From: Tenacibaculum skagerrakense
GTDB taxonomy: Bacteria > Bacteroidota > Bacteroidia > Flavobacteriales > Flavobacteriaceae
Assembly: GCF_004345825.1 (NCBI RefSeq)
Contig: NZ_SLXM01000007.1
Location: 1-64,000, forward strand
Reading direction: 5' to 3'
Length of the DNA: 64,000 nucleotides
Shown here: in pieces, positions 1 through 64,000 of the stretch
How the letters are laid out: the number at the start of each line of letters is the position of its first letter
Position numbering within the stretch: the stretch's first letter is position 1
Notes under the pieces: generated by a model
The model's input: only the letters and a program-made list of their open reading frames with translations
What the model was told of the DNA's origin: nothing
The model's database searches: none
Made by a program: the position numbers and the translations under genes

Positions 1-29
1 TCGGATAATTCTAATTTTATATTAGAATG

Positions 30-85
30 AAAAAGGGGACTTTTAGTCCCCAGTATAATAAAACCTCTGTACTTTCAGTACAGAG
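30..85 (-). terminator. Tandem hairpins downstream of the rhlE-type helicase
   Basis: Read on the minus strand, a 9-bp perfect hairpin (65-85, CTCTGTACT stem) is followed by GTTTTATT, and then a 7-bp GC-rich hairpin (35-51, GGGGACT stem) is followed by TTTTT. The second is a standard Rho-independent terminator. Both lie within 140 nt of the helicase stop codon, so they most likely end its transcript. A third hairpin of pure A/T stem (8-28) follows. Confidence 0.75.
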
Positions 86-169
86 TGATTTAGTTTAATT
101 TACACATCCAGCAACATTCAATTACTGAAGTTTGATTATTTGATTTTCATAAAAAAGAGAGGTATGATT

Positions 170-1501
170 TTAAGTGATATTTCTAGGTCCTTTATTAGGT
201 CTTCTCTTAGATTTTTTTCGATTATTACGAATTGGAGCAGCTTTGTTTTCTTCGTTGTTTTTCGATCCTTTTTTGTTCCTAAAATTTCTTTTAGTTTGGT
301 TTCCAGAAGAAGGTTTTTTGTTTTTTGAGCTTGATTTTGAAGTGCTTTCAGGTTGAGAGGGTTCAGTTGGAGTAAGGTCAAAACCTTCTAATTCAGCAAT
401 TTTTAATTTTTGTTTTAAGAGCTTTTCAATGTTTTTAACATATTCTAATTCCTCATTTGCAACTAATGAAATAGCTTCACCACTTGCTCCCGCTCTTCCT
501 GTTCTTCCTATTCTGTGTACGTAATCTTCGGGGATATTTGGGAGTTCATAATTAATAACTTGTGGTAACAAAGGGATGTCTAATCCACGTGCAGCAATAT
601 CTGTAGCTACTAACACACGAATGGTATTTTCTTTAAATTCTTTTAATGCTTTTGTTCTAGCACCCTGACTTTTATTACCGTGTATGGCAGCTGAAGAAAT
701 ATCATTCTTTTGTAATTTTTCTACCAGTCTGTTTGCTCCGTGTTTTGTTCTTGTAAATATAAGTACCTGATTCCAGTTACCATCTGAAATTAGTTGAATA
801 ACCATAGCCGCTTTTCTACTTTTAGGCGTACGATATATCTTTTGTGTAACCATTTCGGCAGTGGTATTTTCTGGAGCAGCTTCAACAAGCACAGGGTTTG
901 ATAAGATTCCTTTTGCTAATGCTTTTATCTCTTTAGAAAAAGTTGCTGAGAAAAGTAAATTCTGACGCTTTGAAGGTAGTAGTGCGATGATTTTTTTAAT
1001 ATCTCTTACAAATCCCATGTCTAGCATTCTGTCTGCTTCATCAAGAATTAAAATATCAATTCGTTTTAACGACAGAGCTTTTTGATCATGTAAATCTAGT
1101 AACCTTCCAGGTGTAGCTACTAAAATGTCTACACCATTCTTAATAGTTGAAATTTGCTTTTTGGGATTTACACCTCCAAATATTACGGCAGATTTAATAT
1201 TAACGTATTTACTGTAATCTTTAATGTTGTCATAAATCTGAGCTGCTAATTCTCTAGTAGGTGTTAAAATTAATGCTCTTATGGGGCGAAACTTCGGGTT
1301 CTTTGTATCTGTAATTATTTGTAATATAGGTAAAGTGAAACCAGCTGTTTTACCAGTACCTGTTTGTGCAGATGCAAGAACATCGTTTCCTTCTAAAATT
1401 ACTGGGATTGCTTTTTCTTGTATTGGGGATGGGGTTGTATATCCTTTTTCTTCTACTGCTTTTAAAAGCTCTTTCTTTAACCCTAATGATTCAAATGTCA
1501 T
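170..1501 (-). CDS. rhlE: DEAD-box ATP-dependent RNA helicase, RhlE type
   Basis: This 443-residue protein carries the complete DEAD-box helicase core. Motif I (AQTGTGKT) is at residues 45-52, motif II (DEAD) at 154-157, motif III (SAT) at 185-187 and motif VI (HRIGRTGR) at about 329-336. After the core, from about residue 375, comes a Lys/Arg/Asn/Ser-rich tail, which in this family binds RNA non-specifically. The family unwinds short RNA duplexes in ribosome assembly, RNA decay and cold adaptation. The ATG at 1501 is 47 nt from a perfect -7 box (TACCTTTG on the minus strand), so it appears monocistronic with its own promoter and terminator. The RhlE subgroup assignment rests on overall similarity and tail type; other DEAD-box subgroups cannot be fully excluded. 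Confidence 0.9.
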
Positions 1502-1547
1502 AAATATATGTATAGAAATAAATTAAGTCTTATTTCTGAATAAAGGG

Positions 1548-1555
1548 CAAAGGTA
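1548..1555 (-). promoter_or_regulatory. Predicted -7 box for the helicase gene
   Basis: The minus strand reads TACCTTTG, a perfect match to the Bacteroidota sigma-ABfr -7 consensus TAnnTTTG, 47 nt upstream of the helicase start codon. No clear TTG -33 element is visible at the usual spacing. Confidence 0.6.
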
Positions 1556-1577
1556 CGGTTATAGTTTTTGTAAAATA

Positions 1578-1612
1578 GAAAAGCGCCTAAACATTTTAGT
1601 TAGACGCTTTTA
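1578..1612 (-). terminator. Terminator of the small glycine-rich membrane protein gene
   Basis: An imperfect inverted repeat (AAAAGCG...CGCTTTT with further CTAA/TTAG pairing) lies just downstream of the minus-strand stop codon at 1634. It is followed on that strand by a T-rich stretch. Confidence 0.6.
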
Positions 1613-1633
1613 AAATTTATTAATTGAGTATGT

Positions 1634-1885
1634 TTATTTCTTCATTGCACCTTTAATAACTCCAATTATAGCCATAAGTACACCTCCTCCAACAGTACCT
1701 CCAGCTACAACACCTAATATACCACCTAAGTCTATACCCAACATTCCTAATAATCGTGTACCAAGTGCACCTCCTAGAATTCCAACAATAGAATTCCATA
1801 AAGTACCCATAGAGAATTTTTTTAATAATGCTCCAGCTATGTTTCCCCCCAAGGCTCCAGCAAGTAAGCTAATGATTAAGTCCAT
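1634..1885 (-). CDS. Small glycine-rich membrane protein, function unknown
   Basis: The 83-residue product is almost entirely hydrophobic. It has three stretches rich in Gly, Ala, Leu and Ile (about residues 2-22, 30-48 and 52-78), many GxxxG and GG motifs, and a basic C-terminus (KGAMKK). Such glycine-zipper patterns mediate helix packing in the membrane. The pattern resembles the GlsB/YeaQ/YmgE (transglycosylase-associated) family, but I cannot confirm membership. It is flanked by its own terminator, and the next gene is 67 nt upstream, so it looks monocistronic. No catalytic residues can be seen. Confidence 0.7.
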   Translation of the reverse strand: MDLIISLLAGALGGNIAGALLKKFSMGTLWNSIVGILGGALGTRLLGMLGIDLGGILGVVAGGTVGGGVLMAIIGVIKGAMKK

Positions 1886-1952
1886 AGTTTTTTGATTTAA
1901 AATTTGTTAATTAGCTAATAAATTAACAAAAAATTAACGAATAACACAAGCA

Positions 1953-2915
1953 TTAAGATCCAAGATGATAAAGAGGATCACCTAAGTTTACAACAGGAAA
2001 ATTGTTTTTTGCTATAATATATCCATCTTTAGGAGACTTAACAGAAAATTTAGTTTCTCCATAGGTGTCCATAATAAACCCCAATATTTCACATTTTTTC
2101 ACAGAAGTTCCATTTTCAACTTTAGATGTAAAGATGCCTGCAACTTTTGCTCTAACCCAACTTCTCTTTTCAATAATAATTGAAGTAGTATTATTAGAGA
2201 TTTCTACGGAATCTCGTATCATTTTAAAATGTTTAAGAATTCTAAGGGTTCCGTTAATTCCTTCTTGAATGGCATGTTCATCTAATCGTAGCGATTCTCC
2301 TCCTTCATAAACTATTACAGGAATGTTATGCTTAAAACATTCGTTACGGAAGGATTTAGCAATAATTTTAGAGCCAAATTCAAAAGGTGCATTAAAAATT
2401 GATGCCAATTCTTTTCCTCTAGCATCTTGTGGAGTATATCGTATTTGAGGATAATTGCTACGTTGTGCTCCACCAGTATGGTAATCGATGGCAAAATCTA
2501 CGTTCTTAGTAATTTCCTTCATTAAATAATAGGCAAGTCTACTTGCTAAAGAACCAGTTCTAGACCCAGGAAAGCTTCGGTTTACATCTTTACCATGTAA
2601 TTCTCTTGAAAAATTTAAAAACCCGAAAATGTTTAACAAAGGAACAACAATTACACATCCTCTTTGAATTTTGTATGATTTGTCTATTAACATTCTCCTA
2701 ACCAGTTCTATACTGTTGGTTTCGTCTCCGTGTAAACCTCCTTGAAGCAAGATAGTAGGACCTACTTCTTTTCCATTAAAAACATATACAGGAATTTCGA
2801 TTAAGGTTCCTGTAGGTAATCTGTCTACTGGAATTTTAATCAATTTAGTTTCTCCTAAACCAATTTTTTCGCCTCTAATTATTACCTCTTCGTTCTTGAA
2901 CTCTTTGTCGAACAT
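1953..2915 (-). CDS. Succinylglutamate desuccinylase/aspartoacylase-family zinc hydrolase
   Basis: The 320-residue protein belongs to the AstE/AspA branch of M14-type zinc carboxypeptidases. The zinc-binding HxxE appears in GGLHGDETNSIE at about residues 60-71, and the third zinc His in DYHTGG at about 144-149. Family members remove acyl or amino-acid groups from amide bonds. The start codon lies inside the last 34 bases of the RimK-like gene, so the two are translationally coupled. Because RimK adds glutamates through amide bonds, a role in trimming or reversing such a modification is a reasonable inference, but the substrate cannot be read from sequence. The C-terminal 60 residues look like the biotinyl-lipoyl-like beta domain common in bacterial members. 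Confidence 0.85.
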   Translation of the reverse strand: MFDKEFKNEEVIIRGEKIGLGETKLIKIPVDRLPTGTLIEIPVYVFNGKEVGPTILLQGGLHGDETNSIELVRRMLIDKSYKIQRGCVIVVPLLNIFGFLNFSRELHGKDVNRSFPGSRTGSLASRLAYYLMKEITKNVDFAIDYHTGGAQRSNYPQIRYTPQDARGKELASIFNAPFEFGSKIIAKSFRNECFKHNIPVIVYEGGESLRLDEHAIQEGINGTLRILKHFKMIRDSVEISNNTTSIIIEKRSWVRAKVAGIFTSKVENGTSVKKCEILGFIMDTYGETKFSVKSPKDGYIIAKNNFPVVNLGDPLYHLGS

Positions 2916-3784
2916 TTTTTCTCTAAATATTTTATAATTCCTTCGGCAACATTAATTCTTGTGTACGCTTCTACACCTTGTAAACCTGGAGTTGAATTAA
3001 CCTCTATAAGTAACGGGCCTCTTTTTGAGCGAATAAGATCTACACCAGCAATAGGTAAACCTAGATAACTTGCAGCTCTAATAGCCATTGCTTTTTCTTG
3101 TTCGGTTAACTCTACTTTAGATCCAGATCCTCCTCTATGAATATTAGATCTAAAATCATCATCTAAGCCTTTTCGTTTCATAGCGGTAATCACTTTATCT
3201 CCTGCAACAATTACTCTAATATCCTCACTATTACTTTCACTTATAAACTCCTGAAGCAAAATGCTCATATTCATTCTGTAAAAAGTATCAATAATAGATT
3301 TTGCAGATTTCTTGCTTTCTGCGAGCATTACGCCCATACCTTGTGTTCCTTCTTGAAGTTTAATAATTACAGGAGCACCTCCAAGTAATTCTATTTGTTC
3401 TTTTATATTTTCTGGATTTACCGAAAACAGAGTATCAGGAATGGGAATTCCTTTCCGATTCATAATTTGAAGTGTTCTTACTTTATTTTGAGCTCTTATT
3501 ATTCCCAAAGATCTAGCGGCACTTAAAACACCATGCATTTCAAATTCTTTAACAACAGCAGCTCCATGTCTTGTTGCTGAGGCACCAATTCTAGGAATAA
3601 TTACATCCGGCTCGTCTATAATGTTTTCACCAAAATATATAATTTCTCTTTTTCCTTCGCTAAGTTTTATGGAACATTTCAGGTGATTTATGATGCTAAC
3701 ATCATGACCTCTTTTGACGGCTTCATCATATAAACGTTTTGTAGAATAAACATGTTCACCAACAGAAAGAATAAAAATGTTCAT
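2882..3784 (-). CDS. rimK: RimK-type ATP-grasp ligase (ribosomal protein S6 modification)
   Basis: The 300-residue protein has the three-part layout of RimK: an N-terminal domain, a central ATP-grasp fold with a glycine-rich loop (EGTQGMGVML, about residues 144-153), and the C-terminal metal-binding IEVNSTPG motif at about 272-279. RimK ligates glutamate residues to the C-terminus of ribosomal protein S6, and related enzymes glutamylate other substrates. Length and motifs match the family. It is the first gene of a two-gene operon with the AstE-like hydrolase, overlapping it by 34 nt. A perfect -7 box (TAGATTTG, minus strand) lies 14-21 nt upstream of the ATG. Ligase identity is secure; S6 as substrate is inferred from the family. 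Confidence 0.85.
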   Translation of the reverse strand: MNIFILSVGEHVYSTKRLYDEAVKRGHDVSIINHLKCSIKLSEGKREIIYFGENIIDEPDVIIPRIGASATRHGAAVVKEFEMHGVLSAARSLGIIRAQNKVRTLQIMNRKGIPIPDTLFSVNPENIKEQIELLGGAPVIIKLQEGTQGMGVMLAESKKSAKSIIDTFYRMNMSILLQEFISESNSEDIRVIVAGDKVITAMKRKGLDDDFRSNIHRGGSGSKVELTEQEKAMAIRAASYLGLPIAGVDLIRSKRGPLLIEVNSTPGLQGVEAYTRINVAEGIIKYLEKKCSTKSSRTKR

Positions 3785-3797
3785 ATGACTTTTTTTA

Positions 3798-3805
3798 CAA
3801 ATCTA
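3798..3805 (-). promoter_or_regulatory. Predicted -7 box for the rimK operon
   Basis: The minus strand reads TAGATTTG, matching TAnnTTTG, so transcription should start only a few bases before the ATG at 3784. The leader would be very short. Confidence 0.5.
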
Positions 3806-3900
3806 ACTAAAATATAAAACGGAATGAACATGTTAAAAATAAATATTCATAGATGTCCTCCTGATTATTTTTTATTTTTAAGGTCTTAAACTCAAACCAA

Positions 3901-6732
3901 ATGAAAAAAACACTTTCCTTTTTATTGCTTTTAGGTGCAACAGTTTATGGTCAGCAGAACGCAACTTCTGCGGAAGTTGTAAAAGACGCTTTAGCAAAGA
4001 AGCGAACAATGACTAAAAACTCGCTAGTTAAAAATATTCCATTTACAAATATTGGTCCTACAATTATGAGTGGAAGAGTGGTGGATATTGATGTAAATCC
4101 AAACAAAACAAATGAGTTTTATGTAGGATATGCTTCAGGAGGTTTGTGGCACACTAACAATAACGGAAATACATTTACTCCAGTTATGGATAATTCCGAT
4201 ACTCAGAATATTGGTGATATTGCGGTTGATTGGAAAACTAACACAATTTGGGTTGGAACAGGAGAAAACAATTCTTCTCGATCTTCTTATGCGGGAATTG
4301 GAATTTTGAAATCTACTGATGGAGGAAAGAACTGGGAAAATGTTGGTTTGTTCGATTCTCATCATATTGGTAGATTACTAATTAATCCAAATAACCCGAA
4401 CGAGGTTGTGATTGGTGTTTTAGGACATTTATACTCGTCAAACACCGAAAGAGGAATTTATAAAACAACCGATGGAGGTAAAACGTGGAAAAGAACATTA
4501 TTTATTAACGAGGATACTGGAATTATAGACGTGCAACAAGCTCCTAATAATTTCAATGTATTATATGCGGCTTCTTGGGAAAGAGAACGTAAAGCTTGGA
4601 ACTTTGAAGGAAATGGGAAAAACTCAGCTATTTATAAATCTGAAGATGGAGGGAACACATGGATGAAAATTTCTGAGAATAATGGATTTCCAAATGGAGA
4701 AGGAGTTGGAAGAATTGGATTAGCTGTTTTTGATGAAAATACAGTCTATGCATCACATGATAGCCAGTTTAGAAGAAAAGAGGAAAAAGATAAAAAGACA
4801 ACAACGAATGCCTTAACAAAAGAAGATTTCAAAACAATGTCTGTTGAATCGTTTTTAGCATTGTCTGACAAAAAATTGAATTCATATTTAAAAATGAATG
4901 GTTTCCAAGAAAAGTATCGTGCCGAAAATGTAAAACAAATGGTACGAGCTGGTTCTGTAAAACCAATAGATTTAGCTAAATATCTAGAAGATGCAAACTC
5001 TTTATTGTTTGATACTCCTGTTATTGGAGCCGAAGTTTTTAAAACTACAAACGGAGGAAAATCTTGGAAAAAAACACACGAAGGATATTTAGATGATTTG
5101 TATTATTCATATGGGTATTATTTTGGTGAAATTAGAGTAGACCCACAAGATAAAGATGGAATTTACATCTTAGGAGTACCAATTTTAAAGTCTAAAGATG
5201 GTGGTAAAACATTTACATCAATTAGCAGAGAGAATGTACATGCCGATCATCAAGCATTATGGGTAAATTCGAAAGTTCAAGGTCATTTAATTGATGGAAA
5301 TGATGGTGGTTTGAATGTTTCTTACGATGATGGAAAGAGTTGGTTAAAATTAAACACACCGCCTGTTGGGCAGTTTTATGCAATTCATGCAGACAATCAA
5401 AAACAATATAATGTGTATGGTGGCTTACAGGACAACGGAGTTTGGACCGCGATCAATAATGCAAAAATTGACAAGTCTTGGTTGCAATCTGGAAAAAACC
5501 CGTATGAATCTATTATGGGTGGAGACGGAATGCAAGTTCAGGTTGATGATAGAAATCCTAATATTGTGTACACCGGTTATCAATTTGGAAATTACTTCAG
5601 AATTGACAGAGCATCTGGTAAGCAAACGTATATTCAGCCAAAGCATATTTTAGGAGAAAGTCCTTACCGATTCAATTGGCAAACACCTATTCATTTATCA
5701 AATCACAACCAAGATATTTTATACTTAGGGGGAAATAAATTACATCGTTCTTTAAACCAAGGAAATGATTGGGAGACTATTTCTGATGATTTAACTAAAG
5801 GAGGGAAAAAAGGAAATGTTGCATACGGAACCTTAACAACAATCAGTGAAAGTCCTTTTCAATTTGGATTAATTTATACAGGTTCTGATGACGGTTTAGT
5901 TCATGTAACAAAAAACGGAGGAGGTAGTTGGGAAGTAATTTCAAATTCGTTACCTAAAGATTTATGGGTAACTAGAGTAATTGCTTCTAAACATAAAAAA
6001 GAACGAGTTTATGTAACGTTAAACGGATATAGATGGGATGATTTTAATACATATGTATTTGTGTCTAATGATTACGGTAAAACTTGGGAAAACATAGGGA
6101 ATTCGATTCCTGCTTCTCCAGTAAACGTAATTAAGGAAGATCCAGAAAAAGAAAACTTGTTATATGTTGGAACAGATAATGGTTTGTATGTTTCTTTTGA
6201 TGGAGGTATCTCTTGGGAAGTTTTCCATAAGAATTTACCAAATGTAGCAGTACATGATGTGGTTATTCAGCCAGAAGCAAAAGAGCTAATTGTTGGTACT
6301 CACGGAAGAAGTTTATACAAAGCCAACATACAATCGTTACAAGAATATTCTAAAGAATTTAGCACTAAAGAAAATCATATTTTTACGATTGGAAATATTC
6401 GTAAAGGAAGATTTTGGGGTAATTCTTGGAGTAAATGGTTAGAGCCAAACACACCAGAATTAAAAATTCCATTTTATGCAAATAAAAACGGAAATGTTAC
6501 GATTGATATTTACAACGATGATATCAAAGTAAATGAGTTAACGGTAAATGCAGAGAGAGGATTCAATGAAGCAATGTTTGATGTATCGTTTAATGAAAAA
6601 GGATTAAAAGAATTTAAAAAAGCTAAGAAAGAGACGATTATATCTGAAGCTAAAAATGGCGTAACGTATTTACCAAAAGGAAAATATACTGTTAAAATAG
6701 GACAAGAAAAGCAAACGTTTGAAATTAAATAA
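3901..6732 (+). CDS. Secreted BNR/sortilin-type beta-propeller protein
   Basis: The 943-residue protein starts with a Sec signal peptide (about residues 1-17, ending VYGQ). It contains many BNR/Asp-box-like repeats of the form S-x-D-G-G-x-x-W, for example STDGGKNW, TTDGGKTW, SEDGGNTW and SKDGGKTF, plus late copies such as SNDYGKTW and SFDGGISW. These form a VPS10/sortilin-type propeller. In flavobacteria such proteins are often annotated as glycosyl hydrolase, but no hydrolase active site can be recognised here. The last 100 residues form an Ig-like beta domain ending KYTVKIGQEKQTFEIK, which resembles a type-A T9SS sorting domain only weakly. FolB starts 4 nt downstream. The ligand or substrate is unknown. 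Confidence 0.8.
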   Translation: MKKTLSFLLLLGATVYGQQNATSAEVVKDALAKKRTMTKNSLVKNIPFTNIGPTIMSGRVVDIDVNPNKTNEFYVGYASGGLWHTNNNGNTFTPVMDNSDTQNIGDIAVDWKTNTIWVGTGENNSSRSSYAGIGILKSTDGGKNWENVGLFDSHHIGRLLINPNNPNEVVIGVLGHLYSSNTERGIYKTTDGGKTWKRTLFINEDTGIIDVQQAPNNFNVLYAASWERERKAWNFEGNGKNSAIYKSEDGGNTWMKISENNGFPNGEGVGRIGLAVFDENTVYASHDSQFRRKEEKDKKTTTNALTKEDFKTMSVESFLALSDKKLNSYLKMNGFQEKYRAENVKQMVRAGSVKPIDLAKYLEDANSLLFDTPVIGAEVFKTTNGGKSWKKTHEGYLDDLYYSYGYYFGEIRVDPQDKDGIYILGVPILKSKDGGKTFTSISRENVHADHQALWVNSKVQGHLIDGNDGGLNVSYDDGKSWLKLNTPPVGQFYAIHADNQKQYNVYGGLQDNGVWTAINNAKIDKSWLQSGKNPYESIMGGDGMQVQVDDRNPNIVYTGYQFGNYFRIDRASGKQTYIQPKHILGESPYRFNWQTPIHLSNHNQDILYLGGNKLHRSLNQGNDWETISDDLTKGGKKGNVAYGTLTTISESPFQFGLIYTGSDDGLVHVTKNGGGSWEVISNSLPKDLWVTRVIASKHKKERVYVTLNGYRWDDFNTYVFVSNDYGKTWENIGNSIPASPVNVIKEDPEKENLLYVGTDNGLYVSFDGGISWEVFHKNLPNVAVHDVVIQPEAKELIVGTHGRSLYKANIQSLQEYSKEFSTKENHIFTIGNIRKGRFWGNSWSKWLEPNTPELKIPFYANKNGNVTIDIYNDDIKVNELTVNAERGFNEAMFDVSFNEKGLKEFKKAKKETIISEAKNGVTYLPKGKYTVKIGQEKQTFEIK

Positions 6733-6736
6733 TTGA

Positions 6737-7099
6737 ATGGGAATTATTAGAGTTACCGACATTAGATTGTTTACCAATCATGGATGTTTAGATGAAGAGG
6801 CTAAAATTGGCTCAGAATATAGAGTAGATATCGAAGTGAAAGCTAATTTAAGTACATCTGCTGAGAGTGATGAATTAATTGATACGGTTGATTATGTTCA
6901 CTTGAATAAAATAGCAAAAGAGGAAATGGCAGTTCGCTCAAAACTACTCGAACATGTTGCTAAAAGAATGATTGACAGAATTTTTAATGAAATTAGTTTA
7001 GTAGAAGAAGCAACGGTAAGTGTCTCAAAACTAAACCCTCCGATTGGTGGAAACGTGGGAGAAGTGACCATAGTTTTGTCAAAAAAACGTAAAAATTAA
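6737..7099 (+). CDS. folB: Dihydroneopterin aldolase
   Basis: This 120-residue protein has the size and pattern of FolB. The N-terminus (IRVTDIRLFTNHGCLDEE) carries the conserved N-H-G-x-x-x-x-E motif, Tyr replaced by Asn-His-Gly as in many family members, followed by the strand-helix-strand pattern and the catalytic Lys region near KLNPPIGG. FolB converts 7,8-dihydroneopterin to 6-hydroxymethyl-dihydropterin and glycolaldehyde in folate synthesis. It starts 4 nt after the propeller gene and is probably co-transcribed with it, although the two have no obvious functional link. Confidence 0.88.
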   Translation: MGIIRVTDIRLFTNHGCLDEEAKIGSEYRVDIEVKANLSTSAESDELIDTVDYVHLNKIAKEEMAVRSKLLEHVAKRMIDRIFNEISLVEEATVSVSKLNPPIGGNVGEVTIVLSKKRKN

Positions 7100-7106
7100 A
7101 AAATAC

Positions 7107-7136
7107 TTGCCGTAACTAAGAAAAGTATTAAATTTG
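7107..7136 (+). promoter_or_regulatory. Promoter of tRNA-Cys
   Basis: TTG at 7107-7109 is followed after exactly 19 bp by TAAATTTG at 7129-7136. This is the complete Bacteroidota -33/-7 promoter layout. The tRNA 5' end is 13 nt further on. Confidence 0.75.
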
Positions 7137-7149
7137 CACACTCACTTAA

Positions 7150-7220
7150 GGTGTCGTGGCCGAGTGGCTAGGCAGTGGTCTGCAACACCATCTACAGCGG
7201 TTCGAATCCGCTCGACACCT
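7150..7220 (+). tRNA. tRNA-Cys (GCA anticodon)
   Basis: A full cloverleaf can be drawn. The acceptor stem is GGTGTCG with CGACACC, the D-stem is GCC/GGC, the anticodon stem GTGGT/ACCAT encloses the loop CTGCAAC (anticodon GCA), and the T-stem AGCGG/CCGCT encloses TTCGAAT. The discriminator base is T, as expected for cysteine tRNAs. The CCA end is not encoded. Confidence 0.96.
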
Positions 7221-7221
7221 C

Positions 7222-7254
7222 AAAAAAGCTTTTACAATCGGTAAAAGCTTTTTT
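7222..7254 (+). terminator. Terminator after tRNA-Cys
   Basis: A perfect 14-bp inverted repeat (AAAAAAGCTTTTAC, 5-nt loop, GTAAAAGCTTTTTT) begins two bases after the tRNA and ends in a T-run. Confidence 0.85.
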
Positions 7255-7314
7255 ATTTCCTATTATCAAATTATTAACTTTAAGTTTCGTTAAAATTTCA
7301 GATATTTGTTTTCT

Positions 7315-8160
7315 ATGCAAATATATCCAATAGAAACAGGAAACTTTAAACTAGATGGAGGAGCAATGTTCGGTGTAGTTCCAAAGTCTTTATGGGAAAG
7401 AACAAATCCAGCAGATTCCAATAACATGATTGAAATGGGGATGCGTTGCATGCTCATTGAATACGGTGATCGATTAACGTTAATTGACACAGGAATTGGA
7501 AATAAACAGTCCGATAAATTTTTTGGATATTACTACTTGTATGGAGATTTTTCATTAGATACTTCTCTGGCTAAATATGGTTTTCATCGTGATGATATTA
7601 CCGATGTGTTTTTAACACATTTACATTTCGATCATTGTGGTGGTGCAATACAATGGAATAAAGATAGAACAGGTTTTGAACCTGCTTTTAAAAATGCCAG
7701 GTTTTGGAGTAATAGTAGGCATTGGGATTGGGCGGTTAATCCAAATCCTAGAGAGAAAGCATCGTTTTTAAAAGAAAACATTTTACCAATAGAAGAAAGT
7801 GGTCAACTTAACTTTCTGCATTTAAATGCAAAAGACTATGTTGGTTTTGATGTTATTTTTAAAGATGGGCATACAGAAAAACAAATGTTGCCTAAAATAG
7901 AATACCAAGGTAAAACCTTAGTGTTTATGGCAGATTTGTTGCCTACTGCGGGTCACATACCATTGCCTTATGTAATGGGATATGATACTAGACCTTTGTT
8001 AACACTTAAAGAGAAAGAAGCTTTCTTAACAGAGGCTGCAGATAAAGAATATTTCCTTTTCCTTGAGCATGATGCTTACAATGAAATTATAACAGTAAAA
8101 CATACAGAAAAAGGAGTACGATTAAAAGAAACTTACAAATTTACAGACATATTTAATTAA
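7315..8160 (+). CDS. Metallo-beta-lactamase-fold hydrolase
   Basis: The 281-residue protein carries the HxHxDH metal motif (THLHFDHCGG, about residues 100-109) and further metal ligands: a His at GHTEK (about 185-189), an Asp in MADLLPTAGH, and a late His in FLEHDAY. This layout fits the N-acyl-homoserine lactonase/AidC-like and quinolone-degrading branch of the superfamily, but many members act on other substrates. I use the ATG at 7315; a TTG three codons earlier is also open. No signal peptide is seen, so it is probably cytoplasmic. The subtilase gene starts 5 nt after its stop codon, so the two are likely co-transcribed. Confidence 0.82.
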   Translation: MQIYPIETGNFKLDGGAMFGVVPKSLWERTNPADSNNMIEMGMRCMLIEYGDRLTLIDTGIGNKQSDKFFGYYYLYGDFSLDTSLAKYGFHRDDITDVFLTHLHFDHCGGAIQWNKDRTGFEPAFKNARFWSNSRHWDWAVNPNPREKASFLKENILPIEESGQLNFLHLNAKDYVGFDVIFKDGHTEKQMLPKIEYQGKTLVFMADLLPTAGHIPLPYVMGYDTRPLLTLKEKEAFLTEAADKEYFLFLEHDAYNEIITVKHTEKGVRLKETYKFTDIFN

Positions 8161-8165
8161 TAAAC

Positions 8166-9833
8166 ATGAAATTAATAAAACCAATTTTATATTCAACTGT
8201 GGCAATTGCGTTAGCAAGTTGTTCTACAGCGAATAATGTTGCAAAGAAGGAAGTACCACAAGGGCCAAATGCAGTAATCGACATTCCAGCTAAAAAAGCT
8301 GAATTAACTGACGTAGAAGGAAAGAATTGGCAACATTACGATCTTGCTACTGATACTATTCCTGGAATGAGTGTATACAAGGCGTATGAGTTCTTAAAAG
8401 GAAAAAAAGGAGTTCAAGTTATTGTTGGTGTTGTTGATAGCGGTACCGATTTAAAACACGAAGATCTTAAAGATGTTGCTTGGGTAAATGAAGACGAAAT
8501 TCCTGGAAATGGAATTGATGATGATAAAAACGGTTATGTTGATGATATCAACGGATGGAACTTTTTAGGAGACACTTACAAAGAATTGTTAGAGTACCAA
8601 AGAATTATGCAAAACCCATCTATTGCTGATGCTGAAACTGCTGCTGAAGTAAAAGAATTCTATAACAAAGAACTTGAAAAGGCTAAAAAAGGAATTCAAA
8701 GAATCGAGCAAAACAGCATGGTCTATGGTAAAATGTTAGAAAGTGTTATTGAAGCTGATAAAAAGTTCACTAAACATTTTGGTACAGCTGATTATACGAG
8801 TCAAGATGTTTTAGGGATAAAAAATAATGCTGATTTAGAAGCTTCTGTAGCAGTAGCAAAACAAATTTTCGGATTTGGAATGGCATCTCTTTCTGAAGCA
8901 AAATCTGAACTTGAAGGAGCTGTTAGCTATTTCAAAGGAAAGTTAGAGTCTGACAAGGCTATGATTTCTGGAGAGCTATTAAAGCAGAACTATCGTAAAG
9001 TGATTGGAGATAATCCAGAAGATATTAATGATAGCCCTGGATATGGTAATGGTAATTCAGGACATTCAGCTAAAGATGAGTCTCATGGAACACACGTTTC
9101 TGGTATCATTGGTGCTACTAGAGGTAACGAAAAAGGAATGGATGGTGTTGCTAATAATGTAAAAATTATGGCTGTTCGTTCGGTACCAGATGGTGATGAG
9201 TACGATAAAGATGTAGCTTTAGGAATTCGTTATGCAGTAGATAACGGAGCGAAAGTAATCAATACAAGTTTTGGTAAAGGATATTCTCCTCATAAAAATT
9301 GGGTTTACGATGCTATCAAGTACGCAGCTGAAAAAGATGTATTAATTGTTAATGCAGCTGGAAATTCAAGTGATGATATTGATGTAGATAAAACATTCCC
9401 TAATGATGCTCCTGATCAAGTAAATGAAGTTGCAGATAACTTTATTACAATTGGAGCAATGAGTGCTAACTACAATGAGAAATTACCAGCAAGTTTTACA
9501 AACTATGGTAAAATTAATGTTGACGTATTTGCTCCTGGTGTTGCAGTATATTCTACTACTCCAGAAGATGAGTATGGTAAAAAAAGTGGAACATCAATGG
9601 CTTCTCCTGCAACTGCTGGTGTAGCTGCATTAATCCGTTCTTACTACCCACAGTTATCTGCAAGTCAAGTTAAAAGAATTTTAATGAATTCTGGAACTAA
9701 AATTGACTTAAAGGTAATCAAGCCAGGAACGAAAGATGAATTAGTACCGTTTTCTGACTTATCTGTTTCAGGACGTGTTGTAAATGCTTATAACGCATTA
9801 CGTATGGCAGATAGAATGGTGAATGGAAAATAA
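8166..9833 (+). CDS. S8 family serine protease (subtilisin-like lipoprotein)
   Basis: The 555-residue protein begins with a lipoprotein signal (lipobox LASC, Cys at about residue 19). It has the full subtilase triad: Asp in VVDSGTDLKHEDL (about residue 90), His in HGTHVSG (about 306) and Ser in GTSMASPA (about 476). Between Asp and His there is an insertion of roughly 215 residues, far more than in classical subtilisins, rich in Lys, Glu and Ala and probably helical. The oxyanion Asn lies in NAAGNSS. It should be an envelope-anchored protease. It follows the metallo-hydrolase gene by 5 nt, and a strong terminator follows it. Confidence 0.9.
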   Translation: MKLIKPILYSTVAIALASCSTANNVAKKEVPQGPNAVIDIPAKKAELTDVEGKNWQHYDLATDTIPGMSVYKAYEFLKGKKGVQVIVGVVDSGTDLKHEDLKDVAWVNEDEIPGNGIDDDKNGYVDDINGWNFLGDTYKELLEYQRIMQNPSIADAETAAEVKEFYNKELEKAKKGIQRIEQNSMVYGKMLESVIEADKKFTKHFGTADYTSQDVLGIKNNADLEASVAVAKQIFGFGMASLSEAKSELEGAVSYFKGKLESDKAMISGELLKQNYRKVIGDNPEDINDSPGYGNGNSGHSAKDESHGTHVSGIIGATRGNEKGMDGVANNVKIMAVRSVPDGDEYDKDVALGIRYAVDNGAKVINTSFGKGYSPHKNWVYDAIKYAAEKDVLIVNAAGNSSDDIDVDKTFPNDAPDQVNEVADNFITIGAMSANYNEKLPASFTNYGKINVDVFAPGVAVYSTTPEDEYGKKSGTSMASPATAGVAALIRSYYPQLSASQVKRILMNSGTKIDLKVIKPGTKDELVPFSDLSVSGRVVNAYNALRMADRMVNGK

Positions 9834-9850
9834 CGTATGTTGAAAACAAT

Positions 9851-9883
9851 AAAAAAAGAGCATTTAATAATGCTCTTTTTTTT
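9851..9883 (+). terminator. Terminator after the subtilase gene
   Basis: GAGCATT/AATGCTC with flanking A-run and T-run forms a standard Rho-independent terminator directly before the M1 peptidase gene. Confidence 0.85.
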
Positions 9884-9899
9884 GATTAAATTATAAATA

Positions 9900-11756
9900 A
9901 TGAAAAAAGTATTTTTTTTACTAAGTAGTGCTCTTTTATTCGCTTGCGGAAGTGTAGCTCAAAATTCTGGTAACCAAAAGAATTATTGGCAACAAAAAGT
10001 AGATTACACTATGGATATTGATATGGATGTAAACACCTATCAATACAAGGGAAAACAAAAACTGGTTTATACTAATAATTCACCAGACGAATTAAACAAG
10101 GTATTTTATCATTTGTATTTTAATGCATTTCAACCGAATTCTCAAATGGATGCTCGTTTGCACACAATTGAAGATCCAGACGGTAGAATGGTAACTAAAA
10201 CAGGAACTTCAGATAATCCTGTTGTTGAAAGTAGAATTGCAAAACTAAGTCCTTCTGAAATTGGTTATATTAAGGTTACTTCACTTACACAAGACGGAGA
10301 AAAAGTATCATACGAAACAGTAGGAACTATTTTAGAGGTTACCTTAAACAAACCTATTAAGTCAGGTAAAAAAGTAACTTTTGAAATGGAGTTCGATGCG
10401 CAAGTTCCTTTACAAATTAGACGTTCAGGGAGAAATAGTAAAGAAGGTGTTGCTTTGTCAATGACACAATGGTATCCAAAAATGGCAGAGTACGATTTTG
10501 AAGGATGGCATACACCACCTTATATCGCTAGAGAGTTTCATGGTGTTTGGGGTAATTTTGATGTTACCTTACACATCGATAAAAACTACGTCGTAGGTGG
10601 TACAGGTACTTTACAAAACCCGCAAGAAGTTGGTCACGGGTATGAGAATAAAGATAAGGGGTTAAAACTTCCTAAAGGAAATAAATTAACTTGGAATTTC
10701 GTTGGAATAAACATTCACGATTTTACTTGGGCTGCCGACCCAGAGTATCAACATGATACTTTTACAATGGATAATGGAGTAAACCTGCATTTCTTCTATA
10801 AAAAAACATTAGAAGAAAAGTATATTGAGAGTTGGAAGAAACTTCAACCAAAAACAGCTGAGTTAATGAAATATTTTAGTGAAAATATTGGTCCTTATCC
10901 ATACAAACAATACAGTGTTATTCAAGGTGGAGATGGAGGAATGGAATACGCACAATGTACTTTAGTTACGGGTAAGCGTAGCTGGGGAAGCTTATTTGGG
11001 GTTACTGCACATGAGTTAGCTCACACATGGTTTCAGTTTTTATTAGCAACTAATGAGAGTAAACACCCATGGATGGATGAAGGTTTTACAACGTATATTT
11101 CTAACAAAGCAGAAGATACTATTTTAGAGAAAGGAAGTCAAAATCCACATGCAGGTTCTTACAGAAATTACGCTTATTTAGCTAAATCTGGTAAGGAAAA
11201 ACCATTATCAACACATGCTGATAGGTATGAAACTAATTTAGCTTATGGTATTGGTAGTTATAGCAAAGGAAATATATTTTTAAGCCAGTTAGAATATATT
11301 ATTGGCTCAGATAATGTAGCTAAAACATTAAAAAAGTATTATAACGATTTTGCTTTTAAACATCCAACGCCAAATGACATTAAAAGAAGTGCAGAAAAAG
11401 TATCTGGGATTCATTTAGACTGGTATTTGAATGAATGGACTCAAACAACACACTTTATTGATTACGGTGTTAAACAAGTTAAGGATAAAGAAATTACTTT
11501 AGAAAGAATAGGAGCAATACCAATGCCAATTGATCTTGAAGTTGAATATACTGATGGCTCAAAAGAATCTTTTTATATTCCTTTAGAAATTATGAGAGGA
11601 GCAAAATCAACAACTGCTAAGTTGCTTAAAGATTGGGGATGGGCTTATCCAACATATACATTTACGGCTAATAAACCAGTAAAATCTGTGCAAATAGATA
11701 CTAGTGGATTAATGGCAGATGTAAACCCATTAAACAATACTTTTTCTATAGAATAG
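9900..11756 (+). CDS. M1 family metallopeptidase (aminopeptidase, lipoprotein)
   Basis: The 618-residue protein has a lipoprotein-like N-terminus (LLFAC, Cys at about 16) and the M1 hallmarks: the substrate-recognition motif GGMEY (about residues 344-348) and the zinc site HELAH (about 363-367) with the third ligand Glu in DEGFTTY 18 residues later. M1 enzymes remove N-terminal residues from peptides, so an envelope location fits nutrient peptide processing. The N-terminal beta domain is present, and the C-terminus is shorter than in large M1 aminopeptidases. It is flanked by terminators on both sides, so it appears monocistronic. Confidence 0.9.
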   Translation: MKKVFFLLSSALLFACGSVAQNSGNQKNYWQQKVDYTMDIDMDVNTYQYKGKQKLVYTNNSPDELNKVFYHLYFNAFQPNSQMDARLHTIEDPDGRMVTKTGTSDNPVVESRIAKLSPSEIGYIKVTSLTQDGEKVSYETVGTILEVTLNKPIKSGKKVTFEMEFDAQVPLQIRRSGRNSKEGVALSMTQWYPKMAEYDFEGWHTPPYIAREFHGVWGNFDVTLHIDKNYVVGGTGTLQNPQEVGHGYENKDKGLKLPKGNKLTWNFVGINIHDFTWAADPEYQHDTFTMDNGVNLHFFYKKTLEEKYIESWKKLQPKTAELMKYFSENIGPYPYKQYSVIQGGDGGMEYAQCTLVTGKRSWGSLFGVTAHELAHTWFQFLLATNESKHPWMDEGFTTYISNKAEDTILEKGSQNPHAGSYRNYAYLAKSGKEKPLSTHADRYETNLAYGIGSYSKGNIFLSQLEYIIGSDNVAKTLKKYYNDFAFKHPTPNDIKRSAEKVSGIHLDWYLNEWTQTTHFIDYGVKQVKDKEITLERIGAIPMPIDLEVEYTDGSKESFYIPLEIMRGAKSTTAKLLKDWGWAYPTYTFTANKPVKSVQIDTSGLMADVNPLNNTFSIE

Positions 11757-11774
11757 TAGTTTTTATAACTAATA

Positions 11775-11814
11775 GAAAAAGCAGTGAAAACAACTCGTTT
11801 TTCACTGCTTTTTT
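11775..11814 (+). terminator. Terminator after the M1 peptidase gene
   Basis: AAAAAGCAGTGAAAA pairs with TTTTTCACTGCTTTTTT across a short loop. This is a strong Rho-independent terminator. Confidence 0.85.
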
Positions 11815-11827
11815 CTTTATAAATAAT

Positions 11828-11835
11828 TACTTTTG
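11828..11835 (+). promoter_or_regulatory. Predicted -7 box for glnS
   Basis: TACTTTTG matches TAnnTTTG and ends 20 nt before the ATG at 11856. The in-frame GTG at 11835 overlaps this box and so cannot be the translation start of a transcript made from it. Confidence 0.6.
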
Positions 11836-11855
11836 TGGGTAAATTAAAAGTGAAC

Positions 11856-13544
11856 ATGTCAGAAGAAAAAAAATCACTAAACTTCATAGAGCAAATTATT
11901 GAAGAAGATTTAGCAAATGGAATGAAAAATGAAAATTTACGTTTTCGTTTTCCGCCAGAACCTAATGGATATCTTCATATTGGTCATACTAAAGCTATTG
12001 GAATTAGCTTTGGTTTAGGAGAAAAATATAATGCTCCAGTAAATTTACGTTTCGATGATACAAACCCAGCAAAAGAAGAGCAAGAGTATGTAGATGCTAT
12101 TAAAAAAGATGTTGCTTGGTTAGGATATCAATGGGAAAACGAGTGTTATTCTTCTGATTATTTTCAACAATTATATGATTGGGCTGTACAACTTATTAAA
12201 GATGGAAAAGCATATGTAGATAGCCAATCTTCCGAGGCTATGGCTGAACAAAAAGGAACTCCAACCGAACCTGGTGTTGCGAGTCCGTTTAGAGATAGAA
12301 GCGTTGAAGAAAACCTTGATTTGTTCACTCGAATGAAAGAAGGAGAGTTTGACGAAGGAGCACATGTGTTACGTGCTAAAATAGATATGACTTCGCCAAA
12401 CATGTTATTACGTGATCCAATCATGTACCGAATTTTGAAAAAAGCTCATCATAGAACAGGAAATGATTGGGTTATTTATCCTATGTACGACTGGACACAT
12501 GGTGAGAGTGATTATATCGAACAAATTTCTCATTCGTTATGTTCTTTAGAGTTTAAACCACACCGTGATTTATACAATTGGTTTAGAGATAACGTATATG
12601 AATACAGTAAAAATGAGTATCCTTTAATGCCAAAGCAAAGAGAGTTTTCTCGTTTAAACTTGAGTTATACCATCATGAGTAAACGAAAACTTTTAAAGTT
12701 GGTAGAAGAAGGTATTGTTTCAGGTTGGGACGATCCAAGAATGCCTACTATTTCTGGCTTAAGAAGAAGAGGATATACTCCAGCATCTATCAGAAGCTTT
12801 GTTGAAACCGTTGGTGTTTCGAAAAGAGAGAATGTTATTGATGTAGCGTTATTAGAGTTTAAAATACGTGAAGATTTAAATAAAACAGCCAATAGAGTTA
12901 TGGCAGTTTTGGATCCTGTTAAATTAGTAATTACCAATTATCCAGAAGGTGAAGAAGAATGGTTAATTGCTGAAAATAATCCTGAAATGGATGCAGGTAC
13001 TCGAGAAGTTCCTTTTTCACGAGAATTATACATCGAAAGAGACGATTTTAAAGAAGAAGCGAACAAAAAGTACTTTAGGTTAAGTTTAGGAAAAGAAGTT
13101 CGTTTGAAGAACGCATACATTATTAAAGGAGAGAGTTGTGTAAAGGATGCTGATGGAAACATCACTGAAATTCATTGTACTTATGATCCTTTAAGTAAAT
13201 CTGGCAGCGGAACCGAAGAAAGTAAGCGAAAAGTTAAAGGTACATTACATTGGGTTTCTAAAATGCATGCTGTTGAAGCAGAGGTTAGAATATACGATCG
13301 ATTATTTTCTGATGAAGCTCCAGATTCTCACAAGGATCAAGATTTTATGGAGTTTTTAAACCCTAATTCTTTGGAAAAAATTGTAGCACATGTTGAACCG
13401 AGTTTAACTAGTTCTAAGATTGGAGATCGTTTCCAGTTCCAGCGATTAGGATATTTTAATGTTGATGATGATAGTACAAGTGAAAAACTAGTTTTTAACA
13501 AAACAGTTGGTTTAAGAGATACATGGGCTAAAGTGAACAAGTGA
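11856..13544 (+). CDS. glnS: Glutamine-tRNA ligase
   Basis: The 562-residue protein is a class I aminoacyl-tRNA synthetase. The HIGH-type signature appears as PPEPNGYLHIGHTK (about residues 33-46), and the KMSKS-type motif as TIMSKRK (about 270-276). The PPEPNGYLHIGH form and the length separate glutaminyl- from glutamyl-tRNA synthetases. The enzyme charges tRNA-Gln with glutamine. The ATG at 11856 is preferred because a -7 box overlaps the upstream in-frame GTG. The gene stands alone between terminators and a TonB-domain gene. Confidence 0.95.
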   Translation: MSEEKKSLNFIEQIIEEDLANGMKNENLRFRFPPEPNGYLHIGHTKAIGISFGLGEKYNAPVNLRFDDTNPAKEEQEYVDAIKKDVAWLGYQWENECYSSDYFQQLYDWAVQLIKDGKAYVDSQSSEAMAEQKGTPTEPGVASPFRDRSVEENLDLFTRMKEGEFDEGAHVLRAKIDMTSPNMLLRDPIMYRILKKAHHRTGNDWVIYPMYDWTHGESDYIEQISHSLCSLEFKPHRDLYNWFRDNVYEYSKNEYPLMPKQREFSRLNLSYTIMSKRKLLKLVEEGIVSGWDDPRMPTISGLRRRGYTPASIRSFVETVGVSKRENVIDVALLEFKIREDLNKTANRVMAVLDPVKLVITNYPEGEEEWLIAENNPEMDAGTREVPFSRELYIERDDFKEEANKKYFRLSLGKEVRLKNAYIIKGESCVKDADGNITEIHCTYDPLSKSGSGTEESKRKVKGTLHWVSKMHAVEAEVRIYDRLFSDEAPDSHKDQDFMEFLNPNSLEKIVAHVEPSLTSSKIGDRFQFQRLGYFNVDDDSTSEKLVFNKTVGLRDTWAKVNK

Positions 13545-13666
13545 TTATTACTGGGTTTTCTTTAGTCTTCATCTATGATGTTGATTTTTAAACAATAAAA
13601 ATGTTAAAATTTTATTTTTTTATACTATCTTAGTATTCCCAATATTATTATTGACCAGAACTTTAA

Positions 13667-13672
13667 ATCCCC
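13667..13672 (+). promoter_or_regulatory. C-tract in the leader of a TonB-domain gene
   Basis: ATCCCC ends 5 nt before the ATG at 13678, where a Shine-Dalgarno sequence would normally sit. Similar C-tracts precede several genes in this window; the function is unknown. Confidence 0.35.
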
Positions 13673-13677
13673 TCATT

Positions 13678-14322
13678 ATGAAAAAAGTTACTTGGTTGCT
13701 CTTTAGTTTGTTTATGATTAATTCGGCTTTTAGCCAGAGTGACAACGACCATACTGTTAAAATTAAAAAGAACAATAATTCTTCAAAGAATATTGAAGTA
13801 GAAATTGTATACAAAAAGAAAACAGAGGTTAAGCCAACTACAATTAAAGAAGAAAATTCTACTACAGACAAAACACGATTCTTAATCAAAAGAAAAGATA
13901 AGAGCGTTGAAAAAAGTGAAACTCCGGTAGAAAAAGAGGTAACAAAAAATACAACTGATTTTAATTCAATTTTCACCTTTGATAAGGTAGATAGAGCACC
14001 AATTTTTACATCTTGTAAAGTTAACGGAATTACATCTTCAATTAAATGTTTTAAATCAGGTATTACTCAATTTATTAAAGAAAACTTTGAGTATCCAGAA
14101 GAGGCAATTGAAGACGGAACTACTGGAAAAGTAACCATTAAATTTACCATAAATAAAGAAGGTAAAGTAGTTGATGTAGTTGCTACCGATGAAAACGACG
14201 TTGAAACACTTACTCAGTATAGTGTTGAGTTACTGTCTAAGTTACCTAAACTTGAGGCAGGAGTAAAAGAAGGTAAGCCAGTTGCTACCTCTTATGAATT
14301 TCAATTAGATTTTTCTCTTTAA
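13678..14322 (+). CDS. TonB C-terminal-domain protein 1 (periplasmic)
   Basis: The 214-residue protein has a Sec signal peptide (about residues 1-20, ending AFSQ), a Lys-rich linker of about 90 residues, and a TonB C-terminal domain (about 120-214) with FEYPEEA and GKVTIKFTINKEGKV. Two cysteines flank the domain start (TSC...KCF), as in its paralogues. Classical TonB spans the inner membrane through an uncleaved helix and has a Pro-rich linker; neither feature is seen here. I use the ATG at 13678 rather than a TTG nine codons earlier. Another TonB-domain gene follows after about 100 nt. The partner receptor is unknown. Confidence 0.8.
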   Translation: MKKVTWLLFSLFMINSAFSQSDNDHTVKIKKNNNSSKNIEVEIVYKKKTEVKPTTIKEENSTTDKTRFLIKRKDKSVEKSETPVEKEVTKNTTDFNSIFTFDKVDRAPIFTSCKVNGITSSIKCFKSGITQFIKENFEYPEEAIEDGTTGKVTIKFTINKEGKVVDVVATDENDVETLTQYSVELLSKLPKLEAGVKEGKPVATSYEFQLDFSL

Positions 14323-14412
14323 CTAAATTAATTTAATGATGATTATGTAACACCACTACATTTTAAATACATATTCAGTATTTACCAAATAAATAATAAA
14401 CAACAATTTAAT

Positions 14413-14420
14413 ATCCCCCC
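14413..14420 (+). promoter_or_regulatory. C-tract in the leader of a TonB-domain gene
   Basis: ATCCCCCC lies 5 nt before the ATG at 14425. Six consecutive C residues are conspicuous in such AT-rich DNA. Confidence 0.35.
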
Positions 14421-14424
14421 GATA

Positions 14425-15138
14425 ATGAAAACCCCCCTAAGATTGTTAGTTTACTTGTTTTTAGTAAACGTTATTACCGCACAAACTAATAAACTTTGCA
14501 CTTCTAAAGTAGTTGTAGTAGAAGACTTAAACACCATTGATAAATGCAAAGTAATCAATAGTAAACTTGATACTAAAGATAAGCCTGAGCGTCAGATATT
14601 CCTTAGATTAAGTCATGTTAACAGAAGATTTCTTCGTGTAAGAAAACCGGTCGATGACGCTTCAATAATAGAAGCTAAAGAAGCTGTTAAAGCCATTAGC
14701 GAACTTGATGCTAACGGTTTAAAAATTACTACAAAACCTACTGTTTCAAATAACAAAATTGTTGCAAAAAAACTTAGCACATCAGTCTTTAAACTTACTG
14801 AAGTAGATTTTATTCCAGTATTTGAATCATGTGAAGGAATAAAAGATATTTCAATTCTAATATGCTTTAAAACTCAAATAGGAAAGCATATTCAAGATAA
14901 TTTTGAGTATCCTTTAGAAGCTCTTGATAATAATATTACTGGTAAAGTTACTGTACAGTTCCTTTTTGATAAAAACGGAACTATTAAAGTTGAAAAAGTT
15001 ATTGACGAAAACCAGGAAAAAATATTAGGAGACTATTCAAAAGAATTAATATTGAGGTTACCAAAATTTACACCTGCAAAGAAAAATGGAATTTCTGTTC
15101 CGTTATCATATGAGCTTTCTTTAGATTTCTCCCTTTAA
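14425..15138 (+). CDS. TonB C-terminal-domain protein 2 with DLNTIDKC module
   Basis: The 237-residue protein has a signal peptide (about 1-20, ending ITAQ). It carries the N-terminal motif shared with three other proteins of this window: a Cys, then VEDLNTIDKC, then a basic strand-like stretch containing RQIFLRLS and RRFLRVRK. The C-terminal half is a TonB domain (FEYPLEA, GKVTVQFLFDKNG), preceded by the FESC...ICF cysteine pair. The four cysteines and the signal peptide suggest a periplasmic or outer-membrane-associated protein stabilised by disulfides. It probably delivers or modulates energy transfer to a TonB-dependent receptor, but it cannot be anchored in the inner membrane unless the signal peptide is retained. 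Confidence 0.8.
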   Translation: MKTPLRLLVYLFLVNVITAQTNKLCTSKVVVVEDLNTIDKCKVINSKLDTKDKPERQIFLRLSHVNRRFLRVRKPVDDASIIEAKEAVKAISELDANGLKITTKPTVSNNKIVAKKLSTSVFKLTEVDFIPVFESCEGIKDISILICFKTQIGKHIQDNFEYPLEALDNNITGKVTVQFLFDKNGTIKVEKVIDENQEKILGDYSKELILRLPKFTPAKKNGISVPLSYELSLDFSL

Positions 15139-15167
15139 CTATTTAGAGAAAAAAATGAGGAAGTATT

Positions 15168-15197
15168 AAAAAGAGAGTTTAGGGACTCTCTTTTTTT
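15168..15197. terminator. Convergent terminator between TonB-domain gene 2 and the Ig-like lipoprotein
   Basis: AAAAGAGAGT pairs with ACTCTCTTTT, with A-runs and T-runs on both sides, so it can work in both directions. It overlaps the last codons of the minus-strand gene. Confidence 0.7.
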
Positions 15198-16795
15198 ATG
15201 CGCATAACTTCGTTTAAAATCCAATTAGCTCTTAACTCTAACTCCTGAGGAAAATAAATGATTTCCTCTGGCTGTCTTTTTAATAAATAATCTCCTGTAT
15301 CCCAAACGCCATTTTCATTTTCGTCAACTATTGCTTTTATGGTGTATTTTTTGGGGTCTAAGAGCGTAAATTCGACTTTTTGAGAAGAAGTTAAGTATAC
15401 TCTTTGTTCCACCTTATCATTAGCTAATAATTCAATGATAACAGGTTTCTCAACTTCTTTTTGAATATCCATTATAATAGAACCATAATCTTCTACTTGT
15501 TTGGTGATAAAAAGATAATTCAAAGTATCTTTTGTTTGTGTATTATAAAGGTCTTTTATAGCCTTAGGAAGAAGTTTTAATCGATATTTAGATTGTGTTT
15601 TCATATCAAAGAAAACACCGAGTTTATCAAAAGCTAATTTTTTAACTTCAAAATCTAAATCAATTGAGTCGGAAACGGTAAGATTAAACTTCTCTAAATC
15701 ATAATCTATAATCGGAGTATTAGTAGATATTGTAAGCGTATCCTTAAAATGCAGGCTTCTACTTTTAATATTTGTTGAAACCGACAGAGAGTCAATTTGT
15801 TTTTTTCTTAAAAAGACTTTAGTAGTATCAATATTGTCTTTATTCGTTACAATAAAATTTAGAGAGTCTAAGTCAACAGGTGTGTGCCAAAAATTTAAAG
15901 AATCTTTTTCCTTATTTAGTTTATAGTAAGATTTAAAGTCTGAAGGAACAGATGAAAGCATTTCCACTTTTATATCTTCTTGTTTTCCGGTAAAACCAAA
16001 TTGAATTTTTCCTTTTTTAATTTCTTTTCCTCTTTTAAACTCATAAGGTTGATCTTCACTAAATAATGTTATTGGAGAATCAATAATACTATCTTTAGGT
16101 AAAGTAATCTCTTTATCGAAAAAACCAATTCTATCCGTTTTAGAATTAAATAGATAATTAGAAGTTTCTTCTTCTAGAGCAAAAACTCTATATTTTCCTT
16201 CACTAATGTTAGAGAAGTTAAAATTTACAGAATCTAAAGTTTTAGTAACATAATCTGGTTTTTTCTTATAAATAATTGAATCATTATAGGTCGAATCAAT
16301 TTTATATAAAAGCACATTATAGTTTTTCTCTTTCTTTTTTGCTAAAACATCAATTACTGAACCTTTTAAAGTCAATGAATCTATAAAGTTTCCTGTAGAA
16401 AAAACATATTTAAAATTCTCAAGTTTATTATTCTCGTTATTATCTTGAATAGCATCACCAAAGTTAAAAGTATAGGTTGTGTTCTCTTTTAAAGTATCTA
16501 GAATTTTTATGTTTATATACTTACTTGGTGTTCCTTGCGGTGTAATTAAAGCAGGATTTTTAAAAGGAGGAGATATAATTAACTTTTTATTTAAATCCTT
16601 AAGCACAATATATTCGTCAAAATAAATACGAATAGAATTTCCTTTAAAGTTTATACTTTCATAAGCAGGTTTTGCTACTACCATAATAGGAGCATCTTCA
16701 TCTTTGGGTCCACCACCAGGCGTTCCTTTTCTTGCACAACTTTGAAGGATGAAGATATAAGAAATGAAAAAAAGCAAGTATTTAAAAAACTTCAC
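15179..16795 (-). CDS. Ig-like domain lipoprotein
   Basis: The 538-residue protein starts with a lipoprotein signal (ILQSC, Cys at about 20). A Gly/Pro/Asp-rich spacer (GTPGGGPKDEDAP) follows, then an SbsA-type bacterial Ig-like domain with the conserved IRIYFDEYIVLKDLN stretch (about 57-71). The remainder is beta-rich with repeated short strands and no catalytic motif I recognise; the C-terminus (residues 480-530) looks like another small beta domain containing DENENGVWDTGDY. Proteins of this layout are conserved in Bacteroidota, usually unnamed. It sits 43 nt upstream of nothing on its own strand except comF, whose stop is at 16839, so comF and this gene may share a transcript. Confidence 0.8.
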   Translation of the reverse strand: MKFFKYLLFFISYIFILQSCARKGTPGGGPKDEDAPIMVVAKPAYESINFKGNSIRIYFDEYIVLKDLNKKLIISPPFKNPALITPQGTPSKYINIKILDTLKENTTYTFNFGDAIQDNNENNKLENFKYVFSTGNFIDSLTLKGSVIDVLAKKKEKNYNVLLYKIDSTYNDSIIYKKKPDYVTKTLDSVNFNFSNISEGKYRVFALEEETSNYLFNSKTDRIGFFDKEITLPKDSIIDSPITLFSEDQPYEFKRGKEIKKGKIQFGFTGKQEDIKVEMLSSVPSDFKSYYKLNKEKDSLNFWHTPVDLDSLNFIVTNKDNIDTTKVFLRKKQIDSLSVSTNIKSRSLHFKDTLTISTNTPIIDYDLEKFNLTVSDSIDLDFEVKKLAFDKLGVFFDMKTQSKYRLKLLPKAIKDLYNTQTKDTLNYLFITKQVEDYGSIIMDIQKEVEKPVIIELLANDKVEQRVYLTSSQKVEFTLLDPKKYTIKAIVDENENGVWDTGDYLLKRQPEEIIYFPQELELRANWILNEVMRIKKESP

Positions 16796-16838
16796 AAGAA
16801 AATGTATTTAAGTAAGTTCAAAAGTAGTAAAAAACAAG

Positions 16839-17531
16839 CTATGTATTTTCTGTAAACGCAATACTTAAAACACTTATTTTTAAATTCTCTGTTTTTAACA
16901 ATTCTTTACAACAAGCTTCAATAGTTGCTCCAGTAGTTATAACATCGTCAACAAGCAAAACATGTTTGTTTTTTAATAGATTTTTATCCAACAACATAAA
17001 GTCTTTGCGAATCGTTTCCGCTCTTTCAAATCTAGTTTTAGAGGTTTGCGAATTGGTGTTTGTACTTCTTATCAATATATCTTGATGAATGGCGGCACCA
17101 AATTTTTCACTAATACTTTCACAGAAACTCAAAACCTGATTATAGCCTCTCTTTTTTAATTTTTTAGGATGAATAGGAACAGGAATAATACAATCTATAT
17201 CATTCATAAAAGAAGAGGAGTTAATTCGCTCTGCATACCATGTGCCTAATACAGTTCCAATATCTGTTCTTCCTTTATATTTTAGTTGATGGAGAAGTTT
17301 TTGAGTGATATTTTTCTTATTGAAGTATAGAAAAGAAGCTCCTTTTTCTAAGTGTATTCGACCGTAAAAAACTTGAGTTATAAAATTGGTATTATAACTT
17401 TTAATAGGAATAATCGGAAGTTCATTAGCACAGAGTGTACACAAAATTTTTTCTGAATGAACCAATTGATTAGAACAATTAACACAGAAATTAGGAAAAA
17501 ATACCCTTAAAAAGTCTTTAAAAAAACGCAT
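16839..17531 (-). CDS. comF: ComF family phosphoribosyltransferase-like protein
   Basis: The 230-residue protein begins with a zinc-finger-like cysteine cluster (CVNC...CTLC, about residues 16-35). It ends with the phosphoribosyltransferase signature VLLVDDVITTGAT (about residues 185-197). This is the ComF/GntX layout, with the usual length. ComF supports uptake of transforming DNA in Gram-positive bacteria and in Helicobacter; its substrate and role in Bacteroidota are unresolved. The first residues (MRFFKDF...) fit the family start. The next gene diverges 46 nt away. Confidence 0.88.
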   Translation of the reverse strand: MRFFKDFLRVFFPNFCVNCSNQLVHSEKILCTLCANELPIIPIKSYNTNFITQVFYGRIHLEKGASFLYFNKKNITQKLLHQLKYKGRTDIGTVLGTWYAERINSSSFMNDIDCIIPVPIHPKKLKKRGYNQVLSFCESISEKFGAAIHQDILIRSTNTNSQTSKTRFERAETIRKDFMLLDKNLLKNKHVLLVDDVITTGATIEACCKELLKTENLKISVLSIAFTENT

Positions 17532-17577
17532 ATTTGCGAAGCAATTTTTTTATAAATATACAAATAGATCATTTTTT

Positions 17578-18141
17578 TTGGGGAAAAAGTTTAATTTTTT
17601 TAAAGAAGCCATTGCCACAGCAAAAACATCTGGGACCATAGCACCAAGCTCTAGGTTTTTAGCTGACAGGATGTTAAAGGGTATAGATTTCGAGTCTGCT
17701 GAGCTTATTATTGAACTTGGTCCGGGTAATGGTGCAATTACAAAACATTTACTTCAAAGAATAGGTCCAAACACTACTTTGATTTGTTTTGAAATCAATG
17801 AAAACTTTTATAATGAATTGCAAAAAATCAACAATCCGCAACTTATAGTTTTAAAAGAATCTGCTGAAAATGTAAAGAAGCAAATACAGAAATTGTCATT
17901 TACAGAGTCGGATTATATAGTTTCTAGTTTACCGCTTTCTATAATTCCGAAAGAAATTTCCATGAGTATCTTAAAAAAATCTCATGAAGTTCTTAAAGAA
18001 GGTGGAAAATATATACAATTTCAATACTCTCTTAATTATTTAAAAAAGTTAAAGCAGGTCTTTGGAAAGAAAAATATTTCTATTCAATTTGAAGCTATTA
18101 ATATACCACCCGCATTCGTCTATCAATGCACCAAGAATTAA
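17578..18141 (+). CDS. SAM-dependent methyltransferase, phospholipid N-methyltransferase type
   Basis: The 187-residue protein shows the typical N-terminus of the PmtA-like group (TAKTSGTIAPSSRFLADRM, about residues 13-31) and a SAM-binding motif I, IIELGPGNGAIT (about 44-55). The post-motif PLSIIP (about 120-125) matches this group. These enzymes methylate phosphatidylethanolamine or act as rRNA-dimethylase-like proteins; the substrate cannot be fixed here. The reading frame has no ATG before residue 32, and conserved sequence begins before that, so the TTG at 17578 is the most likely start. That makes this one of the few non-ATG starts in the window. Confidence 0.75.
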   Translation: MGKKFNFFKEAIATAKTSGTIAPSSRFLADRMLKGIDFESAELIIELGPGNGAITKHLLQRIGPNTTLICFEINENFYNELQKINNPQLIVLKESAENVKKQIQKLSFTESDYIVSSLPLSIIPKEISMSILKKSHEVLKEGGKYIQFQYSLNYLKKLKQVFGKKNISIQFEAINIPPAFVYQCTKN

Positions 18142-18186
18142 TTGTGTAAAGTAACAATTAACCGTATTTCGATTTCTTATAATTCG

Positions 18187-18194
18187 TATTTTTG
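18187..18194 (+). promoter_or_regulatory. Predicted -7 box directly before hflX
   Basis: TATTTTTG matches TAnnTTTG and ends only 6 nt before the ATG at 18201. The transcript would therefore be leaderless or nearly so. Confidence 0.55.
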
Positions 18195-18200
18195 TGCCTT

Positions 18201-19391
18201 ATGATAGAAACAAGAGAAGCAATTTCCGAAAAGGCAGTTTTGATTGGAGTAATTACTCAATTACAAAATGAAGATAAAGCATTAGAGTACCTAGATGAGC
18301 TAGAGTTTTTAACGATTACTGCTGGAGGTGTACCTGTAAAAAGGTTTTTGCAAAAATTAGACAGACCGAATCCTAAAACGTTTTTAGGAACAGGAAAGTT
18401 AGATGAAGTAAAAGAATACATAGACGCTCACAATGTTGGGACGGCTATTTTTGATGATGAATTATCTCCTGCTCAATTACGAAATATTGAGCGAATATTG
18501 GATTGTAAAATATTAGATAGAACAAACTTAATTCTTGACATATTTGCTGGTAGAGCTCAAACTAGTTCAGCAAAAACTCAAGTAGAATTAGCTCAATATC
18601 AGTATTTATTACCTCGATTAACAAGAATGTGGACACACCTTGATAAACAAAAAGGAGGTATTGGTATGAGAGGTCCTGGTGAAACGGAGATAGAAACGGA
18701 TAGACGTATTATTCGTGATAAAATAACATTGTTAAAAAAGAAACTGGAGACTATTGACAGACAGATGTCTGTTCAAAGAAAAAACAGAGGTAAAATGGTT
18801 AGAGTAGCATTAGTTGGATACACTAATGTTGGTAAATCTACACTAATGAACTTAATAAGTAAAAGTGAGGTTTTTGCTGAAAACAAATTGTTTGCAACCT
18901 TAGATACCACTGTTCGAAAAGTAGTTGTTAAAAACATCCCTTTCTTACTAACTGATACGGTTGGTTTTATAAGAAAACTTCCTACACAACTGGTAGAATC
19001 TTTCAAATCTACCCTCGATGAAGTTAGAGAAGCAGACTTGATTTTACACGTTGTAGACATCTCACATCCTAATTTTGAAGACCATATATCGTCAGTAAAT
19101 GATATTTTGGTCGAAATAAATAGTGCTAATAAGCCTACAATAATGGTATTCAACAAAATCGACGCCTATATTTGTGAAACAATAGATGAAGACGATTTAG
19201 TTACAGAAAAAACGAAAGCTCATTACACATTAGAAGATTGGAAGAATAAATGGGTTAACGATTTAAGTGAGGAAGTATGTTTTATTTCGGCAGAAGAAAA
19301 AACAAATATTGAAGAGTTCAAAGAAAAAGTGTATGATGAGGTAATGAAAATTCATACTAAAATCTTCCCATATAACAACTTTTTATACTAA
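18201..19391 (+). CDS. hflX: Ribosome-associated GTPase HflX
   Basis: The 396-residue protein has the HflX layout. The N-terminal nucleotide-binding domain carries the conserved PNPKTFLGTGK and DDELSPAQLRN stretches, followed by the Arg-rich linker with GPGETEIETDRR. The GTPase domain follows, with G1 (GYTNVGKST, about residue 205), G3 (DTVGF) and G4 (NKID). HflX splits stalled or hibernating 70S ribosomes. I use the ATG at 18201; a TTG three codons upstream overlaps the -7 box. No operon partner is evident. Confidence 0.93.
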   Translation: MIETREAISEKAVLIGVITQLQNEDKALEYLDELEFLTITAGGVPVKRFLQKLDRPNPKTFLGTGKLDEVKEYIDAHNVGTAIFDDELSPAQLRNIERILDCKILDRTNLILDIFAGRAQTSSAKTQVELAQYQYLLPRLTRMWTHLDKQKGGIGMRGPGETEIETDRRIIRDKITLLKKKLETIDRQMSVQRKNRGKMVRVALVGYTNVGKSTLMNLISKSEVFAENKLFATLDTTVRKVVVKNIPFLLTDTVGFIRKLPTQLVESFKSTLDEVREADLILHVVDISHPNFEDHISSVNDILVEINSANKPTIMVFNKIDAYICETIDEDDLVTEKTKAHYTLEDWKNKWVNDLSEEVCFISAEEKTNIEEFKEKVYDEVMKIHTKIFPYNNFLY

Positions 19392-19563
19392 AACTAATTT
19401 CCTGACACTAGAATTGTCAAAAATTCATCAAGAACGATTTAAAAAGGCAAAAACTTAGCAATCAAAAATAGAAGTTATTCTCTTTGCTAGTTTTGAAATG
19501 GAACATATTTAGTGTAAAGTTGATGTTTAATTACCTTGTTTATAGATTGTTATACAAGGAGTC
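19392..19563. other. Intergenic stretch before the TonB/receptor block
   Basis: This stretch contains no open reading frame of note and no perfect TAnnTTTG box. A near match (TACCTTGT) lies at about 19532. It presumably holds the promoter and leader of the TonB-receptor block. Confidence 0.4.
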
Positions 19564-19570
19564 ATTCCCC
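19564..19570 (+). promoter_or_regulatory. C-tract in the leader of a TonB-domain gene
   Basis: ATTCCCC lies 5 nt before the ATG at 19576, in the same position as the C-tracts before the two TonB-domain genes at 13678 and 14425. Confidence 0.35.
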
Positions 19571-19575
19571 AAATT

Positions 19576-20292
19576 ATGAAAAAATTAGTAGTTTTTGCAT
19601 TAATCACTTTTTCGATTAATGTTTTTGCACAAAAGGATACTTGTGAAACACCCGATGAAGCAGTAGAAGATTTAAACAGTATAACTAAGTGTACAATTAA
19701 ACCTTCTAAGGATTCTAAAGATAAAAGAGCGAGACAAATTTCTGTTAGAGTTTCTGCACCAAAAAGACGTTTTTTAAAGAAAAGAAAGAGTTTAGTAGCA
19801 GGCGCTAGCAATTTAAGTTCTTCAGGACTAACTGAAACAAACCATTCAGATGGTATTTCTAAAACTGTTGCACTAAAAACAAATTTAGCTGCACTAACAA
19901 ATACATTGTCTAAAGAAGAAGTTAGAAGCGCTGAAAAGTTTAGTACAGTAAATGATATTCCATTATTTGCTTCTTGTAAAGGAGAACAAGGAGATGCTCA
20001 GTTAGATTGTTTTAACAATGAGATGATGAAACATATACAAGAGCATTTTAGATATCCAGATGATGCATTAGTGAATAAGGTACAAGGTGAGGTTTGGGTA
20101 CGATTTATTATAGATAAAGACGGAAATGTTACCAACATAAAAGCGCTAGGTCCAAAAGGTGCTAAAATTTTAAATGATGAAGCCATTCGTGTAGTTTCAA
20201 ACCTACCTAAATTTATTCCTGGAGTTAAAGATGGTAAGACTACTTCTGTAAAATATGGCTTCCCAATAAACTTCTCTTTGGAGGATAACTAA
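19576..20292 (+). CDS. TonB C-terminal-domain protein 3 with DLNSITKC module
   Basis: The 238-residue protein has a signal peptide (about 1-18, ending VFAQ). It then has the shared N-terminal module: TCETP, VEDLNSITKC, RQISVRVS and RRFLKKRK. After a linker rich in Ser, Thr, Leu and Ala comes a TonB C-terminal domain with FRYPDDA and GEVWVRFIIDKDGNV. The FASCKG...LDCF cysteine pair precedes that domain. It is followed after 51 nt by a TonB-dependent receptor, and the same arrangement recurs at 23354-26976. This suggests a dedicated partner for that receptor. There is no Pro-rich linker and no obvious uncleaved membrane anchor. Confidence 0.82.
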   Translation: MKKLVVFALITFSINVFAQKDTCETPDEAVEDLNSITKCTIKPSKDSKDKRARQISVRVSAPKRRFLKKRKSLVAGASNLSSSGLTETNHSDGISKTVALKTNLAALTNTLSKEEVRSAEKFSTVNDIPLFASCKGEQGDAQLDCFNNEMMKHIQEHFRYPDDALVNKVQGEVWVRFIIDKDGNVTNIKALGPKGAKILNDEAIRVVSNLPKFIPGVKDGKTTSVKYGFPINFSLEDN

Positions 20293-20343
20293 ATTTTTCT
20301 TACTTTAAGAAAGCAAAAAATCAATGTAATCAAACTATTAATT

Positions 20344-23199
20344 ATGGTCAGAAAAGTACTTCTACTGTTATTTTGTGCAGTAAATTTTACACTCTTGGCA
20401 CAGAACAAACTGTCAGGGTTAGTATTTGATGAATATTTGGAACCATTTCCTGGTGCCACAATTACATCAAGTGAAGGAACATCGGTAATTTCTAATATAG
20501 ATGGAGAGTTTACCATCAATGTTAAGAAATTTCCTGTAACGTTAAACGTAACTTCTGTTGGATTTCAAAGCGAAATTGTCGAAGTAACAAGTATGTCTGA
20601 TGACTTAAATGTTATTTTAAAAGAAGCATTTGTTTTAGACCAAGTAGTTATCTCTGCTTCTAGAACTCCTGAACGAGTAATGGAATCACCTGTAACTATT
20701 GAGAGAATTGATGGTAAGTATATTAAAAGAACTGCATCTCCAAATTTTTATGAAAGTTTAAGTAATTTAAAAGGAATCAACATCTTAGGTAATAGTTTTT
20801 CCATTAAAATTATAACTTCAAATAGAGGTTTTGGAAACACATTAAACAACCGATTTGTTCAGTTAGTTGACGGTGTAGATCAGGCAGTTCCAATTTTTGA
20901 TTATTCGTTAGGTAACATTATAGGTTTAAATGAATTAGATGTTAAAAACGTCGAGATTCTGCCAGGTGCAGCTTCAGCATTATATGGGGCTAACGCCTTC
21001 AATGGTATCTTATTAATGACAAGTAAAAATCCATTTGATGATCATGGGGTAAGTACTTACTTTAAGTCAGGTGTTACTACTCAAGAAGATAGAGGGGCTT
21101 ATGCGTTTTATGATGTAGGAGCTAGAATGGCATACAAATTCAGTGAACATTTTGCTGCAAAAGCAAATATCGTTTACACTAAAGGTGAAGAATGGCATGC
21201 AAGAGATTATAGAAACACCTCTGGTCAAGGAGGTAGAATTATCTCTGGAACAAGTCATGCTGACGATGTAGGATATGATGGTGTAAATATATATGGTGAT
21301 GAAATAGGATTTAATTTACGAGACATTATTAGAAGTCTTGAAAATAGAGGTCAGTTACTACCTAACGGACAACCAATACCTGCTGGAAGTTGGTTAAATG
21401 TTGATAACGTTAATGTGTCTAGAGTAGGTTACCGAGAAGAAAATCTATTAGATTTAGATACCAAAACTTTGAATTTTAGTACCGATTTACATTTTAGACC
21501 ATGGGGTAAAAATTCAGCTGAAATTATATTAGGTTCTAAACTAAGTTTATCTGATAACTTAATTCATGCTAGTAACAGATATAGCCAGCGTCAAGGATTT
21601 ATGGAGCAGTATAAGCTAGAGGTAAAAGGTAAAAATTACTTTGTAAGAGGGTATTATACTGAAAATGATGCGGGAAATACTATGGATGGAAGACTTGCAG
21701 GTATTTTTATAGCTAATGAATGGAAAGATCATGCAACGTATTTTGGAGAGTATGGAGTTGCTTACTTAGCTTCAATCTTTACTGGAGCTACGAACGACCA
21801 AGCTCATGCTTTTGCAAGACAAGTTTCTGAAAGTGGAAGATTAGAGCCTGGAACACCAGAATATATTGCAAGTTTAAATAGAGCTAAAAATACTCCAATT
21901 AGTGAAGGAGGAGCAAAATTAATTGATCAAACTGGGTATTACCACGCTGATGCAAATTGGAATTTATCAGATTATTTTGATTTCGCTAATATTCAAGTTG
22001 GAGGTAGTTTTAGAAGTTACGCACTAGACTCTCAAGGACAGGTTTATACTGATGATGATGGAGTTTTAAGACATCGTTTATATGGGGTTTATGCTCAAGT
22101 TCAGAAAAAGTTTAAAGATGATAGATTAAAACTTACTGCTACAGCTCGTTTTGATAAAGCAAGAAACTTTGAAGGAAAATTTTCTCCTAGAGCAACACTT
22201 TCATACGCTGTTGGTGAGAGAAGAGATCATAACTTTAGAATTGGTTTCCAAACAGCCTTCCGTAACCCAACATCTCAAGATCAGTATTTAGGATTACAAT
22301 TAGGAGATAGAGTGTTTTTAGGTACGGTTGAGGAAAACTTAACCAGAGAGGTAACAGTTACTCCATATCGTTCAAATCCAGCTATTTTAGCAACATTAAC
22401 AGGTGAAAATGCATTTAATAATTCATTTACAGCAGAATCTGTTGATGCTTTTTTAGCGGATGTAAGACTAGGAAATACACCAGACGTAAGCTTATTAGAA
22501 AAAGCAGAATTAGAAACAATACGCCCTGAAACAGTGCAATCTTTTGAATTAGGATACAGGGGAGCAGTTGATTTAGCAGGAAAGCTTTTCGAATTTGACC
22601 TTGTTGGATACTATAACTTCCATGAAGATTTCTTAACAACTAAAGAGGTATTTGCTCCTTTTTATGGAGATGTAAATAACCCTTCAACTCCAGATTCAAC
22701 TCCAGGTACAGAAGCAGGAACTGCAGTTGTTAGAAATGACATGTTACGTTATGTTTTAAGAACAAATACAAATTCTAAAATAGATACTTACGGGTTTGCA
22801 GCTGGATTCTCAACAAAAATTTTAGGAGGATTTGATTTTGGTGGAAGTTATACGTTTTCAGATTTTAAAGTAGACGCAGATAATATTGATTTTAGACCTT
22901 CTTTTAACACACCTAAACATCAGGTTAAATTACAGTTAGGTCATGAAAGATTATTTAAAAATTTTGGTTTTGGTGTAAATGCTAGATGGCAAGATGAATT
23001 CTTATATCAGTCAAGATTTATAGAAGCATTGGTGGAAGATAGATTAGTGTTAGATGCACAATTAAGTTTAGGATTTCCTAAGTTAAAATCACAAATTAAA
23101 GTTGGAGGTACAAACTTAACAGGAGAAAATTACACTACTGTTCCTGGTGCAGGTATTATTGGATCTCAGTATTATATCTCTTGGACAATAAATAATTAA
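20344..23199 (+). CDS. TonB-dependent outer-membrane receptor 1
   Basis: The 951-residue protein has a signal peptide (about 1-20), then a carboxypeptidase-D-regulatory-like beta domain (about 22-93), then a TonB-box-like VVISA at 101-105. A plug domain with NVEILPGAASALYGANAFNG follows, then a 22-strand-type barrel ending in YYISWTINN. Receptors of this type import substrates across the outer membrane using TonB energy. No susD-like gene follows, which argues against a glycan-utilisation SusCD pair. It forms a two-gene module with the TonB-domain gene upstream and is clearly paralogous to the receptor at 24127. The substrate is unknown. Confidence 0.92.
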   Translation: MVRKVLLLLFCAVNFTLLAQNKLSGLVFDEYLEPFPGATITSSEGTSVISNIDGEFTINVKKFPVTLNVTSVGFQSEIVEVTSMSDDLNVILKEAFVLDQVVISASRTPERVMESPVTIERIDGKYIKRTASPNFYESLSNLKGINILGNSFSIKIITSNRGFGNTLNNRFVQLVDGVDQAVPIFDYSLGNIIGLNELDVKNVEILPGAASALYGANAFNGILLMTSKNPFDDHGVSTYFKSGVTTQEDRGAYAFYDVGARMAYKFSEHFAAKANIVYTKGEEWHARDYRNTSGQGGRIISGTSHADDVGYDGVNIYGDEIGFNLRDIIRSLENRGQLLPNGQPIPAGSWLNVDNVNVSRVGYREENLLDLDTKTLNFSTDLHFRPWGKNSAEIILGSKLSLSDNLIHASNRYSQRQGFMEQYKLEVKGKNYFVRGYYTENDAGNTMDGRLAGIFIANEWKDHATYFGEYGVAYLASIFTGATNDQAHAFARQVSESGRLEPGTPEYIASLNRAKNTPISEGGAKLIDQTGYYHADANWNLSDYFDFANIQVGGSFRSYALDSQGQVYTDDDGVLRHRLYGVYAQVQKKFKDDRLKLTATARFDKARNFEGKFSPRATLSYAVGERRDHNFRIGFQTAFRNPTSQDQYLGLQLGDRVFLGTVEENLTREVTVTPYRSNPAILATLTGENAFNNSFTAESVDAFLADVRLGNTPDVSLLEKAELETIRPETVQSFELGYRGAVDLAGKLFEFDLVGYYNFHEDFLTTKEVFAPFYGDVNNPSTPDSTPGTEAGTAVVRNDMLRYVLRTNTNSKIDTYGFAAGFSTKILGGFDFGGSYTFSDFKVDADNIDFRPSFNTPKHQVKLQLGHERLFKNFGFGVNARWQDEFLYQSRFIEALVEDRLVLDAQLSLGFPKLKSQIKVGGTNLTGENYTTVPGAGIIGSQYYISWTINN

Positions 23200-23221
23200 T
23201 AGTCAAAAACATAGATAGAAT

Positions 23222-23252
23222 AAAGGTTGGCAATTTTGTCAGCCTTTTTTTT
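23222..23252 (+). terminator. Terminator after receptor 1
   Basis: AAAGGTTGGCAA pairs with TTGTCAGCCTTT with two G-T pairs, followed by a T-run. It separates the first TonB-receptor module from the second. Confidence 0.75.
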
Positions 23253-23294
23253 GTTAAAAAAAGCATAAAATTTAAAAGATATTCAAAAAAACTG

Positions 23295-23302
23295 TATTTT
23301 TG
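23295..23302 (+). promoter_or_regulatory. Predicted -7 box for the second TonB-receptor module
   Basis: TATTTTTG matches TAnnTTTG. It lies 51 nt before the ATG at 23354, so the leader is about 45 nt and begins near CATCCCAAA, again with a short C-tract. Confidence 0.6.
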
Positions 23303-23353
23303 CATCCCAAATTTAAACCAAAAACTAACAACTACGTAATTAATTTTGAATAT

Positions 23354-24097
23354 ATGAAAATAAAAGTACTAGTAGTCGTATTGTTAGCCTCCCTTAACCT
23401 ATTTGGTCAAGAATCTTGTGAAACTCCCAAAGAAAACGATATTCAAGACCTTAACAGCATTAGTGTAACTAAATGCTCAATCAAACCTTCTGAAAAAGGA
23501 AAAAGCAAAAGAACCCGACAAATTACTGTAAGGGTATCTGCTTCTAAAAGATTCCTGAAAAAGAGACAAGTAGCAAAAAAGCAAGCAGTTGCAAGTACTA
23601 CTTCTCTTAATACATCAGGAGTTTCAGAAATTGCTACAACTCCTAGCATTTCAAGCTCACTTTCTTTAAAGAAAAAAAGTGCTGCAACAGATATCGCAGC
23701 TTTAACAAATAGCTTATCTGAGGAAGAAGTAAGAAAAGCTGAAAGATTTACAACAGTAGATGAATTACCATTGTTTGCGGGTTGTAAAAAAGCAAAAAAA
23801 GGAGACATGATTGATTGTTTCAACGAAGAAATGATTAAGCATATCAACAAACATTTCAGATACCCAGCCGAAGCTGTATCCAATATGGTGCAAGGTGAAG
23901 TGTGGGTTCGTTTTATTATTGACTCTAATGGTGATGTTAGAAACATTAAAACATTAGGACCAGATAATGCTGAAATTTTAGATGAAGAAGCAAAAAGAGT
24001 AGTGTCACAATTAACAGCATTTGTTCCAGCTCAAAAGGATGGAAAACCTGTTGCTGTTAAATATGGTTTCCCTATTAACTTTTCATTAGAAGAATAA
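23354..24097 (+). CDS. TonB C-terminal-domain protein 4 with DLNSISVTKC module
   Basis: The 247-residue protein has a signal peptide (about 1-17, ending LFGQ) and the shared module SCETP, IQDLNSISVTKC, RQITVRVS and RFLKKRQ. The C-terminal TonB domain (FRYPAEA, GEVWVRFIIDSNGDV) is close to that of protein 3. The FAGCKK...IDCF cysteine pair is present. I use the ATG at 23354; an in-frame TTG further upstream is part of the -7 box. It pairs with the receptor 29 nt downstream. Proteins 3 and 4 and their receptors are evidently a duplicated module. Confidence 0.83.
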   Translation: MKIKVLVVVLLASLNLFGQESCETPKENDIQDLNSISVTKCSIKPSEKGKSKRTRQITVRVSASKRFLKKRQVAKKQAVASTTSLNTSGVSEIATTPSISSSLSLKKKSAATDIAALTNSLSEEEVRKAERFTTVDELPLFAGCKKAKKGDMIDCFNEEMIKHINKHFRYPAEAVSNMVQGEVWVRFIIDSNGDVRNIKTLGPDNAEILDEEAKRVVSQLTAFVPAQKDGKPVAVKYGFPINFSLEE

Positions 24098-24126
24098 TAA
24101 TTTACAATCCCTAAACAACAATCCCA

Positions 24127-26976
24127 ATGTTTAAAAAGCAATTATTAGTAATTGTTTTTACCTTAAGTGCTATTGCAAATTTTGCACAGGTAAAAATTAA
24201 TGGTGTAGTTTACAATGAATATTTAGAGCCTTTTTATGGAGCTAAAATTGTAAGTGGTTCAGAAACTACAGCATCAAACGACAACGGAGAATTTACCATT
24301 ACTGTTAAAGGTAGTTTTCCTCAAACAATAACTGTTTCGGCTTTCGGTCATCAAACAGAAATTGTAGAAATCACAAGAGCAAACCAAAAAGTAAATGTAA
24401 TTTTAAAAGAAAATTTACTTTTAGATCAGGTAGTAATCTCGGCATCGAGAGTTCCTGAAAGAATCATCGAATCTCCAGTAACTATCGAGAGATTTGGATT
24501 AACTGATATTAGAAAAACATCATCTAACTCTTTTTACGATGGATTAACAAACCTTAAAGGTGTGCAATCAAGAGAATTAGGTTACGGATTTAAGTCTATC
24601 AACACTAGAGGTTTTTCTGATTTTTCAAACTCTAGGTTCGTACAAATGGTAGACGGAATGGATACTGCTGCTCCAGCATTAAACTTTAGTGCGGGTAACT
24701 TATCAGGAGTATCTGAGTTAGATATTAATAATGTTGAAATCCTACCGGGTGCATCATCTGCATTATATGGGGCGAACGCCTATAATGGTGTGTTATTAAT
24801 GAACACAAAAAACCCATTCGACTTTACTGGAATCAGTACAATGTTTAAGTCAGGATTTACAAATCAAGAGTTAGCTGGAACTAACAAGTTTTATGACTTT
24901 GCTGCTAGAATGGCGTACAGATTTAGTGATGCTTTCGCTGCTAAAGTTAACTTTTCATATTTCCAAGCGCACGAATGGTTAGCTAACGATACTAGAAATA
25001 AATTAATTGATACAGGCGAAATTGCTGAAGGAAGCATTAACAATCCATTAAATTACAATGGAATTAATTTGTATGGAGACGAATTTAACAACAGTATCAG
25101 TGTTCAAAATATAGGAATCAATTTCTTTAACGTTTTGTTACCGCAGGATGCTAGAGTTTATCGTACTGGATATGCAGAAAGAGATATATTAGTTGACGAA
25201 AAAGCAAATAACTTAAGATTCTCTGCGTCTTTTCACTACAGACCATTTGAAGATAATAGATTAGAATTAATCTTCTCTACTAGAATGGCAAGAGGGAATG
25301 GTTTATTACAAGGAAACGATTCAAGATATTCTCAGAGAGAGTATTCTATTGGACAATCTAAGTTTGAAGTGAAAGGTGAAAACTTTTATGTTAGAGCATA
25401 TCATACAAGAAATGATGCAGGAAACAGTTATAGTTTAGATGCTACAGGTGCGGTACTTACTGCAAGATCTCAAGCTAACAACTTAGTTGGTAGTTGGGGA
25501 GTTGATTACTTACTTGGTTTAAGTAATAACGGTGTAGATTGGAATAACTTAACTGCTGATATTTCTATTTTAGAAGCAGCAAGAGAATATGCAGATAGCT
25601 TTGGTTTGCAACCAGGAACACCTGAATTTAAACAAGCATTTGATGATGTTAGATCTACGTTAATTACTGAAGGAGGTAGTAGAATTTTTGATAGAAGTTC
25701 TTATGTACATGCTGATGGTAATTATAACTTTAAGAGTTTATTAAATGATTGGGCTGATGTTCAAGTAGGAGGATCTTTCAGACAATATAATCCAGATTCT
25801 AGAGGAACAATCTTTAATGATGCAGATCAAACAATTCGAGTAGAAGAGTATGGTTTTTATTCTCAGATTCAAAAGAAGTTCTTTGACGAAAGATTAAAGT
25901 TAACAGCATCTGTTCGTTATGATAAATCTCAAAACTTTGATGGGAATTATTCACCTCGTTTTGCTGTAAACTATGCATTAGGAGAAGATAAGAACCATAT
26001 TGTTAGAGCTTCTTACCAAACAGGTTTTAGAAACCCAACTATTCAGGAGCAATATTTATTTAACCAACCAGGAAGAAAAATCAATTTAGGTACTTCATGG
26101 GCTAACTTAAATACGTTAGATGTTCAAGGAATTACTGGAGACGATATTATTAATAATTCATTATTAACGCGTACTGTATTCCCAGATGATACTAATTATC
26201 AAGGACCACTTTATCAAAAGTCTACTTATACAGCTATTGTACCTGAAGAAGTAAAAACTATTGAATTAGGATATAGAAGTATGTTCCCTATTACAGATAC
26301 AAACAATATTAGTATCGATGTAAACGGATTCTACAGTATTCATAATGATTTTGTATTCTTCCAAGATATCTTAACTCCTACTGCAGGAAAGGTACTTCCT
26401 TTCGGAAATACTCCAGTAACAGCAACTCAGTTACAAGATCCTAACGTCGCTAACGGATTTATTGATCCAGCTACTAATGTTTTAGTTTTAGATGCAGAAG
26501 CATTAAACTCTAACTTACAAGAATTTAATATTGTAACTAATAGTAAATCTGTAGTTAATTCTTACGGAGCAAGTATTGCAGTAAACACAAAAGTATTTAA
26601 TCGTTTTGACTTAGGTTTAAGCTACGATTACATTAATTTCTCTTTTGATGATAAGGATTTAGGTCTTTTCGAACCAAACTTTAACACGCCAAAGCATACA
26701 TTCAAAGCACAATTAGGAAATGAAAACCTATTTAAAAACTTTGGATTTAATGTAAGCGGAAGATGGTTAGATGAGTACAGATGGGTATCTACATTTGTAA
26801 AAGGAAATGTTGATGCAAGAACTGTAATTGACGCACAGTTAAATTATAGAATTCCATCAATCAAATCTAGATTCAAAATTGGAGGAACTAACTTATTTGG
26901 AGACGAGTATTTTGTTGCTCCTGGTACAGGACAAATTGGACAGACATATTACATTTCTTGGACAATTAACGACTAA
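24127..26976 (+). CDS. TonB-dependent outer-membrane receptor 2
   Basis: The 949-residue protein has a signal peptide (about 1-19, ending NFAQ), a carboxypeptidase-regulatory-like domain, a TonB-box-like LDQVVISASR segment, a plug with VEILPGASSALYGANAYNG, and a barrel ending in YYISWTIND. It is paralogous to receptor 1 along its whole length, with the largest differences in the predicted barrel loops, which suggests different ligands. The gene is 29 nt after TonB-domain gene 4 and is followed by a strong palindromic terminator. The leader carries ATCCC directly before the ATG. Confidence 0.92.
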   Translation: MFKKQLLVIVFTLSAIANFAQVKINGVVYNEYLEPFYGAKIVSGSETTASNDNGEFTITVKGSFPQTITVSAFGHQTEIVEITRANQKVNVILKENLLLDQVVISASRVPERIIESPVTIERFGLTDIRKTSSNSFYDGLTNLKGVQSRELGYGFKSINTRGFSDFSNSRFVQMVDGMDTAAPALNFSAGNLSGVSELDINNVEILPGASSALYGANAYNGVLLMNTKNPFDFTGISTMFKSGFTNQELAGTNKFYDFAARMAYRFSDAFAAKVNFSYFQAHEWLANDTRNKLIDTGEIAEGSINNPLNYNGINLYGDEFNNSISVQNIGINFFNVLLPQDARVYRTGYAERDILVDEKANNLRFSASFHYRPFEDNRLELIFSTRMARGNGLLQGNDSRYSQREYSIGQSKFEVKGENFYVRAYHTRNDAGNSYSLDATGAVLTARSQANNLVGSWGVDYLLGLSNNGVDWNNLTADISILEAAREYADSFGLQPGTPEFKQAFDDVRSTLITEGGSRIFDRSSYVHADGNYNFKSLLNDWADVQVGGSFRQYNPDSRGTIFNDADQTIRVEEYGFYSQIQKKFFDERLKLTASVRYDKSQNFDGNYSPRFAVNYALGEDKNHIVRASYQTGFRNPTIQEQYLFNQPGRKINLGTSWANLNTLDVQGITGDDIINNSLLTRTVFPDDTNYQGPLYQKSTYTAIVPEEVKTIELGYRSMFPITDTNNISIDVNGFYSIHNDFVFFQDILTPTAGKVLPFGNTPVTATQLQDPNVANGFIDPATNVLVLDAEALNSNLQEFNIVTNSKSVVNSYGASIAVNTKVFNRFDLGLSYDYINFSFDDKDLGLFEPNFNTPKHTFKAQLGNENLFKNFGFNVSGRWLDEYRWVSTFVKGNVDARTVIDAQLNYRIPSIKSRFKIGGTNLFGDEYFVAPGTGQIGQTYYISWTIND

Positions 26977-27000
26977 GAAAATAGTAAATAGCATAAAACA

Positions 27001-27037
27001 AATAACCCAGAGAAATTTCTCTGGGTTATTTGTTTTT
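27001..27037 (+). terminator. Terminator after receptor 2 (30-bp perfect palindrome)
   Basis: AATAACCCAGAGAAA and TTTCTCTGGGTTATT form a perfect 15+15 inverted repeat without spacer, followed by TTGTTTTT. It lies between convergent genes and may stop transcription from both sides. Confidence 0.8.
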
Positions 27038-27059
27038 ATATGATGGATGATATAAAAAG

Positions 27060-28133
27060 CTATTCTATTATTCCTAAACGTTTAGCACGTTGTTCCCAGC
27101 TTTTTCTAGCTAAATTTTGTAAATCAGCTACATTATCACTTTCATCCATTATTTCTAAACCTAATAATGTTTCAATGGCATCTTCTTGCGTAACAATTCC
27201 ACTTACAGAACCAAACTCATCAACTACTAAAGCAATATGTTCTCTTTGTTCAATTAGTTTTTCAAATAGTTCTGGTATTGGTAATTCTCTATTGGTAACA
27301 ATAATATCACGTTTAATTGTTTCTAGTTTTTCATCTCCTTTACCTCTTATAATAGCTTCTAAGAGCTGATCTTTTAAAAAATACCCGATTATATGGTCAG
27401 GTGTTTCTGAGTACAAAGGAATACGCGAAAAACGCAATGTAGGGTTTTCGTCAAAGAATGATTGAATTGTTTGAGAAGCATCAGCCGTTTTTAGCACCGT
27501 GCGAGGTGTCATAATATGTTTTGCCCAAACCTCTTTAAAACCTAACATGTTTCTAATAACCTTACTTTCGTTTTTATGGAAAACACCCTCCTTTTCAGCA
27601 ATTTCAGTCATAGCTGAAAAATCTTCCCTACTCAACACACTTTCTCCATGTCCTCCTTTACCAAACATTTTGGTAAAAAGTTGAAGCACCCAAATGATAC
27701 CGGTGTATTTAAAGAAGAAAATTAAAATATTTAAAGCTGAAGTGGTAATACCCGCTAGAGATTTCCAATACGTAGCACCAATGGTTTTTGGAATAATTTC
27801 AGATGCAACTAAAATAAGAATTGTCATGATCGCCGAAACAATAAAGACACCACTAAAAATTCCATTTCCTGAATCTTCAGCAAAAACATTTTCGGCTTCA
27901 GAACCAACTAAAATAGCGCCAACTGTATGGGCAATAGTATTTAGAGTTAATATTGCAATTAAAGGTTTGTCTACATCTTTCTTTAAGATTTCTAATCCTT
28001 TTGCATACGATTTACCTTCTTTCTTTTTTACATTGATAAAAGTAGGTGTAACACTCAATAAAACAGCTTCAAGAATTGAGCATAAGAAAGAAAAGAGTAT
28101 CGATATAACACCATAAAAAATAAGTAGTCCCAT
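27060..28133 (-). CDS. CNNM/DUF21 transporter with CBS domains
   Basis: The 357-residue protein has an N-terminal DUF21/CNNM membrane domain (about residues 1-185, with three to four hydrophobic segments and the conserved SEIIPKTIG stretch). A CBS pair follows (about 205-330, with ITPRT-like MTPRTVL and VVDEFGSVSGIVTQED). Family members are linked to magnesium or cobalt transport and include the proteins called hemolysin C-like. The C-terminal CorC/HlyC domain of longer relatives is missing, and the protein ends about 30 residues after the CBS pair. It faces the receptor genes and is transcribed alone. Confidence 0.88.
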   Translation of the reverse strand: MGLLIFYGVISILFSFLCSILEAVLLSVTPTFINVKKKEGKSYAKGLEILKKDVDKPLIAILTLNTIAHTVGAILVGSEAENVFAEDSGNGIFSGVFIVSAIMTILILVASEIIPKTIGATYWKSLAGITTSALNILIFFFKYTGIIWVLQLFTKMFGKGGHGESVLSREDFSAMTEIAEKEGVFHKNESKVIRNMLGFKEVWAKHIMTPRTVLKTADASQTIQSFFDENPTLRFSRIPLYSETPDHIIGYFLKDQLLEAIIRGKGDEKLETIKRDIIVTNRELPIPELFEKLIEQREHIALVVDEFGSVSGIVTQEDAIETLLGLEIMDESDNVADLQNLARKSWEQRAKRLGIIE

Positions 28134-28159
28134 TTATGTAATTTTTTGTAAAAATAAAA

Positions 28160-28186
28160 AAACCCCAAGACTATTTCTTGGGGTTT
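28160..28186 (-). terminator. Terminator of the DUF3078 operon
   Basis: AAACCCCAAGA and TCTTGGGGTTT form an 11-bp stem with a CTATT loop. On the minus strand it is followed by TTTTATTTTT, downstream of the stop codon at 28208. Confidence 0.85.
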
Positions 28187-28207
28187 GTAATGTTTTATGA
28201 AATTGAT

Positions 28208-29038
28208 CTAAAAAACGTAATTAACTCCTAAACCAAATACTTCTCTTGTTTGAAATCCTTTGAAAGCATTATCATCATAAATAGTTTGTAATGCTAAGTT
28301 AGCCGATAAATACTTGTTGATTTTCATTACAATATTTACCGTGTAATCTAAATCTACGTTTTGAGGATCTTCTAAATAGTTGCTGTATAGGTTTAAAATG
28401 TTTTCTACAGATACATTTTCCATTAAGTTAAATTTGTAGTAAGCACCTACAGCAGCACCTAACTCGTAACGAGTAGTTTCACCAGCATCAACACCAAAAG
28501 CAGGAGCTAAATCTTCCGATAAAACAACTAATTTAGATGTACCTGGAGCAATGTTTACTTTTAAATTATCACTCTTTTTCCATAACATACCTGGTCCAAA
28601 TTGGAAATAAGCAGGTGAGAAAAAGTGAGATTGTTGTACTCCGTTAACATCCGTTGAAGACATTTGAGTTTTAAAGTTAAAAAATGCAGAATAAAACCAA
28701 TATCCGTCTGCTTTTTTACCTAATAACGAGTTTAGTTCAAAACGATCATCCGTTTTTTGTAAACTCTGTCCTTTTAACTTTGTTAAACCGTAAGAAGCTA
28801 TAATTTTATTATCCCAGTTCCAGTCTCCTCTTAAATAATTAAAATCGTAGTTTAAGCTTAAGTTACCAGCGATACTGTTTGTTCCCCCAGCTAACCAATT
28901 GTTAAAAGCTGACTGATTGAATAGAAAAGACAAAGTACCTTCTTTTTTCCATCCTTCTTTTGGTTCTTCTTTTTTTTCCTCTTGAGCAGAAAGAGTTAAT
29001 CCTCCTAATACGATAGCAATAGCTAATAATTTTTTCAT
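28208..29038 (-). CDS. DUF3078 domain protein A
   Basis: The 276-residue protein has a signal peptide (about 1-18, ending LSAQ) followed by a mature protein of predicted beta-strands ending in aromatic residues (GLGVNYVF). That is an outer-membrane beta-barrel pattern. The conserved NQSAFNNWLAGGTNSIAGNL stretch (about 41-60) is typical of DUF3078. The function is unknown in the whole family. It has its own -7 box upstream, yet it lies directly downstream of a close paralogue (29131-30006), so it can be transcribed separately. Confidence 0.85.
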   Translation of the reverse strand: MKKLLAIAIVLGGLTLSAQEEKKEEPKEGWKKEGTLSFLFNQSAFNNWLAGGTNSIAGNLSLNYDFNYLRGDWNWDNKIIASYGLTKLKGQSLQKTDDRFELNSLLGKKADGYWFYSAFFNFKTQMSSTDVNGVQQSHFFSPAYFQFGPGMLWKKSDNLKVNIAPGTSKLVVLSEDLAPAFGVDAGETTRYELGAAVGAYYKFNLMENVSVENILNLYSNYLEDPQNVDLDYTVNIVMKINKYLSANLALQTIYDDNAFKGFQTREVFGLGVNYVF

Positions 29039-29075
29039 TATTTAAATTATAATTTATTAAGTATTAATTTTTGCG

Positions 29076-29083
29076 CAAAATTA
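29076..29083 (-). promoter_or_regulatory. Predicted -7 box for DUF3078 gene A
   Basis: The minus strand reads TAATTTTG, matching TAnnTTTG, 38 nt upstream of the ATG at 29038. Confidence 0.55.
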
Positions 29084-29130
29084 CGCTTTCTTCAGCTATT
29101 TAGACTACGGAGAGTAGAAAAAGTCACATT

Positions 29131-30006
29131 TTAAAGAAAAACATAATTAACACCCAAACCAAATAGCTGTCTGAACTGTATTCTACTGGAAGCGTTATCA
29201 TCAATAATGGTATGAAAACCAAGGTTCGTAGAAAAATAATCACTAATTTTCACTAAAAAGTTAACTTGATAATCTACATCTATATTTTGAGGTTTGTCCA
29301 GATAATCAGCATATAAAGCCAAGATGTTTTCCATTGTTAACGTTTCTGTTATCGAAAACTTGTAGTAAGAAGATAAGTTAAATCCTAAACCAAAACTAGT
29401 TGTCTCACCTTCATCAACCCCATATTTACCTGAAAACTCTTCTGAAACAAAAGTAAACCTTGATGAAGAAGGAGCAATATTAACAAACTCATTATCTGAT
29501 TTTTTCCAAAGCATACCTGGTCCAAAACTTAGGTAAGCAGGTGAAAATAAATCTGAAATTGCTAATACAGGAGTTTTTTTGTAGTCATAACCTCTAGTAT
29601 ACTGAGTTTTTAAATTGTTGTAAAATGAAAAAAACCAGTCCTTTTTTGATTTATAACCTAGTAAAGAATTGTATTCTAATCGATCATCAGTTTTTCTAAC
29701 TCCTTGTTTATCTATATAACTTAAACCGTAGGCAGACGTAATTTTATTATCCCAATTCCAATTCTTCTTTTTGTAATTAAACTCGTAGTTTATATTTACA
29801 TTTCCAGCAACGGTATTGGTACCACCAGCAACCCAATTTGAAAAGGTAGATTGGTTTAAAATAAATGTTAACTTGGTAATAGTATTCCATTTTTTGGGGA
29901 TACTATCTGTTTTCTTACTTTCTTGTTTTTTTGTTTCTTGAGAAAAAGCGATTTGACTTAATAATAGAATAAAGAAACATAGTTTTTTTATCGTACTAAA
30001 AAACAT
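29131..30006 (-). CDS. DUF3078 domain protein B
   Basis: The 291-residue protein is a paralogue of the neighbouring DUF3078 protein. It has a signal peptide (about 1-22, ending AFSQ), a Lys/Thr-rich linker, the conserved NQSTFSNWVAGGTNTVAGNV stretch and a beta-rich remainder ending GLGVNYVFL, so it is probably an outer-membrane barrel. I use the ATG at 30006; a longer frame would overlap the upstream DUF2480 gene. It starts 5 nt after that gene's stop codon, so it belongs to the sufE-DUF59-DUF2480 transcript. Confidence 0.85.
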   Translation of the reverse strand: MFFSTIKKLCFFILLLSQIAFSQETKKQESKKTDSIPKKWNTITKLTFILNQSTFSNWVAGGTNTVAGNVNINYEFNYKKKNWNWDNKITSAYGLSYIDKQGVRKTDDRLEYNSLLGYKSKKDWFFSFYNNLKTQYTRGYDYKKTPVLAISDLFSPAYLSFGPGMLWKKSDNEFVNIAPSSSRFTFVSEEFSGKYGVDEGETTSFGLGFNLSSYYKFSITETLTMENILALYADYLDKPQNIDVDYQVNFLVKISDYFSTNLGFHTIIDDNASSRIQFRQLFGLGVNYVFL

Positions 30007-30011
30007 GGGGA

Positions 30012-30518
30012 TTATTTTTTCTTGTATAATGGAACTGTTGAGCAAGCTTCACCAAACATAATTGATTTAGTTACAGCTTGTACTTTACTTATTAATAATG
30101 TGTAGGCAGTTTCAGGAATTGGTTTGTTGGAACAGCCTTTTATAATAACGGGTTTATCTTTAAACGAGGTAACATCTATGTTATTAATGATGTCTACATA
30201 TAAAATTGTTTCTAGCAGGTCTAAATTACCAATAACTACTTTTTTAGCAAAGGGATTAAGTTGTGTTGTTAACAACAAATAAGCCCAAGAAGGAATGATT
30301 GCATCCGTTGAACAACATAAAGCAACATAAGCATCTTGGTATTGAGACCAATCGTGGTTTTTAACCTGTTCTCTAAAATCTTTTTCTCTTAACAATAAAC
30401 CTTCAAACAACCAATCTGAAACATCAAATACAGTTCTAGGTCCAGAAAGATAGAAATCTTCTAAATCAATGGTTACTAATTTACTGTTTGCTACTCTATT
30501 TATAATTTCTTCTACCAT
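30012..30518 (-). CDS. DUF2480 family protein
   Basis: The 168-residue soluble protein matches the DUF2480 family, which is conserved in Bacteroidota and always small. Conserved stretches include LEDFYLSGPRTVFDVSDWL (about 19-37), the AWAYLLLTTQL-like segment and GCSNKPIPE (about 129-137). A single Cys in that last segment and the CCS pair at about 68-70 could bind a metal or cluster, but this is only inference. It lies in a tight operon with an Fe-S assembly factor and SufE, 10 nt after the DUF59 gene, which suggests a role near Fe-S or sulfur metabolism. Confidence 0.85.
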   Translation of the reverse strand: MVEEIINRVANSKLVTIDLEDFYLSGPRTVFDVSDWLFEGLLLREKDFREQVKNHDWSQYQDAYVALCCSTDAIIPSWAYLLLTTQLNPFAKKVVIGNLDLLETILYVDIINNIDVTSFKDKPVIIKGCSNKPIPETAYTLLISKVQAVTKSIMFGEACSTVPLYKKK

Positions 30519-30528
30519 AGAAACTGTT

Positions 30529-30849
30529 TTATAACATTCCTAATTCAAGCTTTGCTTCTTCACTCATCATATCTTGTGTCCAAGTAGGATCAAAAGTAAT
30601 TTCAACCTCACAATCGTTAATCTCTTTTAAGGTTTTTACTTTTTCCTCTACTTCTACAGGTAAAGTTTCAGCTACAGGACAGTTTGGAGATGTTAATGTC
30701 ATTAATATTTTTGCATCGTTCTCTTCCGAAATAAAAACATCGTAAATCAACCCTAATTCATAAATATCAACTGGAATTTCAGGATCGTATATGGTTTTTA
30801 ACACACGTACAATTTTATCTCCTAATTCTTCTAATTTATCTTCTGTCAT
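30529..30849 (-). CDS. sufT: DUF59/MIP18-family Fe-S cluster assembly protein
   Basis: The 106-residue protein is a DUF59 (SufT/PaaD-like) domain with the hallmarks YDPEIPVDIYELGLIYDV (about 20-37), the reactive Cys in TSPNCPVAETLP (about 58-69), and the C-terminal DPTWTQDMMSEEAK. Such proteins help load Fe-S clusters onto targets. It lies 9 nt after sufE. I use the ATG at 30849; a TTG two codons upstream is also in frame. The gene name is by analogy with SufT; other DUF59 names are possible. Confidence 0.85.
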   Translation of the reverse strand: MTEDKLEELGDKIVRVLKTIYDPEIPVDIYELGLIYDVFISEENDAKILMTLTSPNCPVAETLPVEVEEKVKTLKEINDCEVEITFDPTWTQDMMSEEAKLELGML

Positions 30850-30858
30850 GATCAAATA

Positions 30859-31284
30859 TTAACTTGTTAATTTAGATTGTTGCGCAATGGCATACATTTT
30901 AATTTGCTTCACCATAGAAACCAAACCATTTGCTCTTGTCGGACTTAAATGTTCTTTTAAACCAATTTCATCAATAAAATTAGTATCGGCATCTAAAATA
31001 TCCTGTGGCTTTTGGTCGGAAAAAACACGTAACAATAACGCTACGATTCCTTTAGTTAAAATGGCATCGCTATCTGCTGTAAACTTAATGATATCACCAT
31101 CAATCTCAGAATGCATCCATACTTTTGATTGGCAACCTTTAATTAGATTTTCATCTAATTTGTATTGCTCATCAATGATAGGTAACGATTTTCCTAACTC
31201 AATTATATATTCATAACGCTCCATCCAGTCTTCAAACATTGAAAACTCATCGATAATTTCTTCTTGTATTTCTTTGATAGTCAT
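30859..31284 (-). CDS. sufE: SufE family sulfur-transfer protein
   Basis: The 141-residue protein matches SufE in length and pattern. The active-site Cys lies in the loop GCQSKVW (about residues 51-57), followed by ADSDA and KGIVALL segments. SufE takes persulfide sulfur from the cysteine desulfurase SufS and passes it to the SUF scaffold. It is the first gene of the sufE-DUF59-DUF2480-DUF3078 operon. A -7 box on the minus strand lies 51-58 nt upstream of the ATG. sufS and sufBCD are not in this window. Confidence 0.9.
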   Translation of the reverse strand: MTIKEIQEEIIDEFSMFEDWMERYEYIIELGKSLPIIDEQYKLDENLIKGCQSKVWMHSEIDGDIIKFTADSDAILTKGIVALLLRVFSDQKPQDILDADTNFIDEIGLKEHLSPTRANGLVSMVKQIKMYAIAQQSKLTS

Positions 31285-31302
31285 TTTTTAGAACTATTTT
31301 TG
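31273..31302 (+). promoter_or_regulatory. Promoter of the PfkB-type kinase gene
   Basis: TTTG at 31273-31276 is followed after 18 bp by TATTTTTG at 31295-31302. The -33 element lies inside the first codons of sufE on the opposite strand, so the two divergent promoters are interleaved. Confidence 0.6.
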
Positions 31303-31334
31303 CACTTTACAAATTGTTTTGTGCATTCGTTGTG

Positions 31335-31342
31335 CAAAATTA
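31335..31342 (-). promoter_or_regulatory. Predicted -7 box for the sufE operon
   Basis: The minus strand reads TAATTTTG, matching TAnnTTTG, about 50 nt upstream of the sufE start codon. Confidence 0.55.
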
Positions 31343-31359
31343 CTGATAAAAATTAATAA

Positions 31360-32286
31360 ATGAGTAAACTATTAGCAGTAGGAACGGTTGCTTTTGATGC
31401 AATTGAAACACCATTCGGTAAAACTGATAAAATATTAGGAGGGTCTGGAACCTTTGTAGGGTTAGCAGCTTCTCAATTTGGAGTAAAAACAGGAGTAGTT
31501 TCTGTAGTAGGAGGAGATTTTCCACAATCGTATTTAGATATGATGGAAGAAAAAGGAATTGATACCACAGGAATTGAAATCGTAAAAGATGGAAAAACAT
31601 TCTTTTGGAGTGGAAAGTATCATAACGATATGAACTCAAGAGATACCTTAGTTACTGAATTAAATGTTTTAGAAACGTTTACACCGGTAGTTCCTGAAGA
31701 ATTTAAAGATGCTCCAGTAGTAATGTTAGGAAATTTGCATCCTTTAACACAGGCTTCGGTTTTAGATCAAATGAATGAAAGACCTAAGTTAGTAGTTTTA
31801 GACACGATGAACTTTTGGATGGACATTGCGTTGAATGATTTACACGAGGTGCTAAAGAGAATTGATGTTATTACGATTAATGATGAAGAAGCACGTCAAT
31901 TAAGTGGAGAGTATTCTTTAGTAAATGCAGCGAAGAAAATTCATGAAATGGGTCCAAAATATGTGGTTATTAAAAAAGGAGAGCACGGAGCTTTATTATT
32001 TAATGAAGAGAATATGTTCTTCGCACCGGCATTACCGTTAGCAGAAGTTTTTGATCCAACAGGAGCAGGAGATACATTTGCAGGAGGATTCTGTGGGTAT
32101 ATTGCAAGAACAGAAGATTACTCGTTTGAGAACATGAAAAATGCCATTATTTATGGATCAAACTTAGCCTCTTTCTGTGTAGAAAAGTTTGGTACGGAAC
32201 GAATGGAAGAGTTATCGAAAGAAGAAGTTCAAACTCGTTTACATGCATTTAAACAGCTAACACAGTTTGATATCGAATTAGTTTAA
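31360..32286 (+). CDS. PfkB family carbohydrate/nucleoside kinase
   Basis: The 308-residue protein is a ribokinase-like (PfkB) sugar kinase. The N-terminal GGSGTFVG (about residues 27-34) is the substrate/lid region, and the C-terminal DPTGAGDTFAGGF (about 232-244) is the signature 2 with the catalytic Asp in GAGD. It phosphorylates a sugar or nucleoside; the substrate cannot be decided. A PurF-like amidotransferase gene follows 72 nt downstream after a terminator, so purine or ribose metabolism is a plausible context. Confidence 0.88.
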   Translation: MSKLLAVGTVAFDAIETPFGKTDKILGGSGTFVGLAASQFGVKTGVVSVVGGDFPQSYLDMMEEKGIDTTGIEIVKDGKTFFWSGKYHNDMNSRDTLVTELNVLETFTPVVPEEFKDAPVVMLGNLHPLTQASVLDQMNERPKLVVLDTMNFWMDIALNDLHEVLKRIDVITINDEEARQLSGEYSLVNAAKKIHEMGPKYVVIKKGEHGALLFNEENMFFAPALPLAEVFDPTGAGDTFAGGFCGYIARTEDYSFENMKNAIIYGSNLASFCVEKFGTERMEELSKEEVQTRLHAFKQLTQFDIELV

Positions 32287-32293
32287 TACCTAT

Positions 32294-32317
32294 CCGCGCC
32301 TTGTTGCGCGGTTTTTT
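32294..32317 (+). terminator. Terminator after the PfkB-type kinase gene
   Basis: CCGCGC and GCGCGG form a perfect all-GC stem with loop CTTGTT, followed by TTTTTT. The stem is conspicuously GC-rich for this genome. Confidence 0.85.
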
Positions 32318-32358
32318 ATTTTATATAACACACAACAACACAACATAAAGAATAATTA

Positions 32359-34260
32359 ATGAGTGATTTTTTAAAGCACGAATGTGGAATTGCCTTAGTT
32401 AGATTATTAAAGCCCCTTGAATATTATAAAGAGAAGTACGGTACAGCTTTTTATGGTTTGAACAAGTTGTATCTTCTTATGGAGAAGCAACATAATAGAG
32501 GACAAGACGGTGCTGGTTTGGCAAGTATAAAGTTCAATGTAGATCCTGGTACGAGATACATTAGTAGAATTCGTTCGAACAAAACACAACCAATTCAAGA
32601 TATTTTCGGACAAATCAATAATAGAATTAATGATATTTTTGAGAAAGATCCGTCAAAATTAGACGATGTAAAGTGGCAAGAAGAAAACATGCCTTATATC
32701 GGAAATTTATTTTTAGGACATGTTCGTTATGGAACATTTGGAGGAAATAGCATTGAAAATGTACATCCTTTTTTACGTCAAAGTAACTGGAAGCACAAAA
32801 ATTTAATTGTAGCAGGTAACTTTAACATGACTAATTCTGGAGAATTAATGAAAGAACTAGTCAGTTTAGGACAACATCCAAAAGAAGCTACGGATACGGT
32901 TACGGTAATGGAAAAAATAGGTCACTTTTTAGAAGATGAAGTTTCTCAGACCTATAAAAAAGCAAAAGCAGCGGGCTTTAATAAAAGACAAGCATCACCA
33001 TTTATTGAAGAAAATTTAGATATACAACGTATTTTAAAAAGATCTTCAAAGAACTGGGATGGTGGATATGCAATGGCTGGTTTATTAGGACACGGAGATG
33101 CATTTGTACTTAGAGATCCATCAGGAATCCGTCCAGCTTTCTGGTATCAAGATGACGAAGTAGTTGTAGTTGCTTCGGAAAGACCAGTTATTCAAACAAC
33201 TTTTAACGTACCAATAGAGGAAGTAAATGAATTACCTCGTGGTAAAGCATTAATTATAAAGAAAAACGGAAGTACTTCTTTAGAAAGAGTATTGAAAAAG
33301 AGAGATAAATTATCATGTTCTTTTGAACGAATTTATTTTTCTAGGGGAAGTGATGCAGACATCTATCAAGAGCGTAAAAACTTAGGGAAATTTGTGTTTC
33401 CAGAAGTATTGAAATCAATTGATAATGATATTTCAAACACAGTATTTACCTACATTCCAAATACAGCAGAAACGTCATTTTACGGAATGATGGAAGCTGC
33501 AGAAGATGTACTAAATCAACAGAAAACAGCTGAAATCTTAGCTGGAGGAGGAAAGTTATCAGCAGAACGAGTTACTGAAATTTTATCGGAAAGACCTCGT
33601 TTTGAAAAAATAGCAATAAAGGATGCTAAATTAAGAACCTTTATTACCGATGACAGTAGTAGAGACGATTTAGTAGCTCATGTATATGATGTTACGTATG
33701 GAGTAGTAAAACCTACGGATAACTTAGTTATTATTGATGATAGTATTGTTAGAGGAACAACCTTAAAGAAGAGTATTATAAAAATCTTAGATCGTTTATC
33801 TCCTAAGAAAATTATAGTAGTTTCTTCTGCTCCACAAATTCGTTACCCAGATTGTTACGGAATAGATATGGCAAGAATTGGCGATTTTATTGCGTTTAAA
33901 GCTGCGTTAGAATTACTAAAAGAGAACAATAAGTATCATATTGTTGATGAAGTATATGAGAAGTGTAAAGAGCAACAATCTAAAGAAGACTCTGAACACA
34001 TTGTAAATTTTGTAAAAGAAATTTATGCGCCATTTACACATGAAGAAATTTCTGCAAAGATTGCTGAGATGTTAAAAACGGAAGAGGTAAATGCAGATGT
34101 AGAAATTATTTACCAAACAGTGGAAGGATTACACAATTCTTGTCCAGATCATAAAGGAGATTGGTATTTCACAGGAGATTATCCAACACCAGGAGGTCAT
34201 CGAGTAGTAAACCAGGCCTTTATTAATTTTTATGAAGGAAATAATAAAAGAGCGTACTAA
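32359..34260 (+). CDS. Amidophosphoribosyltransferase-like protein (long PurF form)
   Basis: The 633-residue protein combines an N-terminal class II glutamine amidotransferase domain (HECGIALV; NRGQDGAGLASI; GHVRYGTFGG) with a phosphoribosyltransferase domain carrying the PRPP motif VIIDDSIVRGTT (about residues 454-465). The presumed nucleophile Cys is residue 9, so an eight-residue propeptide must be removed, as in PurF enzymes with propeptides. PurF makes phosphoribosylamine from PRPP and glutamine, the first step of purine synthesis. At 633 residues it is well over 100 longer than the usual enzyme, with extra sequence in the middle and at the C-terminus. It may be a second, specialised PurF of this group. 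Confidence 0.82.
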   Translation: MSDFLKHECGIALVRLLKPLEYYKEKYGTAFYGLNKLYLLMEKQHNRGQDGAGLASIKFNVDPGTRYISRIRSNKTQPIQDIFGQINNRINDIFEKDPSKLDDVKWQEENMPYIGNLFLGHVRYGTFGGNSIENVHPFLRQSNWKHKNLIVAGNFNMTNSGELMKELVSLGQHPKEATDTVTVMEKIGHFLEDEVSQTYKKAKAAGFNKRQASPFIEENLDIQRILKRSSKNWDGGYAMAGLLGHGDAFVLRDPSGIRPAFWYQDDEVVVVASERPVIQTTFNVPIEEVNELPRGKALIIKKNGSTSLERVLKKRDKLSCSFERIYFSRGSDADIYQERKNLGKFVFPEVLKSIDNDISNTVFTYIPNTAETSFYGMMEAAEDVLNQQKTAEILAGGGKLSAERVTEILSERPRFEKIAIKDAKLRTFITDDSSRDDLVAHVYDVTYGVVKPTDNLVIIDDSIVRGTTLKKSIIKILDRLSPKKIIVVSSAPQIRYPDCYGIDMARIGDFIAFKAALELLKENNKYHIVDEVYEKCKEQQSKEDSEHIVNFVKEIYAPFTHEEISAKIAEMLKTEEVNADVEIIYQTVEGLHNSCPDHKGDWYFTGDYPTPGGHRVVNQAFINFYEGNNKRAY

Positions 34261-34278
34261 TTAGGTATGTTATCATAG

Positions 34279-34317
34279 AAAAAAGACTGCTTTTTATTAG
34301 CGGTCTTTTTTGTTTTT
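34279..34317 (+). terminator. Terminator after the PurF-like gene
   Basis: AAAAAAGACTGCT pairs with AGCGGTCTTTTTT with one G-T pair, followed by GTTTTT. Confidence 0.8.
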
Positions 34318-34392
34318 GGCTGTATTGATAAAGTACGAAAACCCAAATAATTTGTTTTACATTGCCTTTTATTAGTTCATAAGTAATAGAAC

Positions 34393-35328
34393 ATGAATTC
34401 AGCAGAAAAAACAATCGATTATAAAGCGATTATAGAAAGTATATATAACACTATTGCCTCAGAGGAAAACAAAGGCACAATTGCTACTTATATCCCTGAA
34501 TTAGCCAAAGTTGATGCCGCTAATTTTGGAGTTTGTTTATTAACTCGAAATAATGAGGAATATGGAGTAGGAAATTGGCAAACAAAATTTTCAATTCAAA
34601 GTATTTCAAAAGTGCTGTCTTTAAGTTTAGCATATCAGATTTTTGGAGATAAAATTTGGGACCGAGTAGATGTTGAACCTTCAGGAACTGCGTTTAATTC
34701 GCTAGTGCAATTAGAGTCAGATATGGGAATTCCAAGAAATCCATTTATGAATAGTGGAGCTATGGTAATTTGCGATATGCTGGTGAGTTATTATGAAAAT
34801 CCGAAGGAAGATTTTTTAAAAGCAATTAGAGAATTATGTCATTCTAGTGAAATTAATTACTCTGAAACTGTAGCAATATCTGAAGCTTCAGTTGGTTATA
34901 GAAACAAGGCTTTGTGTAATTTTATCAAGTCTTTTGGAAATATTGAAAATGAACCAGAAGAAGTATTGGATTTTTATTTTCATATGTGTTCTATCGAAAT
35001 GAGCTGTCAAGAATTATCTCGAGTATTCATGTTTTTGGCAAATCCTAACTTCACTACTTCAAAAGGAAAAAAGGTATTAAACCTAAGTAAAACTAAAAGA
35101 GTAAATGCCATTATGCAAACTTGTGGATTTTATGATGAATCTGGTGAGTTTTCTTTTCGCGTAGGATTGCCTGGGAAGAGTGGAGTTGGTGGTGGTATTG
35201 TAGCCATTCATCCAGAAAAATATTGCATTACAGTTTGGAGTCCGAAATTAAATGAAAAAGGAAATTCCTATCGAGGAATGAAATTTTTGGAAGCATTTAC
35301 TACGGAAACTGAACAATCGATTTTTTAA
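34393..35328 (+). CDS. glsA: Glutaminase
   Basis: The 311-residue protein matches the serine-dependent glutaminase family (beta-lactamase-like fold) in length and motifs. The nucleophile motif SxxK appears as SISK (about residues 66-69), with NPFMNSGAM (about 115-123) and the C-terminal GLPGKSGVGGGI (about 258-269). It hydrolyses glutamine to glutamate and ammonia. The gene is alone, with a terminator upstream. Together with the PurF-like protein and glnS it consumes glutamine, but no shared regulation can be seen. Confidence 0.93.
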   Translation: MNSAEKTIDYKAIIESIYNTIASEENKGTIATYIPELAKVDAANFGVCLLTRNNEEYGVGNWQTKFSIQSISKVLSLSLAYQIFGDKIWDRVDVEPSGTAFNSLVQLESDMGIPRNPFMNSGAMVICDMLVSYYENPKEDFLKAIRELCHSSEINYSETVAISEASVGYRNKALCNFIKSFGNIENEPEEVLDFYFHMCSIEMSCQELSRVFMFLANPNFTTSKGKKVLNLSKTKRVNAIMQTCGFYDESGEFSFRVGLPGKSGVGGGIVAIHPEKYCITVWSPKLNEKGNSYRGMKFLEAFTTETEQSIF

Positions 35329-35439
35329 AAACACATTACAAACTGTTTAAAATAAATGCTTAAAAAAGCGATGAACATTTAATGGAATCTTAAAATTACC
35401 TTTCTCCTTTTTTATATACTTTTACTAGAAATAGTTAGT

Positions 35440-36426
35440 ATGAGAAGTCTTATTTTGGTTATTATTATTCTCTTTTTAGAGAGTTGTCAAACCACTTCAA
35501 AACAAAGTATTAAAAGTAAAGTTATGGATTCAAAAACGGTTGTAGCTCATCGAGGAGCTTCTGGGTATTTACCTGAACATACTATGGAAGCTAAAGCAAT
35601 GGCGTATGCAATGCATCCAGATTTTATTGAGCAAGATTTGGTGTTGAGTAAAGATGATGTTCCTGTAGTAATTCATGATATTTATTTAGATGACGTTACC
35701 GATGTAGCAACCAAATTTCCTGAAAGAAAACGAGAAGATGGACGCTATTATGTAATCGATTTTACCTTTGAAGAATTACAAGAATTACAGGTTACAGAAC
35801 GTTTTGATCCGAAGACAGGAAAACAATTTTATCCTAATCGATTTCCAAAAGGGAAAGGCAATTTTAAACTTCATTCACTATCTCAAGAAATAGAATTAAT
35901 TCAGGGTTTAAATAAAAGCACAGGAAACACTATTGGTATTTATCCAGAAATTAAAAATCCTGAATTCCATCATAAAAATGGAAAAGACATTGCAAAAATA
36001 ACCTTAGCAATTTTAACAGAATACGGTTATACATCTAAAACCGATAATTGTATTTTTCAATGTTTTGATGCTAAAGAATTAGAGAGAGTTCGAAAAGAGT
36101 TACACTCTGATTTGTTTTTAATTCAGTTAATAGAGTTTCCTGAAGAAACCAAAGAATTAACTCATTTTGCAACTTATGCCGACGGAATTGGTCCGTGGTA
36201 CAAACAAATTCTAGATAAAAAGATTGATGGAAAATGGCAGTTTACTTCTTTAGTAGAAGAAGCTCATTCGTTAGGATTGAAAGTTCATACTTATACGTTG
36301 AGAGCAGATCAATTAGGTGATTTTACATCTTTTGAAGAACATGTAAATACCTTACTTTTTGAGGCAAAAGTAGATGGTTGTTTTACCGATTTTCCAGATA
36401 AAGTAGTTGCACTCTTACGTCAATAA
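35440..36426 (+). CDS. glpQ: Glycerophosphodiester phosphodiesterase, lipoprotein
   Basis: The 328-residue protein has a lipoprotein signal (LFLESC, Cys at about 16) and the GDPD catalytic signature: HRGASGYLPEHT (about residues 38-49), the metal ligands in EQDLVLSKDD and HDIYLDDVTD, and a TIM-barrel pattern. It cleaves glycerophosphodiesters to glycerol-3-phosphate and an alcohol, probably in the periplasm. Length and the substrate-loop insertion (residues 80-140) match the periplasmic GlpQ type. A likely terminator follows. Confidence 0.9.
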   Translation: MRSLILVIIILFLESCQTTSKQSIKSKVMDSKTVVAHRGASGYLPEHTMEAKAMAYAMHPDFIEQDLVLSKDDVPVVIHDIYLDDVTDVATKFPERKREDGRYYVIDFTFEELQELQVTERFDPKTGKQFYPNRFPKGKGNFKLHSLSQEIELIQGLNKSTGNTIGIYPEIKNPEFHHKNGKDIAKITLAILTEYGYTSKTDNCIFQCFDAKELERVRKELHSDLFLIQLIEFPEETKELTHFATYADGIGPWYKQILDKKIDGKWQFTSLVEEAHSLGLKVHTYTLRADQLGDFTSFEEHVNTLLFEAKVDGCFTDFPDKVVALLRQ

Positions 36427-36467
36427 TTTTAAAATCTACAAAGACGTTTATTCATCAAAATACTTTT

Positions 36468-36506
36468 AAAAAAGGGTTTGTTCATAAAAATTACAGCCCT
36501 TTTTTT
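36468..36506 (+). terminator. Likely terminator after glpQ
   Basis: AAAAAAGGG pairs with CCCTTTTTT across a 20-nt loop, followed by a T-run. The loop is long, so the call is moderate. Confidence 0.55.
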
Positions 36507-36634
36507 CCTTTTTAAAGACTATTTTTCCCTTTCACACAACTTTACTTTTACATAAGAGAAAGCTGGAAGTTATTTGTAGTGTTATTAGAAAATAACAACA
36601 ACATTTTTATCAACCACTATAAATACCTTCTATT

Positions 36635-37276
36635 ATGATTTTAAAGAGAATACTACTTCTGAGTTTTGTTTTTATTTCGAGTTCAACACTTATTAGTCAA
36701 AATAATGTTTGTGTTAGTTCTTCATCATCTGACGATCTTTTAATGGAATTGAATACTATTGACAAATGCTTAAATGAAAAGGAAGATACAAAAGAGGAAC
36801 TTCCAAAAGTGCAAAGCAACAGGTACCTTAGAAATAGAAAAAATAGTTATTATAGCTCACTAAGAAAGAATTTAAAAACTATCAGTGTAACTAAAACTAA
36901 AATACTTCCAAAGAAAGTAAAAGATGTATATCTGGGAGAGGTTACACAAGAGCCAACTTTTTTAGAAGCTAATGATAATTTGCAATACAAAGGAAGTTTG
37001 AAAGAAGTTTTGGAAGCGTATGTAAATGATCATTTAGAGTATCCATCTGCTCTAGAACATAATGGTATTGAAGGAATTGTATGGACAAGTTTTGTTATTG
37101 ATAGTAACGGAGATGTGAAAAATATTGTAACCTTAGGTCCAATTAACGGAGAATTATTTGAAATTGAAGCTGCTAAAGTCATTAAGAGCTTACCTAAGTT
37201 TAAGCCTGGAAAAATGGATGACGAATTAGTAAATGTAAAACACTTAATGGCTATAAAGTTTGAAATAAATAAGTAA
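36635..37276 (+). CDS. TonB C-terminal-domain protein 5 with LNTIDKC module
   Basis: The 213-residue protein has a signal peptide (about 1-22, ending LISQ). It has a shortened form of the module seen in proteins 2-4: NVCVSS, MELNTIDKC, then RYLRNRK instead of RRFLKKRK. The TonB C-terminal domain (LEYPSALEHNG, GIVWTSFVIDSNGDV) is present, but the second cysteine pair before it is missing. It is not next to a receptor gene. The next gene is convergent and only 13 nt away. Confidence 0.78.
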   Translation: MILKRILLLSFVFISSSTLISQNNVCVSSSSSDDLLMELNTIDKCLNEKEDTKEELPKVQSNRYLRNRKNSYYSSLRKNLKTISVTKTKILPKKVKDVYLGEVTQEPTFLEANDNLQYKGSLKEVLEAYVNDHLEYPSALEHNGIEGIVWTSFVIDSNGDVKNIVTLGPINGELFEIEAAKVIKSLPKFKPGKMDDELVNVKHLMAIKFEINK

Positions 37277-37289
37277 TTGTTTAATGTTT

Positions 37290-39068
37290 CTAAGATGTAA
37301 ACTGAAGGAGTTTGGTTCTGTAGGCAGATAACAATTTAGATTTTGATATAAAACCGATATACGTTCCATCCTCTTTAACTATTGGTAAATTCCAAGCACC
37401 ACTTTCTTTGAATTTTTGCATTATTTGTTCAATGCTATCGGTGTCAAAAATTACAGCAGGAGCACTTTTCATAAAATCGGAAACAGTCAATTCATCATAC
37501 AACTTTTGATCAAACATTATCGGACGGATATCATCTAGTAAAACAATACCTAAAAACTCCTTTTTTTCATTTAAAACAGGAAAGATATTTCTTTTAGATT
37601 TTGTTACTGCAGAAACAAGCATCTGACGCAAACTCATGTCTAATGAAATACGAACGAAGTTTTTTTCAATAATTTTTTTGATATCCATCATCATCATTAC
37701 GTTTTTGTCTTTGTCGTGTGTGATTAGCTCTCCTTTTTCCGCCAGCTCTACGGTGTAAATAGAGTTTGAAACAAAATAGGTAGTAATTGAATAAGACACT
37801 GCCGCAACAAGCATTAGAGGAACAAATAGTTCATAGCCTCCGGTAATTTCAGCGATTAAGAATATAGCTGTTAAAGGAGCATGTAAAACACCAGCCATTA
37901 GTCCGCTCATACCTATTAAGGTGAAGTTAGTTTCGGAAACAGAAAAACCTAAGGCATTAATAGTTTTTGCAATTACATTTCCTAGTATACTTCCCATTAC
38001 TAATGTTGGAATAAAAATACCACCAACACCTCCAGCAGCAAAAGTTGTTGTCATTGCTACAACTTTAAAAACACCAATGAGTAATAAAAAAATAATGATG
38101 GTCCATACATTCGTTTTATCAAATTCATAAGGAAGATCTTTTAAAGCTTCAGGAGCATTGTTAAGCAGTAAATTATTAATAATCGAATATCCTTCACCAT
38201 ATAAAGGCGGAATTAATAAAAGCAACAAACCAATAGTAATTAAACTCCAAAAGAGTTTATGAGATGTTTTTTTAAAACGATTAAAAAAATTGATGATAAT
38301 AAAGTAAATTTTTGAAAAATATACTGAGGCAAATCCAGTTACAATGGCCAGTACTATGTAAAAAGCAAGATCTCTTATTTCAAATACTTCTTTAATTTTT
38401 ACTGAAAAAAGTACATCGTGACCAAGAAAAAAGTACGATGTAATAATTGCAGAAACTGAGGCTAATAGTAACGGAATTAAGGAAACAAACGCCATGTCTA
38501 AACTAAAAACTTCAATAGCAAAAATAATAGCTGCAATTGGAGCTTGGAACATTGACGCCATTGCACCTGCAGCTGCACAACCAATTAACAACATCCTAGT
38601 TTTGGTATTCATATGAAAAAGTTGCGCAATACCAGAACCAAGTGCGGCTCCTGTACTTACTGCCGGACCTTGCAATCCCACAGAACCTCCAAAACCTACT
38701 GTTATTGGAGCCGTAATTATGGAAGCATAAATTTTATACTGTTTTATAATTCCATTTTTTTTAGAAATCGCTTCTAGCGTAGTAGAAATTCCGTGCCCTA
38801 TTTCTCTTTTAAGCACATATTTTTTAATCCCATTTACTATTAGTAAACCAATTATTGGAAATAAAAAATACAATGAATAATGATAATCTTCGATTAAATT
38901 ACCTTCCAAAACCCAATGAAAAAAATACGTTAAGTTTTTAAGAACAAGTGTACCTAAACCTGCTAAAAAACCTACTAAAAGACTTAAAATATAAATGAAC
39001 TGGCGTTCCGAAACATTTTTGTAACGCCATATTAAAATTCGCTTTAATGTATTTTTGGAAAGTAGCAT
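37290..39068 (-). CDS. ClC-family chloride transporter/channel with two CBS domains
   Basis: The 592-residue protein has the ClC membrane core (about residues 20-440) and a C-terminal CBS pair (about 465-585). The signature segments are GHGISTT (N-terminal pore loop), GSVGLQGPAVSTG, and GGVGGIFIPTLVMG. In coupled exchangers the second segment reads GREGP, with the gating glutamate; here the residue is Gln (codon CAA). The inner proton-pathway glutamate region reads AIEVFSLD, also unlike exchangers. This suggests passive channel-like conduction rather than Cl-/H+ exchange. The CBS pair probably senses nucleotides. It follows a DUF6503 gene by 7 nt on the same strand. Confidence 0.88.
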   Translation of the reverse strand: MLLSKNTLKRILIWRYKNVSERQFIYILSLLVGFLAGLGTLVLKNLTYFFHWVLEGNLIEDYHYSLYFLFPIIGLLIVNGIKKYVLKREIGHGISTTLEAISKKNGIIKQYKIYASIITAPITVGFGGSVGLQGPAVSTGAALGSGIAQLFHMNTKTRMLLIGCAAAGAMASMFQAPIAAIIFAIEVFSLDMAFVSLIPLLLASVSAIITSYFFLGHDVLFSVKIKEVFEIRDLAFYIVLAIVTGFASVYFSKIYFIIINFFNRFKKTSHKLFWSLITIGLLLLLIPPLYGEGYSIINNLLLNNAPEALKDLPYEFDKTNVWTIIIFLLLIGVFKVVAMTTTFAAGGVGGIFIPTLVMGSILGNVIAKTINALGFSVSETNFTLIGMSGLMAGVLHAPLTAIFLIAEITGGYELFVPLMLVAAVSYSITTYFVSNSIYTVELAEKGELITHDKDKNVMMMMDIKKIIEKNFVRISLDMSLRQMLVSAVTKSKRNIFPVLNEKKEFLGIVLLDDIRPIMFDQKLYDELTVSDFMKSAPAVIFDTDSIEQIMQKFKESGAWNLPIVKEDGTYIGFISKSKLLSAYRTKLLQFTS

Positions 39069-39075
39069 TGCTAGT

Positions 39076-39780
39076 TTATTTTACAAGTGTATCTGTTCCT
39101 AAATACCCATCATTTTTGTTGTAATACCAAGCTCTTACTTTTGGCATCTTAATCCCATTGATGGTTGTTTCATCAGATAGTAAAATATATTCACCACTAT
39201 CTTTTGCTTCTTTAAAAAACTGATACACTTCCATAGCATACGTTTTTGGGTTAAAGTAAAAATACCAAGTATCTTTACCAACGCTTTCATCATAGGTTAC
39301 TTTCAACACTAAATATTCCTTTCCTTTAAACGTTCTCTTTTCTACTTTCTCATGAATATTTGTTCCGTTGTCTTTTAACTTCATTGGAAGACCGTACAAA
39401 TACGTGTAATAATTTTTAAACAAATTAGCTCTGTCACAACTTAGTTTATGTTCTTTTAAAATAGCTTCTGATGGATTTTCAACACCGTTAAAAGTAATTT
39501 TACAGACACCTCTATCAACTGTGTATTCTGTAGTGTTTTCCCCTCGTGTAGCCTTTACGTAAAAATACTCGTTTGGCAAATCAATCTTAATTTCACTATT
39601 TCTGTTTGGTTTCTCAGGAATGGTCATGGTTACCTTTAAAGTTCCTTTAAAAGTTTCCCAATTTCCATTTGGATCATGATATTGAATTGCGTTAGCTAGT
39701 AATTGTTTGCCTGTTAATTCTTGAGCATACGAGAAACTAAGAAATAAAGAAGCAACGAGTAGAAGAATTATTTTATTCAT
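39076..39780 (-). CDS. DUF6503 family secreted protein
   Basis: The 234-residue protein has a signal peptide (about 1-19, ending SYAQ) and a beta-rich body that opens with LLANAIQYHDPNGNWETFKG (about 28-47). I assign it to DUF6503 from recall of this N-terminal pattern; the function of the family is unknown. The fold may be a lipoprotein-carrier-like (LolA/LppX-like) half barrel, which is inference. It is immediately upstream of the ClC gene (7 nt) and probably co-transcribed with it. A related protein is encoded at 47673. Confidence 0.7.
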   Translation of the reverse strand: MNKIILLLVASLFLSFSYAQELTGKQLLANAIQYHDPNGNWETFKGTLKVTMTIPEKPNRNSEIKIDLPNEYFYVKATRGENTTEYTVDRGVCKITFNGVENPSEAILKEHKLSCDRANLFKNYYTYLYGLPMKLKDNGTNIHEKVEKRTFKGKEYLVLKVTYDESVGKDTWYFYFNPKTYAMEVYQFFKEAKDSGEYILLSDETTINGIKMPKVRAWYYNKNDGYLGTDTLVK

Positions 39781-39810
39781 AATATGAAGTTCAGTTAAGA
39801 TAAAAATAAT

Positions 39811-39837
39811 AAAAAATCCCGCTCTAAGCGGGATTGT
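39811..39837 (-). terminator. Terminator of aspS
   Basis: ATCCCGCT and AGCGGGAT form an 8-bp stem with a CTA loop. On the minus strand it is followed by TTTTTT, right after the aspS stop codon. Confidence 0.85.
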
Positions 39838-39841
39838 ATTT

Positions 39842-41602
39842 TTAAGCTTCTTTTTGAATATGCAGCTTGATACTTAATTCCGTTAATTGTTCCTCATCAA
39901 TTGTGGCAGGAGCATCAATCATTACATCTCTACCAGAATTATTTTTAGGGAAGGCAATAAAATCACGAATTGTTTCTTGACCACCTAAAATGGCAACCAA
40001 TCTATCTAAACCAAAAGCTAATCCACCATGAGGCGGAGCACCATATTCAAAGGCATCCATTAAGAAACCAAACTGAGCTTTTGCTTCTTCAGGTGTAAAT
40101 CCTAAGTGTTTAAACATAATTGCTTGAGTTTCTTTATCATGAATTCTTATAGAACCACCTCCGATTTCATTTCCGTTTAATACCAAATCGTATGCATTGG
40201 CTTTAATAGCTCCTGGATTGGTATCTAGTAATTCTAACTGACCAGGTTTTGGTGAGGTAAATGGATGGTGCATTGCATGATAATGTCCAGTTTCTTCATC
40301 TAATTCTAATAATGGGAAATCTACAACCCACAACGGAGCAAATTCGTTTGGTTTACGCAAGCCTAAACGTTCTGCCAATTCCATACGTAACGCAGATAAT
40401 TGCGCACGTACTTTTGAGGTATTACCAGATAGAATACAGATTAAATCCCCTGCTTTTGCACCTGTAGTTTCAGCCCATTTTGCTAAATCTTCTTGGTCGT
40501 AAAACTTATCTACAGATGATTTATAACTTCCATCTTCGTTACACTTTACATATACCATTCCTAAAGCACCCACTTGAGGACGTTTTACCCAATCAATCAA
40601 GGCATCTATCTCTTTTCTTGTATAAGAAGCAGCACCTGGAACAGCAATTCCAACTACTAACTCAGCATCGTTAAATACTTTGAAATCTTTATGTTGTGCT
40701 ACTTCGTTTAACTCTCCAAACTGCATTCCAAAACGAATATCTGGCTTGTCGTTACCATACAAACGCATCGCATCATCGTATTGCATTCTTGGGAATTTAT
40801 CTACATCTACACCATTAATCTCCTTCAATAAATGACGAGTCATTCCTTCGAAAATCTCTAAAATATCTTCTTGCTCAACAAACGCCATTTCACAGTCTAT
40901 TTGTGTAAACTCTGGTTGACGATCGGCACGTAAATCTTCATCTCTGAAACACTTTACAATCTGGAAGTATTTATCCATTCCTCCAACCATTAATAATTGC
41001 TTGAAAGTTTGTGGCGATTGCGGTAATGCGTAAAACTGACCAGCATTCATTCTTGAAGGAACCAAGAAATCACGCGCTCCTTCTGGAGTAGATTTGATTA
41101 AATATGGAGTTTCAACATCAATAAATCCTTTGTCTGAAAGATATTTACGAACTTCCATTGAAACTTTATGACGGAAAATTAAGCTGTTTTTTACCGGATT
41201 ACGACGAATATCTAAATAGCGATATTTCATTCGAATATCTTCTCCACCATCCGTTTCATCTTCAATGGTAAATGGTGGTAATTTTGCTTCATTTAAAATA
41301 GTTAATTCAGAAACTAAAACTTCTATATCTCCAGTTGCAATATTTGGATTTTTAGAAGCTCTTTCAATAACAGTTCCTTTTACTTGAATCACAAACTCTC
41401 TACCTAATGTTTTTGCTTTTTCCATTAAGTCTTTAGAAGTTCTCTCTTCATCAAAAATCAACTGAGTAATTCCGTAACGATCTCGTAAATCAACCCAAAT
41501 CATGAAACCTTTATCTCTTGATTTTTGAACCCATCCTGCTAGGGTAACTTCTGTATTAATATGCGATGCTCTTAACTCACCGCAAGAATGCGATCTGTAC
41601 AT
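39842..41602 (-). CDS. aspS: Aspartate-tRNA ligase
   Basis: The 586-residue protein is a class IIb synthetase of bacterial type. It has an N-terminal OB-fold anticodon domain (about 1-105, [14 protein letters not shown]), motif 2 ([18 protein letters not shown], about 217-234), the bacterial GAD insertion domain (about 290-410) and motif 3 ([15 protein letters not shown], near residue 530). It charges tRNA-Asp. Length matches the bacterial enzyme. A -7 box (TAAATTTG, minus strand) lies about 21 nt upstream, so the leader is very short. Confidence 0.96.
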
Positions 41603-41622
41603 TTTCTATAATTTTAGATGCG

Positions 41623-41630
41623 CAAATTTA
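41623..41630 (-). promoter_or_regulatory. Predicted -7 box for aspS
   Basis: The minus strand reads TAAATTTG, matching TAnnTTTG, and ends 20 nt before the ATG. Confidence 0.6.
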
Positions 41631-41725
41631 ACTATAAATGTTGTATGGAAAAAGGATTAAGAAGTTTAGTCTTATTATCTAAAAAATTAGTAATATTTTA
41701 GATCATCCTATTAAATAAAACGTCT

Positions 41726-43636
41726 ATGATTTTAATGTTCCAAGAGAAAGATAGTATTAGTTTTCCATCAGAATTACAAAACCCTACCTTCTATATTAAT
41801 GAAGAAAATGAAGAGTTTCTCAAGAAGGAGTTGACAACAGAAGGAGAGAAAATATCTTGTCAATTAGAGATAGGTCAAGTCAATTTTTTCATTGGAGCAA
41901 ATAATTCAGGGAAAAGCAGATTTATGAGAGGTTTATTAAAATCTCATCATACTTTTCTTTCTAATGAATTTTCTTATTTAGAATTGTCAAAAGAAATTAA
42001 AAATAAACAGACTAATGCTTTAAGTCAAGATAATAAAAATATATTGTTTGGATTTTTTAAATACTTACAAGAAAATGATAGTTTAATTTCTACAGACTTC
42101 ATATCAAATAGAAGTTTTTCTGAGACTGAAAAAAAAGAATTTGCTAAAAAGATGAAATTTTTAAAAGAAAGTCTTTCGAAGACGAGAAATATTGATTTAG
42201 AATTTTTAGTTAAGGATTATATTGAAAGAGTTGAATTATATTACAGAGAACTAGTTTTTTCTGAACAAAATAAAATATATAAGAAAAATTATACTCCTAT
42301 TATAAGAAGTTTATTGAACGATATAGGGCTATCAGATTATGTTTTTAGTGAGGTAGTTGAAAAAAGGTATTTTGGAGCAGTAGGAAATTTTACAGAAAAA
42401 AATGATATACATACAGGTTTAGAACTTTGGACTAAAATTGACGCAGTAATTGGATCTGAAAAGACAAAGGATATAAGAGATTTTGAGGAGTTTTTAAGTG
42501 TTAATTTTTTTGAAGGAGAAAAAATAATTCTATCACCACACAAAAAAGAAAGAATAATTCATATAAACTTTGAAAAACAAGGATACAAGGGTATACATGA
42601 AATAGGTGATGGAATACAAACGTTGATTCTCTTATTGTTTCCAATTTTTACTGCAAAAAGAAATGAAATATTTTTTATTGAAGAACCAGAAATTAACTTA
42701 CATCCTGGCTTTCAAAGAATATTTATAGAGACATTATTGAATAATGAATTTTTACAAGCTAAAAATTTAAAGTATTTCTTTACAACACACTCCAATCATT
42801 TTTTAGATTTAACCTTAAAAAATGATAAAGTTTCTTTTTTTCAGTTTCAAAAATTAGAAGAAGGAAAGCATCTAATAAAAACCAATATTAAACCAAGTAA
42901 AGAGACTCTAGATGAGTTAGGGGTAAATACATCTTCTGTTTTATTAGCTAATTGTTCAATTTGGGTTGAAGGACCAACGGATAGAAAATATTTGTCTAAA
43001 TTTTTGAAGTTATATTGCGAATACAATAAAAAACAATTTTTAAAAGAAGATATTGATTATGCTTTTTTTGAATATGGTGGTAATTTAATTGAGCATTATT
43101 TGTTTAATGAGAATGAAGAATTTAATGATGACGAAATAAGAGAAAAAATAAACTCATTTGCGTTATCTAACAAGATATTCTTATTAGCAGATAATGATAA
43201 TGCGTTAGAAGGATCAAAAAAAGACTTGAGAAGAAGAAACTTCGAGAGTCTATCAAAAGATAATAATAATTTTCATTACGAGAATACTAAGGTTGTTGAA
43301 ATTGAAAATCTTTTACCTAAAAGTATAATTCAAGGCTTTATGAGCCAACTTTTGTTATCAGAAAAATATCAAGAGAAGTCAAAGAGCTTCAGATTTAATG
43401 AAAAAGATTATTGTATTAAAAATTTAGGAGAATTTTATGAGCAGGTGTTTTCAGCTAATAAAGTCCCTAAAAAGGAAATAAAAAAAATCAAATCTAGTTC
43501 TGGAACTTTAAATAATATTTACAAGATTAAATTAGCTAATTATTTAATGGAAGGAGATTTCACTTACAAAGATTTAATTGAAGAGAATACTATATTGGAT
43601 GAATTAGTGTCAAAACTTTATAATTTTATCGTCTAA
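41726..43636 (+). CDS. OLD-family ATPase/TOPRIM nuclease (putative defense gene)
   Basis: The 636-residue protein joins an ABC-type ATPase to a TOPRIM nuclease, as in OLD (overcoming lysogenization defect) proteins. Walker A is GANNSGKS (residues 57-64), Walker B with catalytic Glu is FFIEEPEINLHP (about 315-327), and the switch His is in TTHSNHFLD. The TOPRIM acidic residues appear in WVEGPTDRKYL (about 413) and LLADNDNALEG (about 486). Between Walker A and B lies an unusually long Lys/Glu-rich helical region. OLD proteins degrade DNA and often act in phage defense, for example GajA of Gabija. No UvrD-like helicase partner or other defense gene is adjacent. The A/T-rich, AAA/GAA-heavy composition and its place between aspS and a paiB-like gene suggest acquisition. 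Confidence 0.82.
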   Translation: MILMFQEKDSISFPSELQNPTFYINEENEEFLKKELTTEGEKISCQLEIGQVNFFIGANNSGKSRFMRGLLKSHHTFLSNEFSYLELSKEIKNKQTNALSQDNKNILFGFFKYLQENDSLISTDFISNRSFSETEKKEFAKKMKFLKESLSKTRNIDLEFLVKDYIERVELYYRELVFSEQNKIYKKNYTPIIRSLLNDIGLSDYVFSEVVEKRYFGAVGNFTEKNDIHTGLELWTKIDAVIGSEKTKDIRDFEEFLSVNFFEGEKIILSPHKKERIIHINFEKQGYKGIHEIGDGIQTLILLLFPIFTAKRNEIFFIEEPEINLHPGFQRIFIETLLNNEFLQAKNLKYFFTTHSNHFLDLTLKNDKVSFFQFQKLEEGKHLIKTNIKPSKETLDELGVNTSSVLLANCSIWVEGPTDRKYLSKFLKLYCEYNKKQFLKEDIDYAFFEYGGNLIEHYLFNENEEFNDDEIREKINSFALSNKIFLLADNDNALEGSKKDLRRRNFESLSKDNNNFHYENTKVVEIENLLPKSIIQGFMSQLLLSEKYQEKSKSFRFNEKDYCIKNLGEFYEQVFSANKVPKKEIKKIKSSSGTLNNIYKIKLANYLMEGDFTYKDLIEENTILDELVSKLYNFIV

Positions 43637-43647
43637 AAACTTAATTG

Positions 43648-44280
43648 ATGTACAGCATCCCAACATATAAAATAGAAAGAGAAGAAGAACTTAGTCAGTT
43701 TATCGAGCAATATCCTTTAGCTTTTATAACAGGTTTAGACGAGAACGGAAACTTTGTCGGAACTCACATTCCTTTAGTAGTTGAAAACAGAAAAAATGAA
43801 ATGTTTTTGGTCGGACATATGATGAAACAAACCGATCATTATCTGGCATTAATGAAAAGTAATACTGTTTTGGTTGTTTTCAACGGGCCAAACGGTTATG
43901 TTAGTGCTTCTTGGGGAACAAATAAAAGCAAGGGTTCTACTTGGAATTATATGACAGTTCATGTAAATGGAAGTATTTCTTTTTTTGAAGGAGATAAACT
44001 TATTGATTTAATGAGAGCGTTTACTCTAGAGCATGAAGATGGGAATTCAGATTCTCCAACAATTTATGATAATTTGCCTGAAAATTATAAACAACGATTA
44101 ATGCCTCATATAGCAGGTTTTGAAATAAAAGTTGAAAAAATGGAAGGTGTTTTTAAGCTGAGTCAAGATGTTGATGAAGAGACTTTCTCCAAAATTATCA
44201 AACAACTAGAACAAAAAGAAGGGTTTGACAAATTGTTAGGAGAAGAAATGAAAAAAAGAAAGGATAAATTCTTTTCATAA
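43648..44280 (+). CDS. PaiB-like FMN-binding protein
   Basis: The 210-residue protein matches the PaiB/FMN-binding split-barrel family: start MYSIPTYKIEREEELSQFI, the THIPLVVE stretch, the WNYMTVHVNG segment (about 106-115) and ending with the conserved KLSQDVDEE region near residue 173. In Bacillus PaiB affects expression of protease and sporulation genes; in most bacteria the role is unknown. Length is normal. I use the ATG at 43648; a TTG one codon earlier is in frame. It begins 11 nt after the OLD-family gene, but nothing else links the two. Confidence 0.85.
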   Translation: MYSIPTYKIEREEELSQFIEQYPLAFITGLDENGNFVGTHIPLVVENRKNEMFLVGHMMKQTDHYLALMKSNTVLVVFNGPNGYVSASWGTNKSKGSTWNYMTVHVNGSISFFEGDKLIDLMRAFTLEHEDGNSDSPTIYDNLPENYKQRLMPHIAGFEIKVEKMEGVFKLSQDVDEETFSKIIKQLEQKEGFDKLLGEEMKKRKDKFFS

Positions 44281-44291
44281 TTGCCATTTTT

Positions 44292-45002
44292 ATGGAAAAA
44301 GTGATTTCTAAAAAGACAGATTATACCGTGTTATTAGTTTCTGTGGCAATTTTTTTATTGTTGCAGCTTCCCTACTTTGTAAAAATACAATATCCATTTA
44401 GATTGTTAGGAACTTGGTTTCATGAAATGGGACATGGTTTAACAGCTTTACTTGTTGGAGGCAAGTTTCATTATTTAGAAATTTATGCTAACGGAGGAGG
44501 AGTTGCTTATTCAACGGTTACAAACAAGTTTTTTTCGATTCAGACAGCAAGAGCGTTAACGGCAGCTGGAGGTTTATTAGGACCAGCTATTTCTGGAAGT
44601 TTGTTGATTATTGCTGCACGTTCGCAAAAACACGCTGCAATATTGTTCAGAATCTTAACGGTTGTTATGGTTTTATCGCTATTAATCTGGATTCGTTCGT
44701 ATTGGGGAATTATTGTTCTTGGAGGTTTTGCTGTAGCCTTTCTAATAATTATGTTTTTAAAAAATAAAAAGATTGAAACTATAACAGTTCTTTTTTTAGG
44801 ATTGCAATGTGTGTTAAGTACGTACCTTCAGTTAAACTATTTATTTACAAAACAATTTGAAAGAAATGGTCAAGTTATGACCTCAGATACGCAAAACATA
44901 GCTATAAATACCTTTGGAACCTATTGGATGTGGGGAATCTTACTTTTAATAGTAAGTTGCTTTTTACTTTGGAAAAGTATACGCTACTATTTGAAGAGGT
45001 AA
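44292..45002 (+). CDS. M50-like membrane metallopeptidase
   Basis: The 236-residue protein has about five to six hydrophobic segments and the zinc-protease motif HEMGH (about residues 45-49) right after the first one. This is the layout of the short M50B-type peptidase family also found in actinobacteria and flavobacteria. The second metal motif of site-2 proteases (NxxPxxxxDG) is not obvious, so activity is uncertain. It starts 11 nt after the PaiB-like gene. A heptamer tandem repeat begins 5 nt after its stop codon. Confidence 0.75.
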   Translation: MEKVISKKTDYTVLLVSVAIFLLLQLPYFVKIQYPFRLLGTWFHEMGHGLTALLVGGKFHYLEIYANGGGVAYSTVTNKFFSIQTARALTAAGGLLGPAISGSLLIIAARSQKHAAILFRILTVVMVLSLLIWIRSYWGIIVLGGFAVAFLIIMFLKNKKIETITVLFLGLQCVLSTYLQLNYLFTKQFERNGQVMTSDTQNIAINTFGTYWMWGILLLIVSCFLLWKSIRYYLKR

Positions 45003-45007
45003 TTTTG

Positions 45008-45042
45008 TTATCAGTTATCAGTTATCAGTTATCAGTTATCAG
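45008..45042. repeat. Heptamer tandem repeat TTATCAG, five copies
   Basis: Five perfect copies of TTATCAG run head to tail. On the minus strand the unit is CTGATAA, which contains stop codons; because 7 is not a multiple of 3, five copies give stops in all three frames. Confidence 0.95.
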
Positions 45043-45060
45043 TTGATAAAAGTATTTTTG

Positions 45061-46459
<1,399 letters not shown>

Positions 46460-46616
46460 CGAAAGTAATATAATTAAAGGATTCTTTTACAGTGTTTTAT
46501 TTTTTTAATTAAAACACTCCATTCAAGGAGTTTATAAAACCTTTCATCGAAAAAAGGGAATATAAAATGCTAAAAGCAAAAGATTTTTCATAATTTTAAC
46601 ACAATAACTTCAATTT

Positions 46617-46621
46617 CCCCC
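46617..46621 (+). promoter_or_regulatory. C-tract in the leader of the coiled-coil protein gene
   Basis: CCCCC lies 5 nt before the ATG at 46627, at the same distance as in the TonB-domain gene leaders. Confidence 0.3.
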
Positions 46622-46626
46622 TTACG

Positions 46627-47532
46627 ATGACAAAGATTAGTAAAGCCACGGTGAACAAATTTTTGAAGTATTCACCTATTGTACTTTTAATATCATTAGT
46701 AGTATATTCTTTTAAAACTCATGAGAGTCAAACTAAACTTGATGAGGAGTTTAGAAAAGAAAAACTCATTTTACAAAAAGAACTTGATCAAATCGTTGCC
46801 GACTACAAAAAGATGTCGACAAAAAAGAAAGGTTTATCAAGAAGAATAATTACCAGTATCAATAAAATTATCGCCCTTAAAGATTCTATCAAGGATGTTA
46901 AAAAAGGGAATTACGATTTGTTAGTTAAGTATAGCGTAAAGGCAGCTAAGTTAGAACGTGAAAACAGAGCATTACTACTGCAAGCTGATAACCTTCAGCA
47001 AAAAAACGAACTATTACAGCAAGAAAATAATTCGGCAAAACTTAAATTAAGAGCTCATAAAAAATCACAAGAGTCCTTAGCTAAGATGAATGAAGAGCTG
47101 GAAAACCAAGAAAAAGCATTAAAAGAGAAAATAGGTACCGCTGCTAATGTAAAAATTGGTAAAGTTTCTGTGTTTTCTTACAAAGAAAGAAGCAATGGTA
47201 AGTATACTGGTACTTCTAGATCTAACAGAACTGATGCGTTTAAAATTAAATTTGATTTATTAGAAAACAAATTAGCAGAGGTTGGTGTAAGAGATATCCT
47301 TATTCAAATTAAAGATAAAGACAACAACGTTATTTTATCTGAAAAGAATAGAGGAGAAGATAATGGTTCAAAACCGTATAACGATTTTATCAAAGTAAAT
47401 TACGAGAACCAGAAAATTGGAATAGTTTCTCTTATATCTGTTGATAGAAATTTTATGCAATCCGGTAATTATATTGTTGATGTATATATTGATGATATCA
47501 AGGCAGGAGAAGGAAAAGTTACGTTACGATAA
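46627..47532 (+). CDS. Membrane-anchored coiled-coil protein, function unknown
   Basis: I do not recognise this 301-residue protein. Residues about 17-30 (IVLLISLVVYSF) form a single N-terminal membrane segment. Residues about 36-160 are a long coiled coil rich in Lys, Glu, Leu and Gln, including the stretch ENRALLLQADNLQQKNELLQ. The C-terminal 140 residues form a beta-rich domain (KIGKVSVFSYKERSNGKYTG; RDILIQIKDKDNNV; ending DIKAGEGKVTLR). The layout suggests an inner-membrane protein with a periplasmic rod and head domain. It has its own terminator. Confidence 0.75.
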   Translation: MTKISKATVNKFLKYSPIVLLISLVVYSFKTHESQTKLDEEFRKEKLILQKELDQIVADYKKMSTKKKGLSRRIITSINKIIALKDSIKDVKKGNYDLLVKYSVKAAKLERENRALLLQADNLQQKNELLQQENNSAKLKLRAHKKSQESLAKMNEELENQEKALKEKIGTAANVKIGKVSVFSYKERSNGKYTGTSRSNRTDAFKIKFDLLENKLAEVGVRDILIQIKDKDNNVILSEKNRGEDNGSKPYNDFIKVNYENQKIGIVSLISVDRNFMQSGNYIVDVYIDDIKAGEGKVTLR

Positions 47533-47553
47533 ATTCAAAACCTTATTATAAAT

Positions 47554-47587
47554 AAAACCGTTTAAAGATTCTTTAAGCGGTTTTTTT
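47554..47587 (+). terminator. Terminator after the coiled-coil protein gene
   Basis: AAAACCGTTTAAAG pairs with CTTTAAGCGGTTTT with one G-T pair, followed by a T-run. Confidence 0.85.
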
Positions 47588-47672
47588 ATACGTTAAATTC
47601 ACTAAATATTTGTTAAGACTTGTAAGATGTTAAAAAAAATAGGACATATTTACATAAACAAATCAAGCTACA

Positions 47673-48470
47673 ATGAAGACCATTTTGAAATCTACGTTTG
47701 CAACGTTATGTATATTCTTATTTCTTTCATGTAAATCAGAAAAAAAAGAAACAACTAAAGAAGTAAAAGAGGAACTAATAGTAACTCCAAAAAATAAAGC
47801 AGAAGCTATTATAAACTCGTCAATTAAAGCTCATGGAGGAGATTTATTCGAAGAGGCCTCTTATTCGTTTACATTTAGAAATAAACAATACAGTTTTACA
47901 AATAATAATGATTCGTATACGTATTCTGTAATTAAAGAGAATGATAAAAAAGAAGCGGTTATTGATGTATTAGAAAACGGAAGTTTCAATAGAACTGTTA
48001 ATGGTAATAAGGTTGAATTGAGTAACGAAGATGCTTCTCGCTTTGGTGAATCTCTAAATTCGGTTATTTATTTTGCTACACTTCCACATAAGTTAAGTGA
48101 TGCAGCTGTAAACAAAACGTACAAAGGAGAAATTCAAATAAAAGGTAAGAACTATGATGTAATTCAAGTTACTTTCAAACAAGAAGGCGGAGGTAAAGAT
48201 TTTGAAGATCAATATTACTATTGGATTAACAAGGATACTAATACTATGGATTATTTGGCTTACAATTACAAAGTAAATGGTGGAGGAGTTCGTTTTAGAA
48301 GTAGTTATAATCGAAGAAATATAGACGGTGTTTTATTCCAAGATTATATCAATTATAAAGCAGAAGTAGGAACGCCTTTATCAGAATTACCAGCGCTTTT
48401 TGAAAAAAATGAATTGAAAGAAGTATCAAGAATCGATACAGAAAATGTAAAAAACCTAAAAAGTAATTAG
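47673..48470 (+). CDS. DUF6503-like lipoprotein
   Basis: The 265-residue protein has a lipoprotein signal (FLFLSC, Cys at about 20), a Lys/Glu-rich spacer, and a beta-rich domain starting AEAIINSSIKAHGGDLFEEA (about 42-61). The sequence pattern is that of DUF6503, as in the protein encoded at 39076, and the fold may be of the LolA/LppX half-barrel kind. Its ligand and role are unknown. The cupin gene follows 3 nt after its stop codon, so the two are co-transcribed. Confidence 0.7.
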   Translation: MKTILKSTFATLCIFLFLSCKSEKKETTKEVKEELIVTPKNKAEAIINSSIKAHGGDLFEEASYSFTFRNKQYSFTNNNDSYTYSVIKENDKKEAVIDVLENGSFNRTVNGNKVELSNEDASRFGESLNSVIYFATLPHKLSDAAVNKTYKGEIQIKGKNYDVIQVTFKQEGGGKDFEDQYYYWINKDTNTMDYLAYNYKVNGGGVRFRSSYNRRNIDGVLFQDYINYKAEVGTPLSELPALFEKNELKEVSRIDTENVKNLKSN

Positions 48471-48473
48471 TAT

Positions 48474-48836
48474 ATGTCATCAGTAATTAACATCAAGGAA
48501 AAGTTCAATTTATTTACAGACCAATGGTCTCCTAAAAAAGTTGCAGAATTAAATGGTCAACAAGTTTTATTAGCTAAAATACAAGGTGAATTTGTATTTC
48601 ATAAACACGATGATGAAGATGAATTGTTTATGGTTATAAAAGGACAACTACAAATAGATTTAGAAGATGATTCTGTTATCATAAATGAAGGTGAATTTTA
48701 TATAGTTCCAAAAGGAGTTTTACATAAACCAATTGCAAGAGAAGAAGTTCATGTGTTGCTTTTTGAACCGTTATCTACTAAACACACAGGAGATGTTCTT
48801 GCTGACATAACTGTAGAGACTTACGAATCTATTTAA
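48474..48836 (+). CDS. Small cupin-domain protein
   Basis: The 120-residue protein is a single cupin barrel. Motif 1 is present with His-His-Asp-Glu-type ligands (HKHDDEDELFMVIKGQL, about residues 42-58, includes H, H, D and E), and motif 2 is GEFYIVPKGVLHKP (about 73-86). Single-domain cupins of this size bind a metal or small ligand, and the substrate cannot be inferred. It ends the operon with the DUF6503-like lipoprotein, and the tandem small-RNA array begins 93 nt downstream. Confidence 0.85.
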   Translation: MSSVINIKEKFNLFTDQWSPKKVAELNGQQVLLAKIQGEFVFHKHDDEDELFMVIKGQLQIDLEDDSVIINEGEFYIVPKGVLHKPIAREEVHVLLFEPLSTKHTGDVLADITVETYESI

Positions 48837-48928
48837 TTGATTTTTCCATTCAACGAGAAATAGCATCCATTCACCTAAAGATGGAGGTAATAAAACTAAA
48901 AGTTATGCTGTCAGCTTCTTTTTGGTTG

Positions 48929-48936
48929 TACTTTTG
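48929..48936 (+). promoter_or_regulatory. -7 box of small-RNA unit 1
   Basis: TACTTTTG is a perfect TAnnTTTG. The paired upstream repeats seen before units 2-4 are missing here, so unit 1 may be regulated differently. Confidence 0.65.
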
Positions 48937-48939
48937 GAG

Positions 48940-49059
48940 TGTTAATAGTAGTAAAGAAAATTTAAAAAGTAATAATCCCCAAAACAAAATACTTTTTCAT
49001 TTTTTTGAGTTAAAAAAATAATCTCTTACAAGCCCCAAATGTAAGAGATTTCTTTTTTT
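48940..49059 (+). ncRNA. Tandem small RNA, copy 1
   Basis: The predicted transcript of about 120 nt starts in the conserved GAGTGTTAATAG after the -7 box. Hairpin 1 pairs AAAAAGTA (48964-48971) with TACTTTTT (48990-48997) and exposes ATCCCC in its loop. A conserved unpaired TTCATTTTTTTGAGTT follows. Hairpin 2 (49020-49050) is an 11-bp perfect stem, AATCTCTTACA with TGTAAGAGATT, with loop AGCCCCAAA, followed by TCTTTTTTT, and forms the terminator. No reading frame of useful length exists. It is homologous to copies 2-4. Confidence 0.8.
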
Positions 49060-49110
49060 ATAAGTTATCTTAACTCTTGCTATGTCTTCTTCAAACAAAA
49101 GTAAATTTCA

Positions 49111-49160
49111 TTAGTCTACAGATAACAACAACTTATCTACAGTAAGAATTAGCACATCGA
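49111..49160 (+). promoter_or_regulatory. Paired direct repeat and ACATCGA box upstream of small-RNA unit 2
   Basis: TCTACAG occurs at 49115-49121 and again at 49136-49142, exactly 21 bp apart. ACATCGA at 49154-49160 ends 30 bp before the -7 box. The same layout recurs before units 3 and 4. Two direct repeats at two helical turns, upstream of a promoter without a good -33 element, suggest an activator site; the ACAG-type half-sites resemble those of LytTR regulators. Confidence 0.55.
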
Positions 49161-49190
49161 ATTTTGGTAAAATAATTTGGTAATGCTAAG

Positions 49191-49198
49191 TACTTTTG
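49191..49198 (+). promoter_or_regulatory. -7 box of small-RNA unit 2
   Basis: TACTTTTG is a perfect TAnnTTTG, 262 bp after the box of unit 1. No TTG stands 19 bp upstream. Confidence 0.65.
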
Positions 49199-49201
49199 AA
49201 G

Positions 49202-49323
49202 TGTTAATAGTAGTAAAGAAAATTTAAAAAGTAAAATCCCTAAAAAAAAATATACTTTTTCATTTTTTTGAGTTAAAAAGCCCGCCTCTTACAAGCCCCA
49301 AATGTAAGAGGTTTTTCTTTTTT
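49202..49323 (+). ncRNA. Tandem small RNA, copy 2
   Basis: The predicted transcript of about 122 nt is the closest relative of copy 1: GTGTTAATAGTAGTAAAG is identical in both. Hairpin 1 pairs AAAAAGTA (49226-49233) with TACTTTTT (49253-49260), with ATCCC in the loop. The TTCATTTTTTTGAGTT stretch is unchanged. Hairpin 2 has the stem CCTCTTACA/TGTAAGAGG (49285-49311) with the same AGCCCCAAA loop, then a T-rich tail. Relative to copy 1 the lower stem changes from AAT/ATT to CC/GG with pairing kept. Confidence 0.8.
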
Positions 49324-49373
49324 ACAAACTTCATAAATCGGGTTTAAATCCTAATTTAAAAAGCTAAATTTTA

Positions 49374-49424
49374 TTAATCTATAAATAGTAACTGTTTATC
49401 TATAGTAAAAAAAGGAAACGTCGA
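49374..49424 (+). promoter_or_regulatory. Paired direct repeat and ACGTCGA box upstream of small-RNA unit 3
   Basis: TCTATAA (49378-49384) and TCTATAG (49399-49405) are 21 bp apart. ACGTCGA (49418-49424) ends 30 bp before the -7 box, exactly as in unit 2. Confidence 0.5.
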
Positions 49425-49454
49425 ATACTTGATTAACAGAAAGTTAAATAGATA

Positions 49455-49462
49455 TATCTTTG
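49455..49462 (+). promoter_or_regulatory. -7 box of small-RNA unit 3
   Basis: TATCTTTG is a perfect TAnnTTTG, 264 bp after the box of unit 2. Confidence 0.65.
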
Positions 49463-49465
49463 AAG

Positions 49466-49595
49466 TGTAAATAGAAAATAAAGTAATCCCTATTAAGTTT
49501 TATTTTTCATTTTGAGTTTGAATTAAAGTTTTGTGATTGATTAAATCATGTCAGCTCTCTTACTAGCCCCTACTGTAAGAGAGTTTTTTGTTTTT
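49466..49595 (+). ncRNA. Tandem small RNA, copy 3
   Basis: The predicted transcript of about 130 nt starts GTGTAAATAG. Hairpin 1 uses a different stem sequence, AAAATAAA (49475-49482) with TTTATTTT (49499-49506), but keeps ATCCC in the loop. The TTCATTTTGAGTTTGAATTAA stretch follows the same pattern. Hairpin 2 pairs CTCTCTTAC (49555-49563) with GTAAGAGAG (49575-49583), with a loop containing AGCCCC, followed by TTTTTTGTTTTT. The different stems with conserved loops are evidence for selection on RNA structure. Confidence 0.78.
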
Positions 49596-49642
49596 ATAAG
49601 AATTGTGTAATTCAAAGAGAGAGAAAAAAACAAACAACTTAA

Positions 49643-49693
49643 CTAATCGAGTAAATTAAACAGTTAATCTACAGTAAGCAATTCGAACATCGA
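49643..49693 (+). promoter_or_regulatory. Paired direct repeat and ACATCGA box upstream of small-RNA unit 4
   Basis: A degenerate TCGAGTA (49647-49653) and TCTACAG (49668-49674) are 21 bp apart. ACATCGA (49687-49693) ends 30 bp before the -7 box. ACAGTTAAT at 49660-49668 is also a good LytTR-like half-site. Confidence 0.5.
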
Positions 49694-49723
49694 TTTGCAA
49701 CAAGTTTAAAAGAAAACCAGTAC

Positions 49724-49731
49724 TATCTTTG
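49724..49731 (+). promoter_or_regulatory. -7 box of small-RNA unit 4
   Basis: TATCTTTG is a perfect TAnnTTTG, 269 bp after the box of unit 3. Confidence 0.65.
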
Positions 49732-49734
49732 AAG

Positions 49735-49872
49735 TGTAAATAAGAATATTATAAAGTATTTATCCCCTTAAAATACAATTATTCATTATTTGAATTAAAA
49801 GTTTTTATATTTATTTGGTTAACTATTCAAAGTCCTTTTACAAGCCCCAAATGTAAAGGGATTTTTCTTTTT
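49735..49872 (+). ncRNA. Tandem small RNA, copy 4
   Basis: The predicted transcript of about 138 nt is the most divergent copy. It starts GTGTAAATAAG. Hairpin 1 pairs GTATTT (49756-49761) with AAATAC (49771-49776) around a tight loop ATCCCCTTA. TTCATTATTTGAATTAAAAG matches the conserved unpaired stretch. Hairpin 2 (49833-49861) has the stem TCCTTTTACA with TGTAAAGGGA, including one G-T pair, and the loop AGCCCCAAA, followed by TTTTTCTTTTT. Confidence 0.78.
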
Positions 49873-49963
49873 ATATAAACTTAGTTAGTGTTAAAAGGAT
49901 AAATAGTATGTAGATATAACTGAGTACTTTCAAGTAATTATTCTATAATAAATTCTATTCAAG

Positions 49964-50359
49964 TTATTTTACTACAATACCTCTTTTATTTAAAAGTGAA
50001 ATCATACGTAAATTTCCTTCTTTAATAGTGTTTTTATCAAATTGGAAGGTTTTTTCAAAGATTTGATTTCCTTCAAAAAAAGAAACTTGAAATCGATTAT
50101 CTAATGAAAAAACATCAGGATGAATCATTTCCACTTTAACAAAAGAGTTTGTAGGAAGTTTATCAATTTTCTTTCTAAATACAGTAGTGGTTTTTGTTTC
50201 AGAAAATCCTTGAGAAACAATAATTACCATATCTAAATCAACATTCTTTTTATTGATTAAATACACATACCAATCATCAGAATCATGCGTTTCATTTGGT
50301 TCCAAAACAACAGCCATTTCTAGGTCAGTCACTTCAGAAATTTCAATATCTTTTCTCAT
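49964..50359 (-). CDS. Hypothetical protein next to pheS
   Basis: I do not recognise this 131-residue protein. It is soluble, acidic at the N-terminus and has a regular alternation of predicted beta-strands (for example DWYVYLINKKNVDLDMVIIV), so it is probably an all-beta domain. It begins 4 nt after the pheS stop codon and must share its transcript. Small unnamed proteins at this position occur in other flavobacteria as far as I recall. No signal peptide or catalytic motif is seen. Confidence 0.75.
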   Translation of the reverse strand: MRKDIEISEVTDLEMAVVLEPNETHDSDDWYVYLINKKNVDLDMVIIVSQGFSETKTTTVFRKKIDKLPTNSFVKVEMIHPDVFSLDNRFQVSFFEGNQIFEKTFQFDKNTIKEGNLRMISLLNKRGIVVK

Positions 50360-50363
50360 GAAA

Positions 50364-51383
50364 TTAAATCACAGATTTAAATTGCTCTAAGAAACGAACA
50401 TCATTTTCATAAAACATTCTAATATCAGGAATTTGATATAACAACATGGCAATACGCTCTATACCCATTCCAAAAGCATAACCGGAATATTTCGTTGGAT
50501 CTATATTACAGTTCTTTAAAACATTAGGGTCAACCATTCCACATCCCATAATTTCTAACCAACCAGTTCCCTTGGTAATTCTGTAATCAGTTTCCGTTTC
50601 TAGTCCCCAATAAATATCTACTTCAGCACTTGGCTCTGTAAATGGGAAGTAAGACGGACGCAAACGAATCTTAGATTTACCAAACATTTCTTTTGTAAAG
50701 TATAATAGCACTTGTTTTAAATCAGCAAAAGAAACATCAGTATCAATATACAAACCTTCAACTTGGTGAAAAATACAATGCGCACGAGCAGAAATATCTT
50801 CATTTCTAAAAACTCTACCTGGAGAAATAGTTCTAATAGGAGGTTCATTATTCTCCATATAGCGAACTTGTACAGAAGAAGTGTGCGTTCTTAATAAAGT
50901 GTCTGGATTTTTTTCAATAAAGAAAGTATCTTGCATATCTCTTGCTGGATGATATTCAGGCAAGTTTAAAGCTGTAAAGTTGTGCCAGTCATCTTCAATT
51001 TCTGGTCCTTCAGAAACTGTAAACCCAATTCTATTAAAAACTTCAATAATTCTATTTTTAACAATAGATATTGGATGACGAGAACCCAATTCGATAGGCT
51101 CAGAAGGTCTAGTTAAATCACCATAAACACCTTTTTCTTCTACAGTATTTTCAAGAGCTTCTTTTAACTCAGCTACTTTACCTTCTGCAGCATTTCTTAA
51201 ATTGTTTAGGGCTTGTCCAAAATCTTTTTTCAACTCATCATCTACATTTCTAAATTCAGCAAATAAACCTTTAAGCAAACCTTTGCTTCCTAAGTATTTT
51301 ATTCTGAAAGCTTCAACCTCTTCTTTGGTAGTTGCCTGAAATGTTTGTACGTCTCCAATAAGTTCTTTTACTTTATCTAACAT
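50364..51383 (-). CDS. pheS: Phenylalanine-tRNA ligase alpha subunit
   Basis: The 339-residue protein has the N-terminal coiled-coil arm (about 1-85) that contacts tRNA-Phe and the class II catalytic core. Motif 2 is present (RTISPGRVFRNEDISARAH, about residues 181-199), and motif 3 ends in GMGIERIAMLLYQIPDIR (about 301-318). It forms the alpha2-beta2 enzyme with PheT, whose gene is not adjacent here. A -7 box (TAAATTTG, minus strand) lies about 23 nt upstream of the ATG. Confidence 0.95.
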   Translation of the reverse strand: MLDKVKELIGDVQTFQATTKEEVEAFRIKYLGSKGLLKGLFAEFRNVDDELKKDFGQALNNLRNAAEGKVAELKEALENTVEEKGVYGDLTRPSEPIELGSRHPISIVKNRIIEVFNRIGFTVSEGPEIEDDWHNFTALNLPEYHPARDMQDTFFIEKNPDTLLRTHTSSVQVRYMENNEPPIRTISPGRVFRNEDISARAHCIFHQVEGLYIDTDVSFADLKQVLLYFTKEMFGKSKIRLRPSYFPFTEPSAEVDIYWGLETETDYRITKGTGWLEIMGCGMVDPNVLKNCNIDPTKYSGYAFGMGIERIAMLLYQIPDIRMFYENDVRFLEQFKSVI

Positions 51384-51405
51384 AATCCTTCAAAAAAATG
51401 AGTGG

Positions 51406-51413
51406 CAAATTTA
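51406..51413 (-). promoter_or_regulatory. Predicted -7 box for pheS
   Basis: The minus strand reads TAAATTTG, matching TAnnTTTG, 22 nt before the ATG at 51383. Confidence 0.6.
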
Positions 51414-51515
51414 CGTTTTTTTACTGAATTAGCCTTTTTCTTTCTTGAGTTTACTATAACGTTTTCGTTTCAACAAAAAAAGAACTTTTTTAAATCGTCA
51501 GATTAGTTATTTAAC

Positions 51516-51523
51516 TATATTTG
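51516..51523 (+). promoter_or_regulatory. Predicted -7 box for gdhA
   Basis: TATATTTG matches TAnnTTTG and lies 43 nt before the ATG at 51567. Confidence 0.6.
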
Positions 51524-51566
51524 TGCTTTATTTTTATTAAAAAAACATTTTTCGAATAACTAAATT

Positions 51567-52910
51567 ATGGAATCTAAAATAAAGGCTTTTATGGAACTGG
51601 TTGAAAAGCGTAATGGCCACGAACCAGAATTTTTACAAGCAGTTCAAGAAGTAGCTGAGACAGTTATCCCTTATATTGCAGAGCATGATATTTATAATGG
51701 GAAAAACATTTTATTAAGAATGGTTGAGCCTGAGCGTTTAATTTCATTCAGAGTTTCATGGGTTGATGATAAAGGAGAAATTCAAGTAAACAGAGGTTAT
51801 AGAATTCAAATGAATTCAGCTATCGGTCCTTATAAAGGAGGTTTACGTTTTCATCCAACGGTAAATGCAAGTATTTTAAAATTCTTAGCATTTGAACAAG
51901 TATTTAAAAACTCTCTTACTACATTACCAATGGGTGGTGGAAAAGGAGGTTCTGATTTTGATCCAAAAGGAAAATCAGATAACGAAATCATGCGTTTTTG
52001 TCATGCATTCATGAGTGAATTATTTAGACATATTGGTCCAAATACAGATGTGCCAGCTGGAGATATAGGTGTTGGAGGACGTGAGATTGGATACATGTTC
52101 GGAATGTATAAAAAACTTAGAAATGAGTTTACTGGAGTTTTAACTGGAAAAGGACAATCTTGGGGAGGATCGCTAATTCGTCCTGAAGCAACAGGTTATG
52201 GAGCAGTTTATTTTGCTGAAAACATGTTAGCTACTAAAGGAGATTCTTTTAAAGGTAAAACTGTAACGATTTCTGGTTCAGGAAATGTGGCTCAATATGC
52301 TTGTGAAAAAGCTACTGAGTTAGGAGCTAAAGTAGTTACGCTTTCTGATTCTTCAGGTTATATTTATGATGAAGCAGGAATTGACGCTGATAAGTTAGCT
52401 TTTATAATGGAGCTAAAGAATGTTAAGCGTGGACGTATCAATGAATATGTAGAAAAATATCCATCTGCTAAGTTCTTTAAAGGTGAGCGCCCTTGGTCTG
52501 TAAAAAGTGATATCGCTTTACCATGTGCTACTCAAAACGAGTTAAATGGAGAAGAGGCAGAAACGTTAATTAAAAATGGATGTATCTGTGTAAGTGAAGG
52601 AGCAAATATGCCATCAACTCCTGAGGCAATTGCAGCATTCCACGAACACAAAATCTTATTTGCGCCAGGAAAAGCTTCAAATGCTGGAGGTGTGGCAACT
52701 TCTGGATTAGAAATGAGCCAAAACTCATTACGTTTAAGCTGGACTCGTGAGGAGGTTGACGAAAGATTAAAAGGAATTATGAAGAATATTCATGAAGCAT
52801 GTGTGCAATATGGAACTGATGAATCAGGATATGTAGACTACGTAAAAGGAGCAAACATAGCTGGATTTGTGAAAGTTGCAGATGCAATGTTAGCACAAGG
52901 AATTATCTAA
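51567..52910 (+). CDS. gdhA: NADP-specific glutamate dehydrogenase
   Basis: The 447-residue protein is a hexameric-type glutamate dehydrogenase. The glutamate-binding and catalytic lysines are in GPYKGGLRFHP (about 89-99) and PMGGGKGGSDFDPKG (about 121-135). The Rossmann domain begins at TVTISGSGNVAQYA near residue 232. Length and the S-D-F-D form favour the NADP-dependent, assimilatory enzyme. It makes glutamate from 2-oxoglutarate and ammonia. It is monocistronic, with a -7 box upstream and a terminator downstream. Confidence 0.95.
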   Translation: MESKIKAFMELVEKRNGHEPEFLQAVQEVAETVIPYIAEHDIYNGKNILLRMVEPERLISFRVSWVDDKGEIQVNRGYRIQMNSAIGPYKGGLRFHPTVNASILKFLAFEQVFKNSLTTLPMGGGKGGSDFDPKGKSDNEIMRFCHAFMSELFRHIGPNTDVPAGDIGVGGREIGYMFGMYKKLRNEFTGVLTGKGQSWGGSLIRPEATGYGAVYFAENMLATKGDSFKGKTVTISGSGNVAQYACEKATELGAKVVTLSDSSGYIYDEAGIDADKLAFIMELKNVKRGRINEYVEKYPSAKFFKGERPWSVKSDIALPCATQNELNGEEAETLIKNGCICVSEGANMPSTPEAIAAFHEHKILFAPGKASNAGGVATSGLEMSQNSLRLSWTREEVDERLKGIMKNIHEACVQYGTDESGYVDYVKGANIAGFVKVADAMLAQGII

Positions 52911-52930
52911 TAAGATTCAATATATTTTTT

Positions 52931-52962
52931 AAAAAGCTCATCAGTTACTGATGAGCTTTTTT
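52931..52962 (+). terminator. Terminator after gdhA
   Basis: AAAAAGCTCATCAG and CTGATGAGCTTTTT form a perfect 14-bp stem with TTA loop and T-tail. Confidence 0.9.
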
Positions 52963-52974
52963 ATTTTTATACCT

Positions 52975-53814
52975 ATGGAAAAAATCAAGAATATTATTAT
53001 CGAAGGTAAACATGGTAAACCAATTGTTTTAGATGCTTTTTTTAGTAGGAATGAGCAGCCAAAACCAACCCTAATCTTCTGTCATGGCTACAAAGGGTTT
53101 AAAGATTGGGGTGCTTGGAATTTAATGGCAGAAGCGTTAGCGGAAGATGCTTTTTTTATCAAGTTTAATTTTTCACACAATGGAGGAACTGTTGAGCAAC
53201 CTATTGATTTTCCAGATTTAGAGGCTTTTGGGAATAACAACTACACAAAAGAGTTAGACGATTTAAAAACTGTTATTGATTGGTGCTGTTCAAATAATCA
53301 ATTTAAAAATGAAATAAACTCAGACTCTATTTCGTTAATCGGACATAGTAGAGGAGGCGGAATTGTATGTATAAAAGCAGCGGAAGATGCGAGAATAAAA
53401 CAAGTTATTACGTTGGGCGGTGTTTCAAATTTTGGAAAAAGGTCTTCAACAATTGGAGATTTAGAACAATGGAGAAGAGATGGTGTGAAATATGTTTTAA
53501 ATGGAAGAACGAAACAACAAATGCCACATTATTATCAGTTTTATCAAGATTTTAAAGCAAACGAAGAACGTTTTAGTATTGAACGCGCGGTAAAAAAGTT
53601 AGAAATACCATTTTGTATTATTCATGGAAATGCAGATACTTCAATTCTGATTAACGAAGCTGAAAACTTACATTCTTGGGGTTTACATAGTGAGCTTCAT
53701 GTTATTGATGAAGCAGATCATGTTTTTGGAGCAAAACATCCATGGGATAAAGACGAATTACCTTCGCATTTAGAGGATGTAGTTTCAATTTGTAAATCAT
53801 TTTTAGGTAACTAA
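52975..53814 (+). CDS. Alpha/beta hydrolase (esterase/dienelactone-hydrolase-like)
   Basis: The 279-residue protein has the alpha/beta-hydrolase fold. An oxyanion-type FCHGYKGFKDWG segment is at about 33-44, the nucleophile elbow GHSRGG is at about 123-128 (catalytic Ser), an acid lies in IHGNADTSI (about 225-233), and the His in DEADHVFG (about 249-256). The substrate is unknown. I use the ATG at 52975; an in-frame ATG upstream lies inside the gdhA terminator stem and is not credible. No signal peptide is present. Confidence 0.87.
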   Translation: MEKIKNIIIEGKHGKPIVLDAFFSRNEQPKPTLIFCHGYKGFKDWGAWNLMAEALAEDAFFIKFNFSHNGGTVEQPIDFPDLEAFGNNNYTKELDDLKTVIDWCCSNNQFKNEINSDSISLIGHSRGGGIVCIKAAEDARIKQVITLGGVSNFGKRSSTIGDLEQWRRDGVKYVLNGRTKQQMPHYYQFYQDFKANEERFSIERAVKKLEIPFCIIHGNADTSILINEAENLHSWGLHSELHVIDEADHVFGAKHPWDKDELPSHLEDVVSICKSFLGN

Positions 53815-53892
53815 GCATTTCAGTGAGTAAAGGGGTTTTTACATTCCATAGGAATGAGTATATTTACGAATTGATAGAAAAGAAAATGCTTT
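53813..53892 (+). terminator. Possible long-stem terminator after the hydrolase gene
   Basis: AAGCATTT (53813-53820) can pair with AAATGCTT (53884-53891), followed by a run of eight T. The 63-nt interior contains another small hairpin (ATTCC/GGAAT at about 53841-53853). It may be a branched terminator or a structured 3' end; the call is weak. Confidence 0.35.
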
Positions 53893-53985
53893 TTTTTATC
53901 TAATTATAAATCAAACAATTACAATTAGCGTCTTGATGCTGAAACACAATCAGATTTAAGAAGTTATTAAAACAATATATAAATT

Positions 53986-55383
53986 ATGGGTTGTAGCAGT
54001 TGCTCAACTAACAAAAGCGGCGTTCCTAATGGATGTAAGAGCAATGGAAATTGTGGAACGGGTTCATGTGGAAGTGGAAATAAATTAGCTGTTTTTGATT
54101 GGTTATCGAATATGACTTTACCTACCGGTGAAGCTCCGTTTAATATATATGAAGTTCGTTTTAAAAACGGAAGAAAACATTTTTTCAAAAGCACGGATAA
54201 AACACACACTATAGTAATGGGTGATGTTGTTGCTGTTGAAGGAAATCCAGGACATGATATTGGTGTGGTTTCTCTAGCTGGAGAACTTGTTAAAGTGCAA
54301 ATGAAAAAAAGAAAAGTTGCACTTGATAGCCCTGATGTAAAAAAAATCTATCGAAAAGCAACGCAAAAAGACATTGATGTCTGGAACGAAGCAAGAGATA
54401 GAGAACTCGAAACACAAAGAAAAGGACGAGAAATTATTAGCCGCCTTGGTTTAAAAATGAAACTTTCTGATGTAGAGTTTCAAGGTGATGGAAATAAAGC
54501 TACGTTCTATTATACAGCAGATGATCGCGTTGATTTTAGACAATTAATTAGAGATTTAGCAAGTGCTTTTTCTATTCGTGTTGAAATGAAACAAGTAGGA
54601 ATGCGACAAGAAGCTGCACGTTTAGGAGGAATAGGTTCTTGTGGTAGAGAGTTGTGTTGTTCAACTTGGTTGACCGATTTTAGAAAAGTAAACACAGCTG
54701 CGGCTCGTTATCAGCAGTTATCTTTAAATCCATTAAAACTTGCGGGTCAGTGTGGTAAATTAAAATGTTGTTTAAATTTCGAGTTAGATTCTTACCTAGA
54801 TGCTTTAAGTGCATTTCCTAAGCAAGATGTTGTGCTAAAAACAGAAAAAGGAGAGGCGATTTTTGTAAAAATGGATATTTTCAAAAAGCTAATCTGGTAT
54901 ACCTATAAAGAAGAAAAGTTCAAATGGTATAAGTTATCATTGGATCAGGTACAAGAAATTATAGAGTTAAATGAAAGCGATGAGCTAGGTTCTCCCCTAG
55001 AGGATTACGAAGCTGAAATTACAGAAGAAACTAAAATTGATTTTGAGAACGTTGTCGGTCAAGATAGTTTAACTCGTTTTGATACTCCTAAAAAGCCAAA
55101 GAGAAATAGAAATAAAAACCGCAACAAAAGTTCTAACCAAAAAAGAACAGATACACCACCTTCTAATAAATCAAAAAAAGGAGAACAAAAAAGTACACCA
55201 AAGAATAGTACAGTAAAGAAGGTGAATAAACAATCAGGTCAAAACCAAAATCAAGACAAGAAAAATAATAACCGACAAAACCAAAATAATTCTCCTTCAA
55301 ACAAAAAAACAAATAACAATCAGAGAAGAAATAAACGTCGAAATTCTGGAAACAATAATAATGCTAAAAAAAATCAGCAATAA
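53986..55383 (+). CDS. ricT: RicT/PSP1-domain protein
   Basis: The 465-residue protein has the PSP1/RicT core (about 60-285) with the conserved cysteines in GSCGRELCCSTW (about 209-220) and QCGKLKCCLNFE (about 251-262). In Bacillus these hold Fe-S clusters within the RicA-RicF-RicT complex that aids RNA processing. In front is a Cys/Gly-rich segment with seven cysteines in the first 30 residues. Behind is a long low-complexity tail from about residue 365, rich in Asn, Lys, Gln and Ser. The last 23 nt overlap gldH. Function in flavobacteria is not established. Confidence 0.88.
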   Translation: MGCSSCSTNKSGVPNGCKSNGNCGTGSCGSGNKLAVFDWLSNMTLPTGEAPFNIYEVRFKNGRKHFFKSTDKTHTIVMGDVVAVEGNPGHDIGVVSLAGELVKVQMKKRKVALDSPDVKKIYRKATQKDIDVWNEARDRELETQRKGREIISRLGLKMKLSDVEFQGDGNKATFYYTADDRVDFRQLIRDLASAFSIRVEMKQVGMRQEAARLGGIGSCGRELCCSTWLTDFRKVNTAAARYQQLSLNPLKLAGQCGKLKCCLNFELDSYLDALSAFPKQDVVLKTEKGEAIFVKMDIFKKLIWYTYKEEKFKWYKLSLDQVQEIIELNESDELGSPLEDYEAEITEETKIDFENVVGQDSLTRFDTPKKPKRNRNKNRNKSSNQKRTDTPPSNKSKKGEQKSTPKNSTVKKVNKQSGQNQNQDKKNNNRQNQNNSPSNKKTNNNQRRNKRRNSGNNNNAKKNQQ

Positions 55384-55861
55384 CATAGTTTTAAGGCTTA
55401 CAGCACTTTTATTAATTCTGGTTTCTTGTGATTCCAAAAGAGTTTATGATGAGTACACTTCAATAAATGATGGGAGATGGGAAATAAACACACCTATATC
55501 CTACAAATTTGAAGTAACAGATACTTTAGCAAAAAGAAATCTGTTTATTAGTATTAGAAATAATAATGATTACCAATACAGCAACTTATTTTTAATAACA
55601 AAAATGAGTTTTCCTGATGGGTATCAGATTATAGACACCTTAGAATATGATATGGCTGACAAGAACGGTCAGTTTTTAGGAAAAGGCTTTTCAGAATTAA
55701 AAGAGAATAAATTATTTTACAAAGAACAAATTCTATTTCCGATTCAAGGAACCTACACTTTAGACATCTTTCAAGCTATGAGAAAAGGTGGAGAAGTTGA
55801 AGGAATCAATGAATTAGAAGGCATCGTAAATGTTGGATTTAGAATTGAGAAAATACATTAA
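55361..55861 (+). CDS. gldH: Gliding motility lipoprotein GldH
   Basis: The 166-residue protein has a lipoprotein signal (LILVSC, Cys at about 23) and matches GldH along its length, including VYDEYTSINDGRWEI near the start of the mature protein (about 28-42) and YDMADKNGQFLGKGF (about 106-120). GldH is one of the lipoproteins needed for flavobacterial gliding, and it works with the Gld/type IX secretion machinery. The gene overlaps ricT by 23 nt and is followed by the PBP1A gene after 3 nt. This order is common in flavobacteria as far as I recall. The rest of the gld genes lie outside the window. Confidence 0.92.
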   Translation: MLKKISNNIVLRLTALLLILVSCDSKRVYDEYTSINDGRWEINTPISYKFEVTDTLAKRNLFISIRNNNDYQYSNLFLITKMSFPDGYQIIDTLEYDMADKNGQFLGKGFSELKENKLFYKEQILFPIQGTYTLDIFQAMRKGGEVEGINELEGIVNVGFRIEKIH

Positions 55862-55864
55862 AAA

Positions 55865-58165
55865 ATGACAAAAAAGGAAACTATGAACTTTACAAAATAT
55901 ATAAAATGGTTTTGGGGAATCGTTTTAGGAGGTTTGTTTGCATTATGCTTTGTTTTTCTTCTAGCTTCATGGGGAGCATTTGGAAAGCTTCCTACGTTTG
56001 AAGAGCTAGAAAACCCTAAAAATGATTTAGCAACTGAAATCATTTCTTCTGATGGAAAAACTTTAGGGAAATATTATTTAAAAGCTAATAGAACCCCTAT
56101 TCAATTCAAAGATTTGCCAGACAATTTGGTTAAAGCTTTAGTAGCAACGGAAGATGAACGTTTTTATAGTCATTCAGGTATAGATTTTAGAGGTTTAGCT
56201 AGAGCTATTGCTAAACTTGGTAGAAATGGAGGAGCAAGTACTATTACGCAACAGTTAGCAAAAAATCTATTTCATAAAAGAGAAAATGCATCACTGGTAA
56301 CAAAACTTACTCAAAAAATTAAAGAGTGGGTAATAGCTGTTAGACTAGAACGCCAATATACTAAACAAGAAATCATTACAATGTATTTAAATACACAAGG
56401 CTTCTTGTTTAATGCAACAGGTATTCGTTCTGCTGCGAGAATTTACTTTGGTAAAGAACCTAAAGATTTAGATATACAAGAGTCTGCAATTATTGTTGCA
56501 ATGCTTAAAAATCCGCGTCAGTTTAATCCGCATAGAGAAGTATCTAAAAACAAGTCATTAGAAAGAAGAAATGTAGTTTTTTCTCAAATGGAAAAGAATA
56601 GCTTCATTTCAGAAAAACAAAGAGACTCATTACAAAAGCTACCATTAAAAATTAATTTTACACCGGAAAGTCATAGTGATGGATTAGCAACTTACTTTAG
56701 AGAATATCTAAAGCAGTTTATGAAAGATTGGGCGAAAAAGAACCCAAAAGCAGATGGTGAGTTTTATGATATTTATAAAGATGGTCTTAAAATTTATGTT
56801 ACTATAGATTCTAGAATGCAGCAATATGCAGAAGAAGCAGTAACCGAGCACATGTCTAACCTTCAGAAATACTTTTTTGAAGAACAAAAAAGAAATAAAA
56901 CAGCTCCTTTTTACGACATTGATAAAAGTGAGATCCGTAAAATATTAGACCGAGCTAAAAAAAATTCAGATCGTTATAAACGAATGAAAGCGGATGGTAA
57001 ATCTGATAAGGAAATAGAAAAAGCATTTCAAACTAAAACCGATATGCGAGTTTTTACTTGGAAAGGAGATAGGGATACCGTAATGAGTCCTTATGATTCT
57101 ATTCGCTATTATAAGTATTTCTTGCGCTCAGGTTTAGTATCAATTGAACCACAAACAGGTCATATCAAAGCTTGGGTTGGAGGTATTAATAACAAGCATT
57201 TTAAATACGATGCAGTTGAACAACAAAAACGTCAAGTAGGTTCTACTTTTAAACCGTTTGTATACGCAACCGCAATTAATCAATTAAAAAGATCTCCTTG
57301 TGATAAGTTACCAAATACACCATATACTATTCCAAAAGAAAAATATGGAATGCAAGATGATTGGACACCTAAAAATGCAGGAGAAAAGTATGGAGGAGAA
57401 TTAACGTTGAAAGAAGCGTTGGCAAACTCTATAAATGTTATTACAGCTCGATTAATCGACGAGGTTTCACCAGTTAATGTAGCCAGATTGGCAAAATCTG
57501 CTGGAATAGATACTGAGTTCCAAGCCAATCCGTCAATCGCATTAGGTGCAATCGATTTAACGCTACTAGAGATGGCTAGTGCCTATTCAACATTTGCAAA
57601 CAAAGGAATGCGAGTTTCTCCGATGTTTATTACACAAATTGAAGATAAAAACGGAACGGTTTTAGACACATTTGTTCCAGAAACTAAAGAGGTACTTAGT
57701 GAAGAATCGGCTTATGTAATCTTAAATTTAATGGAAGGTGTTACGCAAGCTGGATCTGGTGTACGTTTAAGAACTACCTATAATCGACCTAAGTATATCA
57801 CGGGCTATCCTTATGGATTTAGCAATCCAATAGCAGGAAAAACAGGAACTACACAAAATCATACAGATGGTTGGTTTATGGGGATGGTACCAAATTTAAT
57901 GACAGGAGTATGGACTGGTGGTGAAGATCGTTCTATTCACTTTGCAGGAATAGATAAAGGTCAGGGTGCAGCGATGTCTTTACCAACTTGGGCAATTTAT
58001 ATGAGAAAGTGTTATGAAGATAAAACATTAGATATTAGTAAAGAGGCTTTTGATAAACCTTCTGATTTATCAATTAATACCGATTGCGATAAGTATGAAG
58101 ATGATAAAAAACAAGTTAAAGAAGGAGAGCAGAAAGAAGAGCAAAAAAAAGAAGATGATTTTTAA
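55865..58165 (+). CDS. Bifunctional penicillin-binding protein 1A
   Basis: The 766-residue protein has a membrane segment near residues 18-40, a GT51 glycosyltransferase domain (catalytic EDERFYSHSG at about 97-106; GASTITQQLAKNLF at about 119-132) and a transpeptidase domain. The latter shows STFK (about 460, Ser nucleophile), SIN (about 522) and KTGTT (about 659). The C-terminal tail is Lys/Glu-rich. It polymerises and cross-links peptidoglycan on the outer face of the inner membrane. It is translationally close to gldH and lies in the same operon. Confidence 0.94.
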   Translation: MTKKETMNFTKYIKWFWGIVLGGLFALCFVFLLASWGAFGKLPTFEELENPKNDLATEIISSDGKTLGKYYLKANRTPIQFKDLPDNLVKALVATEDERFYSHSGIDFRGLARAIAKLGRNGGASTITQQLAKNLFHKRENASLVTKLTQKIKEWVIAVRLERQYTKQEIITMYLNTQGFLFNATGIRSAARIYFGKEPKDLDIQESAIIVAMLKNPRQFNPHREVSKNKSLERRNVVFSQMEKNSFISEKQRDSLQKLPLKINFTPESHSDGLATYFREYLKQFMKDWAKKNPKADGEFYDIYKDGLKIYVTIDSRMQQYAEEAVTEHMSNLQKYFFEEQKRNKTAPFYDIDKSEIRKILDRAKKNSDRYKRMKADGKSDKEIEKAFQTKTDMRVFTWKGDRDTVMSPYDSIRYYKYFLRSGLVSIEPQTGHIKAWVGGINNKHFKYDAVEQQKRQVGSTFKPFVYATAINQLKRSPCDKLPNTPYTIPKEKYGMQDDWTPKNAGEKYGGELTLKEALANSINVITARLIDEVSPVNVARLAKSAGIDTEFQANPSIALGAIDLTLLEMASAYSTFANKGMRVSPMFITQIEDKNGTVLDTFVPETKEVLSEESAYVILNLMEGVTQAGSGVRLRTTYNRPKYITGYPYGFSNPIAGKTGTTQNHTDGWFMGMVPNLMTGVWTGGEDRSIHFAGIDKGQGAAMSLPTWAIYMRKCYEDKTLDISKEAFDKPSDLSINTDCDKYEDDKKQVKEGEQKEEQKKEDDF

Positions 58166-58203
58166 TTAAACCTTTGGAATAAAACTTAGCAAACAACTAA
58201 ATA

Positions 58204-58908
58204 ATGATTAATAAAAAAGTAAATAATGTACAAGAAGCATTAGAAGGTGTTTCGAGTGGAATGACCTTAATGCTTGGAGGTTTCGGATTGTGCGGTATTC
58301 CTGAGAATGCTATTGCCGAACTTGTAAAATTAGGAGTTAATAACCTTACATGTATTTCAAACAATGCGGGTGTTGATGATTTTGGGTTAGGTTTATTATT
58401 ACAAAATCGTCAAATTAAAAAAATGATTTCTTCTTATGTTGGAGAAAATGATGAGTTCGAACGCCAAATGTTATCGGGTGAATTAGAAGTTGAATTAACT
58501 CCTCAAGGTACTTTAGCAGAAAAATGTAGAGCTGCTCAAGCTGGTTTTCCTGCATTTTATACTCCAGCAGGATACGGTACAGAAGTAGCAGAAGGTAAAG
58601 AAACAAGAGAGTTTGACGGAAAAATGTATGTGTTAGAGCCAGCCTTTAAAGCAGATTTTGGGTTTGTTAAAGCTTGGAAAGGAGATGCTGCAGGAAATTT
58701 AATTTTTAAAGGAACGTCTAGAAACTTCAACCCAAATATGTGTGGTGCAGCTAAAATTACCGTTGCAGAAGTTGAAGAATTAGTGCCAGTTGGTGAATTA
58801 GATCCAAATCAAATTCACATCCCTGGGATTTTTGTACAACGTATTTTTCAAGGTGAAAAATATGAGAAAAGAATTGAGCAACGTACAGTTCGTTCAAAAA
58901 TTAACTAA
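58204..58908 (+). CDS. scoA: 3-oxoacid CoA-transferase subunit A
   Basis: The 234-residue protein matches CoA-transferase alpha subunits, with the conserved [19 protein letters not shown] (about 19-37) and [14 protein letters not shown] (about 52-65) segments and full length. With subunit B it transfers CoA from succinyl-CoA to acetoacetate. The subunit B gene lies at 59320, separated by an unrelated small gene, which is unusual. Confidence 0.9.
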
Positions 58909-58931
58909 TTTGTAGATTTGATAATGCTTCA

Positions 58932-59285
58932 ATGAGAAATGATAAAGAAAACATAATTTTGAAATTAACTTTAGAGTTTTCTTTAAAGATTATTAAATTC
59001 TCAGAGGAAATTAGAAGTTTAAATAGATTTGAAATGGCTTCACAAATTTTCAGAAGCGGAACATCTATTGGAGCAAATATCCGTGAAGCACAAAATGCTG
59101 AAAGTAAAGCAGATTTTATACATAAATTCAAGATTTCAGCAAAAGAAGCAGATGAATTGTCATACTGGTTAGAATTGTGTGACAGGTCTGAAGTTTATCC
59201 TAAACCAAATATAGAACTTAAAGAAGATTTGAATTCAATAATGAAGATTATTAATAAAATAATAGCTACATCTAAACGAAAGTAA
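58932..59285 (+). CDS. Four-helix-bundle protein (23S rRNA intervening-sequence family)
   Basis: The 117-residue protein is predicted all-helical and matches the IVS/four-helix-bundle family: IRSLNRFEMASQIFRSGTSI (about 29-48), GANIREAQNAESKADFIHKF (about 49-68) and the ADELSYWLELCDRS segment. The family was first seen as an ORF inside intervening sequences of 23S rRNA genes, but it is also scattered as single genes; its function is unknown. It is inserted between the two CoA-transferase subunit genes, with 23 nt before and 34 nt after. Confidence 0.88.
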   Translation: MRNDKENIILKLTLEFSLKIIKFSEEIRSLNRFEMASQIFRSGTSIGANIREAQNAESKADFIHKFKISAKEADELSYWLELCDRSEVYPKPNIELKEDLNSIMKIINKIIATSKRK

Positions 59286-59319
59286 TTTTCAAATTTTCAA
59301 ATTAACACATCAGAAAATT

Positions 59320-59973
59320 ATGCTGGATAAAAACGGAATCGCAAAACGTATTGCAAAAGAAGTAAAAGACGGATACTACGTAAACTTAGGAATTGGTATA
59401 CCAACATTGGTTGCTAACTTTGTAAGAGATGATATAGAAGTTGAATTTCAAAGTGAAAATGGCGTATTAGGAATGGGGCCTTTCCCTTTCGAAGGAGAAG
59501 AAGATGCAGATATTATTAATGCAGGAAAACAAACCATAACTACTTTACCAGGGGCTAGTTTTTTTGATTCTGCAACTAGTTTTTCTATGATTCGTGGAAA
59601 GCATGTTGATTTAACCATTTTAGGAGCTATGGAGGTTGCCGAGAACGGTGACATTGCGAATTGGAAAATCCCAGGAAAAATGGTTAAGGGAATGGGAGGA
59701 GCTATGGATTTAGTTGCTTCTGCTGAAAATATTATTGTAGCAATGATGCATACCAATAAAATTGGAGAATCTAAATTGTTACAACGATGTACTTTACCAC
59801 TAACTGGAGTTGGTTGTGTAACTAAAATAGTTACCAATCTTGCAGTATTAGAAATTAAAGACAATAAATTTCACTTATTAGAAAGAGCACCAGGAGTTTC
59901 TGTAGAAGAAATTAAAACGGCTACAGAAGGAACTTTAGTAATAAATGGTGAAATACCAGAAATGAGTTTATAA
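59320..59973 (+). CDS. scoB: 3-oxoacid CoA-transferase subunit B
   Basis: The 217-residue protein is a CoA-transferase beta subunit. The catalytic glutamate lies in the SENG motif (FQSENGVLGMGPFP, about residues 45-58), and the GGAMDLV segment (about 126-132) and normal length support the call. It partners with the protein encoded at 58204. Its stop codon overlaps the xth start codon by one base (TAATG), so the two are coupled. Confidence 0.9.
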   Translation: MLDKNGIAKRIAKEVKDGYYVNLGIGIPTLVANFVRDDIEVEFQSENGVLGMGPFPFEGEEDADIINAGKQTITTLPGASFFDSATSFSMIRGKHVDLTILGAMEVAENGDIANWKIPGKMVKGMGGAMDLVASAENIIVAMMHTNKIGESKLLQRCTLPLTGVGCVTKIVTNLAVLEIKDNKFHLLERAPGVSVEEIKTATEGTLVINGEIPEMSL

Positions 59974-60734
59974 TGAAAGTAATCTCATATAACGTAAACG
60001 GAATACGAGCTGCTTTAAAAAAAGGATTTCTTGAGTGGTTGCAAGCTGCTAGTCCAGATGTAATTTGTATTCAAGAAACCAAAGCGCAACAAGAACAGTT
60101 AAACGCAATGGATTTTGAATTAGCAGGATATCCTTATCAATATTGGTTTTCTGCTGAAAAAAAAGGATATTCTGGTGTTGCAGTATTCTGTAAAAAAGAA
60201 CCAAACCATGTTGAGTTCGGAACGGGTATTGAATCAATGGATAATGAAGGAAGAAATATTCGTGTAGATTATGATGATGTTTCTATTATGAGTATGTATT
60301 TGCCTTCAGGAACTAATGATGATCGACTAGGGTTTAAATTCAACTATATGGATGAAATCCTAGAGTACGCTAAAGAGTTACGAAAAACAATACCAAATCT
60401 TGTTATCTGTGGAGATTATAACATTTGTCATGAAGAAATAGATATTCACAATCCAAAAATGAAAGGTGTTTCAGGATTTCTTCCTGAAGAAAGAGAATGG
60501 TTAGGTAAGTTTATAGATAGTGGTTTTATAGATAGTTTTCGTTTTAAAAATCCGGATAGACAAGAGTATTCATGGTGGAGTTACCGAGCAAATGCTAGGG
60601 CAAACAATAAAGGTTGGCGTTTAGATTATTGTATGGTTACGGAGCCATTAAAAGATAATATTTCTAGAGCTTATATTCTACCTGAAGCGAAACATTCTGA
60701 TCATTGTCCTGTTGCAGTAGAATTTAGTTTTTAG
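59973..60734 (+). CDS. xth: Exodeoxyribonuclease III
   Basis: The 253-residue protein matches the Xth/AP-endonuclease family: NVNGIRAALKKG near the start, QETK (about 34-37) with the metal-binding Glu, GDYNICHEEIDIHNP (about 147-161), SWWSYRANARANNKGWRLDY (about 206-225) and HSDHCPV at the end. It removes abasic sites and 3'-blocked ends in base excision repair. It is coupled to the CoA-transferase gene by a TAATG overlap, with no functional reason apparent. Confidence 0.94.
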   Translation: MKVISYNVNGIRAALKKGFLEWLQAASPDVICIQETKAQQEQLNAMDFELAGYPYQYWFSAEKKGYSGVAVFCKKEPNHVEFGTGIESMDNEGRNIRVDYDDVSIMSMYLPSGTNDDRLGFKFNYMDEILEYAKELRKTIPNLVICGDYNICHEEIDIHNPKMKGVSGFLPEEREWLGKFIDSGFIDSFRFKNPDRQEYSWWSYRANARANNKGWRLDYCMVTEPLKDNISRAYILPEAKHSDHCPVAVEFSF

Positions 60735-60755
60735 AAATTGAAATTAGTTGAGTAT

Positions 60756-62066
60756 ATGCAGAAGGCTTTTTTATTTGTTGTGATTGTTTTTTTGAGTATA
60801 AATTCTTTGGCTCAAAAAGATATTATAGTAACTTTAGATTCAATACCTAAAATAGGAATCAATTCTGTTCCTGTAGCTGAACTAAAAACGGTTAAATATT
60901 CAGATGATGATTTAAAAAGAATAGACAGTTTACTAGTCGAAGCAAAATTTGATTCACCATTATTTGATAGCTTTGAATATGTATTGGATGATAAAGATAT
61001 CACTACAACAACCACACAGTTTGTTAGTCCAGAATTATTAAAGTCTAGATTAGCAGAAATTAACTCAACTACACCGTTTAACTTAGCTTTTAATCCTGCT
61101 TTAGAAAAAGTAATAAATAGTTATTTAAAACACAGAAAAAAATACTACCCAGCCTTAATGGCGCGTGCTAAGTATTACTTTCCTTTATTTGAGCAATATT
61201 TAGATCAATATGACATTCCTCTTGAAATGAAATACCTAGCTATAGTTGAATCTTCACTATATCCTAGAGCAAAATCAAGAGTGGGAGCAACTGGGTTATG
61301 GCAATTTATGTACGGAACAGGAAAGCAATATAAACTAGCTGTAAATTCTTATGTTGATGAAAGACAAGATCCGGTAAAATCAACGATAGCAGCGTGTAAA
61401 TATTTATCTTTTTTAAACAATCTTTTTAATGATTGGGATCTGGCGCTTGCTGCTTATAATTCGGGTCCTGGAAACGTATTAAAAGCAATCAAACGCTCAG
61501 GCGGCTATCGTAATTACTGGAATATTCGTCCGTTTTTACCTATGGAAACAGCGGGTTATGTTCCTGCATTTTATGCTACAATGTATATTTTTAAGTATAA
61601 TGATGAATTAGGAATTTATCCTGATACGCCAAGTATATATAACTTTCAAACAGATACTGTTCAGGTTAAAAGAACGATTACTTTCGATCAAATTACTGAG
61701 AAAATAGGAGTTGATGGAGAAACACTTTCATTCTTAAATCCGAAATATAAGATTGATGTAATTCCCTATGTAAAGAAGAAAAATTTTAGTGTTCGATTGC
61801 CAAAAAATAAAATCATTGATTTTCTAGATAAAGAGCGTGAAATCTATGAACTGGCTGCGGTAGAAGATTCTTTAAGAGAGAAACCATTACCAAAGTATTT
61901 TGAGATGGATAAAAGAATCCGTTACAAAGTAAAGTCTGGAGATTATTTAGGTAAAATTGCTAGAAAATTTGGAGTCAAAATTAAAGACATCAAACGCTGG
62001 AATAACATGCGTGGAACTAATCTAAAAATTGGACAAGGCTTATATATTTATCCTCGTAGAATGTAA
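60756..62066 (+). CDS. Membrane-bound lytic transglycosylase with LysM domain (MltD-like)
   Basis: The 436-residue protein has a signal peptide (about 1-20, ending SLAQ), an SLT domain with catalytic Glu in AIVESSLYPRAKSR (about 160-173) and the GATGLWQFM (about 176-184) and YNSGPGNV motifs, and a C-terminal LysM domain (YKVKSGDYLGKIARKFGVK, about 390-408). It cleaves peptidoglycan glycan chains and forms 1,6-anhydro ends. I use the ATG at 60756; a TTG six codons upstream is also open. The DUF4837 gene follows. Confidence 0.92.
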   Translation: MQKAFLFVVIVFLSINSLAQKDIIVTLDSIPKIGINSVPVAELKTVKYSDDDLKRIDSLLVEAKFDSPLFDSFEYVLDDKDITTTTTQFVSPELLKSRLAEINSTTPFNLAFNPALEKVINSYLKHRKKYYPALMARAKYYFPLFEQYLDQYDIPLEMKYLAIVESSLYPRAKSRVGATGLWQFMYGTGKQYKLAVNSYVDERQDPVKSTIAACKYLSFLNNLFNDWDLALAAYNSGPGNVLKAIKRSGGYRNYWNIRPFLPMETAGYVPAFYATMYIFKYNDELGIYPDTPSIYNFQTDTVQVKRTITFDQITEKIGVDGETLSFLNPKYKIDVIPYVKKKNFSVRLPKNKIIDFLDKEREIYELAAVEDSLREKPLPKYFEMDKRIRYKVKSGDYLGKIARKFGVKIKDIKRWNNMRGTNLKIGQGLYIYPRRM

Positions 62067-62113
62067 ATGGAATAATTTTTGCCACACTTAAAAAAATCAA
62101 ACAAAATACTACC

Positions 62114-63106
62114 ATGAGAAAAATAATAGCAATTTTAACAGTAAGTTTTTTACTAGTTAATTGTAAGAATGGAAAAGGAGAAGTTATTCTTCCTTCTTCA
62201 ACAGGTAATATAAATAGAGTACTTGTAGTAATGAAAGCGCTAGATTGGTCTGGAAAACCTGGAGATGAAATTCGAAAGGTGTTTGGGGAACATCAAGTTG
62301 GGTTACCACAACCAGAAACATTATTATCAGTTTCTCAAATTGATCCATCAGGATTTAGTTCATTTATCAGACAAAATAAAGCAGTATTGCTATTTCAAAA
62401 AGCAGATTCGGCTAATATTTCTATTGTAAAAAATAAATATGCTGCACCTCAGGTTATAGTTGTTGCTACTGCTAAGAATAAAGAAGAAATGATCAATCTA
62501 ATCCAAACAAGAGGAAAAGAAATCATTGAAATTTTTAAAGAGGCAGATGTTGAGTTTGTTCAGAATATTTTTAACAGAGAAAAATTAGATCATAATCAAT
62601 TTCCAACAATCAAAAATTTAGGAATAGATATCACCATTCCTAACAAATATCGTCTAGTACAAGATACATTGAACAATTTTTTATGGATGCGTCAGCATTT
62701 ACAAAACGGTATAGCTAGAGGAGATGGAACTAATAATATTTTAATTTATAGTTTACCATTAGAAGATGAAACCACGATTGTAGATAACATCACTAATGTT
62801 AGAGATAGTATCGGAGAGAAATTTATTCCAGGTAGTCGAGAAGGAATGTATATGATTACTGAGAAAGCATACACACCATTTACGTATGAAACTCAAATAG
62901 ACAATAAAAAAGCCTACGAAACTAGAGGGAAATGGGAAGTAAAAAACGATTTTATGGCAGGGCCTTTTTTAAATTATACTATAGTAGATAAAACGAACAA
63001 TAGGTTAATTGTTTTTGAAGGGTTTACTTATGCACCAGCAATTAATAAGAGAGATTTAGTTTTTGAGCTTGAAGCTATAGGAAAATCCATAAAAATCAAA
63101 GAATAA
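62114..63106 (+). CDS. DUF4837 family lipoprotein
   Basis: The 330-residue protein has a lipoprotein signal (FLLVNC, Cys at about 17) and matches DUF4837, a family restricted to Bacteroidota that frequently follows a lytic transglycosylase gene. Conserved parts include VVMKALDWSGKPGDEIRKVF (about 37-56), a segment with NFLWMRQ and SREGMYMITE. The function is unknown; its neighbour suggests a role in cell-wall turnover. A terminator follows. Confidence 0.88.
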   Translation: MRKIIAILTVSFLLVNCKNGKGEVILPSSTGNINRVLVVMKALDWSGKPGDEIRKVFGEHQVGLPQPETLLSVSQIDPSGFSSFIRQNKAVLLFQKADSANISIVKNKYAAPQVIVVATAKNKEEMINLIQTRGKEIIEIFKEADVEFVQNIFNREKLDHNQFPTIKNLGIDITIPNKYRLVQDTLNNFLWMRQHLQNGIARGDGTNNILIYSLPLEDETTIVDNITNVRDSIGEKFIPGSREGMYMITEKAYTPFTYETQIDNKKAYETRGKWEVKNDFMAGPFLNYTIVDKTNNRLIVFEGFTYAPAINKRDLVFELEAIGKSIKIKE

Positions 63107-63133
63107 ACAAAGTAGTACAATACATTGATAGTT

Positions 63134-63166
63134 AAAGCGGTAAAATTTATTTACTGCTTTTTTTTT
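63134..63166 (+). terminator. Terminator after the DUF4837 gene
   Basis: AAAGCGGTAAA and TTTACTGCTTT form an 11-bp stem with one G-T pair, followed by a T-run. Confidence 0.85.
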
Positions 63167-63173
63167 ATATTTG
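63166..63173 (+). promoter_or_regulatory. Predicted -7 box for the DUF1761 gene
   Basis: TATATTTG matches TAnnTTTG and lies 30 nt before the ATG at 63203, directly after the terminator of the preceding gene. Confidence 0.55.
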
Positions 63174-63202
63174 ATAGAATCAACATTTAACTTTACAACA
63201 TC

Positions 63203-63700
63203 ATGGATTTCAATTTTTTAATTTTATTTGCTTCAGCATTAATTCCTTTAATTACTGGATTTGTTTGGTACGGACCTTTATTTCAAAAAGCATGGATGAA
63301 GGAGATGAATTTTACTGAAGAAAGTTTAAAAGGAGGTAATATGGCTCTTATATTCGGATTAAGCTATGTTTTAGGTCTTGTGATATCGGCTGGATTAATG
63401 CCGGTTGTTGTTCATCAAATGGGTATATTTTCAACCTTAGCTGGAGAACCTGGATTTAATGAACAAACAGGGGAAGCATTTAGCACATTTAGATCGCTAA
63501 TGGAAACATATGGTGATCGTTTTAGAACGTTTAAACACGGTGCGTTACATGGCGCATTAACAGGGTTCTTTATAGCAATGCCTATATTAGCCATTCAAGC
63601 GATGTTCGAAAGGAAAAGTTTTAAATATATAGCTATAAATGCAGGTTATTGGATAGTAACATTAGCAATTATGGGAGGTGTTATTTGCCAGTGGTTATAA
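63203..63700 (+). CDS. DUF1761 membrane protein
   Basis: The 165-residue protein has four hydrophobic segments (about 4-20, 48-66, 113-130 and 143-162) and the features of DUF1761: WYGPLFQKAWMKEMN near residue 22 and the GALHGALTGFFIAMP segment (about 112-126). The family is of unknown function. Compared with short members it has a longer loop between segments 2 and 3. It is monocistronic with promoter and terminator. Confidence 0.85.
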   Translation: MDFNFLILFASALIPLITGFVWYGPLFQKAWMKEMNFTEESLKGGNMALIFGLSYVLGLVISAGLMPVVVHQMGIFSTLAGEPGFNEQTGEAFSTFRSLMETYGDRFRTFKHGALHGALTGFFIAMPILAIQAMFERKSFKYIAINAGYWIVTLAIMGGVICQWL

Positions 63701-63724
63701 TTTTAAAAGAGTAAAAAGATACTA

Positions 63725-63750
63725 AGCACCAAATCTATGGTGCTTTTTTT
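63725..63750 (+). terminator. Terminator after the DUF1761 gene
   Basis: AGCACCA and TGGTGCT form a 7-bp stem with a 6-nt loop and a run of seven T. Confidence 0.85.
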
Positions 63751-63805
63751 ATGTAACAAATTATGTGTTTTGCTTACTAATTAAACAACTATTAATTCAA
63801 ACTAT

Positions 63806-64000
63806 ATGATATCACGCTTTTTAAGTTTAGAGTGGAAACAATTCTTTCGTTCTATGTTTTGGCAAAAAAGTATTGCTGTAAACATACTCATGGGGGTTTT
63901 TGCGTTGTATTTTGTTATTGTTTTTTCTTTTTTAGGTTTTCAATCCTTTTACATACTAAAGAAAGAATTACCTAACCAAGATCCACTTAAAATTGTAAAC
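63806..64000 (+). CDS. DUF5687 family membrane protein, 5' part
   Basis: The first 65 codons of an open frame run into the window edge. The N-terminus reads MISRFLSLEWKQFFRS, followed by a hydrophobic segment (about residues 29-50). This matches the start of DUF5687 proteins, large integral membrane proteins that resemble ABC-exporter permease subunits and are usually followed by an ATPase gene. The rest lies outside the window, so the call rests on 65 residues and my recall of the family. Confidence 0.65.
   Translation, partial: MISRFLSLEWKQFFRSMFWQKSIAVNILMGVFALYFVIVFSFLGFQSFYILKKELPNQDPLKIVN

Follow-up and report, generated by a model that had tools for sequence, protein, structure and literature searches.

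What are the four tandem repeats at positions 48929 to 49872 of this DNA? The window is the whole stretch of 64,000 nucleotides from Tenacibaculum skagerrakense that was analyzed. A sequence-only reading had taken the repeats for four copies of an unrecognized small-RNA gene. The units are almost certainly an RNA family. Taken as a whole, the probable explanation is a phosphorelay-driven family of sibling regulatory sRNAs that would act in trans by base-pairing. The features of the array and its neighbors are given in Table 1.

Table 1. Features of the four-unit array and its flanks, in window positions
Feature	Positions	Strand	Remarks
Cupin gene, flanking	48474..48836	+	Cupin_2; neighbor of array conserved in relatives
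Unit 1 putative LytTR-type half-site triplet, degenerate	48852..48898	+	AACGA, ACCTA, AACTA at 77, 56, 35 bp before box
Unit 1 -7 box TAnnTTTG	48929..48936	+	Pattern match
Unit 1 predicted sRNA	48941..49060	+	Inferred +1 to T-tract; R1 match 48929-49060, 88 bits
Unit 1 hairpin 1 loop, ATCCCC	48975..48980	+	Minimum-energy fold
Unit 1 terminator hairpin and T-tract	49020..49058	+	AGCCCC loop
Unit 2 putative LytTR-type half-site triplet	49114..49160	+	GTCTA, ATCTA, ATCGA; 21-bp period
Unit 2 -7 box TAnnTTTG	49191..49198	+	Pattern match
Unit 2 predicted sRNA	49203..49323	+	R1 match 49191-49323, 89.2 bits
Unit 2 hairpin 1 loop, ATCCC	49236..49240	+	Minimum-energy fold
Unit 2 terminator hairpin and T-tract	49284..49320	+	
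Unit 3 putative LytTR-type half-site triplet	49377..49424	+	ATCTA, ATCTA, GTCGA
Unit 3 -7 box TAnnTTTG	49455..49462	+	Pattern match
Unit 3 predicted sRNA	49467..49594	+	R1 match 49455-49594, 96.1 bits
Unit 3 hairpin 1 loop, ATCCC	49486..49490	+	Fold of 5' part: AT paired, CCC in loop
Unit 3 terminator hairpin and T-tract	49553..49594	+	
Unit 4 putative LytTR-type half-site triplet	49646..49693	+	ATCGA, ATCTA, ATCGA
Unit 4 -7 box TAnnTTTG	49724..49731	+	Pattern match
Unit 4 predicted sRNA	49736..49872	+	R1 match 49724-49872, 114.6 bits
Unit 4 hairpin 1 loop, ATCCCC	49762..49767	+	Fold of 5' part
Unit 4 terminator hairpin and T-tract	49829..49872	+	
131-aa gene, flanking, then pheS	49964..50359	-	Neighbor conserved in relatives; no Pfam or NCBIfam match

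The TANNTTTGNAGTGTWAATA pattern, drawn from the copies, had four matches in the window at up to 2 mismatches, all with 0 mismatches (100 shuffles: mean 0.6, largest 2). They start at the -7 boxes, with periods of 262, 264, and 269 bp, and bear out the four homologous units with perfect TAnnTTTG boxes. All four copies likewise contain the reported ATCCC(C) loop, TTCATT..TTGA stretch, and AGCCCC terminator loop. The minimum-energy predictions for copies 1 and 2 include hairpin 1. In copies 3 and 4 this hairpin is predicted when the 5' part is folded alone, and the stem of copy 3 is extended, so that its loop is left with CCCT only. As whole units, copies 1 to 3 fold better than shuffles, with z scores of -4.0, -2.9, and -2.3 (1/200, 1/200, and 4/200 shuffles as good). 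The whole-unit fold of copy 4 was not clearly better than shuffles (z of -1.3; 23/200 as good). A scan for sigma-70 and terminator consensus patterns found 5 promoter-like sites (5.5 in shuffles) and 0 terminators; the promoter type of the scan does not cover TAnnTTTG, and its loop limit is 8, against array terminator loops of 9 to 11 nt.

The array had no Rfam match, which agrees with its description as unrecognized. Only a distant tRNA (7150-7220) reached threshold in the window, weak scores in the array were far below the gathering scores, and no Rfam 15 family reached its gathering score at 13 related loci. A known RNA family was rejected on these grounds. No published description of the family was among the matches listed from the open-licence literature.

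Plain DNA similarity gave matches in 21/59 genomes, and the non-self ones were short and AT-rich. The family was traced by its promoter pattern and then by a covariance model. The promoter pattern also matches apparent ordinary gene starts (e.g., L179, L183, L190, L191, and L192) and is therefore not a family marker. The model, R1, was built from 33 units of 7 genomes and includes one row without a promoter (L174:5351-5489). It matches 14/166 genomes of the genus at an E value of ≤0.001, and 7 of the 14 are outside the model. Positive genomes contain from at least 1 to at least 13 matches, which are lower bounds because scoring was limited to 17 candidates per genome. With strict filters and 7 candidates scored per genome, settings that may miss a weak relative, R1 had no match in 236 other sampled genera.

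Pairing in the terminator helix was measured on 101 aligned matches, with the alignment fitted to the helix. These are 100 distinct rows and include one antisense artefact (L216:7324-7478 minus). Paired cells made up 98.4% of the total, and 25 to 57% were paired when the partner was slid by 1 to 3 columns. Both sides had changed in 175 cells versus 34 in shuffles, and 0/500 shuffles were as high. Over 40 nt, the terminator regions share 78 to 85% identity with the reference copy. The covariance-model search of relatives that the sequence-only reading had asked for found 14 genomes and covarying terminator stems. Conservation and covariation strongly support the reading's structured RNA family of several copies, each with its own promoter. 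Its claim that the hairpin 1 stem changes while pairing is kept agrees with the few units inspected; the covariation figures are for the terminator stem only. A terminator 15-mer is also present in 32 stretches of viral contigs.

The window's four copies share no ORF of at least 20 aa, in keeping with the exclusion of coding, and the longest ORF overlapping them (46 aa) has its start codon 5' of the promoter. It is very unlikely that some units are genes for a tiny hydrophobic peptide. A 12-codon hydrophobic frame does run from ATG to TAA across TTTTTTTCATTATAA in two G160 units and, in G094 and G152, in the second unit on the pheS side. However, a 1-base deletion disrupts this frame in G102, the four window copies have no ORF of that minimum length in common, and just 14/96 units have an ATG in the 45 nt preceding TTTT(Y)CATT. 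These 96 are the distinct units longer than 110 nt, with L216:7324-7478 minus excluded, and they also serve for the segment and exposure counts below.

The window's genome contains a second array. Its three units are directly 3' of a receiver/PAS-kinase/HPt/LytTR operon. A unit starts 110 to 190 bp downstream of the LytTR gene in 14/14 positive genomes; that of G114 is weak (47.6 bits), and that of G112 is cut by a contig end. The 14 best LytTR genes among the 166 genomes (79 to 100% identity) are exactly those of the 14 R1-positive genomes, and the next is at 73%. An orthologue of 79 to 100% identity occurs in 0/152 R1-negative genomes of the genus. The LytTR protein has LytTR and receiver domains only (Pfam E values of 4.5e-20 and 7.6e-20), and the LuxO model scores 33.4 on it versus a cutoff of 800. 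The HPt gene product scores 20.5 bits, below the Pfam cutoff of 24.6.

The history of the units was compared in 48 of them. The units of array 2 and window unit 4 are 71 to 91% identical across species versus 54 to 68% between paralogues. Window unit 4 is 88, 84, 81, and 71% identical to the last units of G122, G164, G184, and G149 and 60 to 67% identical to its own paralogues. Unit 3 is less clear, with 64 to 76% identity to its counterparts in four species versus 58 to 67% to its own paralogues. Selfish or drifting repeats, made by tandem duplication of a nonfunctional promoter-terminator unit, are a highly improbable explanation. Copy number does vary between species, there are recent copies (window units 1 and 2, 87% identical, and near-identical units in G094), and the two closest pheS loci (L064 and L065) have no array. 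Against this stand the positional orthologues, the covariation, the two conserved sites, and the exact co-occurrence with the LytTR orthologue.

The sequence 5' of the boxes is also regular. The TAnnTTTG consensus is placed at -12 to -5 in PMC9723704. RTCKA cores precede the box 51 times at 34/35 bp, 70 times at 56/57 bp, and 55 times at 77/78 bp in 96 upstream regions, which have a background mean of 1.6 cores per offset. These regions belong to 96/100 units (complete 140-base upstream, length of >100 nt, L216:7324-7478 minus excluded). At least two of the three half-site places are filled (within 1 bp) in 64/96 units and all three in 30/96, and 0 to 4 units retain two when the places are moved by at least 3 bp. 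The unit 2 triplet is the sole window match of the triplet pattern (19/100 shuffles had at least one at ≤1 mismatch). In unit 1 the places fit, but the cores do not match RTCKA. Direct repeats of 9 bp, 11 to 13 bp apart, are described for LytTR proteins (PMC6193735). With their 21- to 22-bp period at fixed places, the half-sites follow the spacing rule given there for LytTR-activated genes.

From its sites and position, LytTR control of the units is very likely. The double-site pattern had 80 matches versus 17 control matches in 11 positive genomes, and 1 versus 4 in three related R1-negative genomes. It is only moderately specific and also matches 5' of other operons, where its matches may be a lead, not proof. 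Given this specificity and the 16 or more LytTR-protein matches in G000, some perhaps via the receiver alone, another LytTR could be the activator. Just downstream of the distant LytTR orthologues at L253 and L255, the site geometry is 5' of an RNA-like gene. L252 has an RNA-like gene downstream of its distant LytTR, with the middle core missing, and at L254, L256, L258, L261, and L263 the geometry is 5' of protein genes. At 10/18 distant LytTR loci examined, no clear two-core arrangement precedes a promoter box on the downstream side of LytTR.

The arrays might instead be DNA decoys, which would titrate the regulator through their clustered LytTR sites and yield transcripts only as by-products. 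The half-sites are a very regular unit feature, and one array adjoins the regulator gene. We nevertheless hold decoys to be very improbable. Terminator covariation and conserved RNA segments point to selection on the transcript, and most positional orthologues have been kept apart across species. The phased sites, the second array, and the adjacent LytTR phosphorelay are the most informative parts of the system and were absent from the earlier reading.

Regulation by pairing of the sRNAs with mRNAs in trans is somewhat favored. Start-pairing tests used the predicted starts of 324 ORFs (longest ATG frames of at least 150 aa) in the window and in 20 sampled stretches. The C-rich loops showed no translation-start preference there, as 18 to 27 of 30 shuffles had an equal or stronger one. 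For the UUUUUCAUU segment, starts are favored relative to gene interiors (0 and 3/30 plain shuffles as low in two versions). The preference is mostly gone with CAT kept in the shuffles (7 to 15/60 as low in five versions). Anti-start pairing by UUUUUCAUU is thus suggestive with plain shuffles and not convincing with CAT kept. Sequences complementary to the conserved linker showed no enrichment across the genome, with 50 matches (4 are sRNA genes) versus 61 for the reversed control. Hfq had no match in the window's genome (search positive in 5/14 control genomes), nor was an RRM_1 protein found there (positive in 2/14 control genomes, one Bacteroides), so that no known chaperone is at hand.

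CsrB and RsmY titrate protein with GGA loops. Here many C-rich loops could sequester an RNA-binding protein, with the phosphorelay setting its free amount. In favor of such titration, CCC runs are mostly unpaired (mean of 0.77 and median of 1.00 versus 0.41 over all positions), the copy number is high, with up to at least 13 matches per genome, and the loops lack a start-codon preference. The RNA-like gene of L252, L253, and L255 also repeats ACCCCTTA-like motifs in one predicted transcript. However, two separate CCC runs occur in 55/96 units (33 in shuffles) and a terminator-loop CCC in 63/96. Other segments are conserved too, TTTT(Y)CATT in 76/96 units and TTTGGTT[AG]A in 68/96, and no candidate protein is known. 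We regard protein titration as rather unlikely.

In the phosphorelay-driven scheme, tandem arrays of the predicted sibling sRNA genes occupy two or more sites on the chromosome. Every gene has its own housekeeping-type promoter, usually with two or three LytTR-type half-sites upstream. The best candidate for the regulator is the LytTR protein of the receiver/PAS histidine kinase/HPt/LytTR operon, which is directly upstream of the second array. The signal would pass from kinase to HPt to LytTR, which we infer would bind and activate, not repress, many sRNAs of ~120 to 190 nt at once. Pairing with target mRNAs would most likely involve conserved segments, namely, the C-rich loops, which are exposed, the UUUUCAUU stretch, and the UUUGGUU linker. 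The UUUUCAUU stretch is conserved, and its predicted exposure is no higher than average (UUUUUCAUU segment unpaired, 0.39 versus 0.41). To our knowledge, Bacteroidota have few known sRNA regulons. A large sRNA family with a named candidate regulator and a defined site layout would be a directly testable regulon. It would give a little-studied group a many-copy RNA output of a sensor pathway, as in Vibrio and Listeria.

The FopS sRNAs of Bacteroides bind at the start regions of susC-type mRNAs. PMC11697453 describes 12 to 15 FopS paralogues per genome with a Rho-independent terminator and a single-stranded 5' seed, which bind RbpB, an RRM-1 protein. Our family is like FopS in its phylum, its many paralogues per genome, and its Rho-independent terminator. 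It differs in that the word "tandem" is absent from the main text of PMC11697453 and that no RRM_1 protein, and hence no RbpB candidate, was found in the Tenacibaculum genome. For the latter reason the RbpB/FopS route was ruled out. FopS had no Rfam match in the window or at 13 related loci, and its model may be absent from the Rfam copy used. Homology to FopS had rightly not been claimed.

In Staphylococcus, AgrA-driven P3 makes the regulatory RNA RNAIII, which is one long RNA. AgrA itself is described as a LytTR response regulator that drives transcription at direct repeats centered near -60 (PMC4227749). Both systems have a LytTR regulator with direct repeats upstream of an RNA promoter, although binding is predicted here, and the RNAs here are many short siblings beside an HPt phosphorelay. 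The Rfp sRNAs of Flavobacterium psychrophilum come from the same bacterial family, and the TAnnTTTG box was mapped there (PMC9723704); the word "paralog" is absent from that main text, and Rfp is likened by description only. The Streptococcus csRNAs (CiaRH) are 2 to 6 homologous sRNAs, distal or tandem, and controlled by a response regulator (PMC4211561). They differ in regulator and phylum, and sequences were compared via Rfam only.

LisR, of the LisRK system, is not a LytTR regulator. LhrC1-5 of Listeria are multicopy sRNAs with their own promoters under LisRK control, and they expose CU-rich stretches in loop A, a linker, and the terminator loop (PMC5880928). One CU-rich loop of LhrC4 pairs with a Shine-Dalgarno region (PMC5880928). 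Multicopy units, own promoters, and exposed C-rich loops are found here too, with two-component control predicted. The C-rich loops here differ in having no start preference (324 sampled genes).

LuxO is a sigma-54 activator, and Qrr sRNAs are Hfq dependent. Several sibling Qrr sRNAs are activated together by a response regulator (PMC4211561), and Vibrio H-NOX/HqsK is described as feeding NO into LuxU/LuxO (PMC3759921). The HPt and LytTR genes beside the array fit this sibling-sRNA phosphorelay architecture at the level of the genes. An H-NOX (NO-sensor-type) gene is present within the array-adjacent LytTR operon in 2/14 genomes (G112 and G114). The differences are LytTR, a TAnnTTTG promoter, and tandem arrays here versus LuxO and distal genes for Qrr, and the Tenacibaculum genome has no detected Hfq and the array no Rfam match. 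We tentatively suggest, as a possibility on the doubtful side, that NO (or oxygen) signals through H-NOX, kinase, HPt, and LytTR and that the many-copy sRNA output of this phosphorelay arose in marine Flavobacteriia separately from the Vibrio H-NOX/LuxU/LuxO/Qrr circuit. Different parts would then make up a circuit with the same logic. Tandem arrays would have raised the gene dosage, with old, functionally distinct siblings kept in order within each array. If the NO link is true, the convergence with the Vibrio circuit would be striking and would bear on the surface- and host-associated life of marine bacteria. By analogy, and with no relatedness to either implied, the family most likely works like Qrr or LhrC.

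In the window array, a unit of promoter, hairpin, and terminator occurs as four direct repeats. The repeats were found again in the window, and the sequence-only reading, which had described four such units in tandem here, was accurate. The array is flanked by a cupin gene on one side and by a 131-aa gene and then pheS on the other. The genome (G000) measures 3.7 Mb, and the window belongs to its contig 7. Among named pheS loci, those of Tenacibaculum and Polaribacter are the closest.

The units have a conserved RNA structure. In 101 aligned matches, the terminator helix was paired in 98.4% of cells, in an alignment fitted to the structure and with one row that is an antisense artefact. Both sides of the helix had changed in 175 cells, compared with 34 in shuffles, and 0 of 500 shuffles were as high. 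The terminator stem covaries strongly. Pairing fell to 25-57% when the partner was slid by 1-3 columns. Among 96 distinct units, TTTT(Y)CATT was present in 76 (5.2 in shuffles), TTTGGTT[AG]A in 68 (1.4), CCCC in 70 (34.5), and two separate CCC runs in 55 (33.2). CCC lies inside the terminator loop in 63 of the 96. The CCC runs are mostly unpaired, with a predicted unpaired value of 0.77 versus 0.41 over all positions. The TTTGGTT linker is moderately unpaired (0.53), and the TTTTCATT segment is not above average (0.39). The 15-mer ACAAGCCCCAAATGT is also present in 32 viral contig stretches (L032-L063), probably by chance.

When 146 genomes of the genus were scanned for the promoter pattern TANNTTTGNAGTGTWAATA, 34 had matches, and only part of these are true units. 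A covariance model (R1) was built from 33 units of 7 genomes. A search of relatives with such a model had been suggested earlier. Among 166 genomes of the genus, R1 found the family kept in 14 at E<=0.001; the number of matches ranges from 1 to 13 per genome, these counts being lower bounds. Seven of the 14 were outside the model set (G169, G149, G112, G184, G012, G083, and G114). In 397 family-wide genomes from 237 genera, searched with strict filters, R1 retrieved two positives, both from its own genus, and none from other genera. Three of 80 named pheS loci were positive with E below 1e-9 (L071, L072, and L076), and a fourth match was weak (L107, E 0.5). The two loci closest by pheS (L064 and L065, 94%) had no R1 match in the pheS stretch compared.

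Eleven of the 14 positive genomes have a unit or array in the interval bounded by cupin on one side and by the 131-aa gene with pheS on the other. In G112, three units are close to the gene adjacent to cupin (L222). A 12-codon hydrophobic frame (ATG..TAA) occurs inside pheS-side units after the first (L071, L076, and L174) and is broken in G102. The second home of the units is beside a LytTR gene, as in array 2 of G000. Additional arrays have one end near a TPR outer-membrane protein gene in several cases (L176 of G094, L181, L187, L229, and L235). In L176, polysaccharide-type genes, named by eye from the sequence, then follow.

Coordinates and content of the arrays, the paralogous operon, and other LytTR-type double sites
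Feature	Location	Content or context
Window array	G000 contig 7:48929-49872	Four direct repeats
Units at the cupin-pheS site	G000 (window), G094, G102, G122, G149, G152, G160, G164, G169, G184, G012	
Array 2	G000 C6:143645-144373, in L216	Directly downstream of receiver + LytTR gene
Paralogous operon	L348 (G000 C9:9000-21000)	Receiver, H-NOX, two kinase-like genes, HPt-like gene, LytTR, then TPR gene; H-NOX and LytTR identified by search, remaining genes named by eye
Double site	L331 (G184 C3)	Before 360-aa secreted protein
Double site	L332 (G164)	Before 360-aa secreted protein
Double site	G149 C1:1052089	Before 360-aa secreted protein
Double site	L330 (G000 C2:83190)	Within cluster of small, apparently secreted proteins
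Double site	L338 (G122 C7:71383)	Within cluster of small, apparently secreted proteins

The comparison of units covered the five species whose units are most similar. In most cases, a unit resembled its counterparts at the same place in other species more closely than the other units of its array. Window unit 4 shared 71-88% identity with the last unit in each of four species, against 60-67% with the units beside it. In array 2, the three units were 79-91% identical between species at the same place versus 54-68% among paralogues. For window unit 3 the identities were less clear (64-76% versus 58-67%); its five copies form one clade with support of 100/100. Window units 1 and 2 are a recent pair, 87% identical. 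Most paralogues are therefore old and kept distinct, and others are recent.

The promoters carry putative LytTR sites. Window units 2-4 have three half-site cores (RTCKA) upstream, and unit 1 has degenerate cores at the same places. In 96 upstream regions, the cores cluster 34/35, 56/57, and 77/78 bp before TAnnTTTG, where they number 51, 70, and 55 against an average of 1.6 per offset. At least two of the three are present in 64 regions and all three in 30. From these sites and a LytTR consensus, a LytTR regulator was suspected before array 2 was examined. The 21-22 bp core period matches that of LytTR direct repeats, which PMC6193735 gives as 9 bp, 11-13 bp apart.

Upstream of the array-adjacent LytTR gene, G000 encodes HPt, PAS histidine kinase, and receiver genes, the HPt match being below the Pfam cut-off (20.5 versus 24.6 bits). 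Each of the 14 positive genomes has a comparable LytTR gene, accompanied by genes for HPt and a kinase, at a distance of 110-190 bp from a unit. In G114 this unit is a weak match, and in G112 the contig ends within it. Among the 166 genomes, LytTR genes of 79-100% identity are confined to these 14, and the best in the other 152 is 73%. We also compared 18 more distant LytTR loci. Three (L252, L253, and L255) have the site layout and a promoter downstream of LytTR; L252 is without the middle core, and the third core of L253 is displaced. Each has a single RNA-like gene after LytTR, with repeated ACCCCTTA-like motifs, as three ACCCC(T)TA-like repeats. Their R1 E values were 0.5 to 1.8 and they folded no better than shuffles, so any homology is tentative. 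They may represent either a distant RNA or an analogous one. In five loci (L254, L256, L258, L261, and L263), two cores at these positions precede protein genes, and the remaining 10 gave no clear case of the layout.

Two of the 14 genomes, G112 and G114, have an H-NOX gene (Pfam HNOB) in the operon of the array-adjacent LytTR. It is elsewhere in ten others, including G000, where it lies in a second, paralogous phosphorelay operon whose LytTR is 61% identical to the array-adjacent one. G083 had partial matches only, and G012 had no H-NOX match. In G094 and G102, the promoter region of the receiver/H-NOX/kinase operon itself contains a LytTR-type double site. H-NOX is not specific to the sRNA family, because it is present in 22 of 24 genomes searched, with or without units. 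Other double sites precede the gene of a 360-aa secreted protein by 92-113 bp; in G184, this protein carries a TonB C-terminal domain. Two small proteins of the L330 cluster were scanned and had no Pfam match.

The best reading is that the phosphorelay would activate LytTR, which would switch on the units together, and that the sibling sRNAs would control mRNAs by base-pairing. Base-pairing is the weakest step. In pairing tests on 324 sampled genes, the C-rich loops and the linker had no preference for starts; UUUUUCAUU had one, largely driven by CAT. The main rival is that the C-rich loops would titrate a protein.

FopS of Bacteroides is the closest known system by phylum. Membership of the units in FopS is not supported, with no Rfam match and no RRM_1 protein in G000. 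In the proposed sRNA control, the units would resemble, in working only and with no kinship implied, Qrr of Vibrio and the csRNAs of Streptococcus (PMC4211561) and LhrC of Listeria (PMC5880928), in which a response regulator likewise governs sibling sRNAs.
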